Source of the DNA: Burkholderia sp. BCC0322
Lineage (GTDB): Bacteria > Pseudomonadota > Gammaproteobacteria > Burkholderiales > Burkholderiaceae
NCBI RefSeq assembly: GCF_902833045.1
Contig: NZ_CADFDU010000002.1
Span: forward strand, 62,001 to 126,000
Direction of reading: 5' to 3'
Length of the DNA stretch: 64,000 bases
Part shown: piece after piece, positions 1 to 64,000 of the stretch
Layout of the letters: each line of letters starts with the position of its first letter
Position numbering within the stretch: the stretch's first letter is position 1
Notes under the pieces: model-generated
The model's database searches: none
Told to the model about the DNA's origin: nothing
What the model saw: only the letters and a program-made list of their open reading frames with translations
Translations under genes and position numbers: made by a program

Positions 1-58
1 GGATCGCGCCGGCGCCGGCGGCGGCCACGCTCAGGAATTGTCGGCGGGACAGTGCCAT
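1..58 (-). CDS. DUF1501 family protein, N-terminus only (Tat signal)
   Basis: Only the first 19 codons are in the window. They read MALSRRQFLSVAAAGAGAI, a twin-arginine signal (SRRQFL followed by a small-residue hydrophobic stretch). The start lies 2 bases after the stop of the upstream DUF1800 gene. DUF1800 and DUF1501 genes are typically paired in this order and the DUF1501 partner is usually Tat-exported, so I infer DUF1501. The body of the protein lies outside the window, so the family call rests on context. Confidence 0.6.
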   Translation of the reverse strand, partial: MALSRRQFLSVAAAGAGAI

Positions 59-60
59 GG

Positions 61-1455
61 TCATCTCCGTTGGAAATCGGGCGATACGAGCAGCAGTGCG
101 AGCGACGTGGTCGCGCTTTCGGCGCGCGACAACGCAGTCGCCGTCGGCGCGCTCAACGAACCGGCGAGCAGCGTGTTGCCGAGCGCACGCGGGTCGAGCC
201 GGTCGCCCGTGCGCGCGGCCAGCCGCTGCGCGAGCTCGACACGGCGTACGAGCGCGTCGGGCGCGGCCCAGCTCGCGGCAACATCGTCGTAACCGGCCGG
301 CGAGCCGGGCCGCCACACCGGCTGGCCAAGCTGCGTGAGCAGCGGCGCGACCTTCAGGTCGCCCGTGTCGTGCCAGCCGAGCCCTCGCAGCGACGACACG
401 GCCCACTCCCACGGCGTCTTGAACTTGCGGTTGACCGGCGCCCACGCCTCGGGCGCATCGACGAGCACGCGATAGACGGTCGGCAAATCGCCGCCGCTCG
501 CATCGAACGCGCGGGCGAGCCGATCGGTCAGCGCGGGCGGCGGATTGTCGGCGACGAAATGACGGGCAAGCTGGAACGCGATATGCCGGCCGGTCGCCTC
601 CGAATGCGCGAGGTCGTGCAGGATCGCGCGCGCCTGCGCTTCGCCGGGCTGGTCGTAGCTGCGCCCCATTACGTTACGCACGCCGGGCTCGTGCAGTTTC
701 GGGCGAAACACGAACGCGCCGGGCGCCGCATCGCCGGGCTGCGGGCCGCGCCCGCCGGCGATGCTCCAGCCGGTCAGCGCGCGTGCGAATTCCGTCACGT
801 CGGCTTGCGTGTAACCCGTGCGTACGCCGAGCGTGTGCAACTCCATGATTTCGCGCGCGAGATTCTCGTTGAGCCCCCGTCTGGCCGCCGGATTGCGTGC
901 CTCGGCACGCAGCGCGGCCGGGCTGTCGGGGCCGACCGAGCGCGCCTGGTCGAGGAAGAGCTGCATCGCGGGATGCTGTTCGACGGCAACCAGCATGTCC
1001 TCGAAACGGCCGAGCACGTGCGGGCGGATCGCGTCGCGTTCGAACGCGCCCGCGTAGGCCGCCACCGGCCCCTTGTCGACCGACACCGCGAAATGGTTCG
1101 CCCAGAAATGCACGAGACGCTCGACGAACGGCGCGGGCGTATTCAGCGCACTGTTCATCCGCGCGACGACGGCGCTGCGGTACGTGTCGTTGCCGTCGCG
1201 CCGGATCGACTGCTCGGTCGCGCGCTTCGTCGCCGGATCGTTGCCGGTCATCGCATTGCGCGCGTTAGCAAAGCGCGTCGCGAGCGCGACCGCGTCGGGT
1301 TCGCCGGCCCACGCGGCCGGCCGCGCGTCGTAACGGTCGAATTGCGCGACGAGCGCCGCCTTCGGGTCGGCAGGCGGCGCTTCGTCGGCGCGCGCGCCGA
1401 GACCGAAGCGGTTCAGCGCGATGGCGGCCGGTGTGATGTCGTTCGGGTGGTCCAT
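61..1455 (-). CDS. DUF1800 domain-containing protein
   Basis: A 464-residue protein of the DUF1800 family, whose biochemical role is not established. Typical features are the N-terminal AAIALNRFGLG stretch, FVERLVHFWANHFAVS near residue 110, and LNENLAREIMELHTLGV with the FARALTGW motif near residues 215-240. I chose the ATG at 1455 (MDHPND) because it places the family N-terminus correctly. An upstream in-frame ATG at 1524 would add 23 residues that do not look like part of the family. It is cotranscribed with the Tat-signal protein that begins 2 bases downstream. The pair probably acts in the periplasm. Confidence 0.8.
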   Translation of the reverse strand: MDHPNDITPAAIALNRFGLGARADEAPPADPKAALVAQFDRYDARPAAWAGEPDAVALATRFANARNAMTGNDPATKRATEQSIRRDGNDTYRSAVVARMNSALNTPAPFVERLVHFWANHFAVSVDKGPVAAYAGAFERDAIRPHVLGRFEDMLVAVEQHPAMQLFLDQARSVGPDSPAALRAEARNPAARRGLNENLAREIMELHTLGVRTGYTQADVTEFARALTGWSIAGGRGPQPGDAAPGAFVFRPKLHEPGVRNVMGRSYDQPGEAQARAILHDLAHSEATGRHIAFQLARHFVADNPPPALTDRLARAFDASGGDLPTVYRVLVDAPEAWAPVNRKFKTPWEWAVSSLRGLGWHDTGDLKVAPLLTQLGQPVWRPGSPAGYDDVAASWAAPDALVRRVELAQRLAARTGDRLDPRALGNTLLAGSLSAPTATALSRAESATTSLALLLVSPDFQRR

Positions 1456-2125
1456 GAAAGGGCTCTCGCGATGCGTACCCGTGTTTAACGTCGGTCGGCG
1501 GGAAATCCGTCGCGCGGAAGGCAAATATTTCGGGTTTGTCTCGCGGGTTTGTCTCGCGGCTTTGAATGCGTGCGTGTTGCAGCTCGAATTTCAATCACGG
1601 ATTCGACTGACGGTTACTGACGGTTGCGGCGAATCGGGGGCGCTCGGCCGCCGTACCGCCGTATCGCCGCTCCGTGCGTTGCCGGAGGCTGGGCATGCTT
1701 CGAAATACGGATGAAAGGTGTTTCACCTTTCGCAAACCTGACCGGCTCGGATCGGCGCGCTCGCTCGCGGATGCCCGGCACCTGCGAATCACCGCTTGCC
1801 GCGTCGAAGCCGCCAGGCGCTTGCCCTTCGCGAAAAGCGATCTAGACTCGTGTAACGACGTTCGCATGAAAAACGACGCGTGTGCCCTCAAGCGCAATCA
1901 CGGCGAAATCGTTCGGTTCGTCGAATCGCATCGGGCGTCGCGCGTCGGCAGCAAGGCGACCGTTCTTGCAGCCACCGCTCGCCACGTCTCGCGTCGACGT
2001 GGCGCCACTCCATCGACCAGGAGAAGCTGCCGCATTCCCGCCTGCCACGACGGATTGCGCCGGCCACCGCTACGATGCCCACTCTTCCCGTCAGCTTGCG
2101 TGCGCGGTTTCGTTGTTTCGGTTCG
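1456..2125. other. Non-coding stretch, with one inverted repeat
   Basis: No convincing gene lies between the DUF1800 gene and the hydrolase, which diverge from here. Open frames in this stretch have poor codon bias. The base composition is less GC-rich around 1700-1740. The only clear structure is the hairpin at 1713-1731, listed separately. Promoters for both flanking genes should lie here, but I could not pick out convincing boxes. Confidence 0.5.
1713..1731. repeat. 8-bp perfect inverted repeat
   Basis: GAAAGGTG and CACCTTTC are separated by TTT, a perfect 8-bp stem with a 3-base loop. No T-run follows on either strand, so it is not a standard terminator. It could be an operator for either divergent gene. 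The function is unknown. Confidence 0.4.
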
Positions 2126-2932
2126 ATGCGTCCGCCCTCGCGCTGGACCCGCGCGTGGCTGCTTGCGGTCGCGCTGACGCTGCACGGCTATCCGGCACAC
2201 GCGCAGAACGAGCCCAAGGTGGTCGACGTCCCGACCCGTCCCGGCGTGACTCAGCGGTTTCTCTTCATCGCGCCGGAAGCACCGAAGGCCGCGGCCATTC
2301 TCTATGCCGGCGGGCACGGCGGGCTGCAACTGGAGCCGTCCGGACGGTTCGGGTGGGGCACCGGCAACTTTCTCGTCCGCACCAGGCAGTTGTTCGTGAA
2401 GGACGGCATCGCCGTCGCGGTCATCGACGCACCGAGTGACCGGCAATCCGCGCCCTACCTCAACGGCTTTCGACTCTCGAAGGAACACGCCGACGACGCG
2501 CGTGCCGTGATCGCCTGGTTGCGGGAGCAACTGCACGTACCTGTATGGCTGGTCGGGACGAGCCGCGGCACCCAGTCCGCCGCTGCCATTGCGATCGCGC
2601 TGGCCGGCGGCGGCGGGCCCGACGGTATCGTGCTGACATCCACCATCCTCCGCGACGATCGAGGCGGCACCGCTGTCACGGACATGAACCTTGCCAGCCT
2701 CAGGATTCCGGTGCTCGTCGTTCACCACGAGAATGACGGCTGCAAATATTGTCCGGTATCCGAAACGGACGCGCTGATGAAGAAACTGGAGGCGTCGCCC
2801 AAAACCGACCTGATGATCGTGTCGGGCGGCACGTCCCGGGGCGATCCGTGCGAGGCATTTGCCTATCACGGCTTCAATGGCCTGGAGAGCGGCGTGGTCG
2901 ACGCGATCGCCGCGTGGATGCTTGCACGTTGA
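2126..2932 (+). CDS. Secreted alpha/beta hydrolase-like protein
   Basis: A 268-residue protein with a clear signal peptide (basic MRPPSRWTR, hydrophobic AWLLAVALTL, cleavage near AHAQ). It has an alpha/beta hydrolase fold: nucleophile elbow VGTSRGTQSA (Ser in GxSxG), a candidate acid in VHHENDGCKYC, and a candidate catalytic His in AYHGFNG near the C-terminus. The CKYC pair may form a periplasmic disulfide. An ATG at 2075 is also in frame but would bury the signal peptide 17 residues in, so I prefer 2126; neither start has a strong ribosome site. The substrate is unknown. It is followed by a gap and then a convergent operon, so it is probably monocistronic. Confidence 0.7.
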   Translation: MRPPSRWTRAWLLAVALTLHGYPAHAQNEPKVVDVPTRPGVTQRFLFIAPEAPKAAAILYAGGHGGLQLEPSGRFGWGTGNFLVRTRQLFVKDGIAVAVIDAPSDRQSAPYLNGFRLSKEHADDARAVIAWLREQLHVPVWLVGTSRGTQSAAAIAIALAGGGGPDGIVLTSTILRDDRGGTAVTDMNLASLRIPVLVVHHENDGCKYCPVSETDALMKKLEASPKTDLMIVSGGTSRGDPCEAFAYHGFNGLESGVVDAIAAWMLAR

Positions 2933-3084
2933 ACGTGCGCGCGGCGTAGCGCCGTCGCAGTTGCGTCGCGACGCTTCGCTGAAGCGTGCCTGCAAGCGTT
3001 GTCGATCGACACGCCGCGTACGCGTTGCGCATCACTGACAGGGCACGCCGTCGCACGTCGCCCGCGCGGCGTTTGCTTGCCGAT

Positions 3085-3588
3085 TTATCGACTCGCCGCG
3101 TCGCCCTGCTGCTTCTGCCACTTCGGCGGCAGCCGCCAGTTGCCGCTACGCCGCAACCCGTCGACGAACTTCGCACGCTCGTCCGGCGTCAGCGTCGCCG
3201 CGAAATCGACGACGCTGCGCTCGACCTGCGCACGCAGCGCGGTATCGGCCGCACGCGTACGTTCGAGCGCGGCGTCGATCGCCGTCCGATCGAGTTGCGG
3301 CGCGGCGAGCAGATCCAGCACGGTGATCCGGTCGTCGCGCCCTTCCCGTGCGAAATCGCGGCCGTCCTTGCGCGCCGCCTTCAGCGCCGCAACGAACGCC
3401 TGCTGGCGCGCGTCAGGCAATTCGTCCGCGGCGAAACGCAATGCAGTGCGCGACGCAGGCGCACCCGCGGCCCGCAGGTCGCGATGCGTCGAAAACCACT
3501 GATACGCACCGCCGCCGATCGCGCCGAGCATGAATACGTTCAGCACGACCGAGCCGACGAGGACGAACTTCCAGCCACGCTCACTCAT
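3085..3588 (-). CDS. Periplasmic heavy-metal-sensor-type protein (CnrX/Spy-like)
   Basis: A 167-residue protein with one N-terminal membrane segment (residues about 7-28, FVLVGSVVLNVFMLGAIGGG) and an alpha-helical periplasmic part rich in Arg, Asp and Ala, ending in a conserved-looking NWRLPPKW. This matches the general form of periplasmic heavy-metal sensor/resistance proteins (CnrX, Spy and CpxP relatives). Its ATG overlaps the stop of the anti-sigma gene by 4 bases (ATGA), so the two are translationally coupled. With the upstream sigma factor it gives a sigma, membrane anti-sigma and periplasmic sensor cassette. The ligand cannot be read from the sequence: no dense His/Met/Cys cluster is visible. 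Confidence 0.7.
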   Translation of the reverse strand: MSERGWKFVLVGSVVLNVFMLGAIGGGAYQWFSTHRDLRAAGAPASRTALRFAADELPDARQQAFVAALKAARKDGRDFAREGRDDRITVLDLLAAPQLDRTAIDAALERTRAADTALRAQVERSVVDFAATLTPDERAKFVDGLRRSGNWRLPPKWQKQQGDAASR

Positions 3589-4001
3589 TCATCACTCCAG
3601 TCCACGCTCGGCCCACCGAACGTCGTTGTCAGATAGCCCGGCTCGTGCGAAGGCGGCACGCTGCCGAACATCAGCATCGACACGGCCACCGCACCCGCGA
3701 GCGCGCCGGCCAGGCCCACGCCCGCGAATGCCGCGCCCGACCACCACACGGCGCCGCGCCGCCGCGCGCGCCGCGGTGCGGGCGCCGTCGCGACGATGCG
3801 CTCGACGAGCGCCGGTGCGGGCGGTGCGACCGTATCGTTGGCGAGCCACGCATCGAGTTCGGCCGCATCGTCCAGCGCCGCCAATGCGTCGCCCGGATGC
3901 GCGCGCGCCCATGCCTCGGCGGCCGCGCGCTCGCCGTCCGGCCAGCGCCGCGCATCCGAGCCGTACGCGGCGACGATGGTGCGAAATCGTTCGGGTGTCA
4001 T
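3585..4001 (-). CDS. Anti-sigma factor, single membrane span
   Basis: A 138-residue protein. The cytoplasmic N-terminus (MTPERFRTIVAAYGSDARRWPDGERAAAEAWARAHP is the region, residues 1-36) is followed by a linker and a membrane segment near residues 86-112 (AAFAGVGLAGALAGAVAVSM), then a short periplasmic tail. Gene order (sigma, this, periplasmic sensor) and ATGA overlaps on both sides support the anti-sigma role. The N-terminal helix with a W-P-x-G-E turn resembles small anti-sigma proteins of ECF systems. No zinc-binding HxxxCxxC motif is present, so it is not a ZAS-type anti-sigma. Confidence 0.65.
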   Translation of the reverse strand: MTPERFRTIVAAYGSDARRWPDGERAAAEAWARAHPGDALAALDDAAELDAWLANDTVAPPAPALVERIVATAPAPRRARRRGAVWWSGAAFAGVGLAGALAGAVAVSMLMFGSVPPSHEPGYLTTTFGGPSVDWSDE

Positions 4002-4666
4002 CGGATGTCCTCGCTAGGTGAATCGCCCGCCAGTTGCGCGCGCAAGTTTCGCCGCGCACGCGCGAGCAGGCTTTCCAGCGCGTCAACGGTAATGCCCATC
4101 AGGTTGGCCGCCTCCACGTTCGACATTTCCTGATAGTACTGGAGCACGAGCGCTTCGCGCTGCCTCGTCGGCAACGCCGCGAGCGCCTGCCGCACGCGCG
4201 CGTCGCGCGAGCGGAGCTCCGCACGCATGGCCGGCTCCGGTTGCGGATCGGGCACGTCGGGCAACACTTCGACCGGCTCCTCACGGCGGCCGCGCAAGCG
4301 GTCGTAGCACAGATTCAGCACGACGCGATGCAGCCACGTGTCGAACCGTGCCTCGCTTTCGCGCCAGCCCGGCGCCTGTTTCCAGATCCGCAAGAACGTC
4401 TCCTGTGCGACATCCTCGGCTTCCGTGCGGTCGCCGAGCATGCGCGTCGCGAGCGCGAGCAGCCGCGGCAGCTTGCGCGCGACGAGCATGCGCACGGCCG
4501 ACGCGTCGCGCGCGCCGACCCGTGCGACCAGGGCCGCGTCCGGATCGACGTCGCTCAACGCGGGGCGCTCCAGCGCATCGCGCGTCTGTGCCGCGGCGCG
4601 ATCGTCGGTGCGCCCGCCGGCAGACTGAAACTCATCGTCGTGCTCTCCTTGCATGCGCCGCGTCAT
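3998..4666 (-). CDS. ECF RNA polymerase sigma factor
   Basis: Region 2 is clear: ALATRMLGDRTEAEDVAQETFLRIW with DTWLHRVVLNLCYDRLR. Region 4 is LAALPTRQREALVLQYYQEMSNVEAANLMGITVDALESLLARARRNLR, ending shortly after. It directs core polymerase to a small regulon, presumably including its own operon, when released by the anti-sigma protein. The start is uncertain. I use ATG 4666; ATG 4762 and 4654 are in frame but none has a good ribosome site. The only strong site (AAGGAGAG) precedes an out-of-frame ATG at 4635 (see findings). The stop overlaps the anti-sigma start by 4 bases. Confidence 0.8.
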   Translation of the reverse strand: MTRRMQGEHDDEFQSAGGRTDDRAAAQTRDALERPALSDVDPDAALVARVGARDASAVRMLVARKLPRLLALATRMLGDRTEAEDVAQETFLRIWKQAPGWRESEARFDTWLHRVVLNLCYDRLRGRREEPVEVLPDVPDPQPEPAMRAELRSRDARVRQALAALPTRQREALVLQYYQEMSNVEAANLMGITVDALESLLARARRNLRAQLAGDSPSEDIR

Positions 4667-4819
4667 TACCCGGCCCCGCCAGACTGGCGGCTCGGGCTCG
4701 CCGCGCGCATCGCGCACGGCCTCGGCAAGGTCCGTTTCATCGGCATCCGTTTCAGGCTGCATGGCGATCGGGTCGATCGGGTGCCGGCCGCCCGTTCGCG
4801 CGAGCGGCGGCCGGCGTGC

Positions 4820-4933
4820 TCAATATACGACGACCGGCGCGGGCCGGTAATAGGCCGGGCGCGCGGGCACCACGACACAGCCGGCCAGCACGATGACGGC
4901 GGCCGCCAGTATCACCACGGTTCGAAAAGGCAT
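4820..4933 (-). CDS. Small lipoprotein, 37 residues
   Basis: Too short for standard ORF lists. It reads MPFRTVVILAAAVIVLAGC as a lipoprotein signal with lipobox LAGC (Cys 19), followed by a short VVVPARPAYYRPAPVVVY tail rich in Tyr and Pro. A GAGG ribosome site lies 8 bases before the ATG. It sits just downstream of the YXWGXW-repeat protein on the same strand, so the two probably share a transcript. The likely role is a small outer-membrane or periplasm-facing anchored peptide; no biochemical function is known to me. Confidence 0.65.
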   Translation of the reverse strand: MPFRTVVILAAAVIVLAGCVVVPARPAYYRPAPVVVY

Positions 4934-5003
4934 GGCTGCGCCTCATGACGTTGCGGGAGACAGCCGCCGCGCCGGCACCGCGTGCCGTGCGGCGGCATGC
5001 GCA

Positions 5004-5303
5004 TCAGGCCCAGTGGCCCGGAACCCAGCGCCACGCCGGGCCGCGCGCGGCCCAGTGGCCCGGCACCCAGTGATAACCGACGCGAACCACTTGCCAGTGG
5101 CCCGGAATCCACACGTAGCGGCCCTGCCGCCAGTGCCAGTGGCCCTGGTCCCACACGTAGCCCGCGCGTGGCGCCGGCATCACTTCGACGCGAGGCGGCG
5201 GCGGCGCGTAAGGCGCGACGATGACGGCCTGTGCGAAGGCCGCCGACGCGGCCAGCGCGGCCACGCATGCCGTGGCAAACCGCAATGACGTGGAAAGCTT
5301 CAT
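5004..5303 (-). CDS. YXWGXW repeat-containing secreted protein
   Basis: A 99-residue protein with a cleavable signal (MKLSTSLRFATACVAALAASAAFAQ) and a mature part of tandem aromatic repeats: GYVWDQGHWHW, GRYVWIPGHW, GYHWVPGHW and AWRWVPGHW. These are the YXWGXW-type repeats of small betaproteobacterial envelope proteins. The start at 5303 is preceded by GGAA 7 bases upstream. The longer frame from 5348 would bury the signal peptide. It is followed after 70 bases by the small lipoprotein. The repeats may bind a ligand or form an adhesive surface, which is inference. Confidence 0.8.
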   Translation of the reverse strand: MKLSTSLRFATACVAALAASAAFAQAVIVAPYAPPPPRVEVMPAPRAGYVWDQGHWHWRQGRYVWIPGHWQVVRVGYHWVPGHWAARGPAWRWVPGHWA

Positions 5304-5621
5304 GAAAGATTCCGAAGTAACGAGTATCGACCGGTAGCGGCCGTTCATGCGTTAAACGGCGCGGGCGAACAGAATCCGTCGCGGTGGCGGCAAATAAATT
5401 TCGGCCGAGCCGGATGCACGTCGGCGCAGGCCGGATGGCACGATCCGCACGCCCGGGCATGAGCCAAACTTGCGCGGGGTTGCCCTGCTGTCACAACTCG
5501 GCAAAACTGCCCTCCGACAATGACTCGCACCGGGATCCCGCTCGTTTCCGGCTCACGCATTGGCCGCGCGCGCGGCCAGGCGGTTCCACATCTCGCGTCT
5601 CCACCAACGAAAACACCGACC
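5304..5621. other. Divergent intergenic region, no gene seen
   Basis: It separates the minus-strand YXWGXW gene from the plus-strand phosphatase gene. It must contain both promoters. I looked for a Pho box in front of the phosphatase and found only a poor half-site (CTGTCAC near 5488), so phosphate control is not supported. There is no strong inverted repeat. Confidence 0.4.
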
Positions 5622-7307
5622 ATGTCGAACCAGGACAACTCCCCGATCCAGCCGAACGAGCCGGCCGCGTCCGTGTCGCGTCGCGGCTTCCTGAAACTCG
5701 CCGGCGTATCCGGCCTCGCTACCGCCGCCGGCGGCCTCGCGGCAGCCAGGGCCGCCGCGTCGAACCCGGACGGCACGCCCGAACAGGTTCACCTGACGTG
5801 GGGCAACGACCCGGCGTCCGAAGTCGTGATCTCGTGGGCATCGCTCGCGTCGGCCGTCAATCCGCGCGCGCGCATCGTCGCCGACGGCGAGCCCGCGCGC
5901 ACCGTGCACGGCGTCCAGCGCCTGTACACCGACGGCCTGAACGGCGAGACGGTATTTACGTACCACGCACGCGTGCACGGGCTGAAGCCGAATACGCGCT
6001 ACCGCTACGAGATCACGGCCGACAACGACAGCAACGCCGCGCAGCCGTTCTCCGCGACTTTCTCGACGGCGCCGCGCGGCCGCGCGCCGTTCCGCTTCAC
6101 GAGCTACGGCGATCTCGCGACGCCGAACGGCGCGTGGGTGCTGTCGTCGCCGCAGAGCCGCTTCGCGGTGCAGGCCGTCGAGCAATTCCAGCCGCTGTTC
6201 CACCTGCTGAACGGCGACCTCTGCTACGCGAACCTGAACCCCGCGCACCAGCCCGACGTGTGGCGCGATTTCGGCAACAACAACCAGACGTCGGCCGCGA
6301 ATCGTCCGTGGATGCCGTGCCCGGGCAATCACGAGATCGAGTTCAACAACGGCCCGCAGGGGCTCGACTCGTATCTCGCGCGCTATACGCTGCCGGAGAA
6401 CGGCACGCGCTTCCAGGGCCGCTGGTACAGCTTCCGCGTGAGCTCGGTGCTGTTCGTGTCGCTCGATGCGGACGACGTCGTGTACCAGGACGCCGCCGCG
6501 TTCGTCGGCGGCCCCGCGCCGCTCGTGCCGGCCGCGAGCACGGGCCGCCCGCCGATCGAGCCCGGCACGTCGTTCTACGTGCGCGGCTACAGTAACGGCG
6601 AGCAGACGCGCTGGCTCGAACACACGCTGCGTCATGCCGCGCATGACGACGATATCGACTGGATCGTCGTGCAGATGCACCAGGACGCGCTCAGTTCGTC
6701 GAAGACGGGCAACGGTTCCGACAAGGGCATTCGCGAAGCCTGGCTGCCGCTGTTCGACCGCTACGGCGTCGACCTCGTGCTGTGCGGCCACGATCACGAC
6801 TACGAGCGCAGCTACCCGGTGCGCGGCTGCAATCACCGCGCGGGTGTCGATGCGACGACCGGCGAAGTCGTCGAGACGCTGCAGCCGCGTCCGGTCGGCT
6901 CGAACGACCCGGACCGCACGACGTTCGACACGAGCCACGGCACGATCCACCTGATCCTCGGCGGCGGCGGCACCAGCGCGCCGCTCGACGTGTACGGCGA
7001 GAACCCGGCGACCGGCTTTGCGCGGGCGAAGGTGTTCACGAAGCCGAACCGGCCGGTGCCGGGCACGGCGCCGAACACGTTCGTGCGCGAGCCGGCCGAT
7101 GCGCTCGAGGATGCGATCTGGTCCGCGCGCCGCGATACGGGCACCGGCTACGGGATCGCCGTGTTCGATCACGACCCGGGCAAGCCGGGCGGTCACACGA
7201 CGATCACGATGCGCTACTACCACGCGCCGGGCGCCGACCAGCACCCGACCGCCGACTACGAGCTGTTCGAGACGATCGAGTTGAGCAAGAAGCGCAACGA
7301 GCGCTGA
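5622..7307 (+). CDS. Purple acid phosphatase-like metallophosphoesterase, Tat-exported
   Basis: A 561-residue protein that hydrolyses phosphate esters with a dinuclear metal centre in the periplasm. The ATG at 5622 starts a protein with a Tat signal ([10 protein letters not shown], residues 18-27). A fibronectin-like purple-acid-phosphatase N-terminal domain ([17 protein letters not shown]) comes next. Metal motifs in order are [26 protein letters not shown] and [11 protein letters not shown], so all expected Asp, Asn and His ligands are present. The frame is open 34 codons upstream of the chosen start, but those codons lack a signal. A GC-rich hairpin follows the gene. It appears monocistronic. 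Confidence 0.88.
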
Positions 7308-7308
7308 C

Positions 7309-7338
7309 CGGGCGGGCACCCGTTGCGACGGGCGCCCG
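7309..7338 (+). terminator. Terminator-like hairpin after the phosphatase gene
   Basis: CGGGCG pairs with CGCCCG and, inside it, CCCGT pairs with ACGGG, with a TTGC loop and a 4-base bulge. It begins 2 bases after the stop codon and is followed by ATGTTTC, a weak T-tract. It is plausibly an intrinsic terminator. Confidence 0.5.
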
Positions 7339-7373
7339 ATGTTTCGCTTGTCCGGTTAGTTGCGTACGCAACG

Positions 7374-7748
7374 TTACGGGGCGATCAGGATGCCGCGGTT
7401 CGCGAAATAGCGGTCGAAGATCGCGCGCGGCATCGCCACGCTCTGCTGCGTGCGCACGTCGAACCCGGACGAATTGTGGAACAGCCAGTCGCCGGTATCG
7501 CGGTTCGCGCCGAACACGAGCACCAGATGCCCGCCGCGGGACGGCGGCTCGAACCCGTCGTGCCGGATGCCAGGATGAACCGACGCCATCGACATGTGGC
7601 CATCATGCAGCCTCGGTTCGAGCGCGGCCGAATCGATCCCTTCCACGACATCCCCGTCGATCCCGTACCGCTCGCGCACCCAGTGCACGAAGGGCCGATA
7701 ATGCAGGCGCTTGCCGGTGTCGCCGAGTTCAGGCCGATCGCCGCCCAC
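7374..7748 (-). pseudogene. C-terminal remnant of a C39-like peptidase
   Basis: About 124 codons remain. The segment HMSMASVHPGIR, GGHLVLVFGANRD and WLFHNSSGFD followed by PRAIFDRYFANRGILI resembles the C-terminal half of peptidase C39-like (C39_2) proteins, carrying the catalytic His and Asn/Asp region. The N-terminal half with the nucleophilic Cys is missing. The frame is closed by a stop about 20 bases upstream, and the upstream bases belong to the promoter region of the next gene. The nominal start is a GTG with no ribosome site. I read this as a truncated, non-functional gene. Confidence 0.6.
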
Positions 7749-7891
7749 GCCGCGGCTCGATCTCCCTCACCTCGTTAAACTACGCGTTTGCGTCGGCAAT
7801 GGCCGTCCCGCATGCCGAAAGCATGCGTGGTTCATGCCGGCGGCCCCGAATCATCCGAAATCGAATTTGAATGTTGAAACAGGCAGGACGC

Positions 7892-8836
7892 ATGAAGCGC
7901 AAGAATAAGGCCACGCTCACCGGGCTCGGCGCGGTGTTGTTGTGGGCCTCCGTGGTTGCCCTCGTTCGTGGCGTGAGCGAAAGCCTCGGCGCGACCGGCG
8001 GCGCCGCGATGATCTATACGGTGGCATCCGTGCTTCTGCTGCTGACGATCGGCTTCCCCGATCTGAGCAAATTCCCGAAAACCTATCTGCTCTGGGGCGG
8101 GCTGCTGTTCGTCGCGTACGAGCTGTGCCTGTCGCTGTCGATCGGCTATGCAAGCAACGGCCAGCAGGCGATCGAAGTCGCGATGGTCAACTATCTGTGG
8201 CCGAGCTTCACGCTGGTCGCCGCGATCGTGTTCAACAAGCAGCGCGCGAACCTGCTGGTCGTGCCCGGCGTCCTGCTGTCGATGCTCGGAATCTGCCGGG
8301 TGCTCGGCGGCGACCAGGGCCTCGACCCGGCCGGCATGCTGCACAACGTCGCGAACAACCCGCTGAGCTACGGGCTCGCGTTCTTCGGCGCGCTGATCTG
8401 GGCCGGCTACTGCACGGTGACGGCGCGCCTCGCCGACGGCAAGAACGGCGTCACGCCGTTCTTCATGCTGGTGGCGCTGGCGCTCTGGATCAAGTTCGCG
8501 ATCGAAGGCGGCGGCGGCATGACGTTCAGCCTGCATGCGGTCATCTACATCGTGCTGGCGGCATCGGCGCTGGGGTTCGGCTACGCGGCCTGGAACACCG
8601 GCATCATGCACGGCAACGTGACGATCATCGTCGGCGCGTCGTATTTCACCCCGGTGCTCGCCGCCATGCTCGCCGCGACGCTGCTGCATGCGCCGCTGTC
8701 GATCGAGTTCTGGCAAGGGGCATCGATGGTCTGCGGCGGGTCGATCCTGTGCTGGCTCGCGACGCGCGGCCGGCGCAGTGCAAAGGCCGCGCCCGTTCGG
8801 AGCGGCAACGAAGCGCAGGGCAACTGCCAGGGCTGA
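7892..8836 (+). CDS. yddG: Aromatic amino acid exporter YddG-type DMT permease
   Basis: A 314-residue inner-membrane protein with about ten hydrophobic segments in two EamA repeats. The N-terminal KATLTGLGAVLLWASVVALVRGVSE motif and the MVNYLWPSFT and AAWNTGIMHGN stretches resemble the YddG branch of the drug/metabolite transporter superfamily, which exports aromatic amino acids and related compounds. The start ATG 7892 is preceded by AGGCAGGA; an in-frame ATG at 7871 is less likely. The Arg-rich soluble C-terminus has no obvious role. It is transcribed alone and converges with the lysE-like gene. Confidence 0.78.
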   Translation: MKRKNKATLTGLGAVLLWASVVALVRGVSESLGATGGAAMIYTVASVLLLLTIGFPDLSKFPKTYLLWGGLLFVAYELCLSLSIGYASNGQQAIEVAMVNYLWPSFTLVAAIVFNKQRANLLVVPGVLLSMLGICRVLGGDQGLDPAGMLHNVANNPLSYGLAFFGALIWAGYCTVTARLADGKNGVTPFFMLVALALWIKFAIEGGGGMTFSLHAVIYIVLAASALGFGYAAWNTGIMHGNVTIIVGASYFTPVLAAMLAATLLHAPLSIEFWQGASMVCGGSILCWLATRGRRSAKAAPVRSGNEAQGNCQG

Positions 8837-8908
8837 CGATGCCGGGCGCTTGCATTGCGATGCCGCTCGACAGCACCCGGGGATCCTGCAAACCGCCAGC
8901 CACTCGCG

Positions 8909-9541
8909 CTAGCTGTGCGACTCCAGTGCGATACGCACGGCGAGCCCGGCCAGCACCGTGCCCATCAACCAGCGCTGGACCGACGCCCAGACCGGCCGCC
9001 CGGCCAAGAAACCCGCGATGCCGCCTGCCATGCAGGCAATCAGCCCATTCACGCTGACGCTCACCGCAATCTGCACGCAACCGAGCGCCAGCGATTGCGC
9101 GAGCACGCTGCCGTGCCCCGGCGAAATGAACTGCGGCAGAAGCGACAGGTACATCACCGCGATCTTCGGATTCGAGAGGTTCGTGACGAAGCCCATCGCG
9201 AACAGCCTGGCCCGGCTGTCGTGCGGCAACTGCCTGACCTGGAATGCCGAGCGACCGCCCGGCTTCAGCGCCTGCCACGCCAGGTACGCCAGATAAAGCG
9301 CACCGGCAAAACGCAACACGTCGTACGCATACGGCATGGCCATCACCAGCGCGGTGATGCCCAGCGCCGCGCACACCATATAGAAAACGAACCCCAGCGC
9401 GACGCCGCCGAGCGACACCAGCCCCGCACGGCGGCCCTGGCAGATCGAGCGCGACACCAGGTAGATCATGTTCGGCCCGGGCGTCAGCACCATGCCGAGC
9501 GACACGAGTCCGAAAGCAAGCAAGGTAGAGGCAGCCGGCAC
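8909..9541 (-). CDS. LysE/RhtB family amino acid exporter
   Basis: A 210-residue, six-span exporter of the LysE/RhtB superfamily. The N-terminal signature GMVLTPGPNMIYLVSRSI and the later FVTNLSNPKIAVMYLSLLPQF are diagnostic. The start is a GTG at 9541, set by a GGAG ribosome site 7 bases upstream; the frame extends 36 codons further but those are not hydrophobic and precede the site. The substrate cannot be told from sequence (homoserine lactone, Thr, Lys and others occur in the family). The LysR gene immediately upstream on the same strand may regulate it. Confidence 0.85.
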   Translation of the reverse strand: MPAASTLLAFGLVSLGMVLTPGPNMIYLVSRSICQGRRAGLVSLGGVALGFVFYMVCAALGITALVMAMPYAYDVLRFAGALYLAYLAWQALKPGGRSAFQVRQLPHDSRARLFAMGFVTNLSNPKIAVMYLSLLPQFISPGHGSVLAQSLALGCVQIAVSVSVNGLIACMAGGIAGFLAGRPVWASVQRWLMGTVLAGLAVRIALESHS

Positions 9542-9664
9542 GAAAATCTCCTTCGGGGCGAAGCGGTCAGGGGCGAGTTCGAACAATGTATTGCATCCCG
9601 ACCGCCATCTGCATGAATAAACTTCAAGCCGCCCATGAGCGCTTTTCATCGCACCGGCCGTTCG

Positions 9665-10561
9665 TTACCGGCTCTTTCTCGCGCGCGTGTGGATCGCCTT
9701 CGCTGCCTTCGCGCGTTGCGCGTCGACGAGCCGCACGAACTCGTCTGCGACCGCGTTGCCGGCCGTATTCCACGACAATCGCACCGAGCGATGCAGCCTG
9801 GGCGTCAGTTCCAGCACGCGGCCACCGAACGGCGTGTACGTGAGCGTGATGCGCGGCACGATCGACACGCCCATGCCGGCTTCCGCCATCGACAGAATGG
9901 TCCGCATCTCGACCACGTTGAACGCGGCCCGCAACGGTGCCCCGCCGCGCGCGAAGTAATCCGCGATCACCGGCCCGCATCCTGCCTTCGAGAAAATGAA
10001 CGGCGCCGACGACAACTGCTTTGCCGACACGCTCTTGCGGCCGGCGAACATGCCGTCCGCCGCGACTGCGACAAAATCCTCGTCGAGCAGCGGCAGATTG
10101 TGCGCGAACGTCTTCGTGCCGGCCACCACCCCGACATCGGCCGTTCCGTCGTCGATCCACCCTTCGACTTCGCTGTCGGTGCCTTCGAGCAGCACCGCCG
10201 ACACGCCCTGGTGCATCTCCTTCAACGCCTCGAGCGCCGGTACGACGAACGCCAGCGACACGCTCGGCAGCGACGCGACCACCAGCTTCCCTTCGAGCTT
10301 GCCGCGCGACAGGCTGAACTGCTGGCGCAACAGCTGCGCTTCCCGCACCACGTTCTGCACGTACGGCCACAGGCGTTCGCCCGCCGCCGTCAGGACGACC
10401 GGCTGCCGGTCGCGCCAGAGCAGCTTGACCTCCGTGATGTCCTCCAGCTCGGTCAATGCATGACTGATCGCGGACTGACTGCGGCTCAACCGGTCGGCCG
10501 CGGCCGTGAGCGAGCCGAGTTCGACCACGGCCGCCAGGGCCTGCAACTGGGCAAGCGTCAT
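9665..10561 (-). CDS. LysR-family transcriptional regulator
   Basis: A 298-residue regulator with an N-terminal winged HTH (MTLAQLQALAAVVELGSL, then SRSQSAISHALTELEDIT, residues about 1-60) and a periplasmic-binding-like effector domain. AGGAGG lies 5 bases before the ATG at 10561, which settles the start against a TTG 18 bases further up. It diverges from the TauE-like permease across 300 bases and lies just upstream of the LysE-type exporter in the same direction. Either neighbour could be its target. The effector is unknown. Confidence 0.85.
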   Translation of the reverse strand: MTLAQLQALAAVVELGSLTAAADRLSRSQSAISHALTELEDITEVKLLWRDRQPVVLTAAGERLWPYVQNVVREAQLLRQQFSLSRGKLEGKLVVASLPSVSLAFVVPALEALKEMHQGVSAVLLEGTDSEVEGWIDDGTADVGVVAGTKTFAHNLPLLDEDFVAVAADGMFAGRKSVSAKQLSSAPFIFSKAGCGPVIADYFARGGAPLRAAFNVVEMRTILSMAEAGMGVSIVPRITLTYTPFGGRVLELTPRLHRSVRLSWNTAGNAVADEFVRLVDAQRAKAAKAIHTRARKSR

Positions 10562-10862
10562 CGACGCCTCCTTGTTCAAGGGTATGTATGTCGTGCATGA
10601 AATGGAAAAGCGTCATGAATTATATTGAACCCAGGAAAAGATCACGCCGACGCTACCCGCAGCGCACCGCGGCCAATGCCGAATGTCCTTCACAACGCTC
10701 AGGTAAGATGCATTCCCGAACCGCATAGCGATTGCCCGCGGCACCGGCCGCACGACTGCGCGGCGTCCTGCAATCGACTTCCGGTTCTAGCCGATCCAGA
10801 ACACATGCGTGCAACACGCACGCGAGCGCAACGGGCTCTGTCGACAGCGCTCGCTGCCGGAT
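10562..10862. other. Divergent promoter region, LysR gene / TauE-like gene
   Basis: About 300 bases without a gene. The AT-richer segment near 10585-10635 contains two CATGA/TCATG half-repeats about 20 bases apart, which could be LysR contact sites. No firm promoter boxes were recognised. Confidence 0.35.
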
Positions 10863-11726
10863 ATGCCGCGACATGCCATGATGCATTTCAATCTGACTGA
10901 AGGTGTGCTGGTCTCCGGCCTGCAGGGGCTCAGCGCGTTCGATCTGGCCGGTATCGCCGTTGCGCTGCTGCTGGGCGGCATGGTCAAGGGGATCACGGGC
11001 ATCGGCGTGCCGCTGATCGCGATGCCGATACTCAGCCAGTTCCTGCCGATCCGGCATGCGGTGCTGCTGCTGTCGATGCCGATCATCCTCGGCAACATTC
11101 CGCAGGCGCTGGAAGGCGGCCAGTTGCTGGCGACGGCACGCAAGATCGCCGCGCCGATCGCGGGCACCGTGATCGGCAACATCGTCGGCGTGGCGATCCT
11201 GCTGTCGCTCAATCCGGGGCATGCACAGGCGGCGTCCGGCGCGCTGCTGATCGTGGCCGCGGCGCTGATGCTCGCCGCGCCGAAACTCCACCTGCCGGAC
11301 GCATGGCAAAAGCCTGTCGGCTTCGCGCTCGGTTTCGGTGCAGCGCTGATGGAGAGCATCGCGTCGGTTCCCGGCCCGCTGCTCGCCACCTACCTGATTT
11401 CGTCCGGCGCGACCGGGCGCGTCTTCACGAAGCAGATCGCGATCATCCTCGTGGTGTCTATCGTCACGCTGATCACGACGTTCAGCGGCGCCGCGCACGC
11501 GAGCGGCGCCGACCTCGCGATCTCGGCAGCGGCCAGCCTCCCGGCCATTGCCGGCATGTGGCTCGTTCGCCCGCTGCGGGACAGGATGTCGCCGCGCCTC
11601 TTCAGGATGGTCGTGCTGCTGTTCGTGCTCGTCGCGGCGTCGCAGATGATCTGGAAATCGGGCGTGTTCCGGCACGGCGGATCGCACGTTACCCAGATGG
11701 GCAACGCGCACGCAGCCAAGAATTAG
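10863..11726 (+). CDS. TauE/SafE (sulfite exporter) family permease
   Basis: A 287-residue membrane protein. The repeated motif GGMVKGITGIGVPLIAMPIL near residue 40 and the second-half segment FGAALMESIASVPGPLLATYL mark the TauE/SafE family, which moves organosulfur or other small anions. About eight membrane segments are seen. The start is uncertain among ATG 10863, 10878 and 10881, none with a strong ribosome site; the choice changes only a few residues. The divergent LysR gene may control it. Confidence 0.75.
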   Translation: MPRHAMMHFNLTEGVLVSGLQGLSAFDLAGIAVALLLGGMVKGITGIGVPLIAMPILSQFLPIRHAVLLLSMPIILGNIPQALEGGQLLATARKIAAPIAGTVIGNIVGVAILLSLNPGHAQAASGALLIVAAALMLAAPKLHLPDAWQKPVGFALGFGAALMESIASVPGPLLATYLISSGATGRVFTKQIAIILVVSIVTLITTFSGAAHASGADLAISAAASLPAIAGMWLVRPLRDRMSPRLFRMVVLLFVLVAASQMIWKSGVFRHGGSHVTQMGNAHAAKN

Positions 11727-11893
11727 CAGCCGGCGCACCGCCGTCGATGACGCATGCGTTCTGAAAGCTGCCAGGCGTAGTATTCGCGGGCCCGGCGTAT
11801 CGCCCCGCCCGACGGTGCGGACGATGCGTCACCGACTTTGCTGCTCGCTCGCTGATGCCCGCATCGGCGCTGCCACGCTTTCAGAGACATGAA

Positions 11894-11974
11894 ATGGAAA
11901 CCTACGTGTTGCTCGGCTGCGGATTCGGCCTCGGCCTGCTGATCGCCATCTGGGGCATCTGGCAACTCAAGTAA
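11894..11974 (+). CDS. Candidate 26-residue membrane peptide
   Basis: The frame encodes METYVLLGCGFGLGL then LIAIWGIWQLK, a single hydrophobic helix ending in Lys. That is the usual form of very small inner-membrane proteins. The purine-rich CAGAGACATGAA precedes the ATG, a modest ribosome site. It lies in the 370-base gap between the permease and a convergent LysR gene. Coding status is inferred from the amphipathic ends and hydrophobic core only; no family is recognised. Confidence 0.4.
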   Translation: METYVLLGCGFGLGLLIAIWGIWQLK

Positions 11975-12095
11975 CGGTTGCCCGCCCGATCCCCGCGCAA
12001 GCAATCCGTATGGAGACGAACGGGAAATTGTAGTTTGCGTTCATATTCGTCGCCCCTCTATTTCGCACTCCGATTCAGCGATCCGACAGCATCGG

Positions 12096-13046
12096 CTACC
12101 CGCGCCTGCTTCCGTGCGAAAGCAAACGCGATCGCGCTGCATCGAAACGCGTGCACTCGGCCTTGAGCCAGTCCGAAAACACCACGGTACGCGGATCGTC
12201 GGGATTGCGTGACAACAGCATGTAGCGCGCCGGCGCACGCACGTGCCTGCCGAAGACATCCACGAGCCGTCCACTCACGATCTCGTCATGCACCAGCGCG
12301 GCGCGCCCCATCGCGACACCCTGATGGTTCAGCGCCGCCGTGATTGCCAGGCTGGAAAAATTGAACTGCGGGCCGTCAAGATGGGCCGTCCACGCCGGGC
12401 GAACCGCCTCCAGCCACGTGCGCCACTCGACGAATTCGGGTGCACCGCCCCACGGAGCCGCGTCGTGCAGCAGGACGACGCCATCCAGCGATTCCCCGCC
12501 GGCAAAGGCCGGATGCTGCGCCAGATACGCCGGCGTGGCGACCGGAAACAGGATTTCGTCGAGCATGGCCTCGGCATGCAACCGCTCGTACTGCACCGGG
12601 TCGTAACGCACCGCCACATCGATGTCGTCGGTCTCCATGGCCTGACGATCCAGCACCTGAAACTCGGCCTTCACGCGAACCGGCACGTTCGGTTGTTGCC
12701 GGTGAAATTCGGACAGGCGCGGCATCAGCCACTGCAGCGCAAGCGACGGCAGGCAACTGACCTGCAGCGGGGCATCCGACATGCCAAGCGCCTGAAGCGT
12801 GCGATTGATGTCGACGAACGCGCCAGACATCGTCCCGAGCAGGATCCCGCCCTTCTCGGTCAGCTTCAGTCCGCGCGCCTGGCGCACGAACAGCGGATAA
12901 CCGAGCCGGTCCTCCAGGTTCCTGATCTGCTGGCTCACGGCGCTTTGCGTCAGGTTGAACGCCTGTGCCGTCTTCGTGAAGCTCAGCAGCCGGCCGGCCG
13001 TTTCAAAACAGAGCAGTGCACCAAGGATCGAACCGTCGAGTCGCAT
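12096..13046 (-). CDS. LysR-family regulator, GcvA/DsdC type
   Basis: A 316-residue regulator. The N-terminal HTH (LCFETAGRLLSFTKTAQAF, then LTQSAVSQQIRNLEDRLG) is of the GcvA/AmpR/DsdC subclass, and the effector domain has the PLQVSCLPSLALQWLMPRL start typical of that branch. It diverges from the D-serine dehydratase gene with only 109 bases between them, so it is very probably its D-serine-responsive activator. A CTAAT-N6-ATTAG operator lies in the gap. Confidence 0.82.
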   Translation of the reverse strand: MRLDGSILGALLCFETAGRLLSFTKTAQAFNLTQSAVSQQIRNLEDRLGYPLFVRQARGLKLTEKGGILLGTMSGAFVDINRTLQALGMSDAPLQVSCLPSLALQWLMPRLSEFHRQQPNVPVRVKAEFQVLDRQAMETDDIDVAVRYDPVQYERLHAEAMLDEILFPVATPAYLAQHPAFAGGESLDGVVLLHDAAPWGGAPEFVEWRTWLEAVRPAWTAHLDGPQFNFSSLAITAALNHQGVAMGRAALVHDEIVSGRLVDVFGRHVRAPARYMLLSRNPDDPRTVVFSDWLKAECTRFDAARSRLLSHGSRRG

Positions 13047-13060
13047 AGATATCAGTCAGG

Positions 13061-13076
13061 CTAATGCATTCATTAG
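13061..13076. promoter_or_regulatory. Inverted-repeat operator CTAATG-N4-CATTAG
   Basis: A perfect 6-bp palindrome with a CATT spacer, 15 bases from the start of the LysR gene and 80 bases upstream of dsdA. CTAAT/ATTAG half-sites are known contact sequences for GcvA-class LysR proteins, so this is the likely autoregulatory and activation site. The assignment is inferred from position and subclass. Confidence 0.6.
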
Positions 13077-13155
13077 AAATCGGCGCTTTTGCGCAGCCGT
13101 CCAGAATCGTAGCATTCCGGCCAGATGTTCCGTTTATCCGATGCAAGGCCAATCC

Positions 13156-14481
13156 ATGACCATTACGCTCCAGCCCGCCGATCTATTAGCCAAACTGCAA
13201 TCACACCACCCGCTGCTATGGCTGAATCCCCATGCCGGCGGCCCGCTGCCGCACGACGCACCGTCGCGCGGCGCCATTGCGATGGCCGAAGCGCGGCTGG
13301 CGCGCTGCGAGCCGCTGATGGCCGAGCTGTTTCCCGAACTCGCGGCAAGCGCGGGAAAAGTCGAATCGCCGCTGATGCCGGCCGACCGCCTGCAGCGCGC
13401 GCTGTCGCTCCCGGCGGACGCACACGGCGCGTGGTTCATCAAGCGCGACGACGCGCTGCCGGTCGCCGGTTCGATCAAGGCGCGCGGCGGCTTTCATGAA
13501 GTGCTCGCGCTCGCGGAGTCGATCGCGATCGAACACGGGCTGCTCGACCCCGTGGGCGATCGGCGGATCCTCGCATCGGCGGCCGCACGCGAACTGTTTG
13601 CCGCAAACACCGTCATCGTCGGCAGCACCGGCAATCTCGGCCTGAGCATCGGCGTGATGGCCGCCGCGCTGGGGTTCGAATCGGTCGTTCACATGTCGAC
13701 CGACGCGAAGCCGTGGAAGAAAGCGCGCCTGAGACAACGCGGCGTTCGCGTCGTCGAACATGACGGCGACTATGCGCAGGCCGTCGCGGCCGGACGCGCG
13801 CAGGCACGCAATCAGCCGCGCAGCCACTTCGTCGACGACGAAGGCTCGCTGATGCTGTTCCTGGGCTACGCGGCCAGCGCCCGGCATCTCGCCGCGCAGC
13901 TCGTCGAAGCGGGCCGCCGCGTGGACGCGACGCATCCGCTCTTCGTCCATCTCCCGTGCGGCGTCGGCGGCGCACCGGGCGGCATCGCGTATGGCCTCAA
14001 GGCGCTGTTCGGCGAGCACGTGCATTGCTTCTTCGCCGAACCCGTCGCGTCGCCGTGCATGCTGGTCCAGCTGGCCGCCGGCCCCGGGAAGCCCGTGTCC
14101 GTCTACGACGCGGGGCTCGACAACCGGACCGAGGCCGATGGCCTGGCCGTCGCGCAGGCCTCGCACCTCGTCAGTCCGCTGATGGCGTCGCTGCTGTCGG
14201 GCGTGTTCACCGTCAGCGACGCGCAGCTCTACACGCAGTTGCTCGCGGTCCAGCGTGCGACGGGCGTCGAGCTCGAGCCGTCGGCCGCCGCTGCCGTCGG
14301 CGGTCCCGGCTGGCTGTCGCAATCCCCGGCCGGCCGCGACTACATGCAGCGCCACGCGATCGACCTGCGCCGGTCGACCCACGTCATCTGGGCGACGGGC
14401 GGCTCGCTCGTGCCGCCTGAAGAACATCGCCGCTTCCAGTCTCATGCGCAGGCGCTCGCCGGTGCCGCAGCCCATGCGTGA
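13156..14481 (+). CDS. dsdA: D-serine ammonia-lyase (D-serine dehydratase)
   Basis: A 441-residue PLP enzyme converting D-serine to pyruvate and ammonia; DsdA proteins are usually about 440 residues. The PLP-lysine motif is SIKARGGFHEVL (Lys in SIKAR), the phosphate-binding loop is GSTGNLGLS, and HLPCGVGGAPGGIAYGLK is the typical glycine-rich segment. The start ATG 13156 has AAGG 8 bases upstream; the in-frame ATG at 13141 is 5 codons earlier and has no such site. It is controlled by the divergent DsdC-like regulator, and a GC-rich hairpin follows the gene. Confidence 0.9.
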   Translation: MTITLQPADLLAKLQSHHPLLWLNPHAGGPLPHDAPSRGAIAMAEARLARCEPLMAELFPELAASAGKVESPLMPADRLQRALSLPADAHGAWFIKRDDALPVAGSIKARGGFHEVLALAESIAIEHGLLDPVGDRRILASAAARELFAANTVIVGSTGNLGLSIGVMAAALGFESVVHMSTDAKPWKKARLRQRGVRVVEHDGDYAQAVAAGRAQARNQPRSHFVDDEGSLMLFLGYAASARHLAAQLVEAGRRVDATHPLFVHLPCGVGGAPGGIAYGLKALFGEHVHCFFAEPVASPCMLVQLAAGPGKPVSVYDAGLDNRTEADGLAVAQASHLVSPLMASLLSGVFTVSDAQLYTQLLAVQRATGVELEPSAAAAVGGPGWLSQSPAGRDYMQRHAIDLRRSTHVIWATGGSLVPPEEHRRFQSHAQALAGAAAHA

Positions 14482-14487
14482 CGCGTC

Positions 14488-14506
14488 GGGGCGGGCGTCC
14501 CGCCTC
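14488..14506 (+). terminator. Hairpin downstream of dsdA
   Basis: GGGGCGGG pairs with CCCGCCTC (one G-T pair) around a CGT loop, 6 bases after the dsdA stop. It is followed by GTTCCCG, with no strong T-run, so terminator strength is uncertain. Confidence 0.4.
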
Positions 14507-14534
14507 GTTCCCGAAGACGCGTTAGACTGTCTCG

Positions 14535-14789
14535 ATGGAACAATGCCGTTATTGCCAGAGAATCCGCGATGAATGGGATTGCCACGGTGACGAATGCCGC
14601 CGGGCAATCGCCAAGGCGCTGCGCCGGCAGCGCGCGGGCCTGCCCATGGTGCCCGATCGCATCCGCAACGAACTGCCGTCCGGCGCCCCGACCCAGCAGG
14701 TCATCGCCGTGCTGTCGCGCCAGCGCCTGCGCGCGCGCCGCGGCAACGAGGAGCGCCGGGAGCGCAAGGAAATCGACGACGACGTCTGA
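14535..14789 (+). CDS. Small Cys-containing hypothetical protein
   Basis: An 84-residue protein of unknown function. The N-terminus has MEQCRYCQRI and DCHGDEC, a CxxC plus CxxxxC arrangement that could bind zinc. The rest is basic and Arg-rich (about one residue in four), followed by an acidic EIDDDV tail. Codon bias matches neighbouring genes, with nearly all third positions G or C after the first 20 codons. That supports real coding although no good ribosome site is visible. Confidence 0.55.
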   Translation: MEQCRYCQRIRDEWDCHGDECRRAIAKALRRQRAGLPMVPDRIRNELPSGAPTQQVIAVLSRQRLRARRGNEERRERKEIDDDV

Positions 14790-14980
14790 TCCGGCAGCGT
14801 CGCAGCCCGTCCGCCTCCTCTCCGCCCGCACCTTCGCCCGCACCTTCGCCGCCGGGCGCCCGTCCGTGCCGCACGCGTCCGCCCCGCTCCGTTGCAAATC
14901 CGGCAACCTGGATTAGGGACAGAAGGCATTTATCTCGAAATTATTATCCAGGCTGCAACGATCTTTCGCCAAAACTCACG

Positions 14981-15009
14981 TTTACCCTAGGTCGACCGGC
15001 GCCTACGAT
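14981..15009 (+). promoter_or_regulatory. Putative sigma-70 promoter for the DUF4148 gene
   Basis: TTTACC (-35) and TACGAT (-10) are separated by exactly 17 bases. The predicted transcript starts near 15016, about 54 bases before the ATG. Each box matches the consensus at 4 of 6 positions. Confidence 0.4.
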
Positions 15010-15069
15010 GTAATCAACCGCTTACGACATGGTGTCGAACGCGGAAAGCCAAAAACATCGGAGGTCATC

Positions 15070-15369
15070 ATGAAATCGCTCGTTTCCGCAGTCGTTGCCG
15101 CTGTCGCCCTGTCCGCCTCGTTCGGCGCATTCGCCCAAAGCACCGTGACCCGCGCTCAAGTGCGCGATGAACTGGTCCAGCTCGAAAGCGCCGGCTACAA
15201 GCCGAGCCAGTCGAGCCCGTACTACCCGGCCGACATCCAGGCCGCGCAAGCCCGCGTGCACACCGCCGACAACAGCGGCTACGGTGCGCAACCGGCCGCG
15301 ACCGTCCAGGGTGGCGCACCGGCCGTCAAGGTGCAAAACCCGCGCGACTCGATCTACTTCGGCCACTAA
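15070..15369 (+). CDS. DUF4148 domain-containing secreted protein
   Basis: A 99-residue protein with signal peptide MKSLVSAVVAAVALSASFGAFAQ and the DUF4148 pattern TRAQVRDELVQLESAGYKPS followed by YYPADIQAAQARV. This family is abundant in Burkholderia as small secreted proteins of unknown role. GGAGG lies 5 bases upstream of the ATG, a strong ribosome site, so it is probably well expressed. A perfect 14-bp terminator stem follows. Confidence 0.88.
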   Translation: MKSLVSAVVAAVALSASFGAFAQSTVTRAQVRDELVQLESAGYKPSQSSPYYPADIQAAQARVHTADNSGYGAQPAATVQGGAPAVKVQNPRDSIYFGH

Positions 15370-15406
15370 GCCTGCCGCTGCGCGCCTTCGCGCGCAGTCC
15401 GCGCGA

Positions 15407-15442
15407 GCCACGAGCCCGTCCTGCGACGGGCTCGTGGCGTTT
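15407..15442. terminator. Strong hairpin terminator between convergent genes
   Basis: GCCACGAGCCCGTC and its exact complement form a 14-bp stem with a CTGC loop, followed by GTTTGC. It sits between the stops of the DUF4148 gene and the diguanylate cyclase gene, and could end both transcripts. Confidence 0.7.
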
Positions 15443-15454
15443 GCATCGCACGTA

Positions 15455-17245
15455 TCACCGGCCGCCGCCCGACGCGGCCCGGCCGGCCGCTTCGTCCGTC
15501 CCGCTGCCGGCGCCGCTCCCGTTGCCGACCAGATCCTGGTAGCGCACGAACGCGCGTTGCGCGGACGCCTTCGCCGCGTACATCGCCGCGTCGGCCTTGA
15601 CGAGCAGTTCCTCGGCCGACGCGCCGTCAGCCGGAAACTCGCTGACGCCGATGCTCGCGCCGACGGCCACGCGCCGGTCGCCAAACTCCAGTTCCTCGGC
15701 CATCACGAGCTGGATGCGCGACGCGATATCGCCGATCACCGCCGGTGAGCGCACATCCGTCACCAGCACGATGAATTCGTCGCCGCCGAGCCGCGCGACC
15801 ATGTCGCCGCTGCGCAGCACGAGGCTCAGCCGCTTGGCGACCGCGACGAGCGTGCGGTCGCCGGCCGAGTGCCCGTGCTGGTCGTTGATCTGCTTGAAGC
15901 GGTCGAGGTCGACGAACATCACGGCCAGCCCTTCGCGCATCGCGGCCGCACGCCGGATCGCGGCATCGAGACGCTCCATGAACAGCATGCGATTCGGCAG
16001 TTCGGTCAGCGCATCGTGCCCGGCGAGGTGCGTGAGCTCCAGCTGCTTCGCACGCAGCATCGCGACCTGCGTGCGGATCTCGACGCGCATGCTCTCGAAA
16101 CAGCGCGCGAGCACGCCGATCTCGTCGGTACGCCCGACCGGCAGCTGCTCGGCGGCCGGATCGTCGAACACGTGCGTCGCGGCGCGCGCCAGCGTCTGCA
16201 GCGGCCGCGTGATCGCACGCGCGAACAGGATCGCGAGGATCACCGCCATCAAGCTCGACACGAGCACCATCCGGACGATCCGTTCGCCGAGCATGCTGGC
16301 CGGCGCCAGCACATCCGCCAGCGGGCGTCCCATCCCGAGCACGACGAAGCGATTGCCCTCGTCGTGTCCGAACGGCGTGCGCACGAACGCGAACATCTGC
16401 CCCGGCGCCGCGGCGGGATCGGTCAAGCCATTGACGGTAACGTTTGCGCGCGCGTCGTCGAACAGCGCGCGCGTGACGGCGAAGCGGTCCTGCATCAGCA
16501 CGCGCCTGCCGCGATCGAAGCCGAACGTCTGCGACGGATCGGGGTGCACGAGAAAATCGCCCCACTCGTTCGCGAGATACACCTCATAGTCGTCCGGCAG
16601 GTCGCGTTCGAGCCGCTCGAATACGCGCGACAGCTCGACATCGACGACGAGCGCGCCAACCGCCTGGCCCGACGCGTCGACGACCGGCGTGCCCACGCGC
16701 AGGATCGGCAGCCCTTCGGCCGCGTGCGACCCCGTCTCGTGGTTGATCACGATCGGCGACAGGTAGATATGACCGGGCGCCGTCGCGAGCGTATCGAATA
16801 CGTAGGAAAACTGCCCTTTCTCCTGCAGCGCACTGTCCGGCAATACGACGATGCCGTGTGCATCGCGATCGACGCGGATGCGTTCGAGCCCGAAATCCCC
16901 GCGCGCGATCAGGCGGACCTGCAGGTACTCTGGGTGATTTCTCATGAAGCTGTAGAACACCTGCTCGAGCCGCGCGCGTGGCGCGCCATCCCGGTTGTCG
17001 CCGCCCGAGACCAGCGTGCACGACGGCAATTGCGCGAGCACGAGCGCATCGTCGGCGACGTCGGACAGCGCCGTGGTGAAACGCTGCCCGAGCAGTTGCG
17101 TCGACATCAACAGGCTGTGCTGCGCTTCCTGCACGAGCATCGCGCGGTTCGCGCGATACGTGTAATAGCCGGTCGTGCCGGACGCGATCACCCCGATGCA
17201 GGCGAACAGCACCGACAGCTTCGACGTGAGCCCGAGCCGGATCAT
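15455..17245 (-). CDS. Membrane diguanylate cyclase with Cache sensor and HAMP
   Basis: A 596-residue protein. Membrane segment 1 spans about residues 8-28, then a large periplasmic double-Cache-like domain (about 30-320), membrane segment 2 (about 325-345), HAMP (about 346-400) and a C-terminal GGDEF domain. The active site RLGGDEF is intact (GGDEF at 487-491) and the product-inhibition motif RxxD is present (RSGD 478-481). It should make cyclic di-GMP in response to a periplasmic signal. Its ATG overlaps the stop of the binding-protein gene by 4 bases, so the two are coupled. No EAL domain is present. Confidence 0.88.
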   Translation of the reverse strand: MIRLGLTSKLSVLFACIGVIASGTTGYYTYRANRAMLVQEAQHSLLMSTQLLGQRFTTALSDVADDALVLAQLPSCTLVSGGDNRDGAPRARLEQVFYSFMRNHPEYLQVRLIARGDFGLERIRVDRDAHGIVVLPDSALQEKGQFSYVFDTLATAPGHIYLSPIVINHETGSHAAEGLPILRVGTPVVDASGQAVGALVVDVELSRVFERLERDLPDDYEVYLANEWGDFLVHPDPSQTFGFDRGRRVLMQDRFAVTRALFDDARANVTVNGLTDPAAAPGQMFAFVRTPFGHDEGNRFVVLGMGRPLADVLAPASMLGERIVRMVLVSSLMAVILAILFARAITRPLQTLARAATHVFDDPAAEQLPVGRTDEIGVLARCFESMRVEIRTQVAMLRAKQLELTHLAGHDALTELPNRMLFMERLDAAIRRAAAMREGLAVMFVDLDRFKQINDQHGHSAGDRTLVAVAKRLSLVLRSGDMVARLGGDEFIVLVTDVRSPAVIGDIASRIQLVMAEELEFGDRRVAVGASIGVSEFPADGASAEELLVKADAAMYAAKASAQRAFVRYQDLVGNGSGAGSGTDEAAGRAASGGGR

Positions 17246-18372
17246 TTTTCGAACCGCTCCGGCCGGTCGCCCGACACGATGCGGCTCCACAGCGATTCGC
17301 GCCGCGCGATGTCCTCGACAGGCTGGAGCCAGACGAGATGCTGGTGCCCGGTGTCGAGACCTGGCGGCGGCGCGAGCGTATTCGCGAGGCCCTGGCGTTC
17401 GGTGAGCAGCGCGCTGATCGCCGGTTCGAGCATGTAATTGATCCATGCGAACGCGAGCTCCGGATGTTGCGCGCCGCGCGTGACGGCCCAGCAGTCGAGC
17501 CACGCGAGCGCGCCTTCATCCGGGATCACGTACCCGACGTCGGCGCCGGCACGTCGCAGCAGTTCGACCTGTTGCGTGCCGTAGTTGCCGAACATCAGTG
17601 CCGCACGATGCTGGACGAACAACGCGGTCGCCTCTTCAGGAAGCGTGTAGTACGTCAGCAGGTTGCGGCGCAGGGCGATCAGCTTGTGCGCGACGGCGAG
17701 CGTCTGCGCGCTCGACAGGCGAAACGGATCGGGATAGCCGAGCGCCAGCGCCGTGAACGAAAAATTGTGCTGCGCGCTGTTGAAGTCGAGCACCTTGCCG
17801 CGGTAGCGCGGGTTCCACAGCTCCCGCATCGAGCGCGGCGCGGCCGGCACCTGCTTGCGATCGTAGATCAGCCCCATCGACGAGTACGTGAACGGGATCG
17901 CATGGATGGCGCCATCCTCCACGAGCCCGTCGATGGTCGCGAGTTGCTGGAAGTTCGGCAACTGCCGCCGCCGGTTCGGGATGCGCGACAGGTCGATCGG
18001 CGCGAGCAAACGTTCGTGCGCATAGCGCTGGATCTCGGCCGTGTTCGCGGCCAGCACGTCATACGGCGGCGGCGCCGCGCTGTGCATGCGCGTCCACAGT
18101 GCTTCATCGGAGTCGACGAACGTCACTTCGACACGTACGTGAAATTGCGCTTCGAACGCGCTGACGACGTCGCTGTCCGCATAGCCGGGCCATGCGAGCA
18201 CGCGCAGCACGTTGTCGTTGACGGTTTCGGGAGACGCGGCGAACGCCGCAAACGAAGAGGAAAGTAAGCTCACCGTCAAATTGATGAGCAGCCTGCGCAC
18301 GGCGACACGTGCGCGCGTACGTGCGCCGATTCCCCTGATCAATCGGACTCCGCGTGAATCGCCCGGCTGCAT
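17242..18372 (-). CDS. Periplasmic polyamine-type solute-binding protein
   Basis: A 376-residue extracytoplasmic binding protein of the spermidine/putrescine (PotD/PotF-like) class. Recognisable parts are LRVLAWPGYADSDVVSAFEAQFHVRVEVTFVDSDEALW (the lobe-1 start) and WLDCWAVTRGAQHPELAFAWINYML. The N-terminus has a hydrophobic LLINLTVSLLSSSFAAFAAS signal. The start ATG 18372 has AGGA 7 bases upstream. No ABC permease or ATPase genes are near. The gene is instead fused by overlap to the diguanylate cyclase, so it probably acts as a ligand sensor, as in the Vibrio NspS-MbaA pair. Confidence 0.8.
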   Translation of the reverse strand: MQPGDSRGVRLIRGIGARTRARVAVRRLLINLTVSLLSSSFAAFAASPETVNDNVLRVLAWPGYADSDVVSAFEAQFHVRVEVTFVDSDEALWTRMHSAAPPPYDVLAANTAEIQRYAHERLLAPIDLSRIPNRRRQLPNFQQLATIDGLVEDGAIHAIPFTYSSMGLIYDRKQVPAAPRSMRELWNPRYRGKVLDFNSAQHNFSFTALALGYPDPFRLSSAQTLAVAHKLIALRRNLLTYYTLPEEATALFVQHRAALMFGNYGTQQVELLRRAGADVGYVIPDEGALAWLDCWAVTRGAQHPELAFAWINYMLEPAISALLTERQGLANTLAPPPGLDTGHQHLVWLQPVEDIARRESLWSRIVSGDRPERFEK

Positions 18373-18530
18373 TCGACTGTCCTTTTTCGAGTCGATGCGA
18401 TATCCCGCAACGAGACCATAAAACCTGCAGTCGCGCAATTGGAAGAAGCCGGATACGGCGCGTGCCATCATCGACGCCGCCGCGTGCGGATGCCGTTACA
18501 CCGGCCCGCTTCTGCTTGCCGGAACGAACG

Positions 18531-19253
18531 TCAGCGCCACGCCTGCGTGAATTCCGCGATCACTCGCGACAGGTGTGCACGCATCGCTTCGCGTGCAGCA
18601 GTTGCGTCGCGCGCCATGATCGCCGCGAAGATCCGCTGGTGATCTTCCTGCGACGCTTCGCGCAGAGCGGTCGAGTGAAAATGCTCCTCGATCTTGTCCC
18701 ACAGCGGATCGCTGCGCGCGCAGTCCCACATCGCGGTGACCATGTGCAGCAGCACCGTGTTGCCGGTCGATTCCGCGATACGCAGGTGGAACTGGCGATC
18801 GGCCGCGTCGTACGCGACCTTGTCGTTCATCTGCTCGCGCATCGTCGTGAGCGAGAAGAACAGCCGGTCGAGATCCGCATCCTTGCGTTCGGTCGCCGCG
18901 AGCGCCGCGACTTCCGCCTCGATCAGCCCGCGTGCGCGCAACGTCTCGATCGGCCCCGGGCCGCGCGGCACCTCGAACGTCACCGGCCGCGCGGCGTCGG
19001 CCGCCGATACGTAGATGCCCGAACCGATCCGCACTTCGACGATCCCTTGCACCTCGAGCGCGATGATCGCCTCGCGCACCTGCGTGCGGCTCACGCCGAA
19101 CTGGTCGGCCAGGCTGCGCTCGGACGGCAACCGCGCGCCGGCCTCGAACGCGCCGGCAGCCACCATCGCGTGAATCTGCCGCGCAAGGCCGATATAGGAG
19201 CGGTCCGCGGCATCGGTATCGCGGCTGGCTGGCAGGCTGGAAAGATCGGTCAT
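18531..19253 (-). CDS. GntR/FadR-family repressor, UxuR/ExuR type
   Basis: A 240-residue regulator. The wHTH (residues about 20-85) contains ARLPSERSLADQFGVSRTQVREAIIALE, followed by an all-helical FCD effector domain with candidate metal-ligand His residues (ADRQFHLRIAESTGN, EDHQRIFAAI). It diverges from uxuA and the hexuronate transporter and should repress them until a hexuronate-derived ligand binds. Three TGG-N4-CCA operators fitting the UxuR/ExuR consensus lie in the shared intergenic region. Confidence 0.82.
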   Translation of the reverse strand: MTDLSSLPASRDTDAADRSYIGLARQIHAMVAAGAFEAGARLPSERSLADQFGVSRTQVREAIIALEVQGIVEVRIGSGIYVSAADAARPVTFEVPRGPGPIETLRARGLIEAEVAALAATERKDADLDRLFFSLTTMREQMNDKVAYDAADRQFHLRIAESTGNTVLLHMVTAMWDCARSDPLWDKIEEHFHSTALREASQEDHQRIFAAIMARDATAAREAMRAHLSRVIAEFTQAWR

Positions 19254-19306
19254 CGAAAGGCTCGCAACAGGCTGGCCGGCGCCGTCGCGGCGCCGGATCG
19301 CCAAAA

Positions 19307-19316
19307 TGGTACACCA
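19307..19316. promoter_or_regulatory. UxuR-type operator 1 (TGGTACACCA)
   Basis: A near-palindromic TGGT-AC-ACCA flanked by AA and AT, close to the E. coli UxuR/ExuR consensus (TTGGTATACCAA). It lies 54 bases upstream of the repressor start, a position suited to autoregulation. Confidence 0.6.
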
Positions 19317-19403
19317 ATTCCGGGCAGCATCCGGTTCCGCATCTCCGCCGGCGCAATGGGCACTTCCTGAAATGCCATGCCAGCCGGTTTGGATCCCATC
19401 AAC

Positions 19404-19413
19404 TGGTAAACCA
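19404..19413. promoter_or_regulatory. UxuR-type operator 2 (TGGTAAACCA)
   Basis: A palindromic TGGT-AA-ACCA, 24 bases from operator 3, so the two sites lie about two helical turns apart. It is placed to control uxuA, whose start is at 19518. Confidence 0.65.
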
Positions 19414-19427
19414 CTATCCCACACAAC

Positions 19428-19437
19428 TGGCATACCA
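19428..19437. promoter_or_regulatory. UxuR-type operator 3 (TGGCATACCA)
   Basis: TGG-CATA-CCA, the third copy of the motif, 80 bases before the uxuA start. Together with operator 2 it probably overlaps the uxuA promoter. Confidence 0.65.
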
Positions 19438-19517
19438 ATCATAATCCGCACACCGGGGACGGAGCCGGCCTGCCGCCGCCCGCCCGATGCATCAACCGCC
19501 AGCCAGGAGCCGCTCCA

Positions 19518-20582
19518 GTGAAGATGTCTTTCCGTTGGTACGGCGAGTCCGATCCGGTCTCGCTGCAATACATCCGCCAGATCCCGGGCGTCACGCATAT
19601 CGTGTCCGCGATCTACGACGAACCGGTGGGAGAAGTCTGGCCCGCGCACAAGATCGACGCGCTGAAGGCGACGATCGAGCGCGCCGGCCTGCGGTTCGAA
19701 GTCGTCGAGTCGGTGCCCGTCCACGAGGACATCAAGCTCGGCAAGCCGGGCCGCGACCGCCTGATCGACAACTACCGTCAGACGATTCGCCATCTCGGCG
19801 CGGCCGGCGTGCGCGTGATCTGCTACAACTTCATGCCCGTGTTCGACTGGACGCGCACCGAGCTGTCGAAGACGCTCGACGACGGCTCGACCTGCCTCGC
19901 GTTCAGCACCGACGCGGTCGGCCGGATCGATCCGGACGACGGCATCGCACTGCCGGGCTGGGATTCGAGCTACCAGCCCGAACAGTTGAAGGCACTGCTC
20001 GCGGAGTATCGCGACGTCGACGAGCACGCGCTGCGGGCGAACCTCGAATACTTCCTGAAGGCGATCGTCCCCGTCGCCGAGGAAGCCGGCGTGAAGATGG
20101 CGATCCACCCCGACGATCCGCCGCGCCCGATCTTCGGGCTGCCGCGCATCGTGAAGAACCGCGACGATCTCGCGCGAATCATGCGCATCGTCGACACGCC
20201 CGCGAACGGGCTGACGCTGTGCTCGGGCTCGCTCGGCGCGGGCCCGCAGAACGATGTCGAAGCGCTCGTGCGCGAATTCGGCGCAATGGGCCGCATTCAC
20301 TTCGCGCACATCCGCAACGTGAAGGTCGACGCGAACGGCGATTTCGAGGAAACCGCCCACCTGTCGAGCTGCGGCTCGCTCGACATCGCCGCGATCGTGA
20401 AGGCGTACCACGACACCGGCTTCACCGGCTACGTGCGCCCCGACCACGGCCGCATGATCTGGGGCGAGACGGGCAAGCCCGGCTACGGCCTTTACGACCG
20501 CGCGCTCGGCGCGGTCTACCTGAACGGCCTGTGGGAAGCGCTCGCGAAGTTCGACCGCACGCCGTCGCAAGCCACGCGATAA
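19518..20582 (+). CDS. uxuA: D-mannonate dehydratase
   Basis: A 354-residue UxuA-family enzyme converting D-mannonate to 2-keto-3-deoxy-D-gluconate in glucuronate catabolism. Diagnostic pieces are [56 protein letters not shown] and [13 protein letters not shown], holding the metal-binding Cys, His and Asp residues of the family. The start is GTG at 19518, with GGAG 8 bases upstream; an ATG two codons later is 14 bases from it. The hexuronate permease gene follows, separated by a GC-rich hairpin. Confidence 0.92.
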
Positions 20583-20595
20583 CCCGCTCATCGAG

Positions 20596-20623
20596 GCCGC
20601 CGGCGCTGCGGATCGCCGGCGGC
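20596..20623 (+). repeat. 10-bp GC-rich stem between uxuA and its permease gene
   Basis: GCCGCCGGCG pairs perfectly with CGCCGGCGGC around an 8-base loop. There is no T-run. It could protect the uxuA transcript or partly terminate it, lowering expression of the permease. Confidence 0.45.
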
Positions 20624-20653
20624 CCGTCACGACATTCCGCGCGGAGACACCGC

Positions 20654-21964
20654 ATGCCACGCATCCGATGGGCCATGATCCTCATGTGCTTCCTGGCCAA
20701 CGTCATCAACTTCATCGACCGCGCGAACCTTGCGATCGCGGCGCCCAGCATCCGCGCCGACCTCGGCCTCGACGCGGTCGGCATGGGGCTCGTGCTGAGC
20801 GCGTTCTTCTGGACCTACGCGTTCCTGCAACTGCCGGCAGGCTGGTTCATCGACAAGGTCGGCGTGCGCGTGAGCCTCGCGCTCGCGGTCGGCTGGTGGT
20901 CGGTGTTCACCGTCGCGACGGGCGCCGCGCGCGGCCTCGCGCAACTCGTCGGCGTGCGGCTGATGCTCGGCGTCGGCGAAGCGGCGGCGATCCCGTCGTT
21001 CGCGAAGGTTGCGTTCAACTGGTTCCCGCGCAGCGAACGCGGGCTCGCGAGCAGCATTTTCGACAGCGGTTCGCGCGTCGGCTCCGCGCTGTCGCTGCCG
21101 CTCGTCGCATGGCTGATCTCGATCGTCGGCTGGCGCGGCTCGTTCGTAATCACCGGCGGCATCGGTATCGTGTGGGCACTGGCGTGGTGGTTCATCTATC
21201 GCGACCCGGAACGCCATCGTGCAATCGCGCCCGATGCCGTCGATGCGCTGCTCGCGCAGCGCGGCGCGCCAACCGTTGCGGCCGCAACCGACGGCCCGAA
21301 GGTATCGTGGCTCGACCTGTTCCGCTACCGCACCGTGTGGGGCATGATGATCGGCCTGTTCTGCCTGAACTTCGCGATCTACTTCTTCATCACGTGGTTC
21401 CCGAGCTACCTGCTGCAGTCGCGCGGCTTCTCGCTCGCGTCGCTCGGTACCTGGGGCATGCTGCCCGCGCTGCTCGCGATTCCGGGCGGCTGGCTCGGCG
21501 GCTATGTGTCGGACAGCCTGTTCCGCCGCGGCTGGAGCGCGACCGCCGCCCGCAAGACCTGCCTCGTGCTCGGCATGCTGCTGTCCTCGTCGATCGCACT
21601 GTCGGCCTTCGTCGAGAACGTGTGGGCCTGCCTCGGCCTGTTCGCCCTCGCGTACGCAAGCCTGTCGTTCGCCGGCGCCAACGTGTGGACGCTCGTCGGC
21701 GAAGTCGCGCCGACGCCGGCGCATGTCGCATCGCTCGGCGGCATCCAGAATTTCGCGGGCAATCTCGCGGGGATCTTCATCACGACGTTCACGGGCGTGA
21801 TGCTGTCGATCACGAAGGGCTCGTTCGTCGTGCCGCTCGCGGTGGCCGGCGCGTTGTGCGTGGTCGGCGCGCTGTCGTACCTGTTCATCGTCGGCAAGGT
21901 CGAGCCGCTGCCGCCGCTGCGCGGCGGTGCGAGCCCGCAGAACGTCGAGCCGAACGCGGCCTGA
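20654..21964 (+). CDS. MFS transporter, hexuronate/ACS family
   Basis: A 436-residue, 12-span permease of the anion:cation symporter family (ExuT/GarP-like). The N-terminal NVINFIDRANLAIAAPSIRADLGL and GVGEAAAIPSFAKVAFNWFPRSERGLA motifs are typical of hexuronate and sugar-acid symporters. The ATG at 20654 follows GCGGAGAC. The neighbouring uxuA and UxuR-type repressor suggest glucuronate, galacturonate or mannonate as substrate. The exact sugar acid is inference. Confidence 0.85.
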   Translation: MPRIRWAMILMCFLANVINFIDRANLAIAAPSIRADLGLDAVGMGLVLSAFFWTYAFLQLPAGWFIDKVGVRVSLALAVGWWSVFTVATGAARGLAQLVGVRLMLGVGEAAAIPSFAKVAFNWFPRSERGLASSIFDSGSRVGSALSLPLVAWLISIVGWRGSFVITGGIGIVWALAWWFIYRDPERHRAIAPDAVDALLAQRGAPTVAAATDGPKVSWLDLFRYRTVWGMMIGLFCLNFAIYFFITWFPSYLLQSRGFSLASLGTWGMLPALLAIPGGWLGGYVSDSLFRRGWSATAARKTCLVLGMLLSSSIALSAFVENVWACLGLFALAYASLSFAGANVWTLVGEVAPTPAHVASLGGIQNFAGNLAGIFITTFTGVMLSITKGSFVVPLAVAGALCVVGALSYLFIVGKVEPLPPLRGGASPQNVEPNAA

Positions 21965-22093
21965 CGCGGCAGGAAAGCGCGGCCGACGCGCCCGCACTTT
22001 CCTTTTCGGGCCGCGCATCGGACAATGAGCCGCGCCCGCCGGCGCGGCGCCACTCCGGCCCGCGCGTGGCGACGGCGCGCCCCACCCTCGCCG

Positions 22094-23527
22094 ATGAAAC
22101 GCTACGAAACCCTCGCCCACACGATCGCCGACGACATCCGCAACGGCAACCTCGCCGTCGGTACGCGCCTGCCGTCGCTGCGGCAGATCATCGCGCAGCA
22201 CGGCGTGAGCCAGTCGACGGTGTTTCGTGCGTACTACCTGCTCGAACAGTGGGGGCTGATCCGCGCGCGCGAACGCTCGGGCTACTACGTCGCGCCGGGC
22301 GCCACGCCGGCGACGAGCCCCGCCGCCAAGCGCCGCGCAAGCCGTGCCGGCGCCACGCGCAAGGTGGATATCAGCAGCCTCGTGTTCTCCGTCCTCGACG
22401 CGGCCACGCAACCCGGCATCGTGCCGCTCGGCTCCGCCTTCCCGTCGCCGCAACTGTTTCCGCTGCCGCGCCTCGCGAAATCGCTCGCGCAGGCCACGCG
22501 GCTCGTCAGCCCGTGGAGCACGGTGGTCGACCTGCCGCCCGGCAACGAGGCGCTGCGCCAGCAGATCGCACGGCGCTATCTCGCGACAGGCATCTCGCAA
22601 CCCATCGACGAGATCGTCGTCACGAACGGCGCGCTCGAAGCGCTGAACCTGTGCCTGATGGCCGTCACGCGGCCCGGCGACGTCGTAGCCGTCGAAGCGC
22701 CCGGTTTCTATGCGGCGCTGCAGGCGATCGAGCGGCTGGACCTGCGCGCGGTCGAGATTCCCGTCGATCCGCACACGGGCCTCGATCTCGATGCGCTCGC
22801 GAACGCGCTCGACCGGCACGACATCCGCGCGTGCTGGTTCATGACCAATTTCCAGAATCCGACCGGCGTCACGCTGTCCGCCGACAAAAAGCGCGCGCTC
22901 GTCGAGTTGCTCGCCGCGCGCGACGTGCCGTTGATCGAGGACGACGTTTACGGCGAGCTGCACTTCGGCCCCGACTATCCGCTGCCCGCGCGCGCGTTCG
23001 ATCGACACGGCCTCGTGATGCACTGCAGTTCGTTCTCGAAGACGCTCGCGCCCGGCTACCGGATCGGCTGGACCGCTGCCGGCCGGTTCGCGGAGAAGGT
23101 GCAGCGGCTCAAATTGATGACGACGCTGTCGGCCAGCATTCCCGCGCAGGCCGGCATCGCGAACTATCTCGAGCATGGCGGCTACGATCGGCACCTGCGC
23201 AAGTTGCGCGGCGCGCTACACGCGCAGCTCGACCGGATGGACGACGCGCTGCGGCGCTGGCTGCCGGCCGGCGTCGAGTGGGTGCGGCCCGAAGGCGGCT
23301 ATTTTCTGTGGCTCGCGTTTCCCGACGCGATCGACGCGATGGAGCTGCATCGCCAGGCGATCGCACGCGGGATCAGCTTCGCGCCGGGGCCGCTGTTTTC
23401 GGCCGCACACGGCTTCGAGCGCTGCGTGCGCGTGAACTTCGGCCACCCGTGGAGCCGCGACATCGAGCGCGCGATCCGGGTGCTCGGTGAACTCGTCGCG
23501 CAGCCGTCGGTCCGCAAGGGCGCTTGA
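22094..23527 (+). CDS. MocR-type regulator (GntR HTH fused to aminotransferase-like domain)
   Basis: A 477-residue protein. The N-terminal GntR wHTH (residues about 1-70, RLPSLRQIIAQHGVSQSTVFRAYYLLEQWGL) is followed by a fold-type I PLP domain with NFQNPTG, IEDDVYGEL and the PLP-lysine motif SSFSKTLAPGYRIGW. Such proteins usually control PLP, GABA or amino-acid genes. The ATG at 22094 starts the HTH directly; the frame is open 23 codons further but those are low-complexity Arg and Ala. No obvious target gene adjoins it. Confidence 0.85.
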   Translation: MKRYETLAHTIADDIRNGNLAVGTRLPSLRQIIAQHGVSQSTVFRAYYLLEQWGLIRARERSGYYVAPGATPATSPAAKRRASRAGATRKVDISSLVFSVLDAATQPGIVPLGSAFPSPQLFPLPRLAKSLAQATRLVSPWSTVVDLPPGNEALRQQIARRYLATGISQPIDEIVVTNGALEALNLCLMAVTRPGDVVAVEAPGFYAALQAIERLDLRAVEIPVDPHTGLDLDALANALDRHDIRACWFMTNFQNPTGVTLSADKKRALVELLAARDVPLIEDDVYGELHFGPDYPLPARAFDRHGLVMHCSSFSKTLAPGYRIGWTAAGRFAEKVQRLKLMTTLSASIPAQAGIANYLEHGGYDRHLRKLRGALHAQLDRMDDALRRWLPAGVEWVRPEGGYFLWLAFPDAIDAMELHRQAIARGISFAPGPLFSAAHGFERCVRVNFGHPWSRDIERAIRVLGELVAQPSVRKGA

Positions 23528-23619
23528 ATCTCACCCGGTGCACCCTGCCTGCGTCACGGTGATGCACGCAACCCGCACGCGGGTTACAGTGCCGATCCCG
23601 CCGTCCCTCACGATTGCCC

Positions 23620-24015
23620 ATGAGTCAACTGCCCTACCTCGATCACGACGCGCTGTTGAAACTGGCCGCTGAAGCCGCGCACGTCACGCGGCCGTGCGCC
23701 TGCACGAAAACGCCGCTCGCCGGATGGACGACCCTGCCGCTGTCGCTGCAGGACACGCAACTGACCGAAGTCGCCACGCTCGCGCCGCCGGGCGAGACGG
23801 AGCCGACCTACGCCGAACATCACCCGGCCGGCACGCGCTACGCGTCGGACGACGCGCCGATCGCACTGCGCCATTTCCCGTACAACCGCTGCACCGTCAA
23901 CCGCTGCCGCGCGTGCGGCCGCCTGTTCCTGCGCTACCAGGAAGGCGGCGGCTACTTCATCGACCAACGCATCCGCGCGCTCGATCCGGCGCTCGTCGTC
24001 GACGCCGCCGCATAA
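23620..24015 (+). CDS. Hypothetical protein with a Cys-rich motif
   Basis: A 131-residue protein. Two features stand out: an N-terminal RPCACTK and, near residues 90-105, YNRCTVNRCRACGRLFLRYQEGGGYF, a CxxxxCxxC pattern that may bind zinc. It precedes the sulfite/nitrite reductase gene on the same strand with a 197-base gap. A link to sulfur or nitrogen metabolism is possible but only positional. The family is not recognised. Confidence 0.65.
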   Translation: MSQLPYLDHDALLKLAAEAAHVTRPCACTKTPLAGWTTLPLSLQDTQLTEVATLAPPGETEPTYAEHHPAGTRYASDDAPIALRHFPYNRCTVNRCRACGRLFLRYQEGGGYFIDQRIRALDPALVVDAAA

Positions 24016-24212
24016 ACACCCGCCACGGGCACGCACGCATGCCCGGCCCGCGCCGGCGTCGCGCCGGCCATCTGCTGCGCCCTTTTCGTCCCCATCTGCT
24101 GCTTGTCCCGCCTCGCTGCGTTCCCTACGCTGTCTGCGGTTGCCCGACACCCGTCGCAACCTCTCTCCCGAGCCACGCGCTTCGCGCCGCGGCTCCTCTC
24201 GCGTATCACGTC

Positions 24213-25997
24213 ATGTATCGATATACCGTTTTCGACCGGGCGCTCGTGCACAGCCGCGCCGCCCAGTTTCGCGACCAGCTCGAACGCTGGCAGCAGGGCA
24301 CGCTGAGCGAAGACGCGTTCCGGCCGCTGCGCCTGCAGAACGGCTGGTACGTGCAGCGCCACGCGCCGATGCTGCGCGTGGCCGTCCCGTACGGCGAACT
24401 GTCGAGCGCGCAGTTGCGCGTGCTCGCGCGGATCGCACGCGACTACGACGTGCCGGACGACGCCACTTACCGCGCCGCATCCGATGCGCAGGCCTTGCTC
24501 GGCACGCTGCGTCTGCCGACCCGCAGCGCGCACTTCACGACCCGCACCAACGTGCAGTTCAACTGGATTCCGCTCGACAAGGCCGCCGACGTGATGGACC
24601 TGCTCGCGACCGTCGACATGCACGGCATCCAGACGAGCGGCAACTGCATCCGCAATATCTCGTGCGACGAGCGCGCCGGCGTCGCACCGGACGAGATCGC
24701 CGATCCCCGCCCGTTCGCCGAGGTGATGCGCCAGTGGACGACGCTGCACCCCGAGTTCGCGTTCCTGCCGCGCAAGTTCAAGATCGCGATCACCGGCGCG
24801 ACCGAAGACCGCGCAGCCACCGACTGGCACGATGTCGGGCTGAAGCTCGTGCGCGACGATGCGGGCGAACTCGGCTTTCGTGTGAGCGTCGGCGGCGGGA
24901 TGGGCCGCACGCCGATGATCGCGACGCTGCTGCGCGCATTCCTGCCGTGGCAGCACGTGATGAACTACATCGAGGCGATCGTCCGCGTGTACAACCGCTA
25001 TGGACGGCGCGACAACAAGTACAAGGCGCGCATCAAGATCCTCGTGAAGACGGAGGGGCAGCGCTACATCGACGAGGTCGAGGAGGAGTTTCGCCAGATC
25101 GTCGATCACGACGGCGGGCTGCACACGATTGCGCAGGTCGAGTTCGACCGCGTCGCCGCATCGTTCGTCCCGCCGCGGCTCAAGCCGCGCACGGTCAGCC
25201 TGCGCGACGCGAACCAGCGCCTGTCCGCCCAGGCGGCACGCCACCCGGCCTTCGCGCGCTGGCTCACGCGCAACGTGGCCGACCACCGCGATCCGGCGCT
25301 TCGCATCGTCACGCTGTCGTTCAAGCGCCGCCTGCAGGCACCGGGCGACGCATCGCCGGACCAGCTCGATGCGCTTGCCGATCTCGCCGACCGCTTCTCC
25401 GCCGGCGAGGCGCGCGTCACGCACACGCAGAACGTCGTGCTGCCGTGGGTGCATGTCGACGACCTGTTCCTGCTGTGGGAAAACGCGCGCGCGATCGGGC
25501 TCGCCAGCGCGAACGTCGGACTCCTGACGGACATGATCGCGTGCCCGGGCGGCGACTTCTGCGCGCTCGCGAATGCACGCTCGATCCCGATCGCCGATGC
25601 GATCGCCGAACGCTTCCAGGATCTCGACATGCTGCACGACGTCGGCGACATCGACCTGCACATCAGCGGCTGCATCAACTCGTGCGGCCATCATCACAGC
25701 GGCCACCTCGGCATCCTCGGCGTCGACAAGGACGGCGCCGAGTGGTACCAGGTCACGCTCGGCGGCTCGGACGGCTCCACCGCGAGCGGCCCCGCGCGGC
25801 CGGGCAAGGTGATCGGCCCGTCGTTTTCGGCGGACGAGATCGTCGATGTCGTCGATGCGATCGTCAACGCGTATCTCGACGCACGAATCGACGACGACGG
25901 TCGCAGCGAACGATTCATCGACACCGTCCGCCGCATCGGCACGGAACCCTTCAAGGCCGCCGCGAACGCCGCGCGCCATCAGGAGGAGCACGCATGA
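24213..25997 (+). CDS. Siroheme/4Fe-4S sulfite or nitrite reductase
   Basis: A 594-residue hemoprotein. The four Cys ligands of the coupled 4Fe-4S/siroheme centre are present: ACPGGDFC (Cys 444 and 450) and SGCINSCGHHH (Cys 487 and 491). Two ferredoxin-like half domains precede each siroheme-binding half, as in the NirA/CysI family. Arg residues for the substrate (HFTTRTNVQFNW, NCIRNISCDERAG) are seen. The downstream DUF934 gene overlaps by 4 bases. This pairing in proteobacteria indicates the CysI-type assimilatory sulfite reductase that lacks a CysJ partner; reduction of nitrite cannot be excluded. Confidence 0.88.
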   Translation: MYRYTVFDRALVHSRAAQFRDQLERWQQGTLSEDAFRPLRLQNGWYVQRHAPMLRVAVPYGELSSAQLRVLARIARDYDVPDDATYRAASDAQALLGTLRLPTRSAHFTTRTNVQFNWIPLDKAADVMDLLATVDMHGIQTSGNCIRNISCDERAGVAPDEIADPRPFAEVMRQWTTLHPEFAFLPRKFKIAITGATEDRAATDWHDVGLKLVRDDAGELGFRVSVGGGMGRTPMIATLLRAFLPWQHVMNYIEAIVRVYNRYGRRDNKYKARIKILVKTEGQRYIDEVEEEFRQIVDHDGGLHTIAQVEFDRVAASFVPPRLKPRTVSLRDANQRLSAQAARHPAFARWLTRNVADHRDPALRIVTLSFKRRLQAPGDASPDQLDALADLADRFSAGEARVTHTQNVVLPWVHVDDLFLLWENARAIGLASANVGLLTDMIACPGGDFCALANARSIPIADAIAERFQDLDMLHDVGDIDLHISGCINSCGHHHSGHLGILGVDKDGAEWYQVTLGGSDGSTASGPARPGKVIGPSFSADEIVDVVDAIVNAYLDARIDDDGRSERFIDTVRRIGTEPFKAAANAARHQEEHA

Positions 25998-26425
25998 GGC
26001 AGGCGCACCCTACCGCACGCATCCGGCTGTTGACGCCGGCCGAACACGCCGGCGACACGCCGCAGCACGACGACGCAACGCTGACGATCGGCAACGACGA
26101 GGAACTGCCGCCGCTCGCCGGACACATCGCTCGGGCTGCGCGCATCGACCTGGCGTTTCCGTCGTTCACCGATGGGCGCGCATACAGCCAGGCGTACCTG
26201 CTGCGCAAGCGCTACGGCTTCGCCGGCGACCTGCGCGCGACCGGCGACGTGCTGGTCGACCAGTTGCTGCTGATGGAACGCACCGGGTTTTCGAGCGCGG
26301 TGCTCGGCGACGGCACGGACATCACGGCCGCGCGGCGCCAGCTCGACCGGTTTCCGGGCTTCTACCAGCACGATGCGCGAACGGCGATGCCGCAGCAGAA
26401 CGCGGCAACGCCAGCCGGAAAATGA
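25994..26425 (+). CDS. DUF934 domain-containing protein
   Basis: A 143-residue protein of the DUF934 family, found almost always next to the short sulfite reductase and thought to serve in electron delivery or assembly. The conserved FPSFTDGRAYSQAYLLRKRYGF and RATGDVLVDQLLLMERTGF segments are present. AGGAGG lies 8 bases before its ATG, which overlaps the reductase stop (ATGA). The family function is not settled experimentally to my knowledge. Confidence 0.85.
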   Translation: MRQAHPTARIRLLTPAEHAGDTPQHDDATLTIGNDEELPPLAGHIARAARIDLAFPSFTDGRAYSQAYLLRKRYGFAGDLRATGDVLVDQLLLMERTGFSSAVLGDGTDITAARRQLDRFPGFYQHDARTAMPQQNAATPAGK

Positions 26426-26427
26426 AA

Positions 26428-26449
26428 CGGGCGGCCCGCAGGCCGCCCG
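26428..26449. terminator. GC-rich hairpin between convergent operons (1)
   Basis: CGGGCGGCC pairs perfectly with GGCCGCCCG around a CGCA loop, 2 bases after the DUF934 stop. There is no T-run. It forms a tandem with the next hairpin at 26475-26502. Confidence 0.5.
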
Positions 26450-26474
26450 TACGATGAACCGGAAGCTATACCGG

Positions 26475-26502
26475 CCGGCGCCCGCCGCGAAGCGGGCGCC
26501 GG
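26475..26502. terminator. GC-rich hairpin between convergent operons (2)
   Basis: An 11-bp perfect stem (CCGGCGCCCGC with its complement) around CGCGAA, ending 3 bases from the stop of the minus-strand AcvB-like gene. It probably acts as a transcription end for that operon. Confidence 0.5.
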
Positions 26503-26505
26503 CGT

Positions 26506-27786
26506 TCAGCGCGCCGCGACCGGCTTGCCGAACGCGCCGAGGATCTTCTTCTCGAGCGCGATATAGTCGCGGCCGAAGTGATGATCGCCCTGCGTCTTGA
26601 TTACGTCGGCACCCGTGTTCACGAGCGCCGGACACATCGTGTCCTTCTCTTCCGCGCCATAGAAGCACTGCACGAGTTGCGGCGGCACCTTCGCGATTTC
26701 CGGCGCGACCTTCAGCGCCTTGTCGCTCGCGGGCATGCCGAGCCAGCCCGTCACGCGGATCTGGAAATCGGCCGCCGGCGCGAAACCGAGCAGCGACATC
26801 ACGGCGACCTTGTCGCGCAGGTCGGCCGGCAGCCGGTTGTACGCGAACGGCATCACGTCGGCGCCGAACGAGTAGCCGACCAGCGCCACGCGGTTCGCAT
26901 GCCAGCGCGCCATGTAGGTGCGCATCACGCGCGCGAGATCGCGGCTCACCTGCGCCGGCGGCTTCTCGCTCCAGAAATAGCGCAGGCTGTCGATGCCGAC
27001 CACCGACACGCCGTCGCGCTGCAGCGCCTCGGCGATCGTCTTGTCGAGATCGCGCCAGCCGCCGTCACCCGAGATCACGATCGCGAGCTGGCCGTTGCCC
27101 CCCTTGGCCGGCAGTTCGACGAGCGGCAGATCCGACACGTCGAGTTCGTCGCCGCTCGTGGTGTCCCGCAGATGCGACGTGACGAGCGACACGAGCTTCG
27201 CGGAATCGCCGGTGGCCGCCGTTTCGACGAAGCCCGGCATCGCGCGGCGCACGATCGTCGGATCGGGCGGGCACGGCTTGAAGCGCGGATCGAGCTTGGC
27301 GGCCGGATCGACCGATACGACACCGGCGATCGTGTTCTCCGGCGCCATCGACAGGATCTGCTTCGCGATCGCGCCGCCCTGACCCACGCCCGCGACGATC
27401 GGCGTGAAATAACGCGACGATTGCGCGAGGCGTTCGAGCTGGTGGCTGACCGCTTCGGCGTCGCCGTCGAGGTGGTGGCAGGTCTCCGGCTTCGCGGCGA
27501 GATTCATCGCATAACGCTCCGAATCGACGCCGACCGTCATCGCACCGGCCTTCGCGAGCGCATCGGCGGCCTGCTGGTCGGCCGCGTTCCAGCCGGCCTC
27601 GCGCGAGAACAGCACGACGAAGCCGCGCAACGGGCCGCTGGGTTTGGTCACGGTCACGGGCCCGTAGCGGCCGCCCGACACGGTTTCGGCCTTCACGGCG
27701 GCCGGTTGCGTGGCGCACGCGGCGCCGGCCAGCATCATTCCCGCGCAGGCGGCTGCCGCCCGCGCGATTCCCTTCTTCAACATCAT
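26506..27786 (-). CDS. acvB: AcvB/VirJ family protein (lysyl-phosphatidylglycerol hydrolase type)
   Basis: A 426-residue periplasmic protein: signal MMLKKGIARAAAACAGMMLAGAACA, then two alpha/beta-hydrolase-like lobes. The first lobe has GVGQGG (no catalytic Ser); the second has SGDGGWRDLDK and the nucleophile motif GYSFGAD with Ser 306. This is the two-lobed AcvB form of the VirJ family. Agrobacterium AcvB hydrolyses lysyl-phosphatidylglycerol made by its MprF/LpiA partner. Here the ATG overlaps the stop of mprF by 4 bases, giving the same operon logic. GGGAGG lies 9 bases upstream. Confidence 0.85.
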   Translation of the reverse strand: MMLKKGIARAAAACAGMMLAGAACATQPAAVKAETVSGGRYGPVTVTKPSGPLRGFVVLFSREAGWNAADQQAADALAKAGAMTVGVDSERYAMNLAAKPETCHHLDGDAEAVSHQLERLAQSSRYFTPIVAGVGQGGAIAKQILSMAPENTIAGVVSVDPAAKLDPRFKPCPPDPTIVRRAMPGFVETAATGDSAKLVSLVTSHLRDTTSGDELDVSDLPLVELPAKGGNGQLAIVISGDGGWRDLDKTIAEALQRDGVSVVGIDSLRYFWSEKPPAQVSRDLARVMRTYMARWHANRVALVGYSFGADVMPFAYNRLPADLRDKVAVMSLLGFAPAADFQIRVTGWLGMPASDKALKVAPEIAKVPPQLVQCFYGAEEKDTMCPALVNTGADVIKTQGDHHFGRDYIALEKKILGAFGKPVAAR

Positions 27787-30377
27787 GAACGCCGACCTCC
27801 CGCCAGCAATGACAGATCCGCCAGCGTGACAAACACGCCGACCGTGCCCGAGGCCGCGAGGTAACGCGGCTCCCAGTGCGGTTCGAACTTGCTCTTGAAT
27901 GCGCGCAAGCCGCGGAAATTGTAGAAGCGGCCGCCGAAGCGCCAGACCATCAGGCCGATCCGGTGCAACGGCGACGGCATCTTCGCCGCCCCCATCCCCG
28001 AGAACGGCGCGATACCCAGGCTCAGCTTGCGGAAGCCCGCTTCCTTCAGATGCAGCGCGAGCTGCGTAAACAGATATTCCATCGCGTACGGCGACGCCTC
28101 CGGCAGATGGCGCATCACGCCGACCGTCGCCTCGGTGTTGAGGTCGGTCGTCATGAACGTGACGAACGCGATCGGCTTGTCGGCCTGCCGCACGAGCATC
28201 ACCGACTGCGTCGCCAGATAGCCGTCGTGGAACGCGGCGACCGAGAAGCTCTTCTCGCGCGCGTCGCGGCTGTCGAGCCAGCCGTCCGAGATGTCGCGCA
28301 GCGCCGGCAGCGCGGCCGGCACGTCGCTCGGCGCGATCACCTCGACCGTCAGCGCGTCCTTGTCGCCGCGGCGCAGCGCGTAGCGCAGGTGCGAGCGGTT
28401 CGAACCTTTCAGGTCGAACCGGTCGAGCGCGATATGCGCTTCCTCGCCGAGCTTCATCAGCGTGAGCCCCGCATCGAGATACAGCGGCAGCGCGTTCGCA
28501 CGCACCTGGTAGAACGCCGCGCGGCCGCTATGCGCGTGTGCGAGCGCGATGAACTTGCTGATCAATGCCGGCCACTCCTCGCGCGGCCCGACCGGGTCGT
28601 GCAGCGCGGCCCACGTGCGGCCGTTTTTCGCATACATCAGGAAGGCCCGGCGGGACTCCGAGAACAGGAACGACTTGTCGCCCATCAGCGCGAGGCCCGC
28701 ATCGCTGCATTCCTGCGCGCGGATGATTCGTTCGGCATCCGACAGGTCCTGCTCCGCGGGCTTCACGAAACGGCCCGGCGCCGGGCGCAGCAATTGCCAC
28801 AGCGCGAACAGCGCGACGAACACGCCGGCCGCGAGCGTCGCGCGCAGCGCACGCGGCGCACGCGCGTCGAACGAGAAATGCGACCACAGCTCGCGCGTGT
28901 ACGGCACGTCGCGGAACGCGAAGAACAGCACCCATACGGCCAGCATCAGCACCATCGCCACCGACACGAACCAGCTCACCGTGAAGCGCTCGGCCAGCAG
29001 CGACGAATGGCGGTTGAAGCGGCGACGGCTGACCAGCAGCAGCACCAGCAGCGTGCCGAGCACGCCGGCCTCGACGAACGCGAGGCCCTTCGCCAGCGAC
29101 AGCGCGAGGCTCGCGAGCGTCAGCGCGAAGGTCATCCACCATGCGCCGTCGAGGCGGCGCAGCAGCCCGCGCGCGACGAACAGCAATGCGACGCCGAGCA
29201 CGCTGCAGATCACCTGCGAGCCTTCGAGCACCCACAGCGGCACGAGGTGGCGCAGGATCGCGATCCGGTGCCAGAACGCGGGCGTCGCGCTCGAGATCAC
29301 CAGCATCCCGCCGACCGCGAACGTCACGAGGCTCAGGAACACCGGCGCGAGCTGCGACACGCGCACGGCCTGCCGCGTCACGAGCCGGCGCCGCAGCGCG
29401 CGGCCTTCGAAACCGGCAAGCAGGCCGGCCGACAGCACGAGCGGCACGCCGAAATAGATCGCGCGATACGCGATCAGCGCGGCGACCATCGCGTGCGGCG
29501 GCACTTCGCGACCGAGCGTGAAGACCATCGCCGCTTCGAACACGCCGATCCCGCCCGGCGTATGGCCGATCATCCCGAGCAGCAACGCCGCGGCGTAAAC
29601 GGTAATGAAGGTCGGGAAGCCGACCGGCGCGGCCGGCAGCAGCACCCACAGCGTCAGGCCCGCCGCGACGACGTCGAGTACCGCATACACGACCTGCGCG
29701 ACGAGATCGCGCCGCGCCGGCACGTCGAACGACAGCCACTTGAAGCGCGTGACGACCGGGCGGGCGGTGTTGCCGCACATCACGACCATCGCGGCCAGCA
29801 CCACCAGCAGCGCCGCACCGGTCCACGTCAGCACGCCGGGCGCGACGTGCAGCATCGCGGCGAGCGCTTCCGGCATGCAGACCATGCCGACCGCCGTCAT
29901 CAGCACCATCGCGAGCGCCAGCGTGCCGCTCGTGAACACCGTCATCCGGCCGATCTGCGCGGGCGTGACGCCCGACACGCCGTACACGCGTGCGCGCACC
30001 GCGCCGCCCGTCAGCGCGCCGAAGCCGGTCGCATTACCGAGCGCGGACCCGGCGATCGCGCCGATCCACAACGCGACGCGCGGCACTTTCGCGGCGACGT
30101 AGCGCAGGCCGACCGCGTCGCGGGCGACGAGCGCGAGATAACTGAAGGCCGTCGCGGCCAGCGACGCGCCCCACTCGCCGGCGGACATGTGACGCAGCTG
30201 GCGGATCACCGACCGATAGTCGACGGATTCCGACAGGTGCTGGAAAACCACGATCAGCAGCAGGCCGATGCCGAGCGCGAGCAGCGGCGACAGCACACGC
30301 TCGTTGCGGATCAGCGCCCGGACACGGGCGATCGCCGCCGCGGCGCGGCCAGGCGAACCAGAGTGGCGGGAAGACAT
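27783..30377 (-). CDS. mprF: Bifunctional lysylphosphatidylglycerol synthetase/flippase
   Basis: An 864-residue protein. Residues about 25-520 hold about 14 hydrophobic spans (flippase part, with GHTPGGIGVFEAAMVF typical of the family). Residues about 545-840 are the soluble DUF2156 synthase domain that transfers an aminoacyl group from tRNA to phosphatidylglycerol (GDKSFLFSESRRAFLMYAKNG, RGDKDALTVEVI, FSGMGAAKMPSPLHRIGLMVW). The product reduces the negative charge of the membrane and lowers sensitivity to cationic peptides and acid. The ATG used starts MSSRHSG; a TTG 16 codons upstream is unlikely. It is cotranscribed with acvB. Confidence 0.9.
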   Translation of the reverse strand: MSSRHSGSPGRAAAAIARVRALIRNERVLSPLLALGIGLLLIVVFQHLSESVDYRSVIRQLRHMSAGEWGASLAATAFSYLALVARDAVGLRYVAAKVPRVALWIGAIAGSALGNATGFGALTGGAVRARVYGVSGVTPAQIGRMTVFTSGTLALAMVLMTAVGMVCMPEALAAMLHVAPGVLTWTGAALLVVLAAMVVMCGNTARPVVTRFKWLSFDVPARRDLVAQVVYAVLDVVAAGLTLWVLLPAAPVGFPTFITVYAAALLLGMIGHTPGGIGVFEAAMVFTLGREVPPHAMVAALIAYRAIYFGVPLVLSAGLLAGFEGRALRRRLVTRQAVRVSQLAPVFLSLVTFAVGGMLVISSATPAFWHRIAILRHLVPLWVLEGSQVICSVLGVALLFVARGLLRRLDGAWWMTFALTLASLALSLAKGLAFVEAGVLGTLLVLLLVSRRRFNRHSSLLAERFTVSWFVSVAMVLMLAVWVLFFAFRDVPYTRELWSHFSFDARAPRALRATLAAGVFVALFALWQLLRPAPGRFVKPAEQDLSDAERIIRAQECSDAGLALMGDKSFLFSESRRAFLMYAKNGRTWAALHDPVGPREEWPALISKFIALAHAHSGRAAFYQVRANALPLYLDAGLTLMKLGEEAHIALDRFDLKGSNRSHLRYALRRGDKDALTVEVIAPSDVPAALPALRDISDGWLDSRDAREKSFSVAAFHDGYLATQSVMLVRQADKPIAFVTFMTTDLNTEATVGVMRHLPEASPYAMEYLFTQLALHLKEAGFRKLSLGIAPFSGMGAAKMPSPLHRIGLMVWRFGGRFYNFRGLRAFKSKFEPHWEPRYLAASGTVGVFVTLADLSLLAGGRRS

Positions 30378-30805
30378 AGATTGTTCAGTGGTGGTGCATA
30401 GCGTGTCGCGGCGCAAGACGGCCAAGCGGCGACGTATCTGGTTGTTCTGCTTGGGCGGTCGGCCGAAGGAAGTGGCAGGCGGCGCCTGGATCAGAACTTA
30501 CGAGTATACGGAATTTATATTACAGAATCTTTCAAGTTCGGATTGTGCGGATTTGTGGTGCCGCGTGCGTAAAAATCGCATCAAAAATTGTGCGTCCGAT
30601 CGACGCAAGGTGCGCATCATACCGGGAACCGGACGGGTTTTTTCATCAGATGAATGGCCGGTAGCGGAATTGGGAGAAATTCTCCCGGTCGGGCTGCGTG
30701 GACGAGGACGGATTCACGGGCCAGTGCACCACTTCGGAAATGGGGACTGGTTGATCCGTGTGACGGGCGCCTACCGTCTCCCGAGCCGGGAACGCACGGG
30801 CCCCA
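30378..30805. other. Intergenic region upstream of mprF
   Basis: About 430 bases without a convincing gene; open frames here lack coding bias. Bases 30490-30600 are clearly AT-richer than the surroundings and should carry the mprF promoter, read leftward. I could not fix -35 and -10 boxes with standard spacing. Confidence 0.4.
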
Positions 30806-31240
30806 TTACTCCGCCCGCTCATGCTCCCCCAACCCGATCGCCTTGTAGTCGTACGTCGGATAGAACTCCGTCCGATACGCGCCCCACGCCGTATCCTCCA
30901 GCACCCGATTGACCTCGCGCAGCCGCGACGCCGGCAACCGCAGCACGACGATCTGCCCGATCCCCATCGTCACGGTCCAGCTCACCACCTCCACGCCCGG
31001 CGGCGGAAACGCCTTGTAGAACCCCTGCTTCGCGAGCTGCGCATTCAGCTCGGCAAGCGGGCGCGACTGGTCGTGTTTCAGGAATACCGTGAGCAGTACC
31101 GCGTTGTCGGGCGTCGCGGCAGCCGATCCGGCCGGCACGGTCGACGTCTGGCCGATGGCCGGTGCGCAGCCGATCGCGGCACCGGCCACCACTGCAGCGA
31201 TTGCAAGGGTTCGAATCGGGAAATGCGGGAATGCCGTCAT
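30806..31240 (-). CDS. Secreted hypothetical protein
   Basis: A 144-residue protein. The N-terminal signal TLAIAAVVAGAAIGCAPAIGQ contains a Cys (IGC) that could be a lipobox, but SPase I cleavage after AIG is also possible. The mature part has DNAVLLTVFLKHDQSRPLAELNAQL, then WTVTMGIGQIVVLRLPASRLREVNRVLED, with a C-terminal YPTYDYKAIGLGEHE. This alternation resembles a small periplasmic alpha/beta domain, but I know no named family. GGAG precedes the ATG at 31240. It lies downstream of a LysR gene on the same strand. Confidence 0.65.
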   Translation of the reverse strand: MTAFPHFPIRTLAIAAVVAGAAIGCAPAIGQTSTVPAGSAAATPDNAVLLTVFLKHDQSRPLAELNAQLAKQGFYKAFPPPGVEVVSWTVTMGIGQIVVLRLPASRLREVNRVLEDTAWGAYRTEFYPTYDYKAIGLGEHERAE

Positions 31241-31320
31241 GACGCGACTCCATGGCTTCGTGGATGGAGCCGCCATCATGCGCCGACGGCCGCATCGCTG
31301 CAGCCGTCCGGCCGATGCGG

Positions 31321-32238
31321 CTACGCGTCGTCCGCGCCGTTGCGTTCGCGCAGCACGTCGATGAACGCGCGCAGCTTGGCCGGCATGTGCTTGCGATTGA
31401 CGTAGTACAGCCACATCGGCGGCAGCGTGCGGCATGCACCGGGCAGCACCTCGACGAGCGTGCCGTCACGCAAGTCCTGCTCGATCCGCTCGCGCATGAA
31501 CGCGAACGCGATGCCGACACCCTCGCGCGCCGCATCGATCACCGCGTCGGCGTCGTTCGTCACGAGCACGCCGTCCGGATCGAGGTCGACGTCGCGCTGC
31601 CCGTCGCGCAACAGCCATTTGTGCAGGCGTCCGCTCTCCGAGAACCGGAAACGGATGCACGCATGCCGCTCGAACTCGGCAATCGACGCCGGCGCGCCAT
31701 ACCGTGCCAGATAACCGGGCGATGCAACCAGCGCACACGTCAACGCCGGCGCGATCCGCACGCCGATCATGCCCGGCTGCAACCGGTCGGCCAGGCGAAT
31801 CCCCGCATCGAACCCGTCCTTCGCGATATCGACCAGTTCGTTCTCGTAGCGGATCTCGAGCCGGACTTTCGGGTAGCGCTCGCGGAACGTGGCGAGCACC
31901 GGCGCGATCACGCGCGCACGCGCGAGCGGCAGCGCGGTCACGCGCAACACCCCGTTCGGCTCGCTGCGCGCATCCTTCAGCTCGTCGCGGGCCTGCATGA
32001 CCTGCCGGTACGCTGGCTCCGTCTGCCGCCAGTAGCGCTGGCCGGCTTCCGTCAGGCTCACGCCGCGCGTGCTGCGATTGAACAGCTTCACGTTCAGCTC
32101 GCCCTCGAGCTGCCCGATCGCGAGGCTGACGGCCGCCGGCGTCAGGCCCAGTGCGGCGGCGGCCCGCGTGAAGTTGCCGGCCGTCGCGACGGTCATGAAC
32201 ACGTGCAGCCCGGCCATCGGATCGCGTCTGCTCATCAT
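31321..32238 (-). CDS. LysR-family transcriptional regulator
   Basis: A 305-residue regulator: wHTH near residues 8-66 (MTVATAGNFTRAAAALGLTPAAVSLAIGQLE), then the effector-binding domain. It diverges from a GlcG/HbpS-like gene and a short-chain dehydrogenase gene (93 bases between starts), which are its probable targets. Two tandem ATG codons (32238 and 32235) are candidate starts; neither has a good ribosome site. Confidence 0.85.
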   Translation of the reverse strand: MMSRRDPMAGLHVFMTVATAGNFTRAAAALGLTPAAVSLAIGQLEGELNVKLFNRSTRGVSLTEAGQRYWRQTEPAYRQVMQARDELKDARSEPNGVLRVTALPLARARVIAPVLATFRERYPKVRLEIRYENELVDIAKDGFDAGIRLADRLQPGMIGVRIAPALTCALVASPGYLARYGAPASIAEFERHACIRFRFSESGRLHKWLLRDGQRDVDLDPDGVLVTNDADAVIDAAREGVGIAFAFMRERIEQDLRDGTLVEVLPGACRTLPPMWLYYVNRKHMPAKLRAFIDVLRERNGADDA

Positions 32239-32330
32239 TAAAAAAACTTGAAACGCCTTCGAGCGGAATGCGAATTCTCCCATATACCGCGACTGCCTAC
32301 ACTGGCACTGTCTTCCCACCGGAGCCTCGC

Positions 32331-32768
32331 ATGAACCCGCTCACCGCCGCGCTGCCGCTCGCGGCCGCCCGCCGCACGATCGATGCGGCACTGGCACACG
32401 CCGCATCGCTGCAGGTCGCCGGCATCGCCATCGCCGTCGTCGATGCCGGTGCGAACCTGCTCGCGTTCGCGCGCACCGACGACTGCTTCCTCGGCGCGAT
32501 CGATCTCGCGCAACGCAAGGCGCTGACGGCGGTCCGCTTCCGCGCATCGACCGGCGTGCTGGGTGCGATGTCGGGCGACGGTCCGCTGCGCGGCATCGAA
32601 CACAGCCACGGCGGGCTCGTCACGTTCGGCGGCGGTGAACCGCTCGTCGACAGCGACGGGCGCTGCGTCGGCGCGATCGGCATCTCGGGCGGCAGCGTCG
32701 ACGAAGACACCGCGATCGCGCAGCACTGCCGCGACCGCTTTCCGGCAACGTTCCACTCCACCAGGTAA
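32331..32768 (+). CDS. GlcG/HbpS family heme-binding-type protein
   Basis: A 145-residue protein of the GlcG/HbpS family (PF03928). Signature parts are LPLAAARRTIDAALAHAASLQ, IAVVDAGANLLAFARTDDCFLGAIDLAQRKA and GAIGISGGSVDEDTAIAQ. Members bind heme or cobalamin-like ligands or act as accessory proteins of oxidoreductases. CCGGAG lies 6 bases before the ATG. The dehydrogenase gene starts 4 bases after its stop, so they form an operon controlled by the divergent LysR protein. Confidence 0.82.
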   Translation: MNPLTAALPLAAARRTIDAALAHAASLQVAGIAIAVVDAGANLLAFARTDDCFLGAIDLAQRKALTAVRFRASTGVLGAMSGDGPLRGIEHSHGGLVTFGGGEPLVDSDGRCVGAIGISGGSVDEDTAIAQHCRDRFPATFHSTR

Positions 32769-32772
32769 GCAC

Positions 32773-33549
32773 ATGGCACCGAAACGCATCCTCATCACCG
32801 GCGCGGGCACCGGCTTCGGCCGCGAAGTCGCGCTGCGCCTCGCCGCACGCGGTCACGACGTGACGGCCGGCGTACGCGTCACCGCCGAAATCGACGCACT
32901 GACGGCCGCCGCCACGCAGCGCGGCACCGCGCTGCGCGCGATCAAGCTCGACGTCACGTCGCCTCACGATCGAGCCCGCGCGGCCGAGCTCGACATCGAC
33001 GTACTCGTGAACAACGCGGGCGTCGGCGAAGCCGGCGCGCTGGTGGACCTGCCGGTCGAGATCGTCCGCGCACTGTTCGACGTGAACGTGTTCGGGCCAC
33101 TCGAACTCACGCAGCAGATCGCGCGCGGCATGCTCGCGCGCCGGCACGGCAAGATCGTGTTCGTTTCATCGATCGCGGGCCTGATCACGGGGCCGTTCAC
33201 GGGTGCCTATTGCGCGTCGAAGCACGCGGTCGAATCGATGGCCGAGGCGATGCACGCGGAACTCGCGCCGCACGGGATCAAGGTCGCAGTGGTGAACCCC
33301 GGCCCGTACAGCACGGGCTTCAACGACCGGATGATGGAGACGGCGCGACGCTGGCGCGACCCGGCCGTGCATACCGTGACGCCCGAGCGGCTGACGTTCC
33401 CGCTCGAACAGCACGACCCGGAGGAAATGATCGCGAAGATGGTCGACGTGATCGACAGCGACGGCGGCGCGTTCCGCAACCTGCTGCCGGCATCGTCGGA
33501 AGCGTTCGTGCGCGCCGAACAGGCGCGCGCGTGGGAGCGGCAGCAGTAA
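32773..33549 (+). CDS. Short-chain dehydrogenase/reductase
   Basis: A 258-residue SDR oxidoreductase. The cofactor motif ITGAGTGFGRE (TGxxxGxG) is at residues 8-18, NNAG follows at about 80, the catalytic Ser lies in FVSSIAG and the catalytic pair is YCASK (YxxxK). No obvious acidic residue at the end of beta-2 rules out NADPH. The substrate is unknown. It follows the GlcG-like gene by 4 bases and converges with the nitrate reductase gene. Confidence 0.85.
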   Translation: MAPKRILITGAGTGFGREVALRLAARGHDVTAGVRVTAEIDALTAAATQRGTALRAIKLDVTSPHDRARAAELDIDVLVNNAGVGEAGALVDLPVEIVRALFDVNVFGPLELTQQIARGMLARRHGKIVFVSSIAGLITGPFTGAYCASKHAVESMAEAMHAELAPHGIKVAVVNPGPYSTGFNDRMMETARRWRDPAVHTVTPERLTFPLEQHDPEEMIAKMVDVIDSDGGAFRNLLPASSEAFVRAEQARAWERQQ

Positions 33550-33556
33550 GCCGCCG

Positions 33557-33588
33557 GCGGAGCGGCGCACGGCACGCCGCCGCTCCGC
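33557..33588. terminator. GC-rich hairpin between SDR and nitrate reductase genes
   Basis: GCGGAGCGG pairs with CCGCTCCGC in the 43-base gap between convergent stops, with a 14-base loop that can pair further (CG/CG). There is no T-run on either side, so terminator function is a guess. Confidence 0.4.
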
Positions 33589-33592
33589 GCGT

Positions 33593-36500
33593 TCAGTACA
33601 CGTCCCGCATGTAGCGCCGCGCCTTCGAAAGCCGCGCGACGTAGTCGTTCGCGGCTTCGTCCGACATGCCGCCGTGCTCGGCGACCACCGCCTTCAGCGC
33701 CGCGTCGACGTCCTTCGCCATCCGCGCGGCATCGCCGCACACGTAGAAGTGCGCGCCTTCCTCCAGCCACGCGAACAGCTCGGCGCCCTGCTCGCGCATC
33801 CGGTCCTGCACGTAGATCTTGTCGGCCTGGTCGCGCGAGAACGCCAGGTCGAGCCGCGTCAGGAAGCCGCTGTCGTGCATCGCGCCCAGCTCGTCGCCGT
33901 AGTAGAAGTCGGTCTGCGCGTGCTGCTCGCCGAAGAACAGCCAGTTGCGCCCGCGCGCGCCACGTGCCCGCCGCTCGTGCAGGAAGCCGCGGAACGGCGC
34001 GACGCCGGTGCCCGGGCCGACCATCACGATCGGCACGTCGCCGTTCACCGGCGGCCGGAAATGCGCGGACTTCTGCACGAACACGGGCACGCGGCCATCA
34101 TCAGCGCGATCGGCGAGAAACGTCGACGCGACGCCTTTGCGCGCGCGCCGGCCGTTGTGATAACGCACGGCCGACACGGTCAGGTGGATCTCGCCCTGGT
34201 GCGCGCTCGGGCTCGATGCGATCGAATAAAGGCGCGGCTGCAGCCGCTTCAGCATGCCGACCAGTTCCGTGCCCGACAGCTCGACCGGGAACTCGTGCAG
34301 CACGTCCGCAAGCTGTTGCCCCCACAACCATTGCTTCAGGTCGCGCTTGCGGTCGTCGCCGAGCAGCGACTTCAGCGCGCCGTTCGCGCTGCGCGACGCG
34401 ATGAACGCGAGCGTGTCCGGATGCGGGCGCGTGATGTCGAAGTGATGCGCGAGCGCGTCGCCGAGGCGCATGTCGCCGACACCCGCCACCGATACGGGCA
34501 CGTCGGCCTTCAGCGCGGTGACGGACAGCAGTTCGTCGACCAGTTCCGGGCAGTTGGTCGGCCATACGCCGAGCGCGTCGCCGGTTTCGTATTCGAGGTT
34601 CGCGCCTTCGGTCGACAGCGACACATAGCGCGTGTCCTTCGCGGCGCCCGGGCGATTGAGCCGCAGGTTCGCAACGAGCTTCGACGGCGCCGGATGCGCC
34701 TTCGTCGGCAGCAGCCCCGACGGGCTCATCCCGCCGGACGGCACCGCGTGCAGCGCCGCATCGGCCGCCTTGATCCGCGCGACGACGCGCTCGAGCCACT
34801 GGTCGGCGTCGCGCTGGAATTCGACGTCGCAATCGACGCGTGCGCAGAGCCGCGCCGCGCCGAGTTCCGCGAGCCGCGCGTCGAGGCGGCGGCCGTGGCC
34901 GCAGAACTGGTCGTAGTTGCGATCCCCGAACGCGAGCACCGCGTAGTGCACGCCGTCGAGGCGCGCGGCGCTGCCGGACTGCAGCGCTTCCCAGAATTCG
35001 CTGCCGTTGTCGGGCGCATCGCCATCGCCAAACGTGCTCGTCATCAGCAGCACGTATTGCGCACTGGCAAGCGACGCCGCCGGATAGTCGGACATGCACG
35101 CGGTGCGGATCTCGAAGCCGGCACTCATCAGTTGCGTCGCGTAATCCTCGGTCAACGATTCGATGTTTCCGGTCTGCGATGCCCACAGCAGCACGACCTT
35201 CGGCCGCATGCGCACGATCCGCACGCCTGCGGACGCGCCGGCATCGGCCGGCGGAGCAGGCGTCGCCGGCACACTCGCCGGCACATTCGCCGGCACATTC
35301 GCCGGCAGCGAGCGGCTGAACAGCCCGGCCAGCATGCCGTCGAGCCAGACCCGCACCGGCGGCGCGAGCGGCGCGCCGGCCGGCAGGACGGGCACGCTGC
35401 CCTCGCGCCGCCCGGCGCTCGCCTTCAGCCCGCTGACGAGGCCGGCCACATACAGCCGTTCGGTGTCGGTCAACGGCGGCGGCGCGAGGTCGGCCACGCC
35501 GAGCGCGGCCGCGAAAGTGTCGATGTCTGCCATGTCGGGTTCCTGTGAAGCATCGGCCTGCACCATCGCCGGCGCGGGCCGCGCGTCGTCGGCGCGTGCG
35601 CCGTGTTGCGCCGTCTCGTCGGCGGCGGACGCGAACGCATCGGTCTCGACGCGCCGCAGCGCGACCGCGCAGTATTTCAGTTCGGGTTGCTGCGATTCGG
35701 GATCAATCGCGTCGTTCGTCACCGCGTTGATGCACAGGTCGTCGCCGTACACGTCGTTCCAGTGCATCGGCGCGAAGCAGTTGCCGCGCCGCACGCGCCC
35801 GGTCACGACGGCCGGCAGCACCGCGCGGCCACGCGCCGAGCGGATCTCGACGCTGTCCTTCGCGGCGATGCCGAGCGCGCTCGCATCGTCCGGGTGCAGT
35901 TCGACGAACGGGCGCGGGTTGAGCTTGTTCAGCATCGCGACCTTGCCCGTCTTGGTCATCGTGTGCCATTGATGCTGCAGCCGCCCGGTGTTCAGCACGA
36001 TCGGGAACGTATCGTCGGGCAGTTCGGCCGGATCGACGTGCGGCCGGGCGAAGAAGCGCGCCTTGCCCGACGGTGTCGGGAACGCGACGCGCGGCGCGTC
36101 GTTGCCGTCGGCTGAAGGGCGCAGCGTCTGGCTCACGCCGTCGTTCAGGTAGCGGATCGGGTGCCGCTCGCGCGCGGTGCCCGGCGCGACCGGCCACTGC
36201 ACGGGCCCGTCGCGCAACGCCGCATGGCTCGCGCCGCGCAGGTCGTAGCCGGTCGCCGGATTCGAGAAGCGCACGATCTCGTCGAACACGTCGGCCGCCG
36301 ACGCATAGTCGAACGCATCGCCGAAGCCCATCGCGCGCGCGACTTCCGCGACGATGCGCCAGTCTGGCAGCGCGTCGCCCGGCGGCGCGATCGCGGCGCG
36401 CATCAGCGTCATGTTGCGCTCGGAGTTGACCATCACGCCGTCGCCTTCGGCCCACAGCGCGCCGGGCAGCAGGATGTCCGCGTAGCGGTTGGTCTCGGTG

Positions 36501-37798
36501 TCGAGGAATGCATCCTGCGCGATCACGAGCTCGGCGGCCTGCAACCCGGCGATCACGTTCCGCCGGTTCGGCACCGTGGCAACCGGGTTCGTGCAGATGA
36601 TCCAGCATGCCTTGACGTCGCCGGCCGCCATCCGCGAAAACAGGTCGACCGTGCCCTGCCCCGTCTCCTTGCGCAACGTGCCGGCCGGCACGCGCCACAG
36701 GTTCTCGACGAAACGGCGATCGTCGTCGGACAACACCGAGCGCTGCCCCGGTAGCCCCGGCCCCATGTAGCCCATCTCGCGGCCGCCCATCGCGTTCGGC
36801 TGGCCCGTCAGCGAGAACGGACCGCTGCCGGGGCGGCAAATCCTGCCCGTCGCGAGATGCAGGTTGCAGATCGCGTTGGTATGCCATACGCCGTGCGTGC
36901 TCTGGTTGAGCCCCATCGTCCAGCAGCTCATCCACTCCTGCGCGTCGCCGATCCATTGCGCGGCCGTGTGCAGGTCGGCTTGCGCGAGCCCGGTGATTTC
37001 CGCGACGCGCTCGGGCGTGTAGTCGGCGAGGAATGCGGGCATCGCGTCCCACCCTTCGGTGTACGCATCGATGAACGCGGCATCGGTGCGTCCGTTCGCA
37101 TGCAGCAGGTGCAGCAGCCCGTTGATCAGCGCGAGATCGGTGCCGGGCCGGATCTGCAGGAACAGGTCGGCCTTGTCGGCCGTGCCGGTGCGGCGCGGAT
37201 CGACGACGATCAGCTTCGCGCCGGCCTTCACGCGATCCATCATCCGCAGGAACAGGATCGGGTGGCAATCGGCCATGTTCGCGCCGATCACGAAGAACAG
37301 GTTCGCGCGATCGAAATCCTGGTACGACCCGGGCGGGCCGTCCGCGCCGAGCGACTGCTTGTAGCCGGTGCTCGCGCTCGCCATGCAGAGGCGCGAGTTC
37401 GACTCGATGTTGTGGGTGCCGACGAAGCCCTTCGCGAGCTTGTTGACGAGGTATTGCGCCTCGATCGACATCTGCCCCGACACGTAGAACGACAGCGCGT
37501 CGGGCCCGTGCGCATCGAGCACCGCGCGCAGGCGGCGCGCGGTTTCGGCGATCGCGTCGCGCGCCGGCAGCGGCACCAGGTCGTCCTCGCGCGCCCGGCG
37601 CAAGAACGCGCGGTCGAGCCGCCCCGACCGGCGCAACGCGACGTGCGCCGATGAGCCCTTCGTGCACAGCCGCCCGAAGTTGGCCGGATGGTCGGCGTCG
37701 CCGGACACCTTGACGACTTCGCCTGCCTCGACGTGCAGCACCATCCCGCAGCCGACGCCGCAGTACGGGCACACGCTCTTGACGGGGGTGGCACTCAT
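33593..37798 (-). CDS. nasA: Assimilatory nitrate reductase fused to a CysJ-like flavoprotein reductase
   Basis: A 1401-residue single polypeptide. The N-terminal 4Fe-4S site is CPYCGVGC (Cys 10, 13, 17 and 45), then a molybdopterin oxidoreductase domain and dinucleotide-binding region to about residue 700. A Pro/Ala linker carries an APANVPANVPASVP-type repeat. From about residue 868 come flavodoxin (LLWASQTGN, STFGDGDAPDNG), FAD and NADPH domains ending RRYMRDVY, like sulfite reductase CysJ. It should reduce nitrate to nitrite in the cytoplasm with electrons straight from NADPH. It is the last gene of the narK-nirBD operon and its start follows nirD by 16 bases. Confidence 0.92.
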   Translation of the reverse strand: MSATPVKSVCPYCGVGCGMVLHVEAGEVVKVSGDADHPANFGRLCTKGSSAHVALRRSGRLDRAFLRRAREDDLVPLPARDAIAETARRLRAVLDAHGPDALSFYVSGQMSIEAQYLVNKLAKGFVGTHNIESNSRLCMASASTGYKQSLGADGPPGSYQDFDRANLFFVIGANMADCHPILFLRMMDRVKAGAKLIVVDPRRTGTADKADLFLQIRPGTDLALINGLLHLLHANGRTDAAFIDAYTEGWDAMPAFLADYTPERVAEITGLAQADLHTAAQWIGDAQEWMSCWTMGLNQSTHGVWHTNAICNLHLATGRICRPGSGPFSLTGQPNAMGGREMGYMGPGLPGQRSVLSDDDRRFVENLWRVPAGTLRKETGQGTVDLFSRMAAGDVKACWIICTNPVATVPNRRNVIAGLQAAELVIAQDAFLDTETNRYADILLPGALWAEGDGVMVNSERNMTLMRAAIAPPGDALPDWRIVAEVARAMGFGDAFDYASAADVFDEIVRFSNPATGYDLRGASHAALRDGPVQWPVAPGTARERHPIRYLNDGVSQTLRPSADGNDAPRVAFPTPSGKARFFARPHVDPAELPDDTFPIVLNTGRLQHQWHTMTKTGKVAMLNKLNPRPFVELHPDDASALGIAAKDSVEIRSARGRAVLPAVVTGRVRRGNCFAPMHWNDVYGDDLCINAVTNDAIDPESQQPELKYCAVALRRVETDAFASAADETAQHGARADDARPAPAMVQADASQEPDMADIDTFAAALGVADLAPPPLTDTERLYVAGLVSGLKASAGRREGSVPVLPAGAPLAPPVRVWLDGMLAGLFSRSLPANVPANVPASVPATPAPPADAGASAGVRIVRMRPKVVLLWASQTGNIESLTEDYATQLMSAGFEIRTACMSDYPAASLASAQYVLLMTSTFGDGDAPDNGSEFWEALQSGSAARLDGVHYAVLAFGDRNYDQFCGHGRRLDARLAELGAARLCARVDCDVEFQRDADQWLERVVARIKAADAALHAVPSGGMSPSGLLPTKAHPAPSKLVANLRLNRPGAAKDTRYVSLSTEGANLEYETGDALGVWPTNCPELVDELLSVTALKADVPVSVAGVGDMRLGDALAHHFDITRPHPDTLAFIASRSANGALKSLLGDDRKRDLKQWLWGQQLADVLHEFPVELSGTELVGMLKRLQPRLYSIASSPSAHQGEIHLTVSAVRYHNGRRARKGVASTFLADRADDGRVPVFVQKSAHFRPPVNGDVPIVMVGPGTGVAPFRGFLHERRARGARGRNWLFFGEQHAQTDFYYGDELGAMHDSGFLTRLDLAFSRDQADKIYVQDRMREQGAELFAWLEEGAHFYVCGDAARMAKDVDAALKAVVAEHGGMSDEAANDYVARLSKARRYMRDVY

Positions 37799-37814
37799 GC
37801 GTGCTCCGGGGCGC

Positions 37815-38162
37815 TCAGGCCGCGACCCACACGAAACCGTCCTCGACCCGCGACGGATACGCGCTCACCGACTGCTCGGGCGCTTCGAGGCATTCGCCGG
37901 TGCGCAGGTCGAAATGCTGCTTGTACAGCGGCGACGCGACAACGACGCGCTCGCCGAGGCTGCCGATCAGCCCGCGCGACATCACGGCCGCCCGCGACAC
38001 GGGATCGACGTTGTCGATCGCGAACACGCCGCCTGCTTCGGCATGCGCGACGCGAAACACCGCGACCTGCTCGCCGTTGACGAGCGCACACACGCCGGTG
38101 TTCGGCACGATGTCGTCGAGCGGGCACACGCGGGTCCAGGACGGCGGAAGACGATCGTTCAT
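37815..38162 (-). CDS. nirD: NADH-dependent nitrite reductase small subunit
   Basis: A 115-residue protein with a Rieske-like fold lacking the Rieske Cys/His ligands, as usual for NirD: TRVCPLDDIVPNTGVCALVNGEQVAVF, then ASPLYKQHFDLRTGECL. It partners NirB in reducing nitrite to ammonia. AAGGAG lies 6 bases upstream of the ATG. It lies between nirB (38 bases upstream) and the nitrate reductase gene. Confidence 0.93.
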   Translation of the reverse strand: MNDRLPPSWTRVCPLDDIVPNTGVCALVNGEQVAVFRVAHAEAGGVFAIDNVDPVSRAAVMSRGLIGSLGERVVVASPLYKQHFDLRTGECLEAPEQSVSAYPSRVEDGFVWVAA

Positions 38163-38200
38163 GATGGGCTCCTTGGAAAAGACGCAGGTGTCGGTCGGGA

Positions 38201-40798
38201 TCAAACGGTTGCGGATTCGGTCACGGCCTGCGTCGCGCTCACGGCGACGACGGGCATCGTCACGGCCTTGCCGCGCACGCGCTCGTCGGGTGTCGCGGGG
38301 CGAATCTGGCCGCGTGTCTCGACGAACGCGATGTTCTCGTCCGGCGCGTCGCTGTTCACGAAGTGGCGGAAGCGCTTGCGCGTGTCGGGGTCGGTGACGG
38401 CCTTCTTCCATTCGCACTCGTAGGTGTCGACCACGTGCTGCATGTCGGCTTCGAGTTCGGCCGCGATCCCGAGCTTGTCGTGCACGACGACATCGGTCAG
38501 GTAGTCGAGCCCGCCTTCGAGGTTGTCGCGCCACACGCTCGTACGCTGCAGCCGGTCGGCGGTGCGCACGTAGAACATCAGGAAGCGGTCGATGTAGCGG
38601 ACCAGCGTGGCGCGGTCGAGATCGGACGCGAGCAGCTCCGCGTGGCGCGGCTTCATCCCGCCGTTGCCGCACACGTACAGGTTCCAGCCCTTCTCGGTCG
38701 CGATGATCCCGACGTCCTTGCCCTGCGCTTCCGCGCATTCGCGCGTGCAGCCCGATACGCCGAACTTGATCTTGTGCGGCGCGCGCAGGCCCTTGTAGCG
38801 GTTCTCGAGGTCGATCGCGAGGCCGACCGAATCGTCGACGCCGTAGCGGCACCACGTCGAGCCGACGCACGACTTCACGGTGCGCAGCGCCTTGCCGTAC
38901 GCATGCCCCGACTCGAAGCCGGCCGCGATCAGTTCCTCCCAGATCGACGGCAACTGCTCGACGCGTGCGCCGAACAGGTCGACACGCTGGCCGCCGGTGA
39001 TCTTCGTGTAAAGCCCGTACTTCCGCGCGACCTGGCCGACCGCGATCAGCCCTTCCGGCGTGACCTCGCCGCCCGGCATGCGCGGCACGACCGAATACGT
39101 GCCGTCGCGCTGGATGTTCGCGAGGTAGTAGTCGTTGGAATCCTGCAGTCCCGCATGCTCCTTCTTCAGCACGAACTCGTTGAAGCACGACGCGAGGATG
39201 CCCGCGACGGCCGGCTTGCACACGTCGCAGCCGAGCCCGTGGCCGTGCTTTTGCAGCAGTTCGTCGAACGTCTTGATGCGCTCGACGCGAATCAGGTGGA
39301 ACAGCTCCTGGCGTGAATGCGGGAAGTGCTCGCAGAGATGGTTGTTGACCGCGAGGCCCTGCTTCTTCATCTCGGCCTTCATGATCTGCGTGACGAGCGG
39401 CACGCAGCCGCCGCACGACGTGCCGGCGCCGGTGCACGATTTCAGCGCGCCGAGGCTCGTCGCGCCGTCGGCCACCGCCGTGCAGATCCGCGACTTCGAC
39501 ACGTTGTTGCACGAGCAGATCTGGGCGGCCGCAGGCAGCGCGTCGACGCCGATCGCCGGCTTCGCGGCCCCGTCCGACGACGGCAGGATCAGGAATTCGG
39601 GCGACTCGGGCAGCTCGATGCGGTTCAGCATCATCTGCAGCAGCGTGCCGTATTCCGCCGCGTCGCCGACCATCACCGCGCCGTGCAGGAACTTGCCGCA
39701 GTCGGACACCACGAGCTTTTTGTAGACCTGGCGGCGCTCGTCCGCGTACTGGTAGGTGCGACTGCCGGCCGTCGTGCCGTGCGCGTCGCCGATGCTCGCG
39801 ACGTCGACGCCCATCAGCTTCAGCTTCGTGCTCATGTCGGCGCCCGCGAACGCGGCTGTGCCCGTGCCGTCAGCGCTGCCGCCGAGCTGCTTCGCGACCA
39901 CGCGCGCCATGTCGTAGCCGGGCGCGACGAGACCGTACACCATGCCGTTCCACGCCGCGCATTCGCCGATCGCGTAGATGTCCGCGTCGCTCGTGCGGCA
40001 TGTGTCGTCGATCGCGACACCGCCGCGCGGGCCGATTTCAAGCCCGCATGCACGCGCCAGCTCGTCGCGCGCGCGGATGCCGGCCGAGAACACGATCATG
40101 TCGGCATCGAGGTGCGTGCCGTCGGCGAACATCATCCGGTGCGCGCCGTCTTCGCCATCGGCGATCTCGAGCGTGTTCTTGCCCGTATGCACGGTCACAC
40201 CGAGCGCCTCGATCTTCGCGCGCAGCATCCGGCCGCCGCCGTCATCGACCTGCACGGCCATCAGCCGTGGCGCGAATTCGACGACGTGCGTGTCGAGCCC
40301 CATGTCGCGCAGCGCCTTCGCGCATTCGAGGCCGAGCAGCCCGCCGCCGACCACGACGCCGCGCTTCGCGTGCGTGCCGCACGCCTGCATCGCTTCGAGA
40401 TCCTCGATCGTCCGGTACACGAAGCAGCCCGCGCGATCGTGCCCCGGCATCGGCGGCACGAACGGGCGCGAGCCCGTCGCGAGCACCAGCTTGTCGTACG
40501 CGAGCGTTTCGCCGGACGCGAGCGTGACCATATGCGCAGCGCGGTCGATCGATGCGACGCGCGCGTTCACGCGCAGGTCGATTTGCGGATGACGCTCGAA
40601 GAAACCGGGTTCGACGAGCGACAGGTCGTCCGCCGACTTGCCCGCGAAGAATTCGGACAGGTGCACGCGATCGTAGGCCGGACGCGGTTCCTCGCCGAGC
40701 ACGGTGACCTGCAGCGCCGCCGACGCGCCCGCTTCCGCCGCGATGCATTCGAGCAGCTTGTGGCCGACCATCCCGTGACCGATGACGATGAGTTTCAT
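38201..40798 (-). CDS. nirB: NADH-dependent nitrite reductase large subunit
   Basis: An 865-residue protein. The N-terminal FAD/NAD domain starts MKLIVIGHGMVGHK and has GGGLLGLECA. A BFD-like 2Fe-2S region follows (CSCNNVSK, CTGAGTSCGGC), then the siroheme-4Fe-4S domain with KSCVGSTWCRYG and SGCTRECAEAQ giving four Cys ligands. It reduces nitrite to ammonium in the cytoplasm. Siroheme needs CobA, encoded across the divergent region. It lies 20 bases downstream of narK. Confidence 0.95.
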   Translation of the reverse strand: MKLIVIGHGMVGHKLLECIAAEAGASAALQVTVLGEEPRPAYDRVHLSEFFAGKSADDLSLVEPGFFERHPQIDLRVNARVASIDRAAHMVTLASGETLAYDKLVLATGSRPFVPPMPGHDRAGCFVYRTIEDLEAMQACGTHAKRGVVVGGGLLGLECAKALRDMGLDTHVVEFAPRLMAVQVDDGGGRMLRAKIEALGVTVHTGKNTLEIADGEDGAHRMMFADGTHLDADMIVFSAGIRARDELARACGLEIGPRGGVAIDDTCRTSDADIYAIGECAAWNGMVYGLVAPGYDMARVVAKQLGGSADGTGTAAFAGADMSTKLKLMGVDVASIGDAHGTTAGSRTYQYADERRQVYKKLVVSDCGKFLHGAVMVGDAAEYGTLLQMMLNRIELPESPEFLILPSSDGAAKPAIGVDALPAAAQICSCNNVSKSRICTAVADGATSLGALKSCTGAGTSCGGCVPLVTQIMKAEMKKQGLAVNNHLCEHFPHSRQELFHLIRVERIKTFDELLQKHGHGLGCDVCKPAVAGILASCFNEFVLKKEHAGLQDSNDYYLANIQRDGTYSVVPRMPGGEVTPEGLIAVGQVARKYGLYTKITGGQRVDLFGARVEQLPSIWEELIAAGFESGHAYGKALRTVKSCVGSTWCRYGVDDSVGLAIDLENRYKGLRAPHKIKFGVSGCTRECAEAQGKDVGIIATEKGWNLYVCGNGGMKPRHAELLASDLDRATLVRYIDRFLMFYVRTADRLQRTSVWRDNLEGGLDYLTDVVVHDKLGIAAELEADMQHVVDTYECEWKKAVTDPDTRKRFRHFVNSDAPDENIAFVETRGQIRPATPDERVRGKAVTMPVVAVSATQAVTESATV

Positions 40799-40819
40799 GA
40801 TGACGTTTCCTTCGCTCGA

Positions 40820-42148
40820 TCAATTGGCGGCGTTCGCGGCGGCGGCCAGCGCGCGGTCGCGCAGCTCGGCCTCGCGAGCCTTGTGTTCTTCGGTGAAGCG
40901 CACGGCCATCGCGCACAGCGCGGTCGCGGTGACGGCGAGCCCGAGCAGGCTCAGCGTGTGCTGCACGTCGCCGACACCCTTCAGCAGGAAGGCCGCGGCG
41001 ACCGCGCCGACGTTGCCGCCCGCGCCGACGATCCCCGCGACGCCGCCGAGCGCCTTGCGGTCGATGAACGGCACCAGCGCGTAGGTCGCGCCGCAGGCCA
41101 TGTGCGTGAACAGGCCGAAGCTCAGCATCGCGACGAGTGCGATGCCGACGCTTTGCGCATGCGAGAACCAGATCAGCCCGAGCCCTTCGCCGACGATCAG
41201 CGCGCACAGCAGCGCCGCGCGCACGTCGAGGCTGCGGCGCGCGGCGATCCTGTCGGACAGCCAGCCGCCGAGCGCGCGGGCGAACAGCGCGAGCAGCCCG
41301 AACATGCCGGCCGCGAGGCCCGCGTCCTTCAGCGACAGGCTGAAGTGATCGACGTAGTACAGCGCGGCGATGTTGTGGATGAACACCTCGACGCCGAAGC
41401 ACGCGCCATACGTGACGAACAGCATCCACACGCGATAGTTGCCGCACGCGGCGACGAAGCTCGCCCAGCCGCCTTTCTTGCCGCTGTCGACCGTCACGCC
41501 TTCCTTGCGCAGCGCGACGAAGTCGCCTTGCGGGCAATCCTGCGTGAAGCGCCAGTAGGCCCAGGCCATCACGAGCATCGCGACGCCCGGCACGACCAGC
41601 GCGATGCGCCACGACGAATCCTCGCTGAAGCCGAGCATCAGGCCGGCGGCGACGAGCAGCGGCATCAGCGCCTGCGTCGCGCCCGCGCCGGCATTGCCCC
41701 AGCCGGCCGTCGTCGCGTTCGCGGTGCCGACCACGTTCGGCGCGAACATCACCGACGTGTGGTACTGCGTGATCACGAAGCCCGCGCCGATCGCGCCGAT
41801 ACCGAGCCGGCAGATCAGGAACGACAGGTAGTCGTGCGTAAACGACACCGCGAACACGGGGATCGCGCCGAGCAGCAGCAGGCCGACGTACACGCGGCGC
41901 GGGCCGAAGCGGTCGCACAGCGGGCCGACCAGCAGCCGCACGGCGATCGTCGCGGCCACCGCGGCGATGTTGATGTTGGCGACCTGTGCCGCCGTCAGAT
42001 GGAATTCGCGTGCGATCAGCGGCATCAGCGGCGCGCACGCGAACCACGCGAAGAAGCACACGAAGAACGCCATCCACGTCAGGTGGAACGCGCGCATCGG
42101 CGCGGTGCGGAGGCTGAAGAGATCGATACGGGTAGCTTTGTCGGTCAT
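40820..42148 (-). CDS. narK: Nitrate/nitrite MFS transporter
   Basis: A 442-residue, 12-span permease. The nitrate signature segments are visible: GLGIGAIGAGFVITQYHTSVMFAPNVVGTANATTAGWGNAGAG is the region at residues about 115-160, and GGVAGIVGAGGNVGAV near residue 370 (the NS motifs). It is the first gene of the minus-strand nitrate assimilation operon, which explains uptake coupled to the cytoplasmic reductases. Its leader contains an intrinsic terminator that ends 16 bases before the ATG. Confidence 0.9.
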   Translation of the reverse strand: MTDKATRIDLFSLRTAPMRAFHLTWMAFFVCFFAWFACAPLMPLIAREFHLTAAQVANINIAAVAATIAVRLLVGPLCDRFGPRRVYVGLLLLGAIPVFAVSFTHDYLSFLICRLGIGAIGAGFVITQYHTSVMFAPNVVGTANATTAGWGNAGAGATQALMPLLVAAGLMLGFSEDSSWRIALVVPGVAMLVMAWAYWRFTQDCPQGDFVALRKEGVTVDSGKKGGWASFVAACGNYRVWMLFVTYGACFGVEVFIHNIAALYYVDHFSLSLKDAGLAAGMFGLLALFARALGGWLSDRIAARRSLDVRAALLCALIVGEGLGLIWFSHAQSVGIALVAMLSFGLFTHMACGATYALVPFIDRKALGGVAGIVGAGGNVGAVAAAFLLKGVGDVQHTLSLLGLAVTATALCAMAVRFTEEHKAREAELRDRALAAAANAAN

Positions 42149-42163
42149 GTCATCCGCCAAACG

Positions 42164-42219
42164 AAAAACGGCGTCCTGCGCACCCGGTCTCGTCGAGACC
42201 CGATGCGTAGGACGCCGTT
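42164..42219 (-). terminator. Leader terminator in front of narK
   Basis: The minus strand carries a 16-bp stem (AACGGCGTCCTACGCA with TGCGCAGGACGCCGTT, one A-C mismatch) with a second GGTCTC/GAGACC stem inside, then TTTTT. It lies wholly upstream of the narK start, so it must be overcome for the operon to be expressed. Confidence 0.85.
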
Positions 42220-42263
42220 GCCCATGAAGCCCGTTGCCGGGCGCGTCTGTAATCGGTACTGCC

Positions 42264-42287
42264 GGACGAATCGCCTTTGATTCGCCC
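42264..42287 (-). promoter_or_regulatory. ANTAR-type RNA hairpin with AAAGGC hexaloop
   Basis: On the minus strand GGGCGAATC pairs with GATTCGTCC (9 bp, one G-T pair) around AAAGGC. The six-base loop has A at position 1 and G at position 4, the feature recognised by ANTAR antiterminators such as NasT and NasR. The hairpin starts at, or one base after, the transcription start predicted from the sigma-54 promoter. A second AxxG hexaloop hairpin was not found. Confidence 0.7.
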
Positions 42288-42299
42288 GAGCCCCGTGAT

Positions 42300-42314
42300 G
42301 CAAACGCCGTGCCA
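42300..42314 (-). promoter_or_regulatory. Sigma-54 promoter of the narK operon
   Basis: The minus strand reads TGGCACGGCGTTTGC, an exact match to the -24/-12 consensus TGGCACG-N4-TTGC. The expected start is at about 42288. Sigma-54 dependence fits nitrogen control of nitrate assimilation through NtrC. Confidence 0.85.
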
Positions 42315-42436
42315 TGTCGTCGCGAATCGGGCCCGCAGCCCCGCCGCGCAAGGCGTGCCGGGTGTCTTGCGACACACGACGCCACGCGACACGCGACACG
42401 CCGTGATGCAGCGACGCACGGATGTGGTGCGCTGCA

Positions 42437-42451
42437 GCACTGTCGTCGTGC
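42437..42451. promoter_or_regulatory. NtrC-like enhancer site GCAC-N7-GTGC
   Basis: GCAC-TGTCGTC-GTGC fits the NtrC core GCAC-N7-GTGC. It lies about 123 bases from the narK -24 element and about 148 bases from the cobA -24 element, suitable spacing for both, so one enhancer may serve the two divergent promoters. A nearby palindrome GTGCGC-N7-GCGCAC (42461-42479) has the opposite arm order. Confidence 0.55.
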
Positions 42452-42598
42452 GATATCGCGGTGCGCGCAGACGGCGCACGATGCACGCCGATGCGGCGTT
42501 GCGGCTGCCCGCGCGCGGCGGCCGCCTGCATGAACGGCGCCATCGCGCGGCGCGGTGCGCGCCGTTCCCGCCGCGCCGGCGTGACGTGTCATGCCGAT

Positions 42599-42613
42599 TG
42601 GCCCGGATATTGC
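42599..42613 (+). promoter_or_regulatory. Sigma-54 promoter of cobA-nasT-nasS
   Basis: TGGCCCGGATATTGC keeps all strongly conserved positions (GG and GC ten bases apart, TTGC). It faces away from the narK promoter. The predicted leader before cobA is about 190 bases. Confidence 0.7.
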
Positions 42614-42811
42614 TGCATCCGATGCATGACACCGGCAACGGCGCCGGTGGGCAGTCCCCGCAAACCCTGCCCGTCATTCAGGCGGGCCGATCAGGACAAC
42701 GGCGTCCTTCCCGTGCGCGGCACGGCTGGATACCGGTGCATTTCGACCGCCCGCCGCCGCCCGCAACGACACCCACTCGACCGCCGGATGCAGGCGGCGC
42801 AGGAACACGAC

Positions 42812-43582
42812 ATGACGACAGGCAAAGTCACGCTGCTGGGCGCCGGCCCCGGCGATCCCGATCTCCTCACGCTGAAGGCCGTGAAGGCACTGGCGGCTGC
42901 CGACGTGCTGCTGCTCGACGATCTCGTCGCGCCCGGCATCGTCGAACTCGCCCCGCAGGCACGCGTGATCCGCGTCGGCAAACGCGGCGGCTGCCGCTCC
43001 ACGCCGCAGGCATTCATCGAGAAGCTGATGTGCCGCTACGCGCTGCGCGGCGCGCACGTGGTGCGCGTGAAAGGCGGCGATGCCCTGCTGTTCGGCCGCG
43101 CCGGGGAAGAACTCGCGACCCTGCGCGCCGCCGCGATTCCGGTCGAGATCGTCAACGGCATCTCGTCGGGATTCGCGGCCGCCGCGGGCCTCGGTATCTC
43201 GCTCACGCACCGCGAGCATTGCCAGGGCGTCACGTTCGTCACCGCGCACCGTCAGGACCACGGCCAACCCGACTGGTCGCAGCTCGCGGCGACCGGTACC
43301 ACGCTCGCGATCTACATGGGAATGAGCCGCGTCGACGGCATTGCCACCGGCCTGCTCGCCGTGCTGCCGCCATCGACCCCGGCCGCGGCCGTGCAATGGG
43401 CGGGCACGCCCGACGAACGCCGCTGGACCGGCACGCTCGGCGGTCTCGCGCGCGGCATCGACGAAGCCCGGCTCGGCAGCCCGGCGGTGATCCTCGTCGG
43501 CGGCGCGATCGACGAAGCGGCCGTGCAGCACGTGCCGGACGCGGGCGCCGCGATCGAGGCGGCCTTGTCCCGGGCCGCGTAG
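42812..43582 (+). CDS. cobA: Uroporphyrinogen-III C-methyltransferase (siroheme synthesis)
   Basis: A 256-residue SAM-dependent enzyme methylating uroporphyrinogen III to precorrin-2. Motifs are VTLLGAGPGDPDLLTLKA at the N-terminus, VRVKGGDALLFGRAGEE, and NGISSGFAAAAGLGISLTHRE. AGGAA lies 8 bases before the ATG. The product supplies siroheme for NirB and the sulfite reductase. It heads the plus-strand transcript with nasT and nasS under a sigma-54-like promoter. Confidence 0.92.
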   Translation: MTTGKVTLLGAGPGDPDLLTLKAVKALAAADVLLLDDLVAPGIVELAPQARVIRVGKRGGCRSTPQAFIEKLMCRYALRGAHVVRVKGGDALLFGRAGEELATLRAAAIPVEIVNGISSGFAAAAGLGISLTHREHCQGVTFVTAHRQDHGQPDWSQLAATGTTLAIYMGMSRVDGIATGLLAVLPPSTPAAAVQWAGTPDERRWTGTLGGLARGIDEARLGSPAVILVGGAIDEAAVQHVPDAGAAIEAALSRAA

Positions 43583-43735
43583 CATGCGCGACACCACGCG
43601 GCACCGGCCGCCCACCTATCACGAAGACAACGGCGCCGGCCGCCGGGCTGCCGTGCGCGGCGCCGACACGATGTCTGCACGGGGCCGTTGCCCCCGCACC
43701 GCGCATCGCGCCGCGATTTCGCCGCCGGTCGCGTC

Positions 43736-44332
43736 ATGAGTGCGTCCGCTTCTTCCGCCCGCCTGCGCGTGCTGCTCGTCACCGATACCGACAAGCCGAT
43801 CGGCGAGCTCGGCGATGCGCTTGCGCACCTCGGCTACGAGATGCTGAACGACGTCGCGACGCCCGCGCGCCTGCCGGCCGCCGTCGAGGAGCAGCGTCCG
43901 GACGTCGTGATCATCGACACCGATTCACCGTCGCGCGACACGCTCGAGCAGCTTGCCGTGATGCATGCCACCGCGCCGCGCCCCGTGCTGATGTTCAGCC
44001 ACGATGCCAACCAGTCGCTGATCCGCGCGGCGGTCGGCGCAGGCGTCAGCGCGTATCTCGTCGAAGGGCTGTCGGCCGAGCGCCTCGCACCGATTCTCGA
44101 AGTCGCGCTCGCCCGTTTCTCGCATGACGACGCGCTGCGCCGCCGGCTCGCCGACGTCGAGCGCGAACTCGCGGAGCGCAAGCTGATCGACCGCGCGAAG
44201 CGCCTGCTGATGGACCAGCGCAGGCTGTCCGAACACGACGCGTACGCGACGCTGCGCAAGCGTGCGATGGATCAGGGCCTGCGCATCGTCGACGTCGCGC
44301 GGCAACTGCTCGATGCGTCACCCGAGTCATGA
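43736..44332 (+). CDS. nasT: ANTAR-domain response regulator, antiterminator NasT
   Basis: A 198-residue protein: receiver-like domain (residues about 10-125, VLLVTDTDKPIGELGDALAHLGYE, VVIIDTDSPSRDTL) and a C-terminal ANTAR domain (about 135-195, LIDRAKRLLMDQRRLSEHDAYATLRKRAMDQGLRIVDVA). ANTAR proteins bind paired hexaloop RNA hairpins and prevent terminator formation. The obvious target is the narK leader. It is kept inactive by NasS, whose gene overlaps by 4 bases. Confidence 0.92.
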   Translation: MSASASSARLRVLLVTDTDKPIGELGDALAHLGYEMLNDVATPARLPAAVEEQRPDVVIIDTDSPSRDTLEQLAVMHATAPRPVLMFSHDANQSLIRAAVGAGVSAYLVEGLSAERLAPILEVALARFSHDDALRRRLADVERELAERKLIDRAKRLLMDQRRLSEHDAYATLRKRAMDQGLRIVDVARQLLDASPES

Positions 44333-45390
44333 CCACCATGGATACCTCCTCCCCCGTCGCGCCGGAACGCGCGCATCTTCGCCTCGGGTTCGTCGCGCTG
44401 AGCGACGCAGCCCCGCTGATCGTCGCGCACCGCCTGAACCTCGGCGCGCGACACGGCCTCACGCTCGAACTCAGCCGCCAGCCGTCGTGGGCCGCCGTCC
44501 GCGACAAGCTGCTGAGCGGCGAGCTCGACGCCGCCCATGCGCTGTACGGGCTCGTCTGCGGGCTGCAGCTCGGGATCGGCGGCCCGCAGGCCGACATGGC
44601 CGCGCTGATGGTGCTGAATCGCAATGGCCAGGCGATCTCGTTGTCGCGCGGCCTCGCCGACGCGTATCGCCACAGCGGCAGCGTGCGCGACGCGTTTGCG
44701 ACGCTCGGCCGCAAGCCGCTCCTCGCGCAGACGTTTCCGACCGGCACGCACGCGATGTGGCTGAATCACTGGCTCGCGTCGCACGGCATCGATCCGCTGC
44801 GCGACGTGCGCAGCGTCGTGATCCCGCCGCCCGAGATGGTGGCTGCGCTCGCCAGCGGCGAACTCGACGGCTTCTGCGCCGGCGAGCCGTGGCATGCCGT
44901 GGCCGAGGCCTGCGGCGCGGGGCGAACCGTTGCCGTCACGAGCGAGATCTGGCCCGATCATCCGGAGAAGGTGCTCGCGACCCGGCGCGACTTCGTCGCG
45001 CTGTACCCGGCCACTGCCCGCGCGCTGATCCGCACGCTCGTCGATGCCTGCGCAAGGCTCGACAGCGCCGCGCACCGTCGCGAGGCGGCCGACTGGCTCG
45101 CGTCGCCCGATGCGCTCGGCGTCCCGGCCCGGCTGATCGCGCCGCGCCTGCTCGGCGACTACGGATCAGGGCCGTTCGCCGTGCCGCCGCTGCCGATCCG
45201 CTTTCACGACGGCGGCGCCGTGAACCGCCCCGATCCGCGCGAAGGCGCGTGGTTCCTGTCCCAATACCGGCGCTGGGGCATGCTCGACGGTTCGCACGAC
45301 GACGCGGGGATCGCCCGGGCGATCGCGCAAACCGCGTTGTATGATGCTGCCGTCGCCGAAAGCGGCGCACCGGGCCTGCCGCAGGCGTGA
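44329..45390 (+). CDS. nasS: Nitrate-sensing NasS protein (NrtA-like)
   Basis: A 353-residue NrtA/NasS-family protein without signal peptide (MTTMDTSSPVAPERAHLRLGFV), so it is cytoplasmic. Typical segments are LGFVALSDAAPLIVAHRLNLG, AHALYGLVCGLQLGIGGPQADMA and FPTGTHAMWLNHWLASHGIDP. NasS binds nitrate/nitrite; without ligand it holds NasT, with ligand it lets NasT act on leader RNA. Its ATG overlaps the nasT stop (ATGA). Confidence 0.92.
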   Translation: MTTMDTSSPVAPERAHLRLGFVALSDAAPLIVAHRLNLGARHGLTLELSRQPSWAAVRDKLLSGELDAAHALYGLVCGLQLGIGGPQADMAALMVLNRNGQAISLSRGLADAYRHSGSVRDAFATLGRKPLLAQTFPTGTHAMWLNHWLASHGIDPLRDVRSVVIPPPEMVAALASGELDGFCAGEPWHAVAEACGAGRTVAVTSEIWPDHPEKVLATRRDFVALYPATARALIRTLVDACARLDSAAHRREAADWLASPDALGVPARLIAPRLLGDYGSGPFAVPPLPIRFHDGGAVNRPDPREGAWFLSQYRRWGMLDGSHDDAGIARAIAQTALYDAAVAESGAPGLPQA

Positions 45391-45512
45391 TGCGCGCCGC
45401 GTGATGCAGGCGGCGCGCGCTCCCGCGCCACGCCTGTCCGGGCCGCCTGCCGGCGCCCGGCACGCGGCTCCCGGGTGACGCCGCATGACCACTCCGTCCC
45501 CGACCTGATTCG

Positions 45513-46160
45513 ATGCCGAAACCCACGCGCGCGCCGCTCGACGTGCTGCTCACCGAAATTCGCGCGTGCCGTGCCTGCGAAGCCGGGCTGCCGCTCGGCC
45601 CGCGCCCCGTCGTGCGTGCCCATCGCGACGCGCGCATCCTGATCGTCGGGCAGGCGCCGGGCGCGCGCGTCCATGCGAGCGGCATCCCGTGGGACGACGC
45701 AAGCGGGCAGCGGCTGCGCGGCTGGCTCGACGTCGACGCCGGCACGTTCTACGACGAGAGGCGCTTCGCGATCGTGCCGATGGGTTTCTGTTACCCGGGC
45801 CGCGGCGCAAGCGGCGACAACCCGCCACGCCCCGAATGCGCGCCACTGTGGATCGACCGGTTGCTCGCCGAGCTGCCGTCGATCCGGCTCACGCTGCTGG
45901 TCGGCCAGTACGCGCAGCGACATTTCCTGCGCGATACGCGCAAGGCCACGCTGACCGACACCATCCACGCGTGGCGCGACTACGGCCCCGACGTGTTGCC
46001 GCTGCCGCATCCGTCGCCGCGCAACCAGGCGTGGTTCAAGCACCACCCGTGGTTCGACGCCGAGGTCGTGCCCGAGCTGCGGCGCCGGGTCGCGCCGCTG
46101 GTCGCCGTCGATGCAACCGCCCCCTGTCGCGACGCTTCGCGACCTCCCCGTTATCCGTAG
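45513..46160 (+). CDS. Uracil-DNA glycosylase superfamily protein
   Basis: A 215-residue protein of the COG1573/UDG-like superfamily. The first motif is GQAPGARVHASGIPWDD (motif A region, GxxPG) and the second LPHPSPRNQAWF (HPSPRN). An N-terminal CRACE could be half of an Fe-S or zinc site, though the four-Cys pattern of family 4 UDGs is not complete. It may act in base excision repair or on another nucleic-acid substrate. Its end lies 11 bases before the YkgJ-like gene, suggesting an operon. Confidence 0.8.
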   Translation: MPKPTRAPLDVLLTEIRACRACEAGLPLGPRPVVRAHRDARILIVGQAPGARVHASGIPWDDASGQRLRGWLDVDAGTFYDERRFAIVPMGFCYPGRGASGDNPPRPECAPLWIDRLLAELPSIRLTLLVGQYAQRHFLRDTRKATLTDTIHAWRDYGPDVLPLPHPSPRNQAWFKHHPWFDAEVVPELRRRVAPLVAVDATAPCRDASRPPRYP

Positions 46161-46170
46161 CGAATCCAGA

Positions 46171-46956
46171 ATGAACGACACCCCCACCAACCTCGACTTT
46201 GCCTGCAACGGCTGCGGCGGATGCTGCCACGACCTGCGCATTCCGCTGACGATCGACGAGGCCACCGCGTGGCTGCAGCGCGGCGGCCACGTGGAGCTGC
46301 TGTGCGACGCGATGCCGTGGCTCGTCGAACCCGAGCCCGACAACGCGTTCGCCGAATACAAGCGCGTGCGCTCGACCGCGGCGCTCAGCGGCTCGCTGCC
46401 CGTCCGCGTCACGGTCATGCTCACCGCGACGCATGCCGGGCCGTGCCCGAACCTGCTCGACGACCTGCGCTGCGCGATCTACGACGAGCGCCCGCTCGTG
46501 TGCCGGATCTATCCGGCCGAAGTGAATCCGTTCGTGCCGCTGGTGCCGGCCGGCAAGCAATGCACGCCCGACGCGTGGCAGCAGGCGCCGTTCGTCCGCG
46601 GCGGCACGATCGTCGACGCGGCCACGCGGGAGAGCATCGCGCGCTCGCGCGCGGCGAGCGAAGCCGAGACGCCGCTGCGGGCGCGGTTGTGCACGGTGCT
46701 GGGGATCGATACGGCGGCCGTGGCCAACGAAGGGTTCGCGGTCCACGCGCCGCCGGCCGCCACGCTGCTCGCCGCGTTGACGGCGCTGCGCGCAGCGGAG
46801 TCGGCCCCGGCCGGCGCCGACGACGCCATCGCGTGGACGCTGGTGTCGAACCGCGCGTCGACGGTGGATGCGCTCGTGTCGGTCGGCGCGGCGAGCCAGC
46901 GTGCAGGCAGCGGCAGCCCGCACGCCGGTTATCTCGGCTTCCGCCCGGACGAATGA
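46171..46956 (+). CDS. YkgJ-family cysteine cluster protein
   Basis: A 261-residue protein with the N-terminal cluster FACNGCGGCCHDLRIPL (CxxCxxCC) and later CPNLLDDLRCAIYDERPLVCRIYP, the Fe-S or zinc cluster layout of the YkgJ family. C-terminal half residues about 150-255 are Ala-rich and less conserved. The precise function of the family is unknown. The ATG at 46171 is used; upstream codons in frame belong to the end of the previous gene region. Confidence 0.82.
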   Translation: MNDTPTNLDFACNGCGGCCHDLRIPLTIDEATAWLQRGGHVELLCDAMPWLVEPEPDNAFAEYKRVRSTAALSGSLPVRVTVMLTATHAGPCPNLLDDLRCAIYDERPLVCRIYPAEVNPFVPLVPAGKQCTPDAWQQAPFVRGGTIVDAATRESIARSRAASEAETPLRARLCTVLGIDTAAVANEGFAVHAPPAATLLAALTALRAAESAPAGADDAIAWTLVSNRASTVDALVSVGAASQRAGSGSPHAGYLGFRPDE

Positions 46957-47075
46957 TCGCGGCGCGGCACGCCGAGAGCGACACCGGGCGAAGCCGCACG
47001 GCAGCACGGATCGCCGTCGCGCCCGGTTCGCTGTACCATCGCGGCTCAACCGCGTCACGACCAGCAGAATCCTTC

Positions 47076-48017
47076 ATGCCCTCCACCGCCCCGCCGCGCC
47101 TGTACGGGATGCCCGAACGCAGCGACCGGCTCGACTTCTACATCCGCGACCAGGCGTCGCGCCAGGCGATCACCGAGCCGCACCGGCACGCGTATTTCCA
47201 GATCCAGTTCAATCTCGGCGGCGACACCGAGCAGCGGATCGGCGGCGTCACGCGGCCGTTTCCGCGCGGCGCGCTCGCGTTCGTGCTGCCGCACCGCGAG
47301 CACCTGATCCCGCATCCGGAAGGCGCGCACTTCATCGTGATCAACTTCAGCCAGGCATTCCTGCGCGCCGATCTCGACGTCGACCCGCTCGACCTCGAGG
47401 ACGTGCCCGCGCACCGCTTTCCCGAGCTGACGCCGTTCCGCTTCCAGGAACACCTCGACTTCATCCTGACCGGCGATACGTACGACGAAGCGCGCCGCCT
47501 CGCGCTGTGCATGCTCGACACCGATCGCGTGCGCACATTCGGCTCGACCACGCTGCTGCGCGGCTACCTGCTGCAGCTGATCGGGCTCGTCTGCACGCAG
47601 TACGCGGGTGCGCTCGACAAGCTCGCGCAGCGCGGCGCCCAGCGCGCGGGCCGGCGCGACGCGCTCGCGCGCGTGCTGCGGCACGTGCGCGCCAACCTGA
47701 CCCGCGAGGACCTGACGCTCGCCGCGACCGCCGAGGCCGCGTTCCTGTCGCCCAACTACCTCGCGCACCTGGTCCGCAAGGAAACCGGCAGCACCTTCAC
47801 CGATCTCGTGACCGAGCGCCGGATCGCGCTCGCGCAGTCGCTGCTGGCCCACACGAGCCGGCGCATCGCGGACATCGCACGCTCGGTCGGTTTCCGCGAC
47901 GAAGGGTATTTCGCGCGGCGCTTTCGCGCGCGGGTCGGCGTGTCGCCGAAGGCGTACCGCGACGCGAATGCCGCGCTGCCGGACGGCGACGGCGCACCGG
48001 CGGCCACCGACGCGTAG
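47076..48017 (+). CDS. AraC-family transcriptional regulator
   Basis: A 313-residue regulator. The N-terminal cupin-like ligand domain (HRHAYFQIQFNLGG, residues about 35-50) is followed by two C-terminal HTH motifs (EDLTLAATAEAAFLSPNYLAHLVRKETGSTF and RIADIARSVGFRDEGYFARRFRARVGVSP). It lies 125 bases ahead of the fumarylacetoacetase-like hydrolase gene in the same direction, which may be its target. The effector is unknown. Confidence 0.85.
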   Translation: MPSTAPPRLYGMPERSDRLDFYIRDQASRQAITEPHRHAYFQIQFNLGGDTEQRIGGVTRPFPRGALAFVLPHREHLIPHPEGAHFIVINFSQAFLRADLDVDPLDLEDVPAHRFPELTPFRFQEHLDFILTGDTYDEARRLALCMLDTDRVRTFGSTTLLRGYLLQLIGLVCTQYAGALDKLAQRGAQRAGRRDALARVLRHVRANLTREDLTLAATAEAAFLSPNYLAHLVRKETGSTFTDLVTERRIALAQSLLAHTSRRIADIARSVGFRDEGYFARRFRARVGVSPKAYRDANAALPDGDGAPAATDA

Positions 48018-48142
48018 TTTTGTCCCGGTAAAACGCAGTTGCGTCGCATCCGGCCGCACGGGCGTCGGGTATCGTTGCACGCATGCCGGCCCGTGCGCCG
48101 CACGGGCGCGGCATCCGTCTTCCCACCGAACGAGGCCATCCG

Positions 48143-48841
48143 ATGTCCGCTTATGTCATCGACGCTGCCGAGCGTCCTTCCGTCGAAGTCGACCAGTCGT
48201 CCGCGCGCTTTCCGGTGCGCCGCGTCTTCTGCGTCGGCCGCAACTACGCCGACCACGCGCGCGAAATGGGCGCCGATCCCGACCGCGAACCGCCGTTCTT
48301 CTTCACGAAGCCGGCCGACGCGATCGTCCCGGCCAGCGGCACCGTCGCCTACCCGCCGCTGACGAACGACCTCCATCATGAAATCGAGCTGGTCGTCGCG
48401 ATCGGCAAGGACGGCCGGTCGATCGACCCGGCCGACGCGCTGTCGCACGTATGGGGCTATGGCGTCGGCGTCGACCTCACGCGCCGCGACCTGCAGGCCG
48501 AAGCGAAGAAGCTGAGCCGCCCGTGGGACTGGGCCAAGGGCTTCGACGCATCGGGCCCCGTGACCGCGCTGCGCGCGGCATCGGCCACCGGCCACCCGGC
48601 GACGGGCCGCATCTGGCTCGCGGTGAACGGCGACACGCGCCAGCAAGGCGACCTGGCCGACATGATCTGGGCCGTGCCCGACGTCATCGCCTATGTGTCG
48701 CGCTCGGTCGAGCTGAAGGCCGGCGACCTGATCTTCACCGGCACGCCGGCCGGCGTTGGCGCACTGCAGCCCGGTGACCGCGTCACGGGCGGCGTCGACG
48801 GCGTCGCGACGTTCGAATTCGTCGTGGGCGCGAAGCCGTAA
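48143..48841 (+). CDS. Fumarylacetoacetate hydrolase family protein
   Basis: A 232-residue FAH-fold enzyme. Markers are VFCVGRNYADHAREMG, PPFFFTKPADAIVP, HHEIELVVAIG (metal Glu residues), VDLTRRDLQ, WDWAKGFDASGP and TGTPAGVGALQPGD. It is closest in form to fumarylpyruvate/acylpyruvate hydrolases of gentisate-type pathways, but no other pathway gene is near, so the substrate is uncertain. CGAGG lies upstream of ATG 48143. Confidence 0.88.
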   Translation: MSAYVIDAAERPSVEVDQSSARFPVRRVFCVGRNYADHAREMGADPDREPPFFFTKPADAIVPASGTVAYPPLTNDLHHEIELVVAIGKDGRSIDPADALSHVWGYGVGVDLTRRDLQAEAKKLSRPWDWAKGFDASGPVTALRAASATGHPATGRIWLAVNGDTRQQGDLADMIWAVPDVIAYVSRSVELKAGDLIFTGTPAGVGALQPGDRVTGGVDGVATFEFVVGAKP

Positions 48842-48911
48842 GCCGTAGGCCGTCACGCGGCACGCACGGCGGCCACCTGCCCGGGGCCGCCGTGCGATAT
48901 CCCGATGTCGG

Positions 48912-49451
48912 TCAGTCGTAGCGGCGCAGGAAAGCGTCGGCGACGGCCGGCGGATTCAGCACCTTCGCCGATTCGTTTTCCAGCGCTTCGGCAGCGTCGT
49001 CGTCGCTGATCGACACGAACAGCGTGATCGCCGCCCTTTCGTCGCCCGTGCCGAACAGGCCCTCGCGATCGAGCAGGCGCAACGCCCCGATCATCTCGGC
49101 ATGCAGTTGCCGCGAAAATTCCGGGAATCTCGACCGGACAAACTGCGGGCTCAGCACGTCATCGGCAAGCTTGCCGCAGATCGCATTGAACGGCGACGCT
49201 TCCGCCGCCGCGTACGCCCATTCGGAAAAGCCCCACACATACCACGGGTCGTCGTCCGGGATCGCCTGTTGCGCGCGGATCCGGCGCAGCCCCTCGACCG
49301 AATTGGCCGCCGGCACCACGGTCATCGCGCCGCTGTCGGTATACAGCGCGAACGCGTAGAAATGCTCGTCCGGGTGCTGCGCCCGCAGCGCCCGGAATGT
49401 CGCTCTCGCGGCATCGGCAATGTCACGCTGGAAATCAGAAAAGTCGCTCAT
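48912..49451 (-). CDS. DUF4303 domain-containing protein
   Basis: A 179-residue protein with the DUF4303 outline: FYAFALYTDSGAMTVVPAANSVEGL, DDPWYVWGFSEWAYAAAEASPFNAI. Members often occur in polymorphic-toxin immunity settings, but no toxin gene is visible here. GAGGA lies 4 bases before ATG 49451; the frame continues 35 codons upstream without family similarity. Confidence 0.72.
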   Translation of the reverse strand: MSDFSDFQRDIADAARATFRALRAQHPDEHFYAFALYTDSGAMTVVPAANSVEGLRRIRAQQAIPDDDPWYVWGFSEWAYAAAEASPFNAICGKLADDVLSPQFVRSRFPEFSRQLHAEMIGALRLLDREGLFGTGDERAAITLFVSISDDDAAEALENESAKVLNPPAVADAFLRRYD

Positions 49452-49598
49452 CACGTCCTCGTCCAGTCGCCCTTCGCGCGTCGGCGCGTGCTCGGCGTGC
49501 GGCGGGTGCGTCGTCTCCCGATATTCGGTCGATTGTCCGCCAATCGCCGGCGGCACGGTAGCGTGCCCTCAGCTGTGCCCGGTTCCGCGCGCCCCCGT

Positions 49599-50810
49599 TC
49601 ACCGCCCGGCCTCCCTCGCATCGAACACCCGCACACAGACGGCCGCCGCCAGCGCGATCGCGGCCGACAACAGCATCATCACGAGCGGCGCATAGCCCGC
49701 GTTGCCGGCCGTCAACACCGCCCCCGTCAGCGACGAAAGCGTGGCGCCGCCGGCGATCGTCATCGCGCCCGCCAGCCCCGACGCGCTGCCTGCCAGTTCC
49801 GGGCGCACCGACACCGCGCCGGCATGCGCCCCGGGATTGGTCAGCCCGTTGCCGATGCCGACCAGCACGCACGGCCCGAACCATGCAATCGCCTGCGTCG
49901 CGCCACCGAACATCAGCGCGAGGCCGATCAACGGCCCCGCGCATGCGACGACGCGCCCGCACAGGATCGTCGTGGCCAGCGCGTAGCGGCGCGCGTAACG
50001 CGCGGCCAGGAAGCTGCCGCACACGAAGCCGGCCGTGATGGTGCCCATGTAGACGCCGATCTCCGCGGGCGCGATGCCGAACACCGTTTGCGCGGCGAGC
50101 GGCGCACCGGCCAGGAACGCGTAGAACGAGCCGGTCGAAAACGCCATGCAGAGCGCATAGGCCCAGAAACGGCGCGCACGGAGCAGCGCCGGATACGCGC
50201 GAAGCTGCTGCGCGAGGCTCGACGACCGGTTCGCATGGGTTTCGACGAGATCGAACGCACACCAGACGAACAGCGCGACGCCGGCCGCGCCGAGCAGCCA
50301 GAAACTCGCGCGCCAACCCATCGTCTGGTCGATCGCGCCGCCGAGCGTCGGGCCGAGCATCGGCGCGAACGCGGCCGCCATCGCCGCATAGCCGATCCGG
50401 CTCGCCACGCGGGCACCGCCGCCGGTATCCCGGATCGTCGCCATCGACACCGGATAGACCGACGTGATCGCCGCCTGCATCAGCCGACAGGCGAGGAACG
50501 CACGAATATCGGTCGCCATCGCGCAGCCGAGCGAGCCGAGCGCGAACACGCCGACGCTCGCCAGCACGACCGGCCGCCGCCCGAACCGGTCCGACAGCGG
50601 CCCCATCACGAACTCGAGCGACGCGGCCACGGCCGCATAACCGCCGAGCGACAGCGCGACGAGCGCATAGTCGGCGCGCAGGTCGCGCGCGATGGCCGGC
50701 AGCGACGGCAGGAACAGGCTCAGCGGCAGCACCGAGCACGCGCACAGCAGGATCAGCGTCGCGTGTCGCGGCGACGCCCGTTCGGAAGCGATCGGCAGGT
50801 TCGATTGCAA
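49599..50810 (-). CDS. Bcr/CflA-type multidrug MFS efflux pump
   Basis: A 403-residue, 12-span efflux protein. The A-like motif GPLSDRFGRRPV and the C-motif AFAPMLGPTLGGAIDQTMGWRASF mark the drug:H+ antiporter Bcr/CflA group. I set the start at TTG 50810 because GGAGG stands 8 bases before it, while the GTG at 50825 and frame further up have no ribosome site. An own promoter, leader peptide and terminator lie directly upstream (listed separately), pointing to transcription attenuation. Confidence 0.85.
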   Translation of the reverse strand: MQSNLPIASERASPRHATLILLCACSVLPLSLFLPSLPAIARDLRADYALVALSLGGYAAVAASLEFVMGPLSDRFGRRPVVLASVGVFALGSLGCAMATDIRAFLACRLMQAAITSVYPVSMATIRDTGGGARVASRIGYAAMAAAFAPMLGPTLGGAIDQTMGWRASFWLLGAAGVALFVWCAFDLVETHANRSSSLAQQLRAYPALLRARRFWAYALCMAFSTGSFYAFLAGAPLAAQTVFGIAPAEIGVYMGTITAGFVCGSFLAARYARRYALATTILCGRVVACAGPLIGLALMFGGATQAIAWFGPCVLVGIGNGLTNPGAHAGAVSVRPELAGSASGLAGAMTIAGGATLSSLTGAVLTAGNAGYAPLVMMLLSAAIALAAAVCVRVFDAREAGR

Positions 50811-50852
50811 GCGGATGCCCTCCACGCACGTGCCGCACGGCCGTGCGCAACG

Positions 50853-50881
50853 AAAAAAAAGCCCCCGAACGAGTCGGGGGC
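50853..50881 (-). terminator. Intrinsic terminator in the efflux-gene leader
   Basis: On the minus strand GCCCCCGA pairs with TCGGGGGC around a 5-base loop, followed by eight T. It is a textbook terminator, 43 bases ahead of the efflux gene start and transcribed in the same direction. It may also stop transcripts from the upstream protease gene. Confidence 0.9.
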
Positions 50882-50921
50882 GCATGGGTGCCGGCGCGGT
50901 GCCGCTACCGGACCCTGCGCC
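50879..50921 (-). promoter_or_regulatory. Alternative antiterminator hairpin
   Basis: The leader RNA can pair GGCGCA with UGCGCC, GGGU with ACCC and CCGG with CCGG, each step separated by at most one unpaired base on the 3' side. Its 5' arm lies in codons 12-14 of the leader peptide and its 3' arm shares three bases (50879-50881) with the terminator stem, so the two structures exclude each other. Confidence 0.6.
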
Positions 50922-50955
50922 TGTGGACGACTACGATGAAGATGGCTGCCTGCAT
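50905..50955 (-). CDS. 16-residue leader peptide of the efflux gene
   Basis: It reads MQAAIFIVVVHRRRVR then TAG. AGGAG lies 9 bases upstream of the ATG, a strong site. Two of its Arg codons are AGG, rare in this GC-rich genome. It lies between a promoter (51003-51032) and the terminator, the standard place of a regulatory leader ORF. I infer that ribosome position on it decides which hairpin forms. Confidence 0.65.
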   Translation of the reverse strand: MQAAIFIVVVHRRRVR

Positions 50956-51002
50956 GCCGGATGGCTCCTGGTTGACTGGCTGACTGCGTGCGATATCGGA
51001 CG

Positions 51003-51032
51003 ATGGTAGGGGGACGATACCGACCGCGTCAA
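51003..51032 (-). promoter_or_regulatory. Sigma-70 promoter of the efflux-gene leader
   Basis: TTGACG and TACCAT on the minus strand are separated by 18 bases, matching the consensus at 5 of 6 and 4 of 6 positions. The -35 box starts 5 bases after the stop of the protease gene. The expected transcript starts near 50996. Confidence 0.6.
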
Positions 51033-51036
51033 CGCC

Positions 51037-52620
51037 CTAACGCGCGCGCACCGACACGAACTTGCGCGCGTTGTTGCGCTGGATCAGCACCGCGATCACG
51101 CTGCCGCCGCTCGCTTCGAGCGACTGGATGTCGTCCGGCGTCTCCAGCAGCGTGTCGTTGAGCTCCAGCACGACATCGCCCGGCTGGATGCCGGCCTTGG
51201 CTGCCGGGCCGCGCACCGCGTCCACCATCATCCCGACCGCGAGACCCGTCGAACGGCGCTCGTCGTCGCTCAGCGCGTGCATCGTCAGCCCGAGACGATC
51301 GCCGCCGTCGCCCGCCCCTGCTCCCGGCCCCGGTCGTGCGGCCTCCTTCGGCGCAGCCATGCCGACGGTCGTGCCCGCATTGCCGGCCGCCTCGTCGGCG
51401 CCCGTGATCGTCAGCATCACCGGCGCGCGGTTGCGGATCAGCCGCAGCGGCGCCTTCTGGCCGGGCGGCAGCGCGGCGGCCAGGTCGTTCAGTTCGGCCG
51501 AGCGGCCGATCGTCTTGTCACCCAGCTTCACGATCACGTCGCCGGGCCGCACGCCGGCCGCGGCAGCCGGCGAGCCGGGCGCGACGCCGTTGACGAGCGC
51601 GCCCGCCGGACGCGGCAGCCCGAACGCCGTGGCGAGCCCGATGCCGACATCCTGCACGTCGACGCCGAGCGCATTGCCGGACGACGCGTCCGGCGCCTGG
51701 GACGGTTGCGCCTGAGCCTGCATCTGCTTCTGCAGTTGCGCACGCACCTTTGCCGCAAACGCGATCGGGATCGCGAACGTCGTGCTCGCGTAGCGGTCGG
51801 TGCCCGTATAAACCTGCACGGCGATACCGATCACGTCGCCCGCCCGATTGAACACGGGGCCGCCCGAGTTGTCGGGGTTCGGCGCGATGTCGGTTTCGAA
51901 GAACGGAAACGCGCTGCCGTCCGGCAGCCGGTGCGATGTCGCGCTGACGATGCCGGCCGTGACCGTGTTGCCCGATCCGTCCGGCGCACCGATCGTCATC
52001 ACCGGTTCGCCCGCGCGCACTTTCGACGAATCGCCGACGCGCACGAACGGCAGCTTCGTCGCGTTGACGCGCAGCACGGCGACGTCGCTTTGCGGATCGA
52101 CGGCCAGCACGGTCGCCTTGAATTCGCGGCGGTCGGTGAGCCGCACCGTCATGTCGGTCGCGTCGTCCACTACGTGGGCCGAAGTCAGCACCAGGCCATC
52201 CGCGCTGACGATGAAACCCGAGCCGCTGCCCGATACCGCACGTGGCGCCGTGTCGGGTGCCGGCGCTTGCGCTTGCGCCTGCGCTTGCGGGCCCTGCGCG
52301 GGCGGCGGTGCGTCGTGCCGGAAGAACGCGGCGAGCGGATCGTCGGGATCGAGGATCGTGAAAGACGGACCGCTCGCCTGCTGGTCGGGTGCGGTGGTCA
52401 TGATGGTCACGACCGCCGGTCCGTAGCGGTCGACGATTGCCGGAAAATCGACCGGCATCGCGTAAGGCGCAGCGGCCGGGCGCTGCTTCATGGGGTGGGG
52501 CGTAACGGGCGGCGAGAGCGTTCCGGCGAGGGCGGCCGGCGAGGCCGGCAAACAGCCGGCGAACACGCCCCCGATCAACGCGGTGCGAAGCACGGCGCGA
52601 GCAAGCGTCTGGCGAACCAC
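51037..52620 (-). CDS. HtrA/DegP-like periplasmic serine protease
   Basis: A 527-residue trypsin-like protease with two PDZ domains. The signal region is RQTLARAVLRTALIGGVF with AGC possibly a lipobox. Catalytic His is in TSAHVVDD, Asp in DPQSDVAVLRV and Ser in PDNSGGPVFN; the usual Gly before NSGGP is Asp here. Gln/Ala-rich linkers flank the domains. The start is GTG at 52620 with GGGAGG 6 bases upstream. It should degrade misfolded envelope proteins or have a related chaperone role. Confidence 0.85.
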   Translation of the reverse strand: MVRQTLARAVLRTALIGGVFAGCLPASPAALAGTLSPPVTPHPMKQRPAAAPYAMPVDFPAIVDRYGPAVVTIMTTAPDQQASGPSFTILDPDDPLAAFFRHDAPPPAQGPQAQAQAQAPAPDTAPRAVSGSGSGFIVSADGLVLTSAHVVDDATDMTVRLTDRREFKATVLAVDPQSDVAVLRVNATKLPFVRVGDSSKVRAGEPVMTIGAPDGSGNTVTAGIVSATSHRLPDGSAFPFFETDIAPNPDNSGGPVFNRAGDVIGIAVQVYTGTDRYASTTFAIPIAFAAKVRAQLQKQMQAQAQPSQAPDASSGNALGVDVQDVGIGLATAFGLPRPAGALVNGVAPGSPAAAAGVRPGDVIVKLGDKTIGRSAELNDLAAALPPGQKAPLRLIRNRAPVMLTITGADEAAGNAGTTVGMAAPKEAARPGPGAGAGDGGDRLGLTMHALSDDERRSTGLAVGMMVDAVRGPAAKAGIQPGDVVLELNDTLLETPDDIQSLEASGGSVIAVLIQRNNARKFVSVRAR

Positions 52621-52974
52621 GGTGCACCTCCCCCGGGCGTCGCGGCGCCGACATGCGCGAGACGCGCAGGCACCCGACAAGCACCGGTACACGCCTCCAT
52701 TTATAGTCCACGCGGCCTGTTCGAACATACGAATCGAAACCCGAATGCCGGGCGACACGGCAGGCGTGAAGCCGCCACGGCATTCGTTGTGAACAAAGTG
52801 CGCGATTCGTCAATCCGCACATCCACCACGCGACCATTTTTGACGATCAAGACCGCAGCACGTTCAGCTCGGGGAGCGAGACCAAAAATCGACGAACATC
52901 AACCTTGATTTTGAAGAGTCAACATTTAAAAGGTCGGCAAAATAAGTTGTCGTGATTGAACGGCGAGTCTCACC
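52621..52974. other. AT-richer intergenic region, no gene seen
   Basis: Between the protease start and the stop of the MocR gene, both on the minus strand. Bases 52790-52960 are clearly lower in GC than the surroundings, contain no long open frame, and should hold the protease promoter. No strong hairpin or repeat was recognised. Confidence 0.4.
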
Positions 52975-54447
52975 TCACGCCCCACCCACCCGCTCCGCGA
53001 TCGCCGACAGCATCCGCAACATCGGCTCGAACGCGTCGGCCGACGTATTGCCGAAACCGAGCACGAGCCCGTTGCCCGCCGATGCCGCATCGATCGAAAA
53101 GCCCGACAGCGGAAACGGCCCGATGCCGTGCGCACGCGCCGCGTCGACGATCGCGCGATCGCGGTAGCGCGCCGGCAGCCGCAGTGCGAGATGCAGCCCG
53201 CACGGCCCGCCCTCGATCTGATGCGGCACGCTCAGGGTGCGGTCGAGCGCGGCGAGCAGCAATCGCCGCCGGTCGCGGTACAGCCGGCGCATGCGGCCGA
53301 GATGGCGGCCGTACTCGCCGGTCTCGATGAAATCGGCCAGCGCAAGCTGCACGTGGCGCGTCCCGCCGCGCAGCATCTCCGGCAACACCGGCCGCACCGC
53401 CGCCAGCAACGCGTCGGGCAGCACGAGAAAACCGATCCGCAGCGCCGGAAACATCGTCTTGCTGAACGAGCCGAGATAGACGACGGGCGAATCCGGCGCG
53501 AGCCCGTGCATCGCGCCGATCGGCTCGCCGGTATGACGGAATTCGCTGTCGTAGTCGTCCTCGATGATCCACGCGCGATGCCGGCGCGCGGCATCGATCA
53601 GCGCGAGCCGGCGCGAGATCGACAGCACGGCGCCGGTCGGGAACTGGTTCGACGGCGTCGTATAGACAAGGCGCGGCGTCCGCTCGCGCCAGTCGTCTGC
53701 TTCCGTGCGCAGCCCTTCCGCGTCGACCGGCATCGGCACGACGTCGAGGTCGGCCGCCTGCATCGCGGTGCGCGCGCCGCGATAGCCGGGCTCCTCGACC
53801 CACACCGTATCGCCCGGGTTCGTCAGCAACTGCGCGCACAGCGCGATCGCGCCCTGTGCGCCTTCCGTGATCACGATCTGCTCGGGATCGCAGCGCACGC
53901 CGCGTGTCACGGCCAGGTGGCGCGCGATCGATTCGCGCAGCGCACGCTCGCCGAGCGGATCGCCATAGCCGAGCAGGTCGCGGCCGGCGCGGCGCAGCGC
54001 GCGGTCGATCGCGTGGCGCCATGCGTCCGCCGGGAAATGCGTCAGCGCGGGCACACCCGGCCGGAAGCCCTCCGATTCGCCGGTGTCGATGCGGCTCGGG
54101 CGAATCCGGCCGAGCCGCTGCGCAACGGCCGGCGGCGCGGCACGCCGGCGCGGCGGCGCCGGCCGTGAAAGCCCGACCACGCGCGTGCCGCGGCGATCGG
54201 ACTGCAGGAAGCCTTCCGCGACGAGCTGCTCGTAGACGGCGGCTGTCGTGTTGCGCGACACGCCGAGCGTTTCGGCCAGCGCGCGCGTGCCGGGCAGCCG
54301 CGTGCCGGCCGGCATCGCGCCGCCGAGAATCGCGTCGCGCACGCGGCGCAGCAACTGGCGCTGCAGCGAAGGCGCGCCCGGCGTGCGCGCCAGCGGCGCG
54401 TCGAGCGGCAGCAGCGGTGCATCGCCGGAAGGAAGGACAGTCGTCAT
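52975..54447 (-). CDS. MocR/PdxR-type regulator
   Basis: A 490-residue protein: GntR wHTH near residues 28-95 (GTRLPGTRALAETLGVSRNTTAAVYEQLVAEGF), then an aminotransferase-like PLP domain (ITEGAQGAIALCAQLL, IEDDYDSEFRH, and Lys in GSFSKTMFPALRIGF). It has the PdxR-like PLP-sensing architecture. It diverges from the tandem GNAT gene with 200 bases between starts, which is a candidate target. Confidence 0.87.
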   Translation of the reverse strand: MTTVLPSGDAPLLPLDAPLARTPGAPSLQRQLLRRVRDAILGGAMPAGTRLPGTRALAETLGVSRNTTAAVYEQLVAEGFLQSDRRGTRVVGLSRPAPPRRRAAPPAVAQRLGRIRPSRIDTGESEGFRPGVPALTHFPADAWRHAIDRALRRAGRDLLGYGDPLGERALRESIARHLAVTRGVRCDPEQIVITEGAQGAIALCAQLLTNPGDTVWVEEPGYRGARTAMQAADLDVVPMPVDAEGLRTEADDWRERTPRLVYTTPSNQFPTGAVLSISRRLALIDAARRHRAWIIEDDYDSEFRHTGEPIGAMHGLAPDSPVVYLGSFSKTMFPALRIGFLVLPDALLAAVRPVLPEMLRGGTRHVQLALADFIETGEYGRHLGRMRRLYRDRRRLLLAALDRTLSVPHQIEGGPCGLHLALRLPARYRDRAIVDAARAHGIGPFPLSGFSIDAASAGNGLVLGFGNTSADAFEPMLRMLSAIAERVGGA

Positions 54448-54649
54448 CGGAACATCGCAGCGTGAAAATGTCGGAACGTCGCGCACGGCTAGCGGCGCAC
54501 GGCGAGTGCAGGACGGCTCGTGGCCCGCGCCCCGAAACGCGTGGCACCATAAATTTGCCGATCCCTGGCGCTTCTCATGGTACCTCGCCGCGACTACGAT
54601 CGTCTGCATGCCGGCATGTCGCCGGCCGCCAACCGAAGCGAGATCGACC

Positions 54650-55852
54650 TTGTCCACGCTCACCAACGCTTTCCAGCAACCCATCGGCCACCCCGTTCCC
54701 GACTGGTCCGCGCGCCCGCGCCCGGAACGCATCGTGCTCGAAGGCCGCTACTGCCGGCTCGAACCGCTCGACGCCGAGCGCCATGCGGCCGACCTGCACG
54801 CCGCCTACGCACAGGCGCCGGACGGCAGCGACTGGACCTATCTTGCACACGGCCCGTACGCCGACGAATCGAGCTACCGCGACTACGCGCGGATCGCGCA
54901 GGCGAGCCCGGATCCGCTGCATTACACGGTGATCGACCGTGCCACGGGCCGCGCGGTCGGCACGCTCGCGCTGATGCGCATCGATCCGGCCAACGGCGTG
55001 ATCGAGGTCGGCTCCGTCACGTTCTCGCGGCTGCTCAAGCGCACGCCCATTTCGACCGAAGCGCAGTTCCTGCTGATGAAGTACGCGTTCGACACGCTCG
55101 GCTACCGGCGCTACGAATGGAAGTGCGACGACCTGAACATCCCGTCACGCAAGGCCGCCGCACGGCTCGGCTTCCGCTACGAAGGCACGTTCCGGCAGGC
55201 GATCGTCTATCGCGGCCGCAATCGCGACACCGCGTGGTTCTCGATCATCGACAGCGAATGGCCGGATGTCCGCGCCGCGTTCGACGCGTGGCTCGCTCCG
55301 GAGAACTTCGACGCGCAAGGCAAGCAGCGCCAGTCGCTTACCGCCATCCGCCACGCGCAGGCTCACGCGCGCGATGCGGCCAGCCGCGCGAATGACGCGA
55401 CGCGCGTCACGGTGCGCCCGCTCGTCGCCGCCGACGAAGCCGCGTGGCGCCCGCTGTGGCAGGGTTATCAGAAGTTCTACGACACCGCGCTGAGCGAGGC
55501 GGTGTTCGCGACGACGTGGGCGCGCCTGATGGATCCCGCCGAGCCGATGTTCGTGCTTGGCGCATTCGACGCGTCAGGTGTGCTGGTCGGGATCGTGCAT
55601 TCGATCTACCACCGTTCGTGCTGGACCGAAGGGCCGTACTGCTACCTGCAGGACCTGTACACCGCCCCCGACGCACGCGGGCAAGGCGCGGGCGGCGCGC
55701 TGATCGAGGCCGTGTACGAACATGCCCGCGAAGCCGGCGCGAGCCGCGTGTACTGGCTCACGCACGAAACCAACACGACGGCGCGCGCGCTGTACGACAA
55801 GCTCGCGAACCACGCCGGGTTCATCCAGTACCGGCACGACCTGAAGAAGTAG
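54650..55852 (+). CDS. Tandem GNAT acetyltransferase (two fused domains)
   Basis: A 400-residue protein with two GNAT folds. Domain 1 (about residues 20-215) is of the RimJ/RimL type: RYCRLEPLDAERHAADLHAAYA, SVTFSRLLKRTPISTEAQFLLMKYAFDTLGYRRYEWKCDDLN. Domain 2 (about 245-400) has RPLVAADEAAWRPLWQGYQ, CYLQDLYTAPDARGQGAGGALIEAVYEHARE (acetyl-CoA loop RGQGAG) and YWLTHETNTTARALYDKLA. The start is taken as TTG 54650 (STLTNAFQQPIG follows); an ATG at 54608 adds 14 residues. Substrates are unknown. Confidence 0.78.
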   Translation: MSTLTNAFQQPIGHPVPDWSARPRPERIVLEGRYCRLEPLDAERHAADLHAAYAQAPDGSDWTYLAHGPYADESSYRDYARIAQASPDPLHYTVIDRATGRAVGTLALMRIDPANGVIEVGSVTFSRLLKRTPISTEAQFLLMKYAFDTLGYRRYEWKCDDLNIPSRKAAARLGFRYEGTFRQAIVYRGRNRDTAWFSIIDSEWPDVRAAFDAWLAPENFDAQGKQRQSLTAIRHAQAHARDAASRANDATRVTVRPLVAADEAAWRPLWQGYQKFYDTALSEAVFATTWARLMDPAEPMFVLGAFDASGVLVGIVHSIYHRSCWTEGPYCYLQDLYTAPDARGQGAGGALIEAVYEHAREAGASRVYWLTHETNTTARALYDKLANHAGFIQYRHDLKK

Positions 55853-55876
55853 CGCGGCGTCGCAGCCGGCCGGCAT

Positions 55877-56356
55877 TCAGCCGGAAACGCCGGCCGGAGC
55901 GTGTGCGTCGTCACCGTCCGGCGCAACGCCACACGCCACGCCGGCGGCACCCGGCACCGACGCCCGGCGGATCATCTCGTCGCCATTGGCCGGCACGGGC
56001 CGCCGCACCGGCCGGAATACCGGCTCGCCCGGCTCGATCGGCTGCCCCGAGATCGCGCAGCGGCCCGGCTGCAACGCGACGCGCAAGCGCCAGCGCTGCT
56101 CGCCGTAATGGCACCGGCCGCTCTCGACCCAGCGAATCAGCAGCGCGTTGTCATCCGCCTCCAGCACCGTGACGAACAGTTGCGGGCGCAACGGCGAGAC
56201 GGCCGCGGCGGCGTGCTCGGGAACCGGCGCTCGACCGAGCGTCGCGAGCGGATGCGCGACGCCGCCACGCGGCGGCATCGCATCGTCTTCGACCCGTGCC
56301 GGCGCATCGCACGGCACGTCTTCTTCGCAAATCAGGCTTTCCATGGTGTTGAGCAT
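55877..56356 (-). CDS. DUF3331 domain-containing protein
   Basis: A 159-residue protein carrying a DUF3331-like core: LLIRWVESGRCHYGEQRWRLRVAL, then GRCAISGQPIEPGEPVFRPVRRPVPANGDEMI. Its C(x)nC turn (ISGQPI, after GRC) resembles a zinc-ribbon-like loop. DUF3331 is largely restricted to Burkholderia relatives and has no known function. Start ATG 56356 or 56344. It overlaps the tail of the upstream MFS remnant frame. Confidence 0.72.
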   Translation of the reverse strand: MLNTMESLICEEDVPCDAPARVEDDAMPPRGGVAHPLATLGRAPVPEHAAAAVSPLRPQLFVTVLEADDNALLIRWVESGRCHYGEQRWRLRVALQPGRCAISGQPIEPGEPVFRPVRRPVPANGDEMIRRASVPGAAGVACGVAPDGDDAHAPAGVSG

Positions 56357-56826
56357 GCTTGACGGATTTCCGTGCAGGTTGAACGGCGCCGCGCCCAGCG
56401 CCGGCCCATCGGTTCGCGCGGCAGCGACAGGCCGATCGCCGCGCCGGTAACGGCGGCCGCGAGCATCAGCCGGATGCCGCCCGACCAGCCAAATGCACCG
56501 ACGATCGCGCCGATCGCCGGCGGCCCGACCACCTGTCCGAGATCGTTGCTCCTGCACGACGTGGCCGATGCCGAGCGGCGCCGGTGGCGTACCGGCAGGC
56601 AGGCCGCGATGCCGCCGAACACGCCGCCGAACGGAAACACCGGCATGATCCCGCTCGGCAACGCGAGCGAGCCGCCGAACTCGTGCTGGAGCGACGGCAA
56701 TACGATCGTCGCCTTGCCGACGTGCAACGCCGACACGATGCTCGCGAGCACGACGTTCGCGACTGCGGCCCGGTCGCCGCGCGACGGCAGCGTGGCGGCA
56801 TCGGCCGCGACAGGCGATTCGGGCAT
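56332..56826 (-). pseudogene. Internally deleted MFS transporter remnant
   Basis: The frame starts like an MFS protein (ANVVLASIVSALHVGKATIVLPSLQHEFGG, span 1-2) and, after a garbled Arg-rich stretch, resumes at NDLGQVVGPPAIGAIVGAFGWSGGIRLMLAAAVTGAAIGL, which looks like spans 10-12. Most of the middle (about 250 residues) is missing. GGAGGGGGAG precedes the ATG, a leftover ribosome site. The product cannot be a working transporter. Confidence 0.65.
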
Positions 56827-57089
56827 CTCCCCCTCCGTTGAAACGGCCGCGTGCAACGGGATGCGTCACGCGTCCGAGATCGGACTGCCGCACATGATAC
56901 AAATTGAAGTTCACTTCAAGTAAAGGGGTAATGTGCGCAACGATCCGTTCCGCCAATCGCGGCAATGGGCCGGCATGGCAGCGTGCGCCTGCCTGATCCA
57001 AGCTGTCGGCTTCGCCCCGACGACGCTGCAAACGACCGCATGCCGACCGGCGCGATGCGCCGCTGCACGACAGCCCGGACGGCCAGGTC

Positions 57090-57668
57090 GTGCAATTCGA
57101 CGCCGGCATGGGGCGGCCATTCGAGCACGTCGTGATCGAGGGCGCGCCGGCGAATGGCGACGGCCCGTTCAGCGTCGGCGCGTGGATCACGCGCTACGGC
57201 GCCGCGCCGCTGCCGGCCGCGCTGCAAGGCAGGACTCGCCGGCTGTCGAACGAGCATTTCATGGCTGCCGATATCGGCAGGCTGCCCGCCGACGATGCGC
57301 TCGCGCGGGCGCTCGCCTGCCACACCCCGCACGACATCGATAGGTTCAATGCGCACGCCCCGTTCCCGCCGCTCCAGCCGAATCCGGCCGCGTTCCTGTT
57401 CGCACACCGGCTGGATGGGCAGATCGCCGCCGCCGCGCGCTATGGCTTTGCGTCGGCGCGCGATATCGTCGTCGACCGGGTCGGGACGGCCGACGCGTAC
57501 CGCCGCCGCGGCCTCGCGATGCAGTTGCTCGTCGCGATCGTCGCGCATGCCCGGCAACGCGGCGCGCAGCGCGTGTGGCTCGTGTCGACCGAGGCCGGCC
57601 TGTCGCTGTGCCGCGCGGCCGGGTTCACGCTGCTCGCACCGGTTGCGGTCGACGAAGTCGTCGCCTGA
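57090..57668 (+). CDS. GNAT family acetyltransferase, start uncertain
   Basis: About 192 residues. The C-terminal half is a clear GNAT core: FASARDIVVDRVGTADAYRRRGLAMQLLVAIVAHARQRGAQRVWLVSTEAGLSLCRAAGF (region, residues about 120-185), with the acetyl-CoA motif RRRGLA. The N-terminal third is weakly defined. The nominal start is a GTG with no ribosome site, and coding-like sequence continues upstream in the same frame until a stop near 56996, so the gene may be shortened or frameshifted at its 5' end. Confidence 0.6.
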   Translation: MQFDAGMGRPFEHVVIEGAPANGDGPFSVGAWITRYGAAPLPAALQGRTRRLSNEHFMAADIGRLPADDALARALACHTPHDIDRFNAHAPFPPLQPNPAAFLFAHRLDGQIAAAARYGFASARDIVVDRVGTADAYRRRGLAMQLLVAIVAHARQRGAQRVWLVSTEAGLSLCRAAGFTLLAPVAVDEVVA

Positions 57669-57700
57669 ATGCGCGTCGCACCACACCGGCCATCGCCGCG

Positions 57701-57749
57701 CGTCTCACGATTCGTCTCACGGCGCTGAGACGAACGTCCCAGCGTCTCA
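57701..57749. promoter_or_regulatory. Cluster of CGTCTCA / TGAGACG boxes
   Basis: Four copies: CGTCTCA at 57701 and 57713, TGAGACG at 57726 and CGTCTCA at 57743. They form two overlapping inverted repeats (spacers 6 and 10 bases). They lie 140-185 bases upstream of a sigma-54-like promoter, the usual position for enhancer-binding activators. Confidence 0.65.
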
Positions 57750-57884
57750 CCGGCGTGTCGTTCAGCTTTCGCAGCAAACTTCACGCCGCGCCCCCGTCAG
57801 ACCTTTTCCTGTCAACGAACCGGGAAATACCGCATCGCACCACGCACATCCGGTCGGATCGCCGCCCGGCGCCCCCACTCAGGC

Positions 57885-57899
57885 TGGCCCCGTTCCTGC
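57885..57899 (+). promoter_or_regulatory. Sigma-54-like promoter of the butanediol-type dehydrogenase
   Basis: TGGCCCCGTTCCTGC keeps GG and GC exactly ten bases apart and 10 of the 11 defined positions apart from the CACG core (CCCG) and one T. The predicted start is near 57911, 72 bases before the gene. Confidence 0.5.
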
Positions 57900-57982
57900 A
57901 TACCGGTCGATCGCGCAATCGCGCGACGGGCGCACCGGCAGCCACGCCTCGCGCCCGACGACAACCCGATGGAGACAGCAAC

Positions 57983-59080
57983 GTGAGTACACCGGCATCG
58001 ACCACAGCTCCCAGCATGAAAGCCGCCGTCTGGCACGGCCGCCACGACATCCGCGTCGAACAGGTACCCGTTCCGGAGCGCCCGCCGGCAGGCTGGGTCA
58101 CGATTCGCGTGCACTGGTGCGGGATCTGCGGCTCCGACCTGCACGAATACGTCGCGGGCCCCGTCTTCATCCCGGTCGACGCGCCGCATCCACTGACGGG
58201 CCTGAAGGGCCAGTGCATCCTCGGCCACGAGTTCAGCGGCGAGATCGCCGAACTCGGCGCGGGCGTGACGGGCTTCACGGTCGGCGACCGCGTGACGGCC
58301 GACGCATGCCAGCATTGCGGCACCTGCTGGTATTGCAGGCATGGGCTGTACAACATCTGCGAGAACCTTGCGTTCACCGGGCTGATGAACAACGGCGCAT
58401 TCGCCGAATACGTGAACGTACCGGCCGAGTTGCTGTACAAGCTGCCCGACGATTTCCCGACCGAGGCCGGCGCGCTGATCGAGCCGCTTGCGGTCGGGCT
58501 GCATGCGGTGAAGAAGGCCGGCAACATCGTCGGGCAGACCGTCGTCGTGGTCGGCGCGGGCACGATCGGCCTGTGCACGATCATGTGCGCGAAGGCCGCA
58601 GGCGCCGGGCGCGTGATCGCGCTGGAAATGTCGGCCGCGCGCAAGCAGAAGGCGCTGGAAGTCGGCGCGAGCGTCGTCGTCGATCCGAAGACGTCCGACG
58701 CGATCGCGGAAGTCAAGGCGCTGACCGGCGGCTACGGCGCCGACGTGTCGTTCGAGTGCATCGGGCATACAACCACGGCGAAGCTCGCGATCGACGTGAT
58801 CCGCAAGGCCGGCAAGTCGGTGATGGTCGGCATCTTCGAGGAGCCGGCGCCGTTCAACTTCTTCGACATCGTGTCGACCGAGAAGGAAGTGATCGGCTCG
58901 CTCGCGTACAACGGCGAATTCGCGGACGTGATCCGCTTCATCGCGGACGGCCGCATCGACGTGCAACCGCTCATCACCGGGCGCATCACGCTCGGCGACA
59001 TCGTCTCGCACGGCTTCGAGGAACTGGTCAACCACAAGGACCGGAACGTGAAGATCATCGTTCAGCCCGGCGTCGCCTGA
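57983..59080 (+). CDS. 2,3-butanediol dehydrogenase-type zinc alcohol dehydrogenase
   Basis: A 365-residue medium-chain dehydrogenase. Catalytic zinc ligands sit in CGICGSDLHEY and GHEFSGEI; the structural zinc loop is CQHCGTCWYCRHGLYNIC; the cofactor motif is VVGAGTIGLCTIM. The NPVPAELLYKLPD-type region and 350-residue core match the (R,R)-butanediol/acetoin reductase branch. The start is GTG 57983 with GGAGA 8 bases upstream; ATG 58016 lies 11 codons later. The sigma-54-like promoter fits induction by an AcoR-class activator, as for acetoin genes; this is inference. Confidence 0.85.
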   Translation: MSTPASTTAPSMKAAVWHGRHDIRVEQVPVPERPPAGWVTIRVHWCGICGSDLHEYVAGPVFIPVDAPHPLTGLKGQCILGHEFSGEIAELGAGVTGFTVGDRVTADACQHCGTCWYCRHGLYNICENLAFTGLMNNGAFAEYVNVPAELLYKLPDDFPTEAGALIEPLAVGLHAVKKAGNIVGQTVVVVGAGTIGLCTIMCAKAAGAGRVIALEMSAARKQKALEVGASVVVDPKTSDAIAEVKALTGGYGADVSFECIGHTTTAKLAIDVIRKAGKSVMVGIFEEPAPFNFFDIVSTEKEVIGSLAYNGEFADVIRFIADGRIDVQPLITGRITLGDIVSHGFEELVNHKDRNVKIIVQPGVA

Positions 59081-59172
59081 CCGCACGCGCGGCCGCGGCA
59101 GCGATGCGCGCCGCGGTACGCATGCTGCAAGTGTCACCCTGAACGGGCGGCGCGCCAGCCTGCCATTTCCCC

Positions 59173-59280
59173 CTCATTGCCGCCGTCGTCGAGCGGCACG
59201 AAGGCGCCATCCACGTGCACAGCGTCGTGCAGCAGGGCACCACGGTCACGATCACGCTGCCGGCCGCGGCGCTTCCGTGA
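59173..59280 (+). pseudogene. C-terminal fragment of a sensor histidine kinase
   Basis: Thirty-five codons read LIAAVVERHEGAIHVHSVVQ then QGTTVTITLPAAALP and stop. This is the end of an HATPase_c domain (the G2-box tail, HGG...GTTFTLTLP). No kinase start, phosphoacceptor or N/G1 box exists upstream; the preceding sequence belongs to the dehydrogenase gene end. It is a gene remnant. Confidence 0.6.
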
Positions 59281-59422
59281 CGGCGGCGCCGGCGGCAAGC
59301 GGCCGGGGCGGCACCGCATCCCCGCCCGATTCTTCGATATACTGGACCGAACCCTTTTCGGGGCAACCGCGGGCCACCACGCCCGTCGCACGTTCGCCCC
59401 AACCTGCGTGGAATTGCTCACC

Positions 59423-60079
59423 GTGAAACCGCGAGCCGGACTGATTCTCGAACTCTTCGTCAACCTGGTGCTGCCCTGGGTTGCCTACCGGGCTGCTCAG
59501 CCCTATTTCGGCGAAACCGGCGCGCTGTATGCGTCGGCGATCCCGCCGATCATCTGGTCGATCGTCGAATTCATCCGCTCGCGCCGCGTCGATGCGGTGG
59601 CGGCCATCGTGCTGCTCGGCATCGCGCTGTCGATCATCGGGATGGCGCTCGGCGGCAGCCCGCGCACGCTGCTGATGCGCGAATCGCTCGCGTCGGGCAC
59701 GATCGGCGTCGTGTTCCTGCTGTCGCTGTTCCGCGAACGCCCGCTGATCTTCTATCTCGCCCGCGCCACCGTGGCCCGCGAGATGGATGGCGGCGCCGCG
59801 CATTTCGAAGCCGTCTGGAACGCACAGCCGGGGCTGCGTCAAATGCTCCGGCGGATGACCTTCGTCTGGGGCGCGTTCATGACCCTGGAAATGCTGCTGC
59901 GCCTCTGGATGGTCGTGACCTGGCCGGTCGAACGCGTGCTGGTCGTGTCGCCGGTCATGGGCTACACCGTGTTCGGCTGCCTGCTGCTGTGGACGTTCTG
60001 GTACCGGCGGCGGATGCGCGAGCGCAACAGCGTCCACATCCCGGGCCGCGACGGCGTCACGGAAACCGCCGCCCGCTGA
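59423..60079 (+). CDS. VC0807-like membrane protein
   Basis: A 218-residue membrane protein of the VC0807 family (function unknown). It has about six spans: LILELFVNLVLPWVAYRAAQ, SAIPPIIWSIVEFIR, AVAAIVLLGIALSIIGMAL, LASGTIGVVFLLSLF, and two C-terminal spans, ending in a basic tail (RRRMRERNS). The start is GTG 59423 with GGAA 9 bases upstream. In-frame GTG and TTG codons at 59408 and 59414 are alternatives. Confidence 0.75.
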   Translation: MKPRAGLILELFVNLVLPWVAYRAAQPYFGETGALYASAIPPIIWSIVEFIRSRRVDAVAAIVLLGIALSIIGMALGGSPRTLLMRESLASGTIGVVFLLSLFRERPLIFYLARATVAREMDGGAAHFEAVWNAQPGLRQMLRRMTFVWGAFMTLEMLLRLWMVVTWPVERVLVVSPVMGYTVFGCLLLWTFWYRRRMRERNSVHIPGRDGVTETAAR

Positions 60080-60159
60080 CCGCCGACGGTTCCGGCCAGC
60101 ATGGCAAGACGGCTGCTGTATGATGCGCGGCGTCTCGTCCGACGAATGCCGCTCCTGTC

Positions 60160-61026
60160 ATGTCCCTTTCGCTCCTTCCGTCCGCCACGATCTGGCTCGC
60201 CCTGTTCACGGCCGCCGCGTTCGCGTGGCATCGCCCGCAGCACGGCCTGAGCGTCGGCCTTGCCGCGCTCGGCTATGCGTGCGCGCTGGCGTTCGGCAAG
60301 CTCGCGCCGCTCGCGCTGGCGCCCCTCGCGTTGCTGGCCGCGGCCGCCTGGGGCGTGATGCCCGAGCGAGCGCGCGCGGTGCGCATCGCCGCGCACGGCG
60401 TCTTTGCCGCGCTCGCGATCGCGCTCAGCCTGCACCTGATCCCGGGCTTCCACAATCCGCGCGTGATCGGCCCGACGCGCTTCACGCCGGATGCCGTGCC
60501 GTTCACGATGTACCTGAACCTCGACAAACCGCTCGTGGGCCTGTGGCTGGTGTGGGTGCTGCCGTGGGTCGCCCCCGACATCCCGCTGTCGCGCGCGCTG
60601 CGCACCGGCGCGGTGGCGGCCGTCGTAACGGCGGCCGCATGCCTGGCCGGCGCGCTCGCATTCGGGATGGTCGGCTGGGCGCCCAAGTGGCCGCCGTCGG
60701 GCTGGCTGTGGCTCGTGAACAACCTGCTGATCGTGACGCTCGCCGAGGAAGCGCTGTTCCGCGGCTACGTGCAGGGCGGGCTGACGCGCGCGCTGCGCGG
60801 ATTCGCATGGGGGCCATGGGTCGCGCTGGCGATCGGCTCGGTGCTGTTCGGCGCCGCGCATGCAGCCGGCGGCTGGCAATGGATCGTGCTCGGCACGGTG
60901 GCCGGCATCGGCTACGGCCTCGCCTGGCGGCGCGGCGGGCTGCTCGCATCCGCGCTCGCGCATGCGGGACTGAACATCGTCCACTTCGGCCTGTTCACCT
61001 ACCCGATGCTCGACGCCGCGCGCTGA
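60160..61026 (+). CDS. CPBP family intramembrane metalloprotease
   Basis: A 288-residue protein with about eight membrane spans and the CPBP (CAAX protease/bacteriocin-processing) motifs: EEALFRG (motif 1), FGAAHAAGG (motif 2) and HAGLNIVHF (motif 3), all with the metal-binding Glu and His residues. Bacterial members process membrane or signalling peptides; the substrate here is unknown. It is preceded by the VC0807-like gene in the same direction, 80 bases apart. Confidence 0.85.
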   Translation: MSLSLLPSATIWLALFTAAAFAWHRPQHGLSVGLAALGYACALAFGKLAPLALAPLALLAAAAWGVMPERARAVRIAAHGVFAALAIALSLHLIPGFHNPRVIGPTRFTPDAVPFTMYLNLDKPLVGLWLVWVLPWVAPDIPLSRALRTGAVAAVVTAAACLAGALAFGMVGWAPKWPPSGWLWLVNNLLIVTLAEEALFRGYVQGGLTRALRGFAWGPWVALAIGSVLFGAAHAAGGWQWIVLGTVAGIGYGLAWRRGGLLASALAHAGLNIVHFGLFTYPMLDAAR

Positions 61027-61046
61027 CGGCCGCGCGGCGCCGCCGC

Positions 61047-62027
61047 TCAGTTGATCCCGGCGACCGCGTGCGGCACGTACGGGCGTTCGAGCGTGGCGAT
61101 CTCGTCGTCGGTCAGTTTCAGCTCGAGCGCGGCCAGTGCGTCGTCCAGCTGCCGCGCCTTCGAAATGCCGACGATCGGCGCGGTCACCCCGCGCTTCTGC
61201 GCGACCCAGGCGAGCGCGACCTGCGCACGCGGCACGTTGCGGGCGGCCGCGATCGTCGCAACGGCGTCGACGACCGCCTTGTCCGACTCCGCCGTCGCAT
61301 CGTAAAGCCGCTGGCCGACCGCGTCGCTCTGCTGCCGCTCGGTCGACTCGTCCCAGTTGCGGGTCAGGCGGCCGCGCGCGAGCGGGCTCCACGGAATCAC
61401 CGCGATCCCTTCGTCTGCGCACAGCGGCAGCATTTCCCGCTCTTCTTCCCGATACAGCAGGTTCAGGTGGTTCTGCATGCTGACGAAGCGGGTCCAGCCG
61501 TGCTGCTTCGACGTGTGCAGCGCCTTCGCGAACTGCCACGCGAACATCGACGATGCGCCGATGTAGCGTGCCTTGCCGGCCTTCACGACATCGTGCAGCG
61601 CCTCGAGCGTTTCCTCGAGCGGCGTGCCGTCGTCCCAGCGGTGAATCTGGTAGAGATCGACATAGTCGGTGCCGAGCCGCTTCAGGCTCTGGTCGATGTC
61701 GGTCATGATCGCCTTGCGCGACAGCCCCGCGCCGTTCGGCCCCGGCCGCATCCGGTAGAACACCTTGGTCGCGATCACGATCTCGTCGCGTTTCGCGAAA
61801 TCGCGCAGCGCACGGCCGACGATCTCCTCCGACGTGCCGTCGGAATACATGTTCGCGGTATCGAAGAAGTTGATGCCGGCTTCGACCGCCCGCTGGATGA
61901 TCGGGCGGCTCTCCGCTTCCGGCAGCGTCCACGGATGCGTGCCGCGTGACGGTTAGCCGAACGTCATGCAACCCAGCACCAGCCTGGACACCTCCAGCCC
62001 TGTCGATCCGAATTTCACGTAATCCAT
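61047..62027 (-). pseudogene. Aldo/keto reductase interrupted by a stop at codon 25
   Basis: ATG 62027 begins MDYVKFGSTGLEVSRLVLGC then MTFG, a normal AKR start. Codon 25 (61953-61955) is TAA. The same frame continues PSRGTHPWTLPEAESRPII then INFFDTANMYSDGTSEEIVG to the true end AVAGIN at 61047, a 326-codon AKR. Motifs include the YSDG (catalytic Tyr), KVFYR (Lys) and QIHRW (His). Relatives usually read a Glu after MTFG, so GAA to TAA fits a one-base change. A short downstream start (ATG 61850) would lose the first beta-strand and the Asp. Confidence 0.8.
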
Positions 62028-62218
62028 TGCACGCCTCGCCATTGAAGTTGAGCGGACGGCCGGACGCGCGCCGCGCATCCGCCGAACCGTCGCATGGTAT
62101 CCCGGGCGGTAAAAATGCGTGCGGCGTCGCCGCATCGTACGAAGGCAGTGCCCGTCAGCGCGAGATCGCACGGGGCGCCGGCTGCGCAGCGGCGCCGGCC
62201 GTTTCCTTGCTGACTTGC

Positions 62219-62890
62219 TTACTTGACCTGGTCGGCGATCGGCTGCAGGAACGCGGAGAAGCCGGTCAGCATGATCTGCACGCCGATGCACAGCAGCAGG
62301 AAGGCCGACACGCGCTTCGCGACCTTGGTGCCTTCGCTGCCGAGGTAGCGCGACAGCAGCGCGGAGCGGCTGTAGACCTGCCAGATCACGATCGCGACCA
62401 GCACGGAGACGGCGATCGACACGATGCTCGACAGCATGAATTCCGACAGCTTGTGCGTGCGGTTCGCATTCAGCGCGATCGCGGTCGCGATCGAGCCGGG
62501 GCCGACCGTCAGCGGCATGGTCAACGGGAAGAACGCGCGCGTCATGATCGCGTTCGCGTCGATCGGCTTGACCGGCGTGTCGCCGCCGCCCGGGCCGTCG
62601 GGTTCGTTCAGCATCTGCCAGCCCGCGACGGCAACCGCGAAGCCGCCGCCGATCCGCAGCGCTTCCATCGAAATCCCGAAGAAATGCAGCACCGGCGTCC
62701 CGGCGAAGAACGCGACCATCAGCACGATGAACGCGTTGAACGCGACCTTCCTCGCGAGCAGATCGCGCTCGTGCTCGGTGAGCGCCTCGGTCCGTTCGAG
62801 AAACAGGAACGCGATGCCGATCGGGTTGATGATGCCGATCAGGCCGGTGAAGCCGAACAGGATCTCGGAGATAAGGCGGTTGACGATCAT
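62219..62890 (-). CDS. MarC family integral membrane protein
   Basis: A 223-residue protein with six membrane spans of the MarC/UPF0056 family: FTGLIGIINPIGIAFLFLERTE near the N-terminus and PLTMPLTVGPGSIATAIALN in the second half. Despite the name, MarC has no shown role in antibiotic resistance, and its function is unknown. The start ATG 62890 is preferred over GTG 62938, which lacks a ribosome site and would add a non-hydrophobic leader. Confidence 0.85.
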   Translation of the reverse strand: MIVNRLISEILFGFTGLIGIINPIGIAFLFLERTEALTEHERDLLARKVAFNAFIVLMVAFFAGTPVLHFFGISMEALRIGGGFAVAVAGWQMLNEPDGPGGGDTPVKPIDANAIMTRAFFPLTMPLTVGPGSIATAIALNANRTHKLSEFMLSSIVSIAVSVLVAIVIWQVYSRSALLSRYLGSEGTKVAKRVSAFLLLCIGVQIMLTGFSAFLQPIADQVK

Positions 62891-63034
62891 CGGATGAGGA
62901 ATCGGTCGGGGCTGGGCCGGCAGCGCGCCGGAGGTCACGCATTGTAGAGCAAGCGCCCGCGCCGCCCAATTCGCGCCGGGCCCGTCGTGCGGTCGATCGT
63001 CGCCCTTTCGCCTTCGTTTCCCCGTCGTTTCCCC

Positions 63035-63835
63035 TTACTCGGCGCCCGCCTCCCATGCCGGCGGACGCTTCGCGAAGAACGCGGTGAAGCCCTCCTTCGC
63101 TTCCGGCGTTGCCCGCACGCGGGAAATCGTCTGCGCGGTGAACGCCGCGCGCTCGTCCGACGGCGGATACTCGCCGATCGCGTCGAAGAAGCGCTTGATC
63201 TCCATCAGCGCATTCGGGCCGTTGCGGCCGAGTTCGGCGAGCGTCTTGTCGAGTGCTTCGTCGAGCGAATCGAGCGGCACGGCCTGATGAATCAGGCCGA
63301 TCGCGACCGCTTCGCCGGCGGCGAGCTGGGTCGCCGTCAGCGCGAGCCGGCGCGCCTGGCGCTGGCCGACCGCCTCGACCAGGTACGGGCCGATCACGGC
63401 CGGCAGGATCCCGAAACGGGCTTCGCTGACCGAGAAGCGCGCGTGATCGCTCGCGATCACGATGTCGCACGCCGCGCACAGGCCGACGCCGCCGCCGAAC
63501 GCATGGCCCTGCACACGCGCCACCGTCGGCTTCGGACATTGCCGGATCGCGCGCATCATCGCGGCGAACCGCTGCGCGTCGCGCAGGTTCGCCTCCGCGT
63601 CGTTCGCGCTCGCGCGCTGCATCCACTGCAGGTCGGCGCCCGCGCAGAACGCGCGGCCGTCCGAACGCAGCACGATCGCGCGCACGTCGTCGCGCCAGCC
63701 GAGCGTGGTGAACGCGTCGGTCAGTTCGGCGATCATCGTCTCGTCGAATGCGTTGAGCACGTCGCCGCGCTGCAGCGCGACGGTTGCGATACCGCGCGCA
63801 TCGACCGTGACGGCCAGGGTCTTCAATCCATCCAT
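63035..63835 (-). CDS. liuC: Enoyl-CoA hydratase/methylglutaconyl-CoA hydratase
   Basis: A 266-residue crotonase-fold enzyme. Oxyanion-hole segments are AFCAGADLQWMQ and VQGHAFGGGVGLCAACDIVIAS; catalytic Glu candidates lie in EARFGILPAVIGPYLVEAVG. The ADLQWMQRA segment is typical of LiuC (leucine degradation). AGGAAA lies 9 bases before ATG 63835. Other liu genes would be expected beyond the right window edge, so the pathway is inferred from motif and likely context. Confidence 0.78.
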   Translation of the reverse strand: MDGLKTLAVTVDARGIATVALQRGDVLNAFDETMIAELTDAFTTLGWRDDVRAIVLRSDGRAFCAGADLQWMQRASANDAEANLRDAQRFAAMMRAIRQCPKPTVARVQGHAFGGGVGLCAACDIVIASDHARFSVSEARFGILPAVIGPYLVEAVGQRQARRLALTATQLAAGEAVAIGLIHQAVPLDSLDEALDKTLAELGRNGPNALMEIKRFFDAIGEYPPSDERAAFTAQTISRVRATPEAKEGFTAFFAKRPPAWEAGAE

Positions 63836-64000
63836 CGAACAGGTTTCCTCGGGTTGAACGGCAAACATGAGAATCAGGCGGCCAGGGCCTGTTCACACTC
63901 ATAACGGACCTGCGAACGTGCGTTGCCGGTCGCAGTGCAAGAAGCAGGGAGCGCCGTTTGGCCGAGCCAAACAAGCGACGCGCGACGCCGCAATGCGGCC

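Follow-up and report, generated by a model that had tools for sequence, protein, structure and literature searches.

The nearest described counterpart of the locus studied here is the ilvBNC leader of C. glutamicum. According to the account in PMC11857589, it encodes the peptide MTIIRLVVVTARRLP from an AUG at +2, contains a GGC at +36-38, and has a GCC that is common to its antiterminator and terminator; the same account states that changing Val to Ala abolishes the response to valine and that expression falls by 80% when the AUG is lost. For the Streptomyces coelicolor ilvB leader, as told in PMC1262725, altering the candidate control codons was without effect, which counts against a valine-attenuator reading. 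In S. meliloti, the leader peptide of the trp attenuator (rnTrpL/peTrpL) is described as affecting a multidrug efflux operon (PMC7298713, PMC10117765). Rfam files the Rhizobiales family RF02502 (Atu_C8) as an sRNA. The leader of the chloramphenicol-efflux gene cmlA works by translational attenuation, the ribosome-binding site being freed after drug-induced arrest. Our literature search found neither a described attenuator before a Bcr/CflA gene nor the name Atu_C8, and rhizobial ilv leaders may already be described in the 2004 work on proteobacterial attenuators by Vitreschak et al.

We analyzed a leader and the transporter gene behind it in Burkholderia sp. BCC0322. The window, that is, the whole stretch of DNA analyzed, comprises 64,000 nucleotides, and all positions refer to it. 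From promoter to gene, the features are as follows.

51003..51032, minus strand: promoter-like TTGACG-N18-TACCAT, sigma-70-like (9/12 consensus match)
50965..50969, minus strand: Shine-Dalgarno AGGAG of the leader ORF (sequence; kept across the alignment)
50905..50955, minus strand: leader ORF of 16 codons, MQAAIFIVVVHRRRVR, plus TAG stop (sequence; Val positions kept)
50926..50934, minus strand: Val codons 8-10 (GTA GTC GTC), proposed control codons (codon conservation)
50893..50921, minus strand: alternative hairpin GGCG...CGCC, candidate anti-antiterminator (RNAalifold consensus of 28 leaders)
50879..50921, minus strand: putative antiterminator hairpin, GGCGCA 50921-50916 pairing with UGCGCC 50884-50879 (folding)
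50879..50881, minus strand: boundary trinucleotide GCC, common to antiterminator and terminator (sequence and folding)
50853..50881, minus strand: intrinsic terminator GCCCCCGA-CTCGT-TCGGGGGC plus eight T (terminator search and folding)
50818..50823, minus strand: Shine-Dalgarno GGAGGG of the transporter gene (sequence)
49599..50810, minus strand: TTG-start MFS transporter gene of the Bcr/CflA (TIGR00710) type, 403 aa (profile search)

The promoter, the 16-codon ORF with its AGGAG, the terminator, the second hairpin and the TTG-start gene had all been proposed in an earlier note on this DNA and were found where it had put them, as was a 3-base overlap of the second hairpin with the terminator, which is the GCC at 50881-50879. 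A promoter search returned one promoter (mean 0.0 in 50 shuffles), and a terminator search returned one terminator (0.2 expected), whose stem-loop occupies 50881-50861 and is followed by the eight T. The 223-nt leader RNA was more stable than its shuffles (z -2.49; 2/200 shuffles as low). The gene upstream of the leader encodes an HtrA/Do-like protease; a TTGAC/TA...T pair 5' of the leader was also present at the loci L034 and L036, both without the upstream protease gene, and at L033, L110, L111 and L115. The 5' arm of the antiterminator sits within leader codons 12-14 and is also used by the alternative hairpin. Since the minimum-energy fold contains the terminator together with most of the second hairpin, the two are mutually exclusive only over three shared pairs.

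We computed which RNA states are open at different positions of the leader ribosome, taking its front edge, by assumption, as the first base of the P site +15. With codon 8 in the A site, the GGC of the antiterminator (leader nt 35-37) was free, the energies of the antiterminator and terminator states were -39.3 and -39.7 kcal/mol, respectively, and the antiterminator was computed to form before the terminator in the growing transcript. With the ribosome one codon past codon 8, the GGC was covered and the terminator state alone remained. The locus has the design of a leader-peptide attenuator proposed in the earlier note, and in the computation a ribosome that waits at Val codon 8 or earlier keeps the antiterminator arm accessible. 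The arm begins at ORF nt 35 in three Roseobacteraceae leaders, too.

We propose that when charged tRNA-Val (and Ile/Leu) is in sufficient supply, the ribosome on the leader would pass codon 8, cover the GGC at nt 35-37 and let the terminator close. If Val-tRNA were short, the ribosome would wait at or before the GUA of codon 8, and the antiterminator would form first and hold the GCC that the terminator needs. With the terminator blocked, RNA polymerase would read into the transporter gene. Ribosome stalling, read-through and the signal are the steps that we infer here. Taken as a whole, the locus reads as a ribosome-mediated, ilv-type transcription attenuator, responding mainly to Val or branched-chain amino acids (BCAA), before a Bcr/CflA-type MFS transporter, a reading to which we assign a probability of about 0.7. 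The type of mechanism would be ordinary and the target unusual: an ilv-type attenuator before an efflux-type transporter.

The leader was matched in 37 of 65 Burkholderia genomes (E<1e-17), and this conservation is the best evidence that it is not a chance arrangement. Its alignment has a variable 5' half and is nearly invariant from codon 12 to the U tract. Leader ORFs were parsed in 34 of the 37 (not in L027-L029), and codons were counted in 32 of them, the orphans L030 and L031 being excluded, with positions numbered backwards from the stop. The peptide had been expected by the earlier note to be kept across Burkholderia, and for codons 8 and 9 it was: Val stands at the first in 30/32 leaders (GTA in 27/32) and at the second in 31/32, with synonymous variation (GTA 22, GTC 8, GTT 1). 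The codon 7 place is Ile in 25/32, and codons 2-6 are more variable than Val codons 8-9. A run of branched-chain codons is therefore kept as amino acids, as is characteristic of ilv-type attenuators. The 3' half of the ORF is kept as RNA, and a constraint on the peptide is indistinguishable there. Three weaker repeats of the leader (L039, L043 and L044) were fetched and set aside, since each matched only the leader core, over about 31-33 bases.

The antiterminator and the terminator conflict in 38 of the 40 leaders for which this was computed, the exceptions being L034, which has a 5-bp terminator, and L120. Over 40 leaders (L030 and L031 excluded), the two states differ by -1.1 to +2.2 kcal/mol, and these near-equal energies are not independent evidence because most leaders share the same letters there. 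Leaders of the window's type thus have a terminator together with an exclusive antiterminator exposed by the ribosome, as ilv attenuators do (computed, over three shared pairs); the rhizobial relatives, L034 and L120 do not have this exclusive arrangement. In the rhizobial leaders the loop of hairpin P2 holds the stop codon, some 8-10 nt separate P1 from the terminator, and neither an alternative pairing nor an antiterminator was predicted. The idea of an antiterminator common to the whole family, rhizobia included, was dropped.

The transporter protein matched TIGR00710 at E 4.9e-58 with 197.4 bits, below the curated cut-off of 200.9 bits; its orthologues at L163 and L156 scored 212.6 and 178.6 bits. 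Its best sequence matches in the PDB were MdfA and "Multidrug resistance protein D." The earlier note had called the gene a Bcr/CflA drug efflux gene. The protein resembles the Bcr/CflA type of MFS transporters, just short of the curated cut-off, and drug efflux is a putative label taken from family resemblance. A scan of 10 adjoining ORFs, 5 of them with Pfam matches, showed no BCAA gene, a point against the BCAA reading, and the neighboring genes were of no help as a clue to the substrate.

Relatives of the transporter outside Burkholderia were sought by scanning GTDB species genomes with the protein, which gave 52 loci. A leader covariance model, R1, was built from 28 sequences and found the leader at 19 of the 21 Burkholderiaceae loci, one of which (L096) has it 1.4 kb upstream of the gene; it was not found at L104 of B. 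territorii or at L112, where the contig starts 150 nt before the gene. A related leader lies upstream of orthologues at 12 alphaproteobacterial loci (L114-L120, L123, L124, L126, L128 and L129), with peptides such as MNVEMIFVVVGTRMGKAA, MSVDLVSFVVGRRMGRVA, MRAVIFIVGSVRMVA and MNTASVMVVVGRRMGRMV. Ten of the 12 reached the RF02502 gathering score, and the remaining two matched R1 (L115, E 2.2e-10; L120, E 7.5e-4). None was seen at the Comamonadaceae loci L121, L122, L127 and L130, and the distant-transporter loci L132-L143 gave only weak R1 matches (E at least 0.16). In a survey of plasmids, 21 records contained a relative of the transporter and 10 were read; a related leader was present at five of these (RF02502 in L200 and L207; R1 in L201, L202 and L204), and neither leader nor TPP riboswitch was found at L199, L203 and L205. 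The three R1 matches are Roseobacteraceae leaders with the peptides MTFNFVVVVSKRCMVR, MSVKFVVVVSRRCMVR and MTVKFVVVVSKRRMVR, each with four Val codons of mixed kind. Orthologues with related leaders occur in Paraburkholderia, rhizobia, Rhodospirillaceae and on Roseobacter plasmids. On a Leisingera plasmid, the transporter gene lies near a chloramphenicol phosphotransferase gene.

The window itself scored 20.9 bits (E 0.98) against RF02502 and did not reach the gathering cut-off of 50 bits; since this direct match is weak, the link between the two runs through intermediates and synteny. A search of a 398-genome phylum sample with RF02502 gave 22 matches over the cut-off in 18 genomes and none in 14 control genomes; these counts are of over-cutoff matches, and 55 further genomes had matches below the cut-off at E<=0.01. 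The gene downstream was acetolactate synthase in 18 of the 22 and an orthologue of the Bcr/CflA-type MFS gene in four, and NCBIfam agreed with these calls for the three acetolactate synthase genes and the two MFS genes on which it was run. By their place and their I/L/V-rich ORF, RF02502 leaders read as putative acetolactate synthase attenuators, so that 18 of the 22 matches would have a BCAA gene under their control, as ilv-type attenuators do. A second sample of 385 genomes, from the class of genome G660, yielded two matches only at E<=1e-6, both already known. No related leader was found before the main acetolactate synthase gene of Burkholderia and Paraburkholderia themselves, the search covering the 600 nt before the best locus of each of four genomes. 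In two of those four genomes, a short ORF, VKVCAAGRCVV, lies upstream of acetolactate synthase without a terminator.

Covariation of the stems was examined in several sets. The earlier note had expected compensatory stem changes within Burkholderia, and none were seen: among 28 leaders, 0 of the 21 pairs of the RNAalifold structure had changed on both sides, and the stems hardly vary. This slightly lowers our confidence in the attenuator reading. In a 21-row set of the overlap type from Burkholderia and Roseobacteraceae, pair-change counts were not above shuffles, the stems being too invariant. Compensatory stem changes were found only among the alphaproteobacterial relatives, for which a structure set of 27 chosen leaders was used (L160, L167-L169 and L184 excluded). 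Over P1, P2 and the terminator, 97.6% of 594 cells pair (93.7% in shuffles), and 27 cells had changed on both sides compared with 8.5 in shuffles, 0 of 500 shuffles being as high. Two of the five measures were unremarkable, namely pairs changed on both sides (4; reached in 68/500 shuffles) and further pair types (12; 118/500). The compensatory changes fall in P2 and the terminator and not in P1. In the three diverged leaders L167-L169, P1 is built from other letters.

A tree of 44 transporter proteins grouped the Burkholderiaceae proteins with the protein of a Mesorhizobium locus that has a TPP riboswitch (support 99/98), and the placing of the Burkholderiaceae group among leader-bearing alphaproteobacterial proteins was in part weakly supported (80/42 at one fork). 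Burkholderiaceae probably acquired the leader and the gene together from Alphaproteobacteria. A TPP riboswitch (RF00059) stands in place of the leader at the Mesorhizobium loci L113 and L125, and plasmid loci of Agrobacterium (L198) and Mesorhizobium (L206) have one as well. From the tree, we read a TPP riboswitch taking the leader's place in Mesorhizobium and Agrobacterium and losses elsewhere.

The preferred reading suggests that the transporter answers to amino acid shortage, and the protein probably handles a compound linked to BCAA, either a BCAA-related solute or an antimetabolite that would starve the cell of BCAA. A narrower version is that it exports antimetabolites, such as inhibitors of acetolactate synthase or of aminoacyl-tRNA synthetases, and is induced through the captured Val/BCAA attenuator by the starvation that such a compound causes; the TPP riboswitch of the sister lineage would serve likewise where the antimetabolite is one of thiamine. 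TPP is the cofactor of acetolactate synthase. We hold this version as speculative and rather improbable. If it were true, a single transporter family would carry interchangeable "target-starvation" sensors.

The earlier note had taken the signal to be an antibiotic, with drug-induced arrest of the ribosome on the nascent leader peptide, as in the erm, msrD or cmlA type, inducing the efflux gene. A leader ORF does precede an efflux-type gene, the peptide end is Arg-rich in most Burkholderia leaders, and plasmid relatives lie near genes of drug-modifying enzymes. A ribosome halted by a drug at codon 7 would give the same RNA switch in our computation. There is also a precedent in S. meliloti, where an upstream ORF described in PMC12218461 as tetracycline-responsive attenuates a DUF1127 gene, without an intrinsic terminator. 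Against this stands the comparison of the relatives, in which the RRR-VR end of the peptide becomes RRM-VR, RCM-VR or RMG-xV (for example SRRMVR, SKRCMVR and GRRMGRMV) and the Val run is kept; with the Arg-rich end so variable, we found no conserved motif for drug-dependent arrest in the leader peptide. The related leader precedes acetolactate synthase at 18 of the 22 RF02502 matches, and a halt at the Arg residues would, as computed, cover the antiterminator arm and favor termination. The comparative evidence thus disfavors an antibiotic as the signal, and we consider it unlikely.

The association of the leader with the transporter gene bears on whether the RNA acts in cis. R1 matched at E<1e-14 in 37 of 398 Burkholderiaceae genomes (36 Burkholderia and 1 Paraburkholderia), the transporter gene was found at E<=1e-100 in 40, and both were present in 35, which is 35 of the 37 leader genomes and 35 of the 40 gene genomes. 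Of the two leader genomes that lack a full gene, G055 has it in pieces and G052 has none in the stretch; the gene genomes without a leader are G013, G018, G024, G033 (gene truncated) and G061. In G034 about 9 kb separates the leader from the gene and in G062 about 1.4 kb, and in G048 the two are on different contigs, with the leader near a contig end. Weak R1 matches elsewhere in Burkholderiaceae were fetched at 17 places, of which one was true (L075 in G399, the same as L110, P. fungorum); the other 16 had no leader ORF of such kind and no transporter gene in the stretch. The U tract is interrupted in the lone leader of G052 (L030); the leader of G034 (L031), whose gene has moved, shows a mismatch in its terminator stem and an inner hairpin that is much weaker. 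These two score lowest of the 36 Burkholderia copies, at 76.0 and 72.6 bits, the other 34 having at least 80.3. Their weakening fits a cis role that was lost once the gene was gone or had moved, in two cases only.

These data weigh on the possibility that a trans-acting small RNA is made here, in line with the filing of RF02502, with the terminator merely forming its 3' end. The Rfam entry for the rhizobial relative as an sRNA gene and the strong nucleotide conservation from codon 12 to the U tract would suit such an RNA. The presence of the transporter gene in 35 of the 37 leader genomes speaks against it, as do the two weakened leaders away from the gene, few as they are, and the changes of ORF length, of which those noted are whole codons (+1 in L018 and L024; +8 in L026 and L030). 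We regard this explanation as very improbable. By analogy with what is described for rnTrpL, an sRNA may be a by-product of the attenuator.

Least probable of all is a general sensor of translation rate, in which rare GTA and AGG codons would respond to any slowdown and not specifically to valine. In five window genes, GTA accounts for 4 of 155 Val codons and AGG for 4 of 179 Arg codons, and AGG occupies the positions of codons 12 and 14 in 28/32 and 26/32 leaders, which would suit such a sensor. Against it, these AGG codons are part of the antiterminator arm, where pairing constrains them, the Val of codon 9 is kept through synonymous change (GTC in 8/32), and the three Roseobacteraceae leaders mix their kinds of Val codon.

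If the valine/BCAA attenuator reading is right, a transporter filed under multidrug efflux would join the branched-chain amino acid regulon, a lead toward its substrate, and an Rfam "sRNA" family would be reread as an acetolactate synthase attenuator. The GCC-sharing switch geometry of the experimentally dissected C. glutamicum ilvBNC leader would be found here in a proteobacterium. The locus would also provide a natural case of one transporter clade with either a leader-peptide attenuator or a TPP riboswitch.

Compared with the known systems, the window's attenuator would act in cis before the transporter gene, whereas S. meliloti rnTrpL/peTrpL is described as acting in trans on an efflux mRNA. 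Like cmlA, it has a short leader ORF, and the gene behind it belongs to the wider Bcr/CflA/CmlA group; it differs from cmlA in its intrinsic terminator and Val run. RF02502 resembles it in placing a related leader before acetolactate synthase or before orthologues of the Bcr/CflA-type MFS gene; the rhizobial peptide ends like VVGRRMGRMV, and the rhizobial leader has P1, P2 with the stop codon in its loop, and a terminator. Unlike the window, the rhizobial leaders have P1 and the terminator without overlap, and their ATG lies just past a -10-like box. The likeness to C. glutamicum ilvBNC (ilvB-II motif), compared by the descriptions in PMC11857589 and PMC10272879, includes a leader of 15-16 codons with VVV and then RR, one GCC common to antiterminator and terminator, a third hairpin on the same 5' arm, and states of comparable stability. 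Because the AUG there is at +2 and the GGC at +36-38, the GGC falls at ORF nt 35-37 in both leaders. The C. glutamicum leader, as described, belongs to an actinobacterium, precedes biosynthesis genes and has its uORF one nucleotide after +1, whereas that of the window belongs to a proteobacterium, has a uORF led by a Shine-Dalgarno sequence, and precedes an MFS transporter.

We examined the sequence upstream of orthologues of the window's Bcr/CflA-type transporter gene (MFS gene) and found that a TPP riboswitch (RF00059) replaces the leader in Mesorhizobium and on one Agrobacterium plasmid. The matches, by locus, were as follows:

L113, 2333-2449: TPP riboswitch RF00059, upstream of the MFS orthologue
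L125, 2309-2425: TPP riboswitch RF00059, upstream of the MFS orthologue
L198, 1848-1964: TPP riboswitch RF00059, upstream of the MFS orthologue
L206, 1809-1925: TPP riboswitch RF00059, upstream of the MFS orthologue

At two other loci, L146 (genome G024) and L205 (a B. multivorans plasmid record), the promoter-like stretch TTGACGG/TCTACCAT was retained, and other sequence, with a terminator-like CCCGATTCGATCGGGATTTTCT 5' of the MFS gene, occupied the leader's place.

Relatives of the MFS gene were also observed near drug-modifying genes. On a Leisingera plasmid (L201), a relative with a leader lies close to a chloramphenicol phosphotransferase gene; on a Pseudomonas hygromyciniae plasmid (L203), a relative lies close to an aminoglycoside phosphotransferase gene, and no leader was found at that locus.

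In genus g11, scanned with R1, the covariance model of the leader, a conserved stretch ending in GCCGCCGACCCGCTCGGCGG and a T run was read in five genomes (L080, L081, L082, L083 and L091), and R1 matches of similar size occurred in many more. An ORF beginning ATGTCCGACGCGTTC lies downstream of the stretch in L082 and L091. This stretch is unrelated to the window's leader and is possibly a different leader or terminator.

Acetolactate synthase was preceded by RF02502, filed as the Rhizobiales sRNA Atu_C8, with an I/L/V-rich ORF (L152-L155, L157-L162, L164-L169, L182 and L184). In one rhizobial genome (L182; G445:C1049), the leader stands before a second acetolactate synthase gene, and this leader is almost identical to the relatives' MFS-type leaders. 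At several of the RF02502 loci a -10-like box lies directly 5' of the ATG, suggesting that the leader mRNA there may be leaderless.
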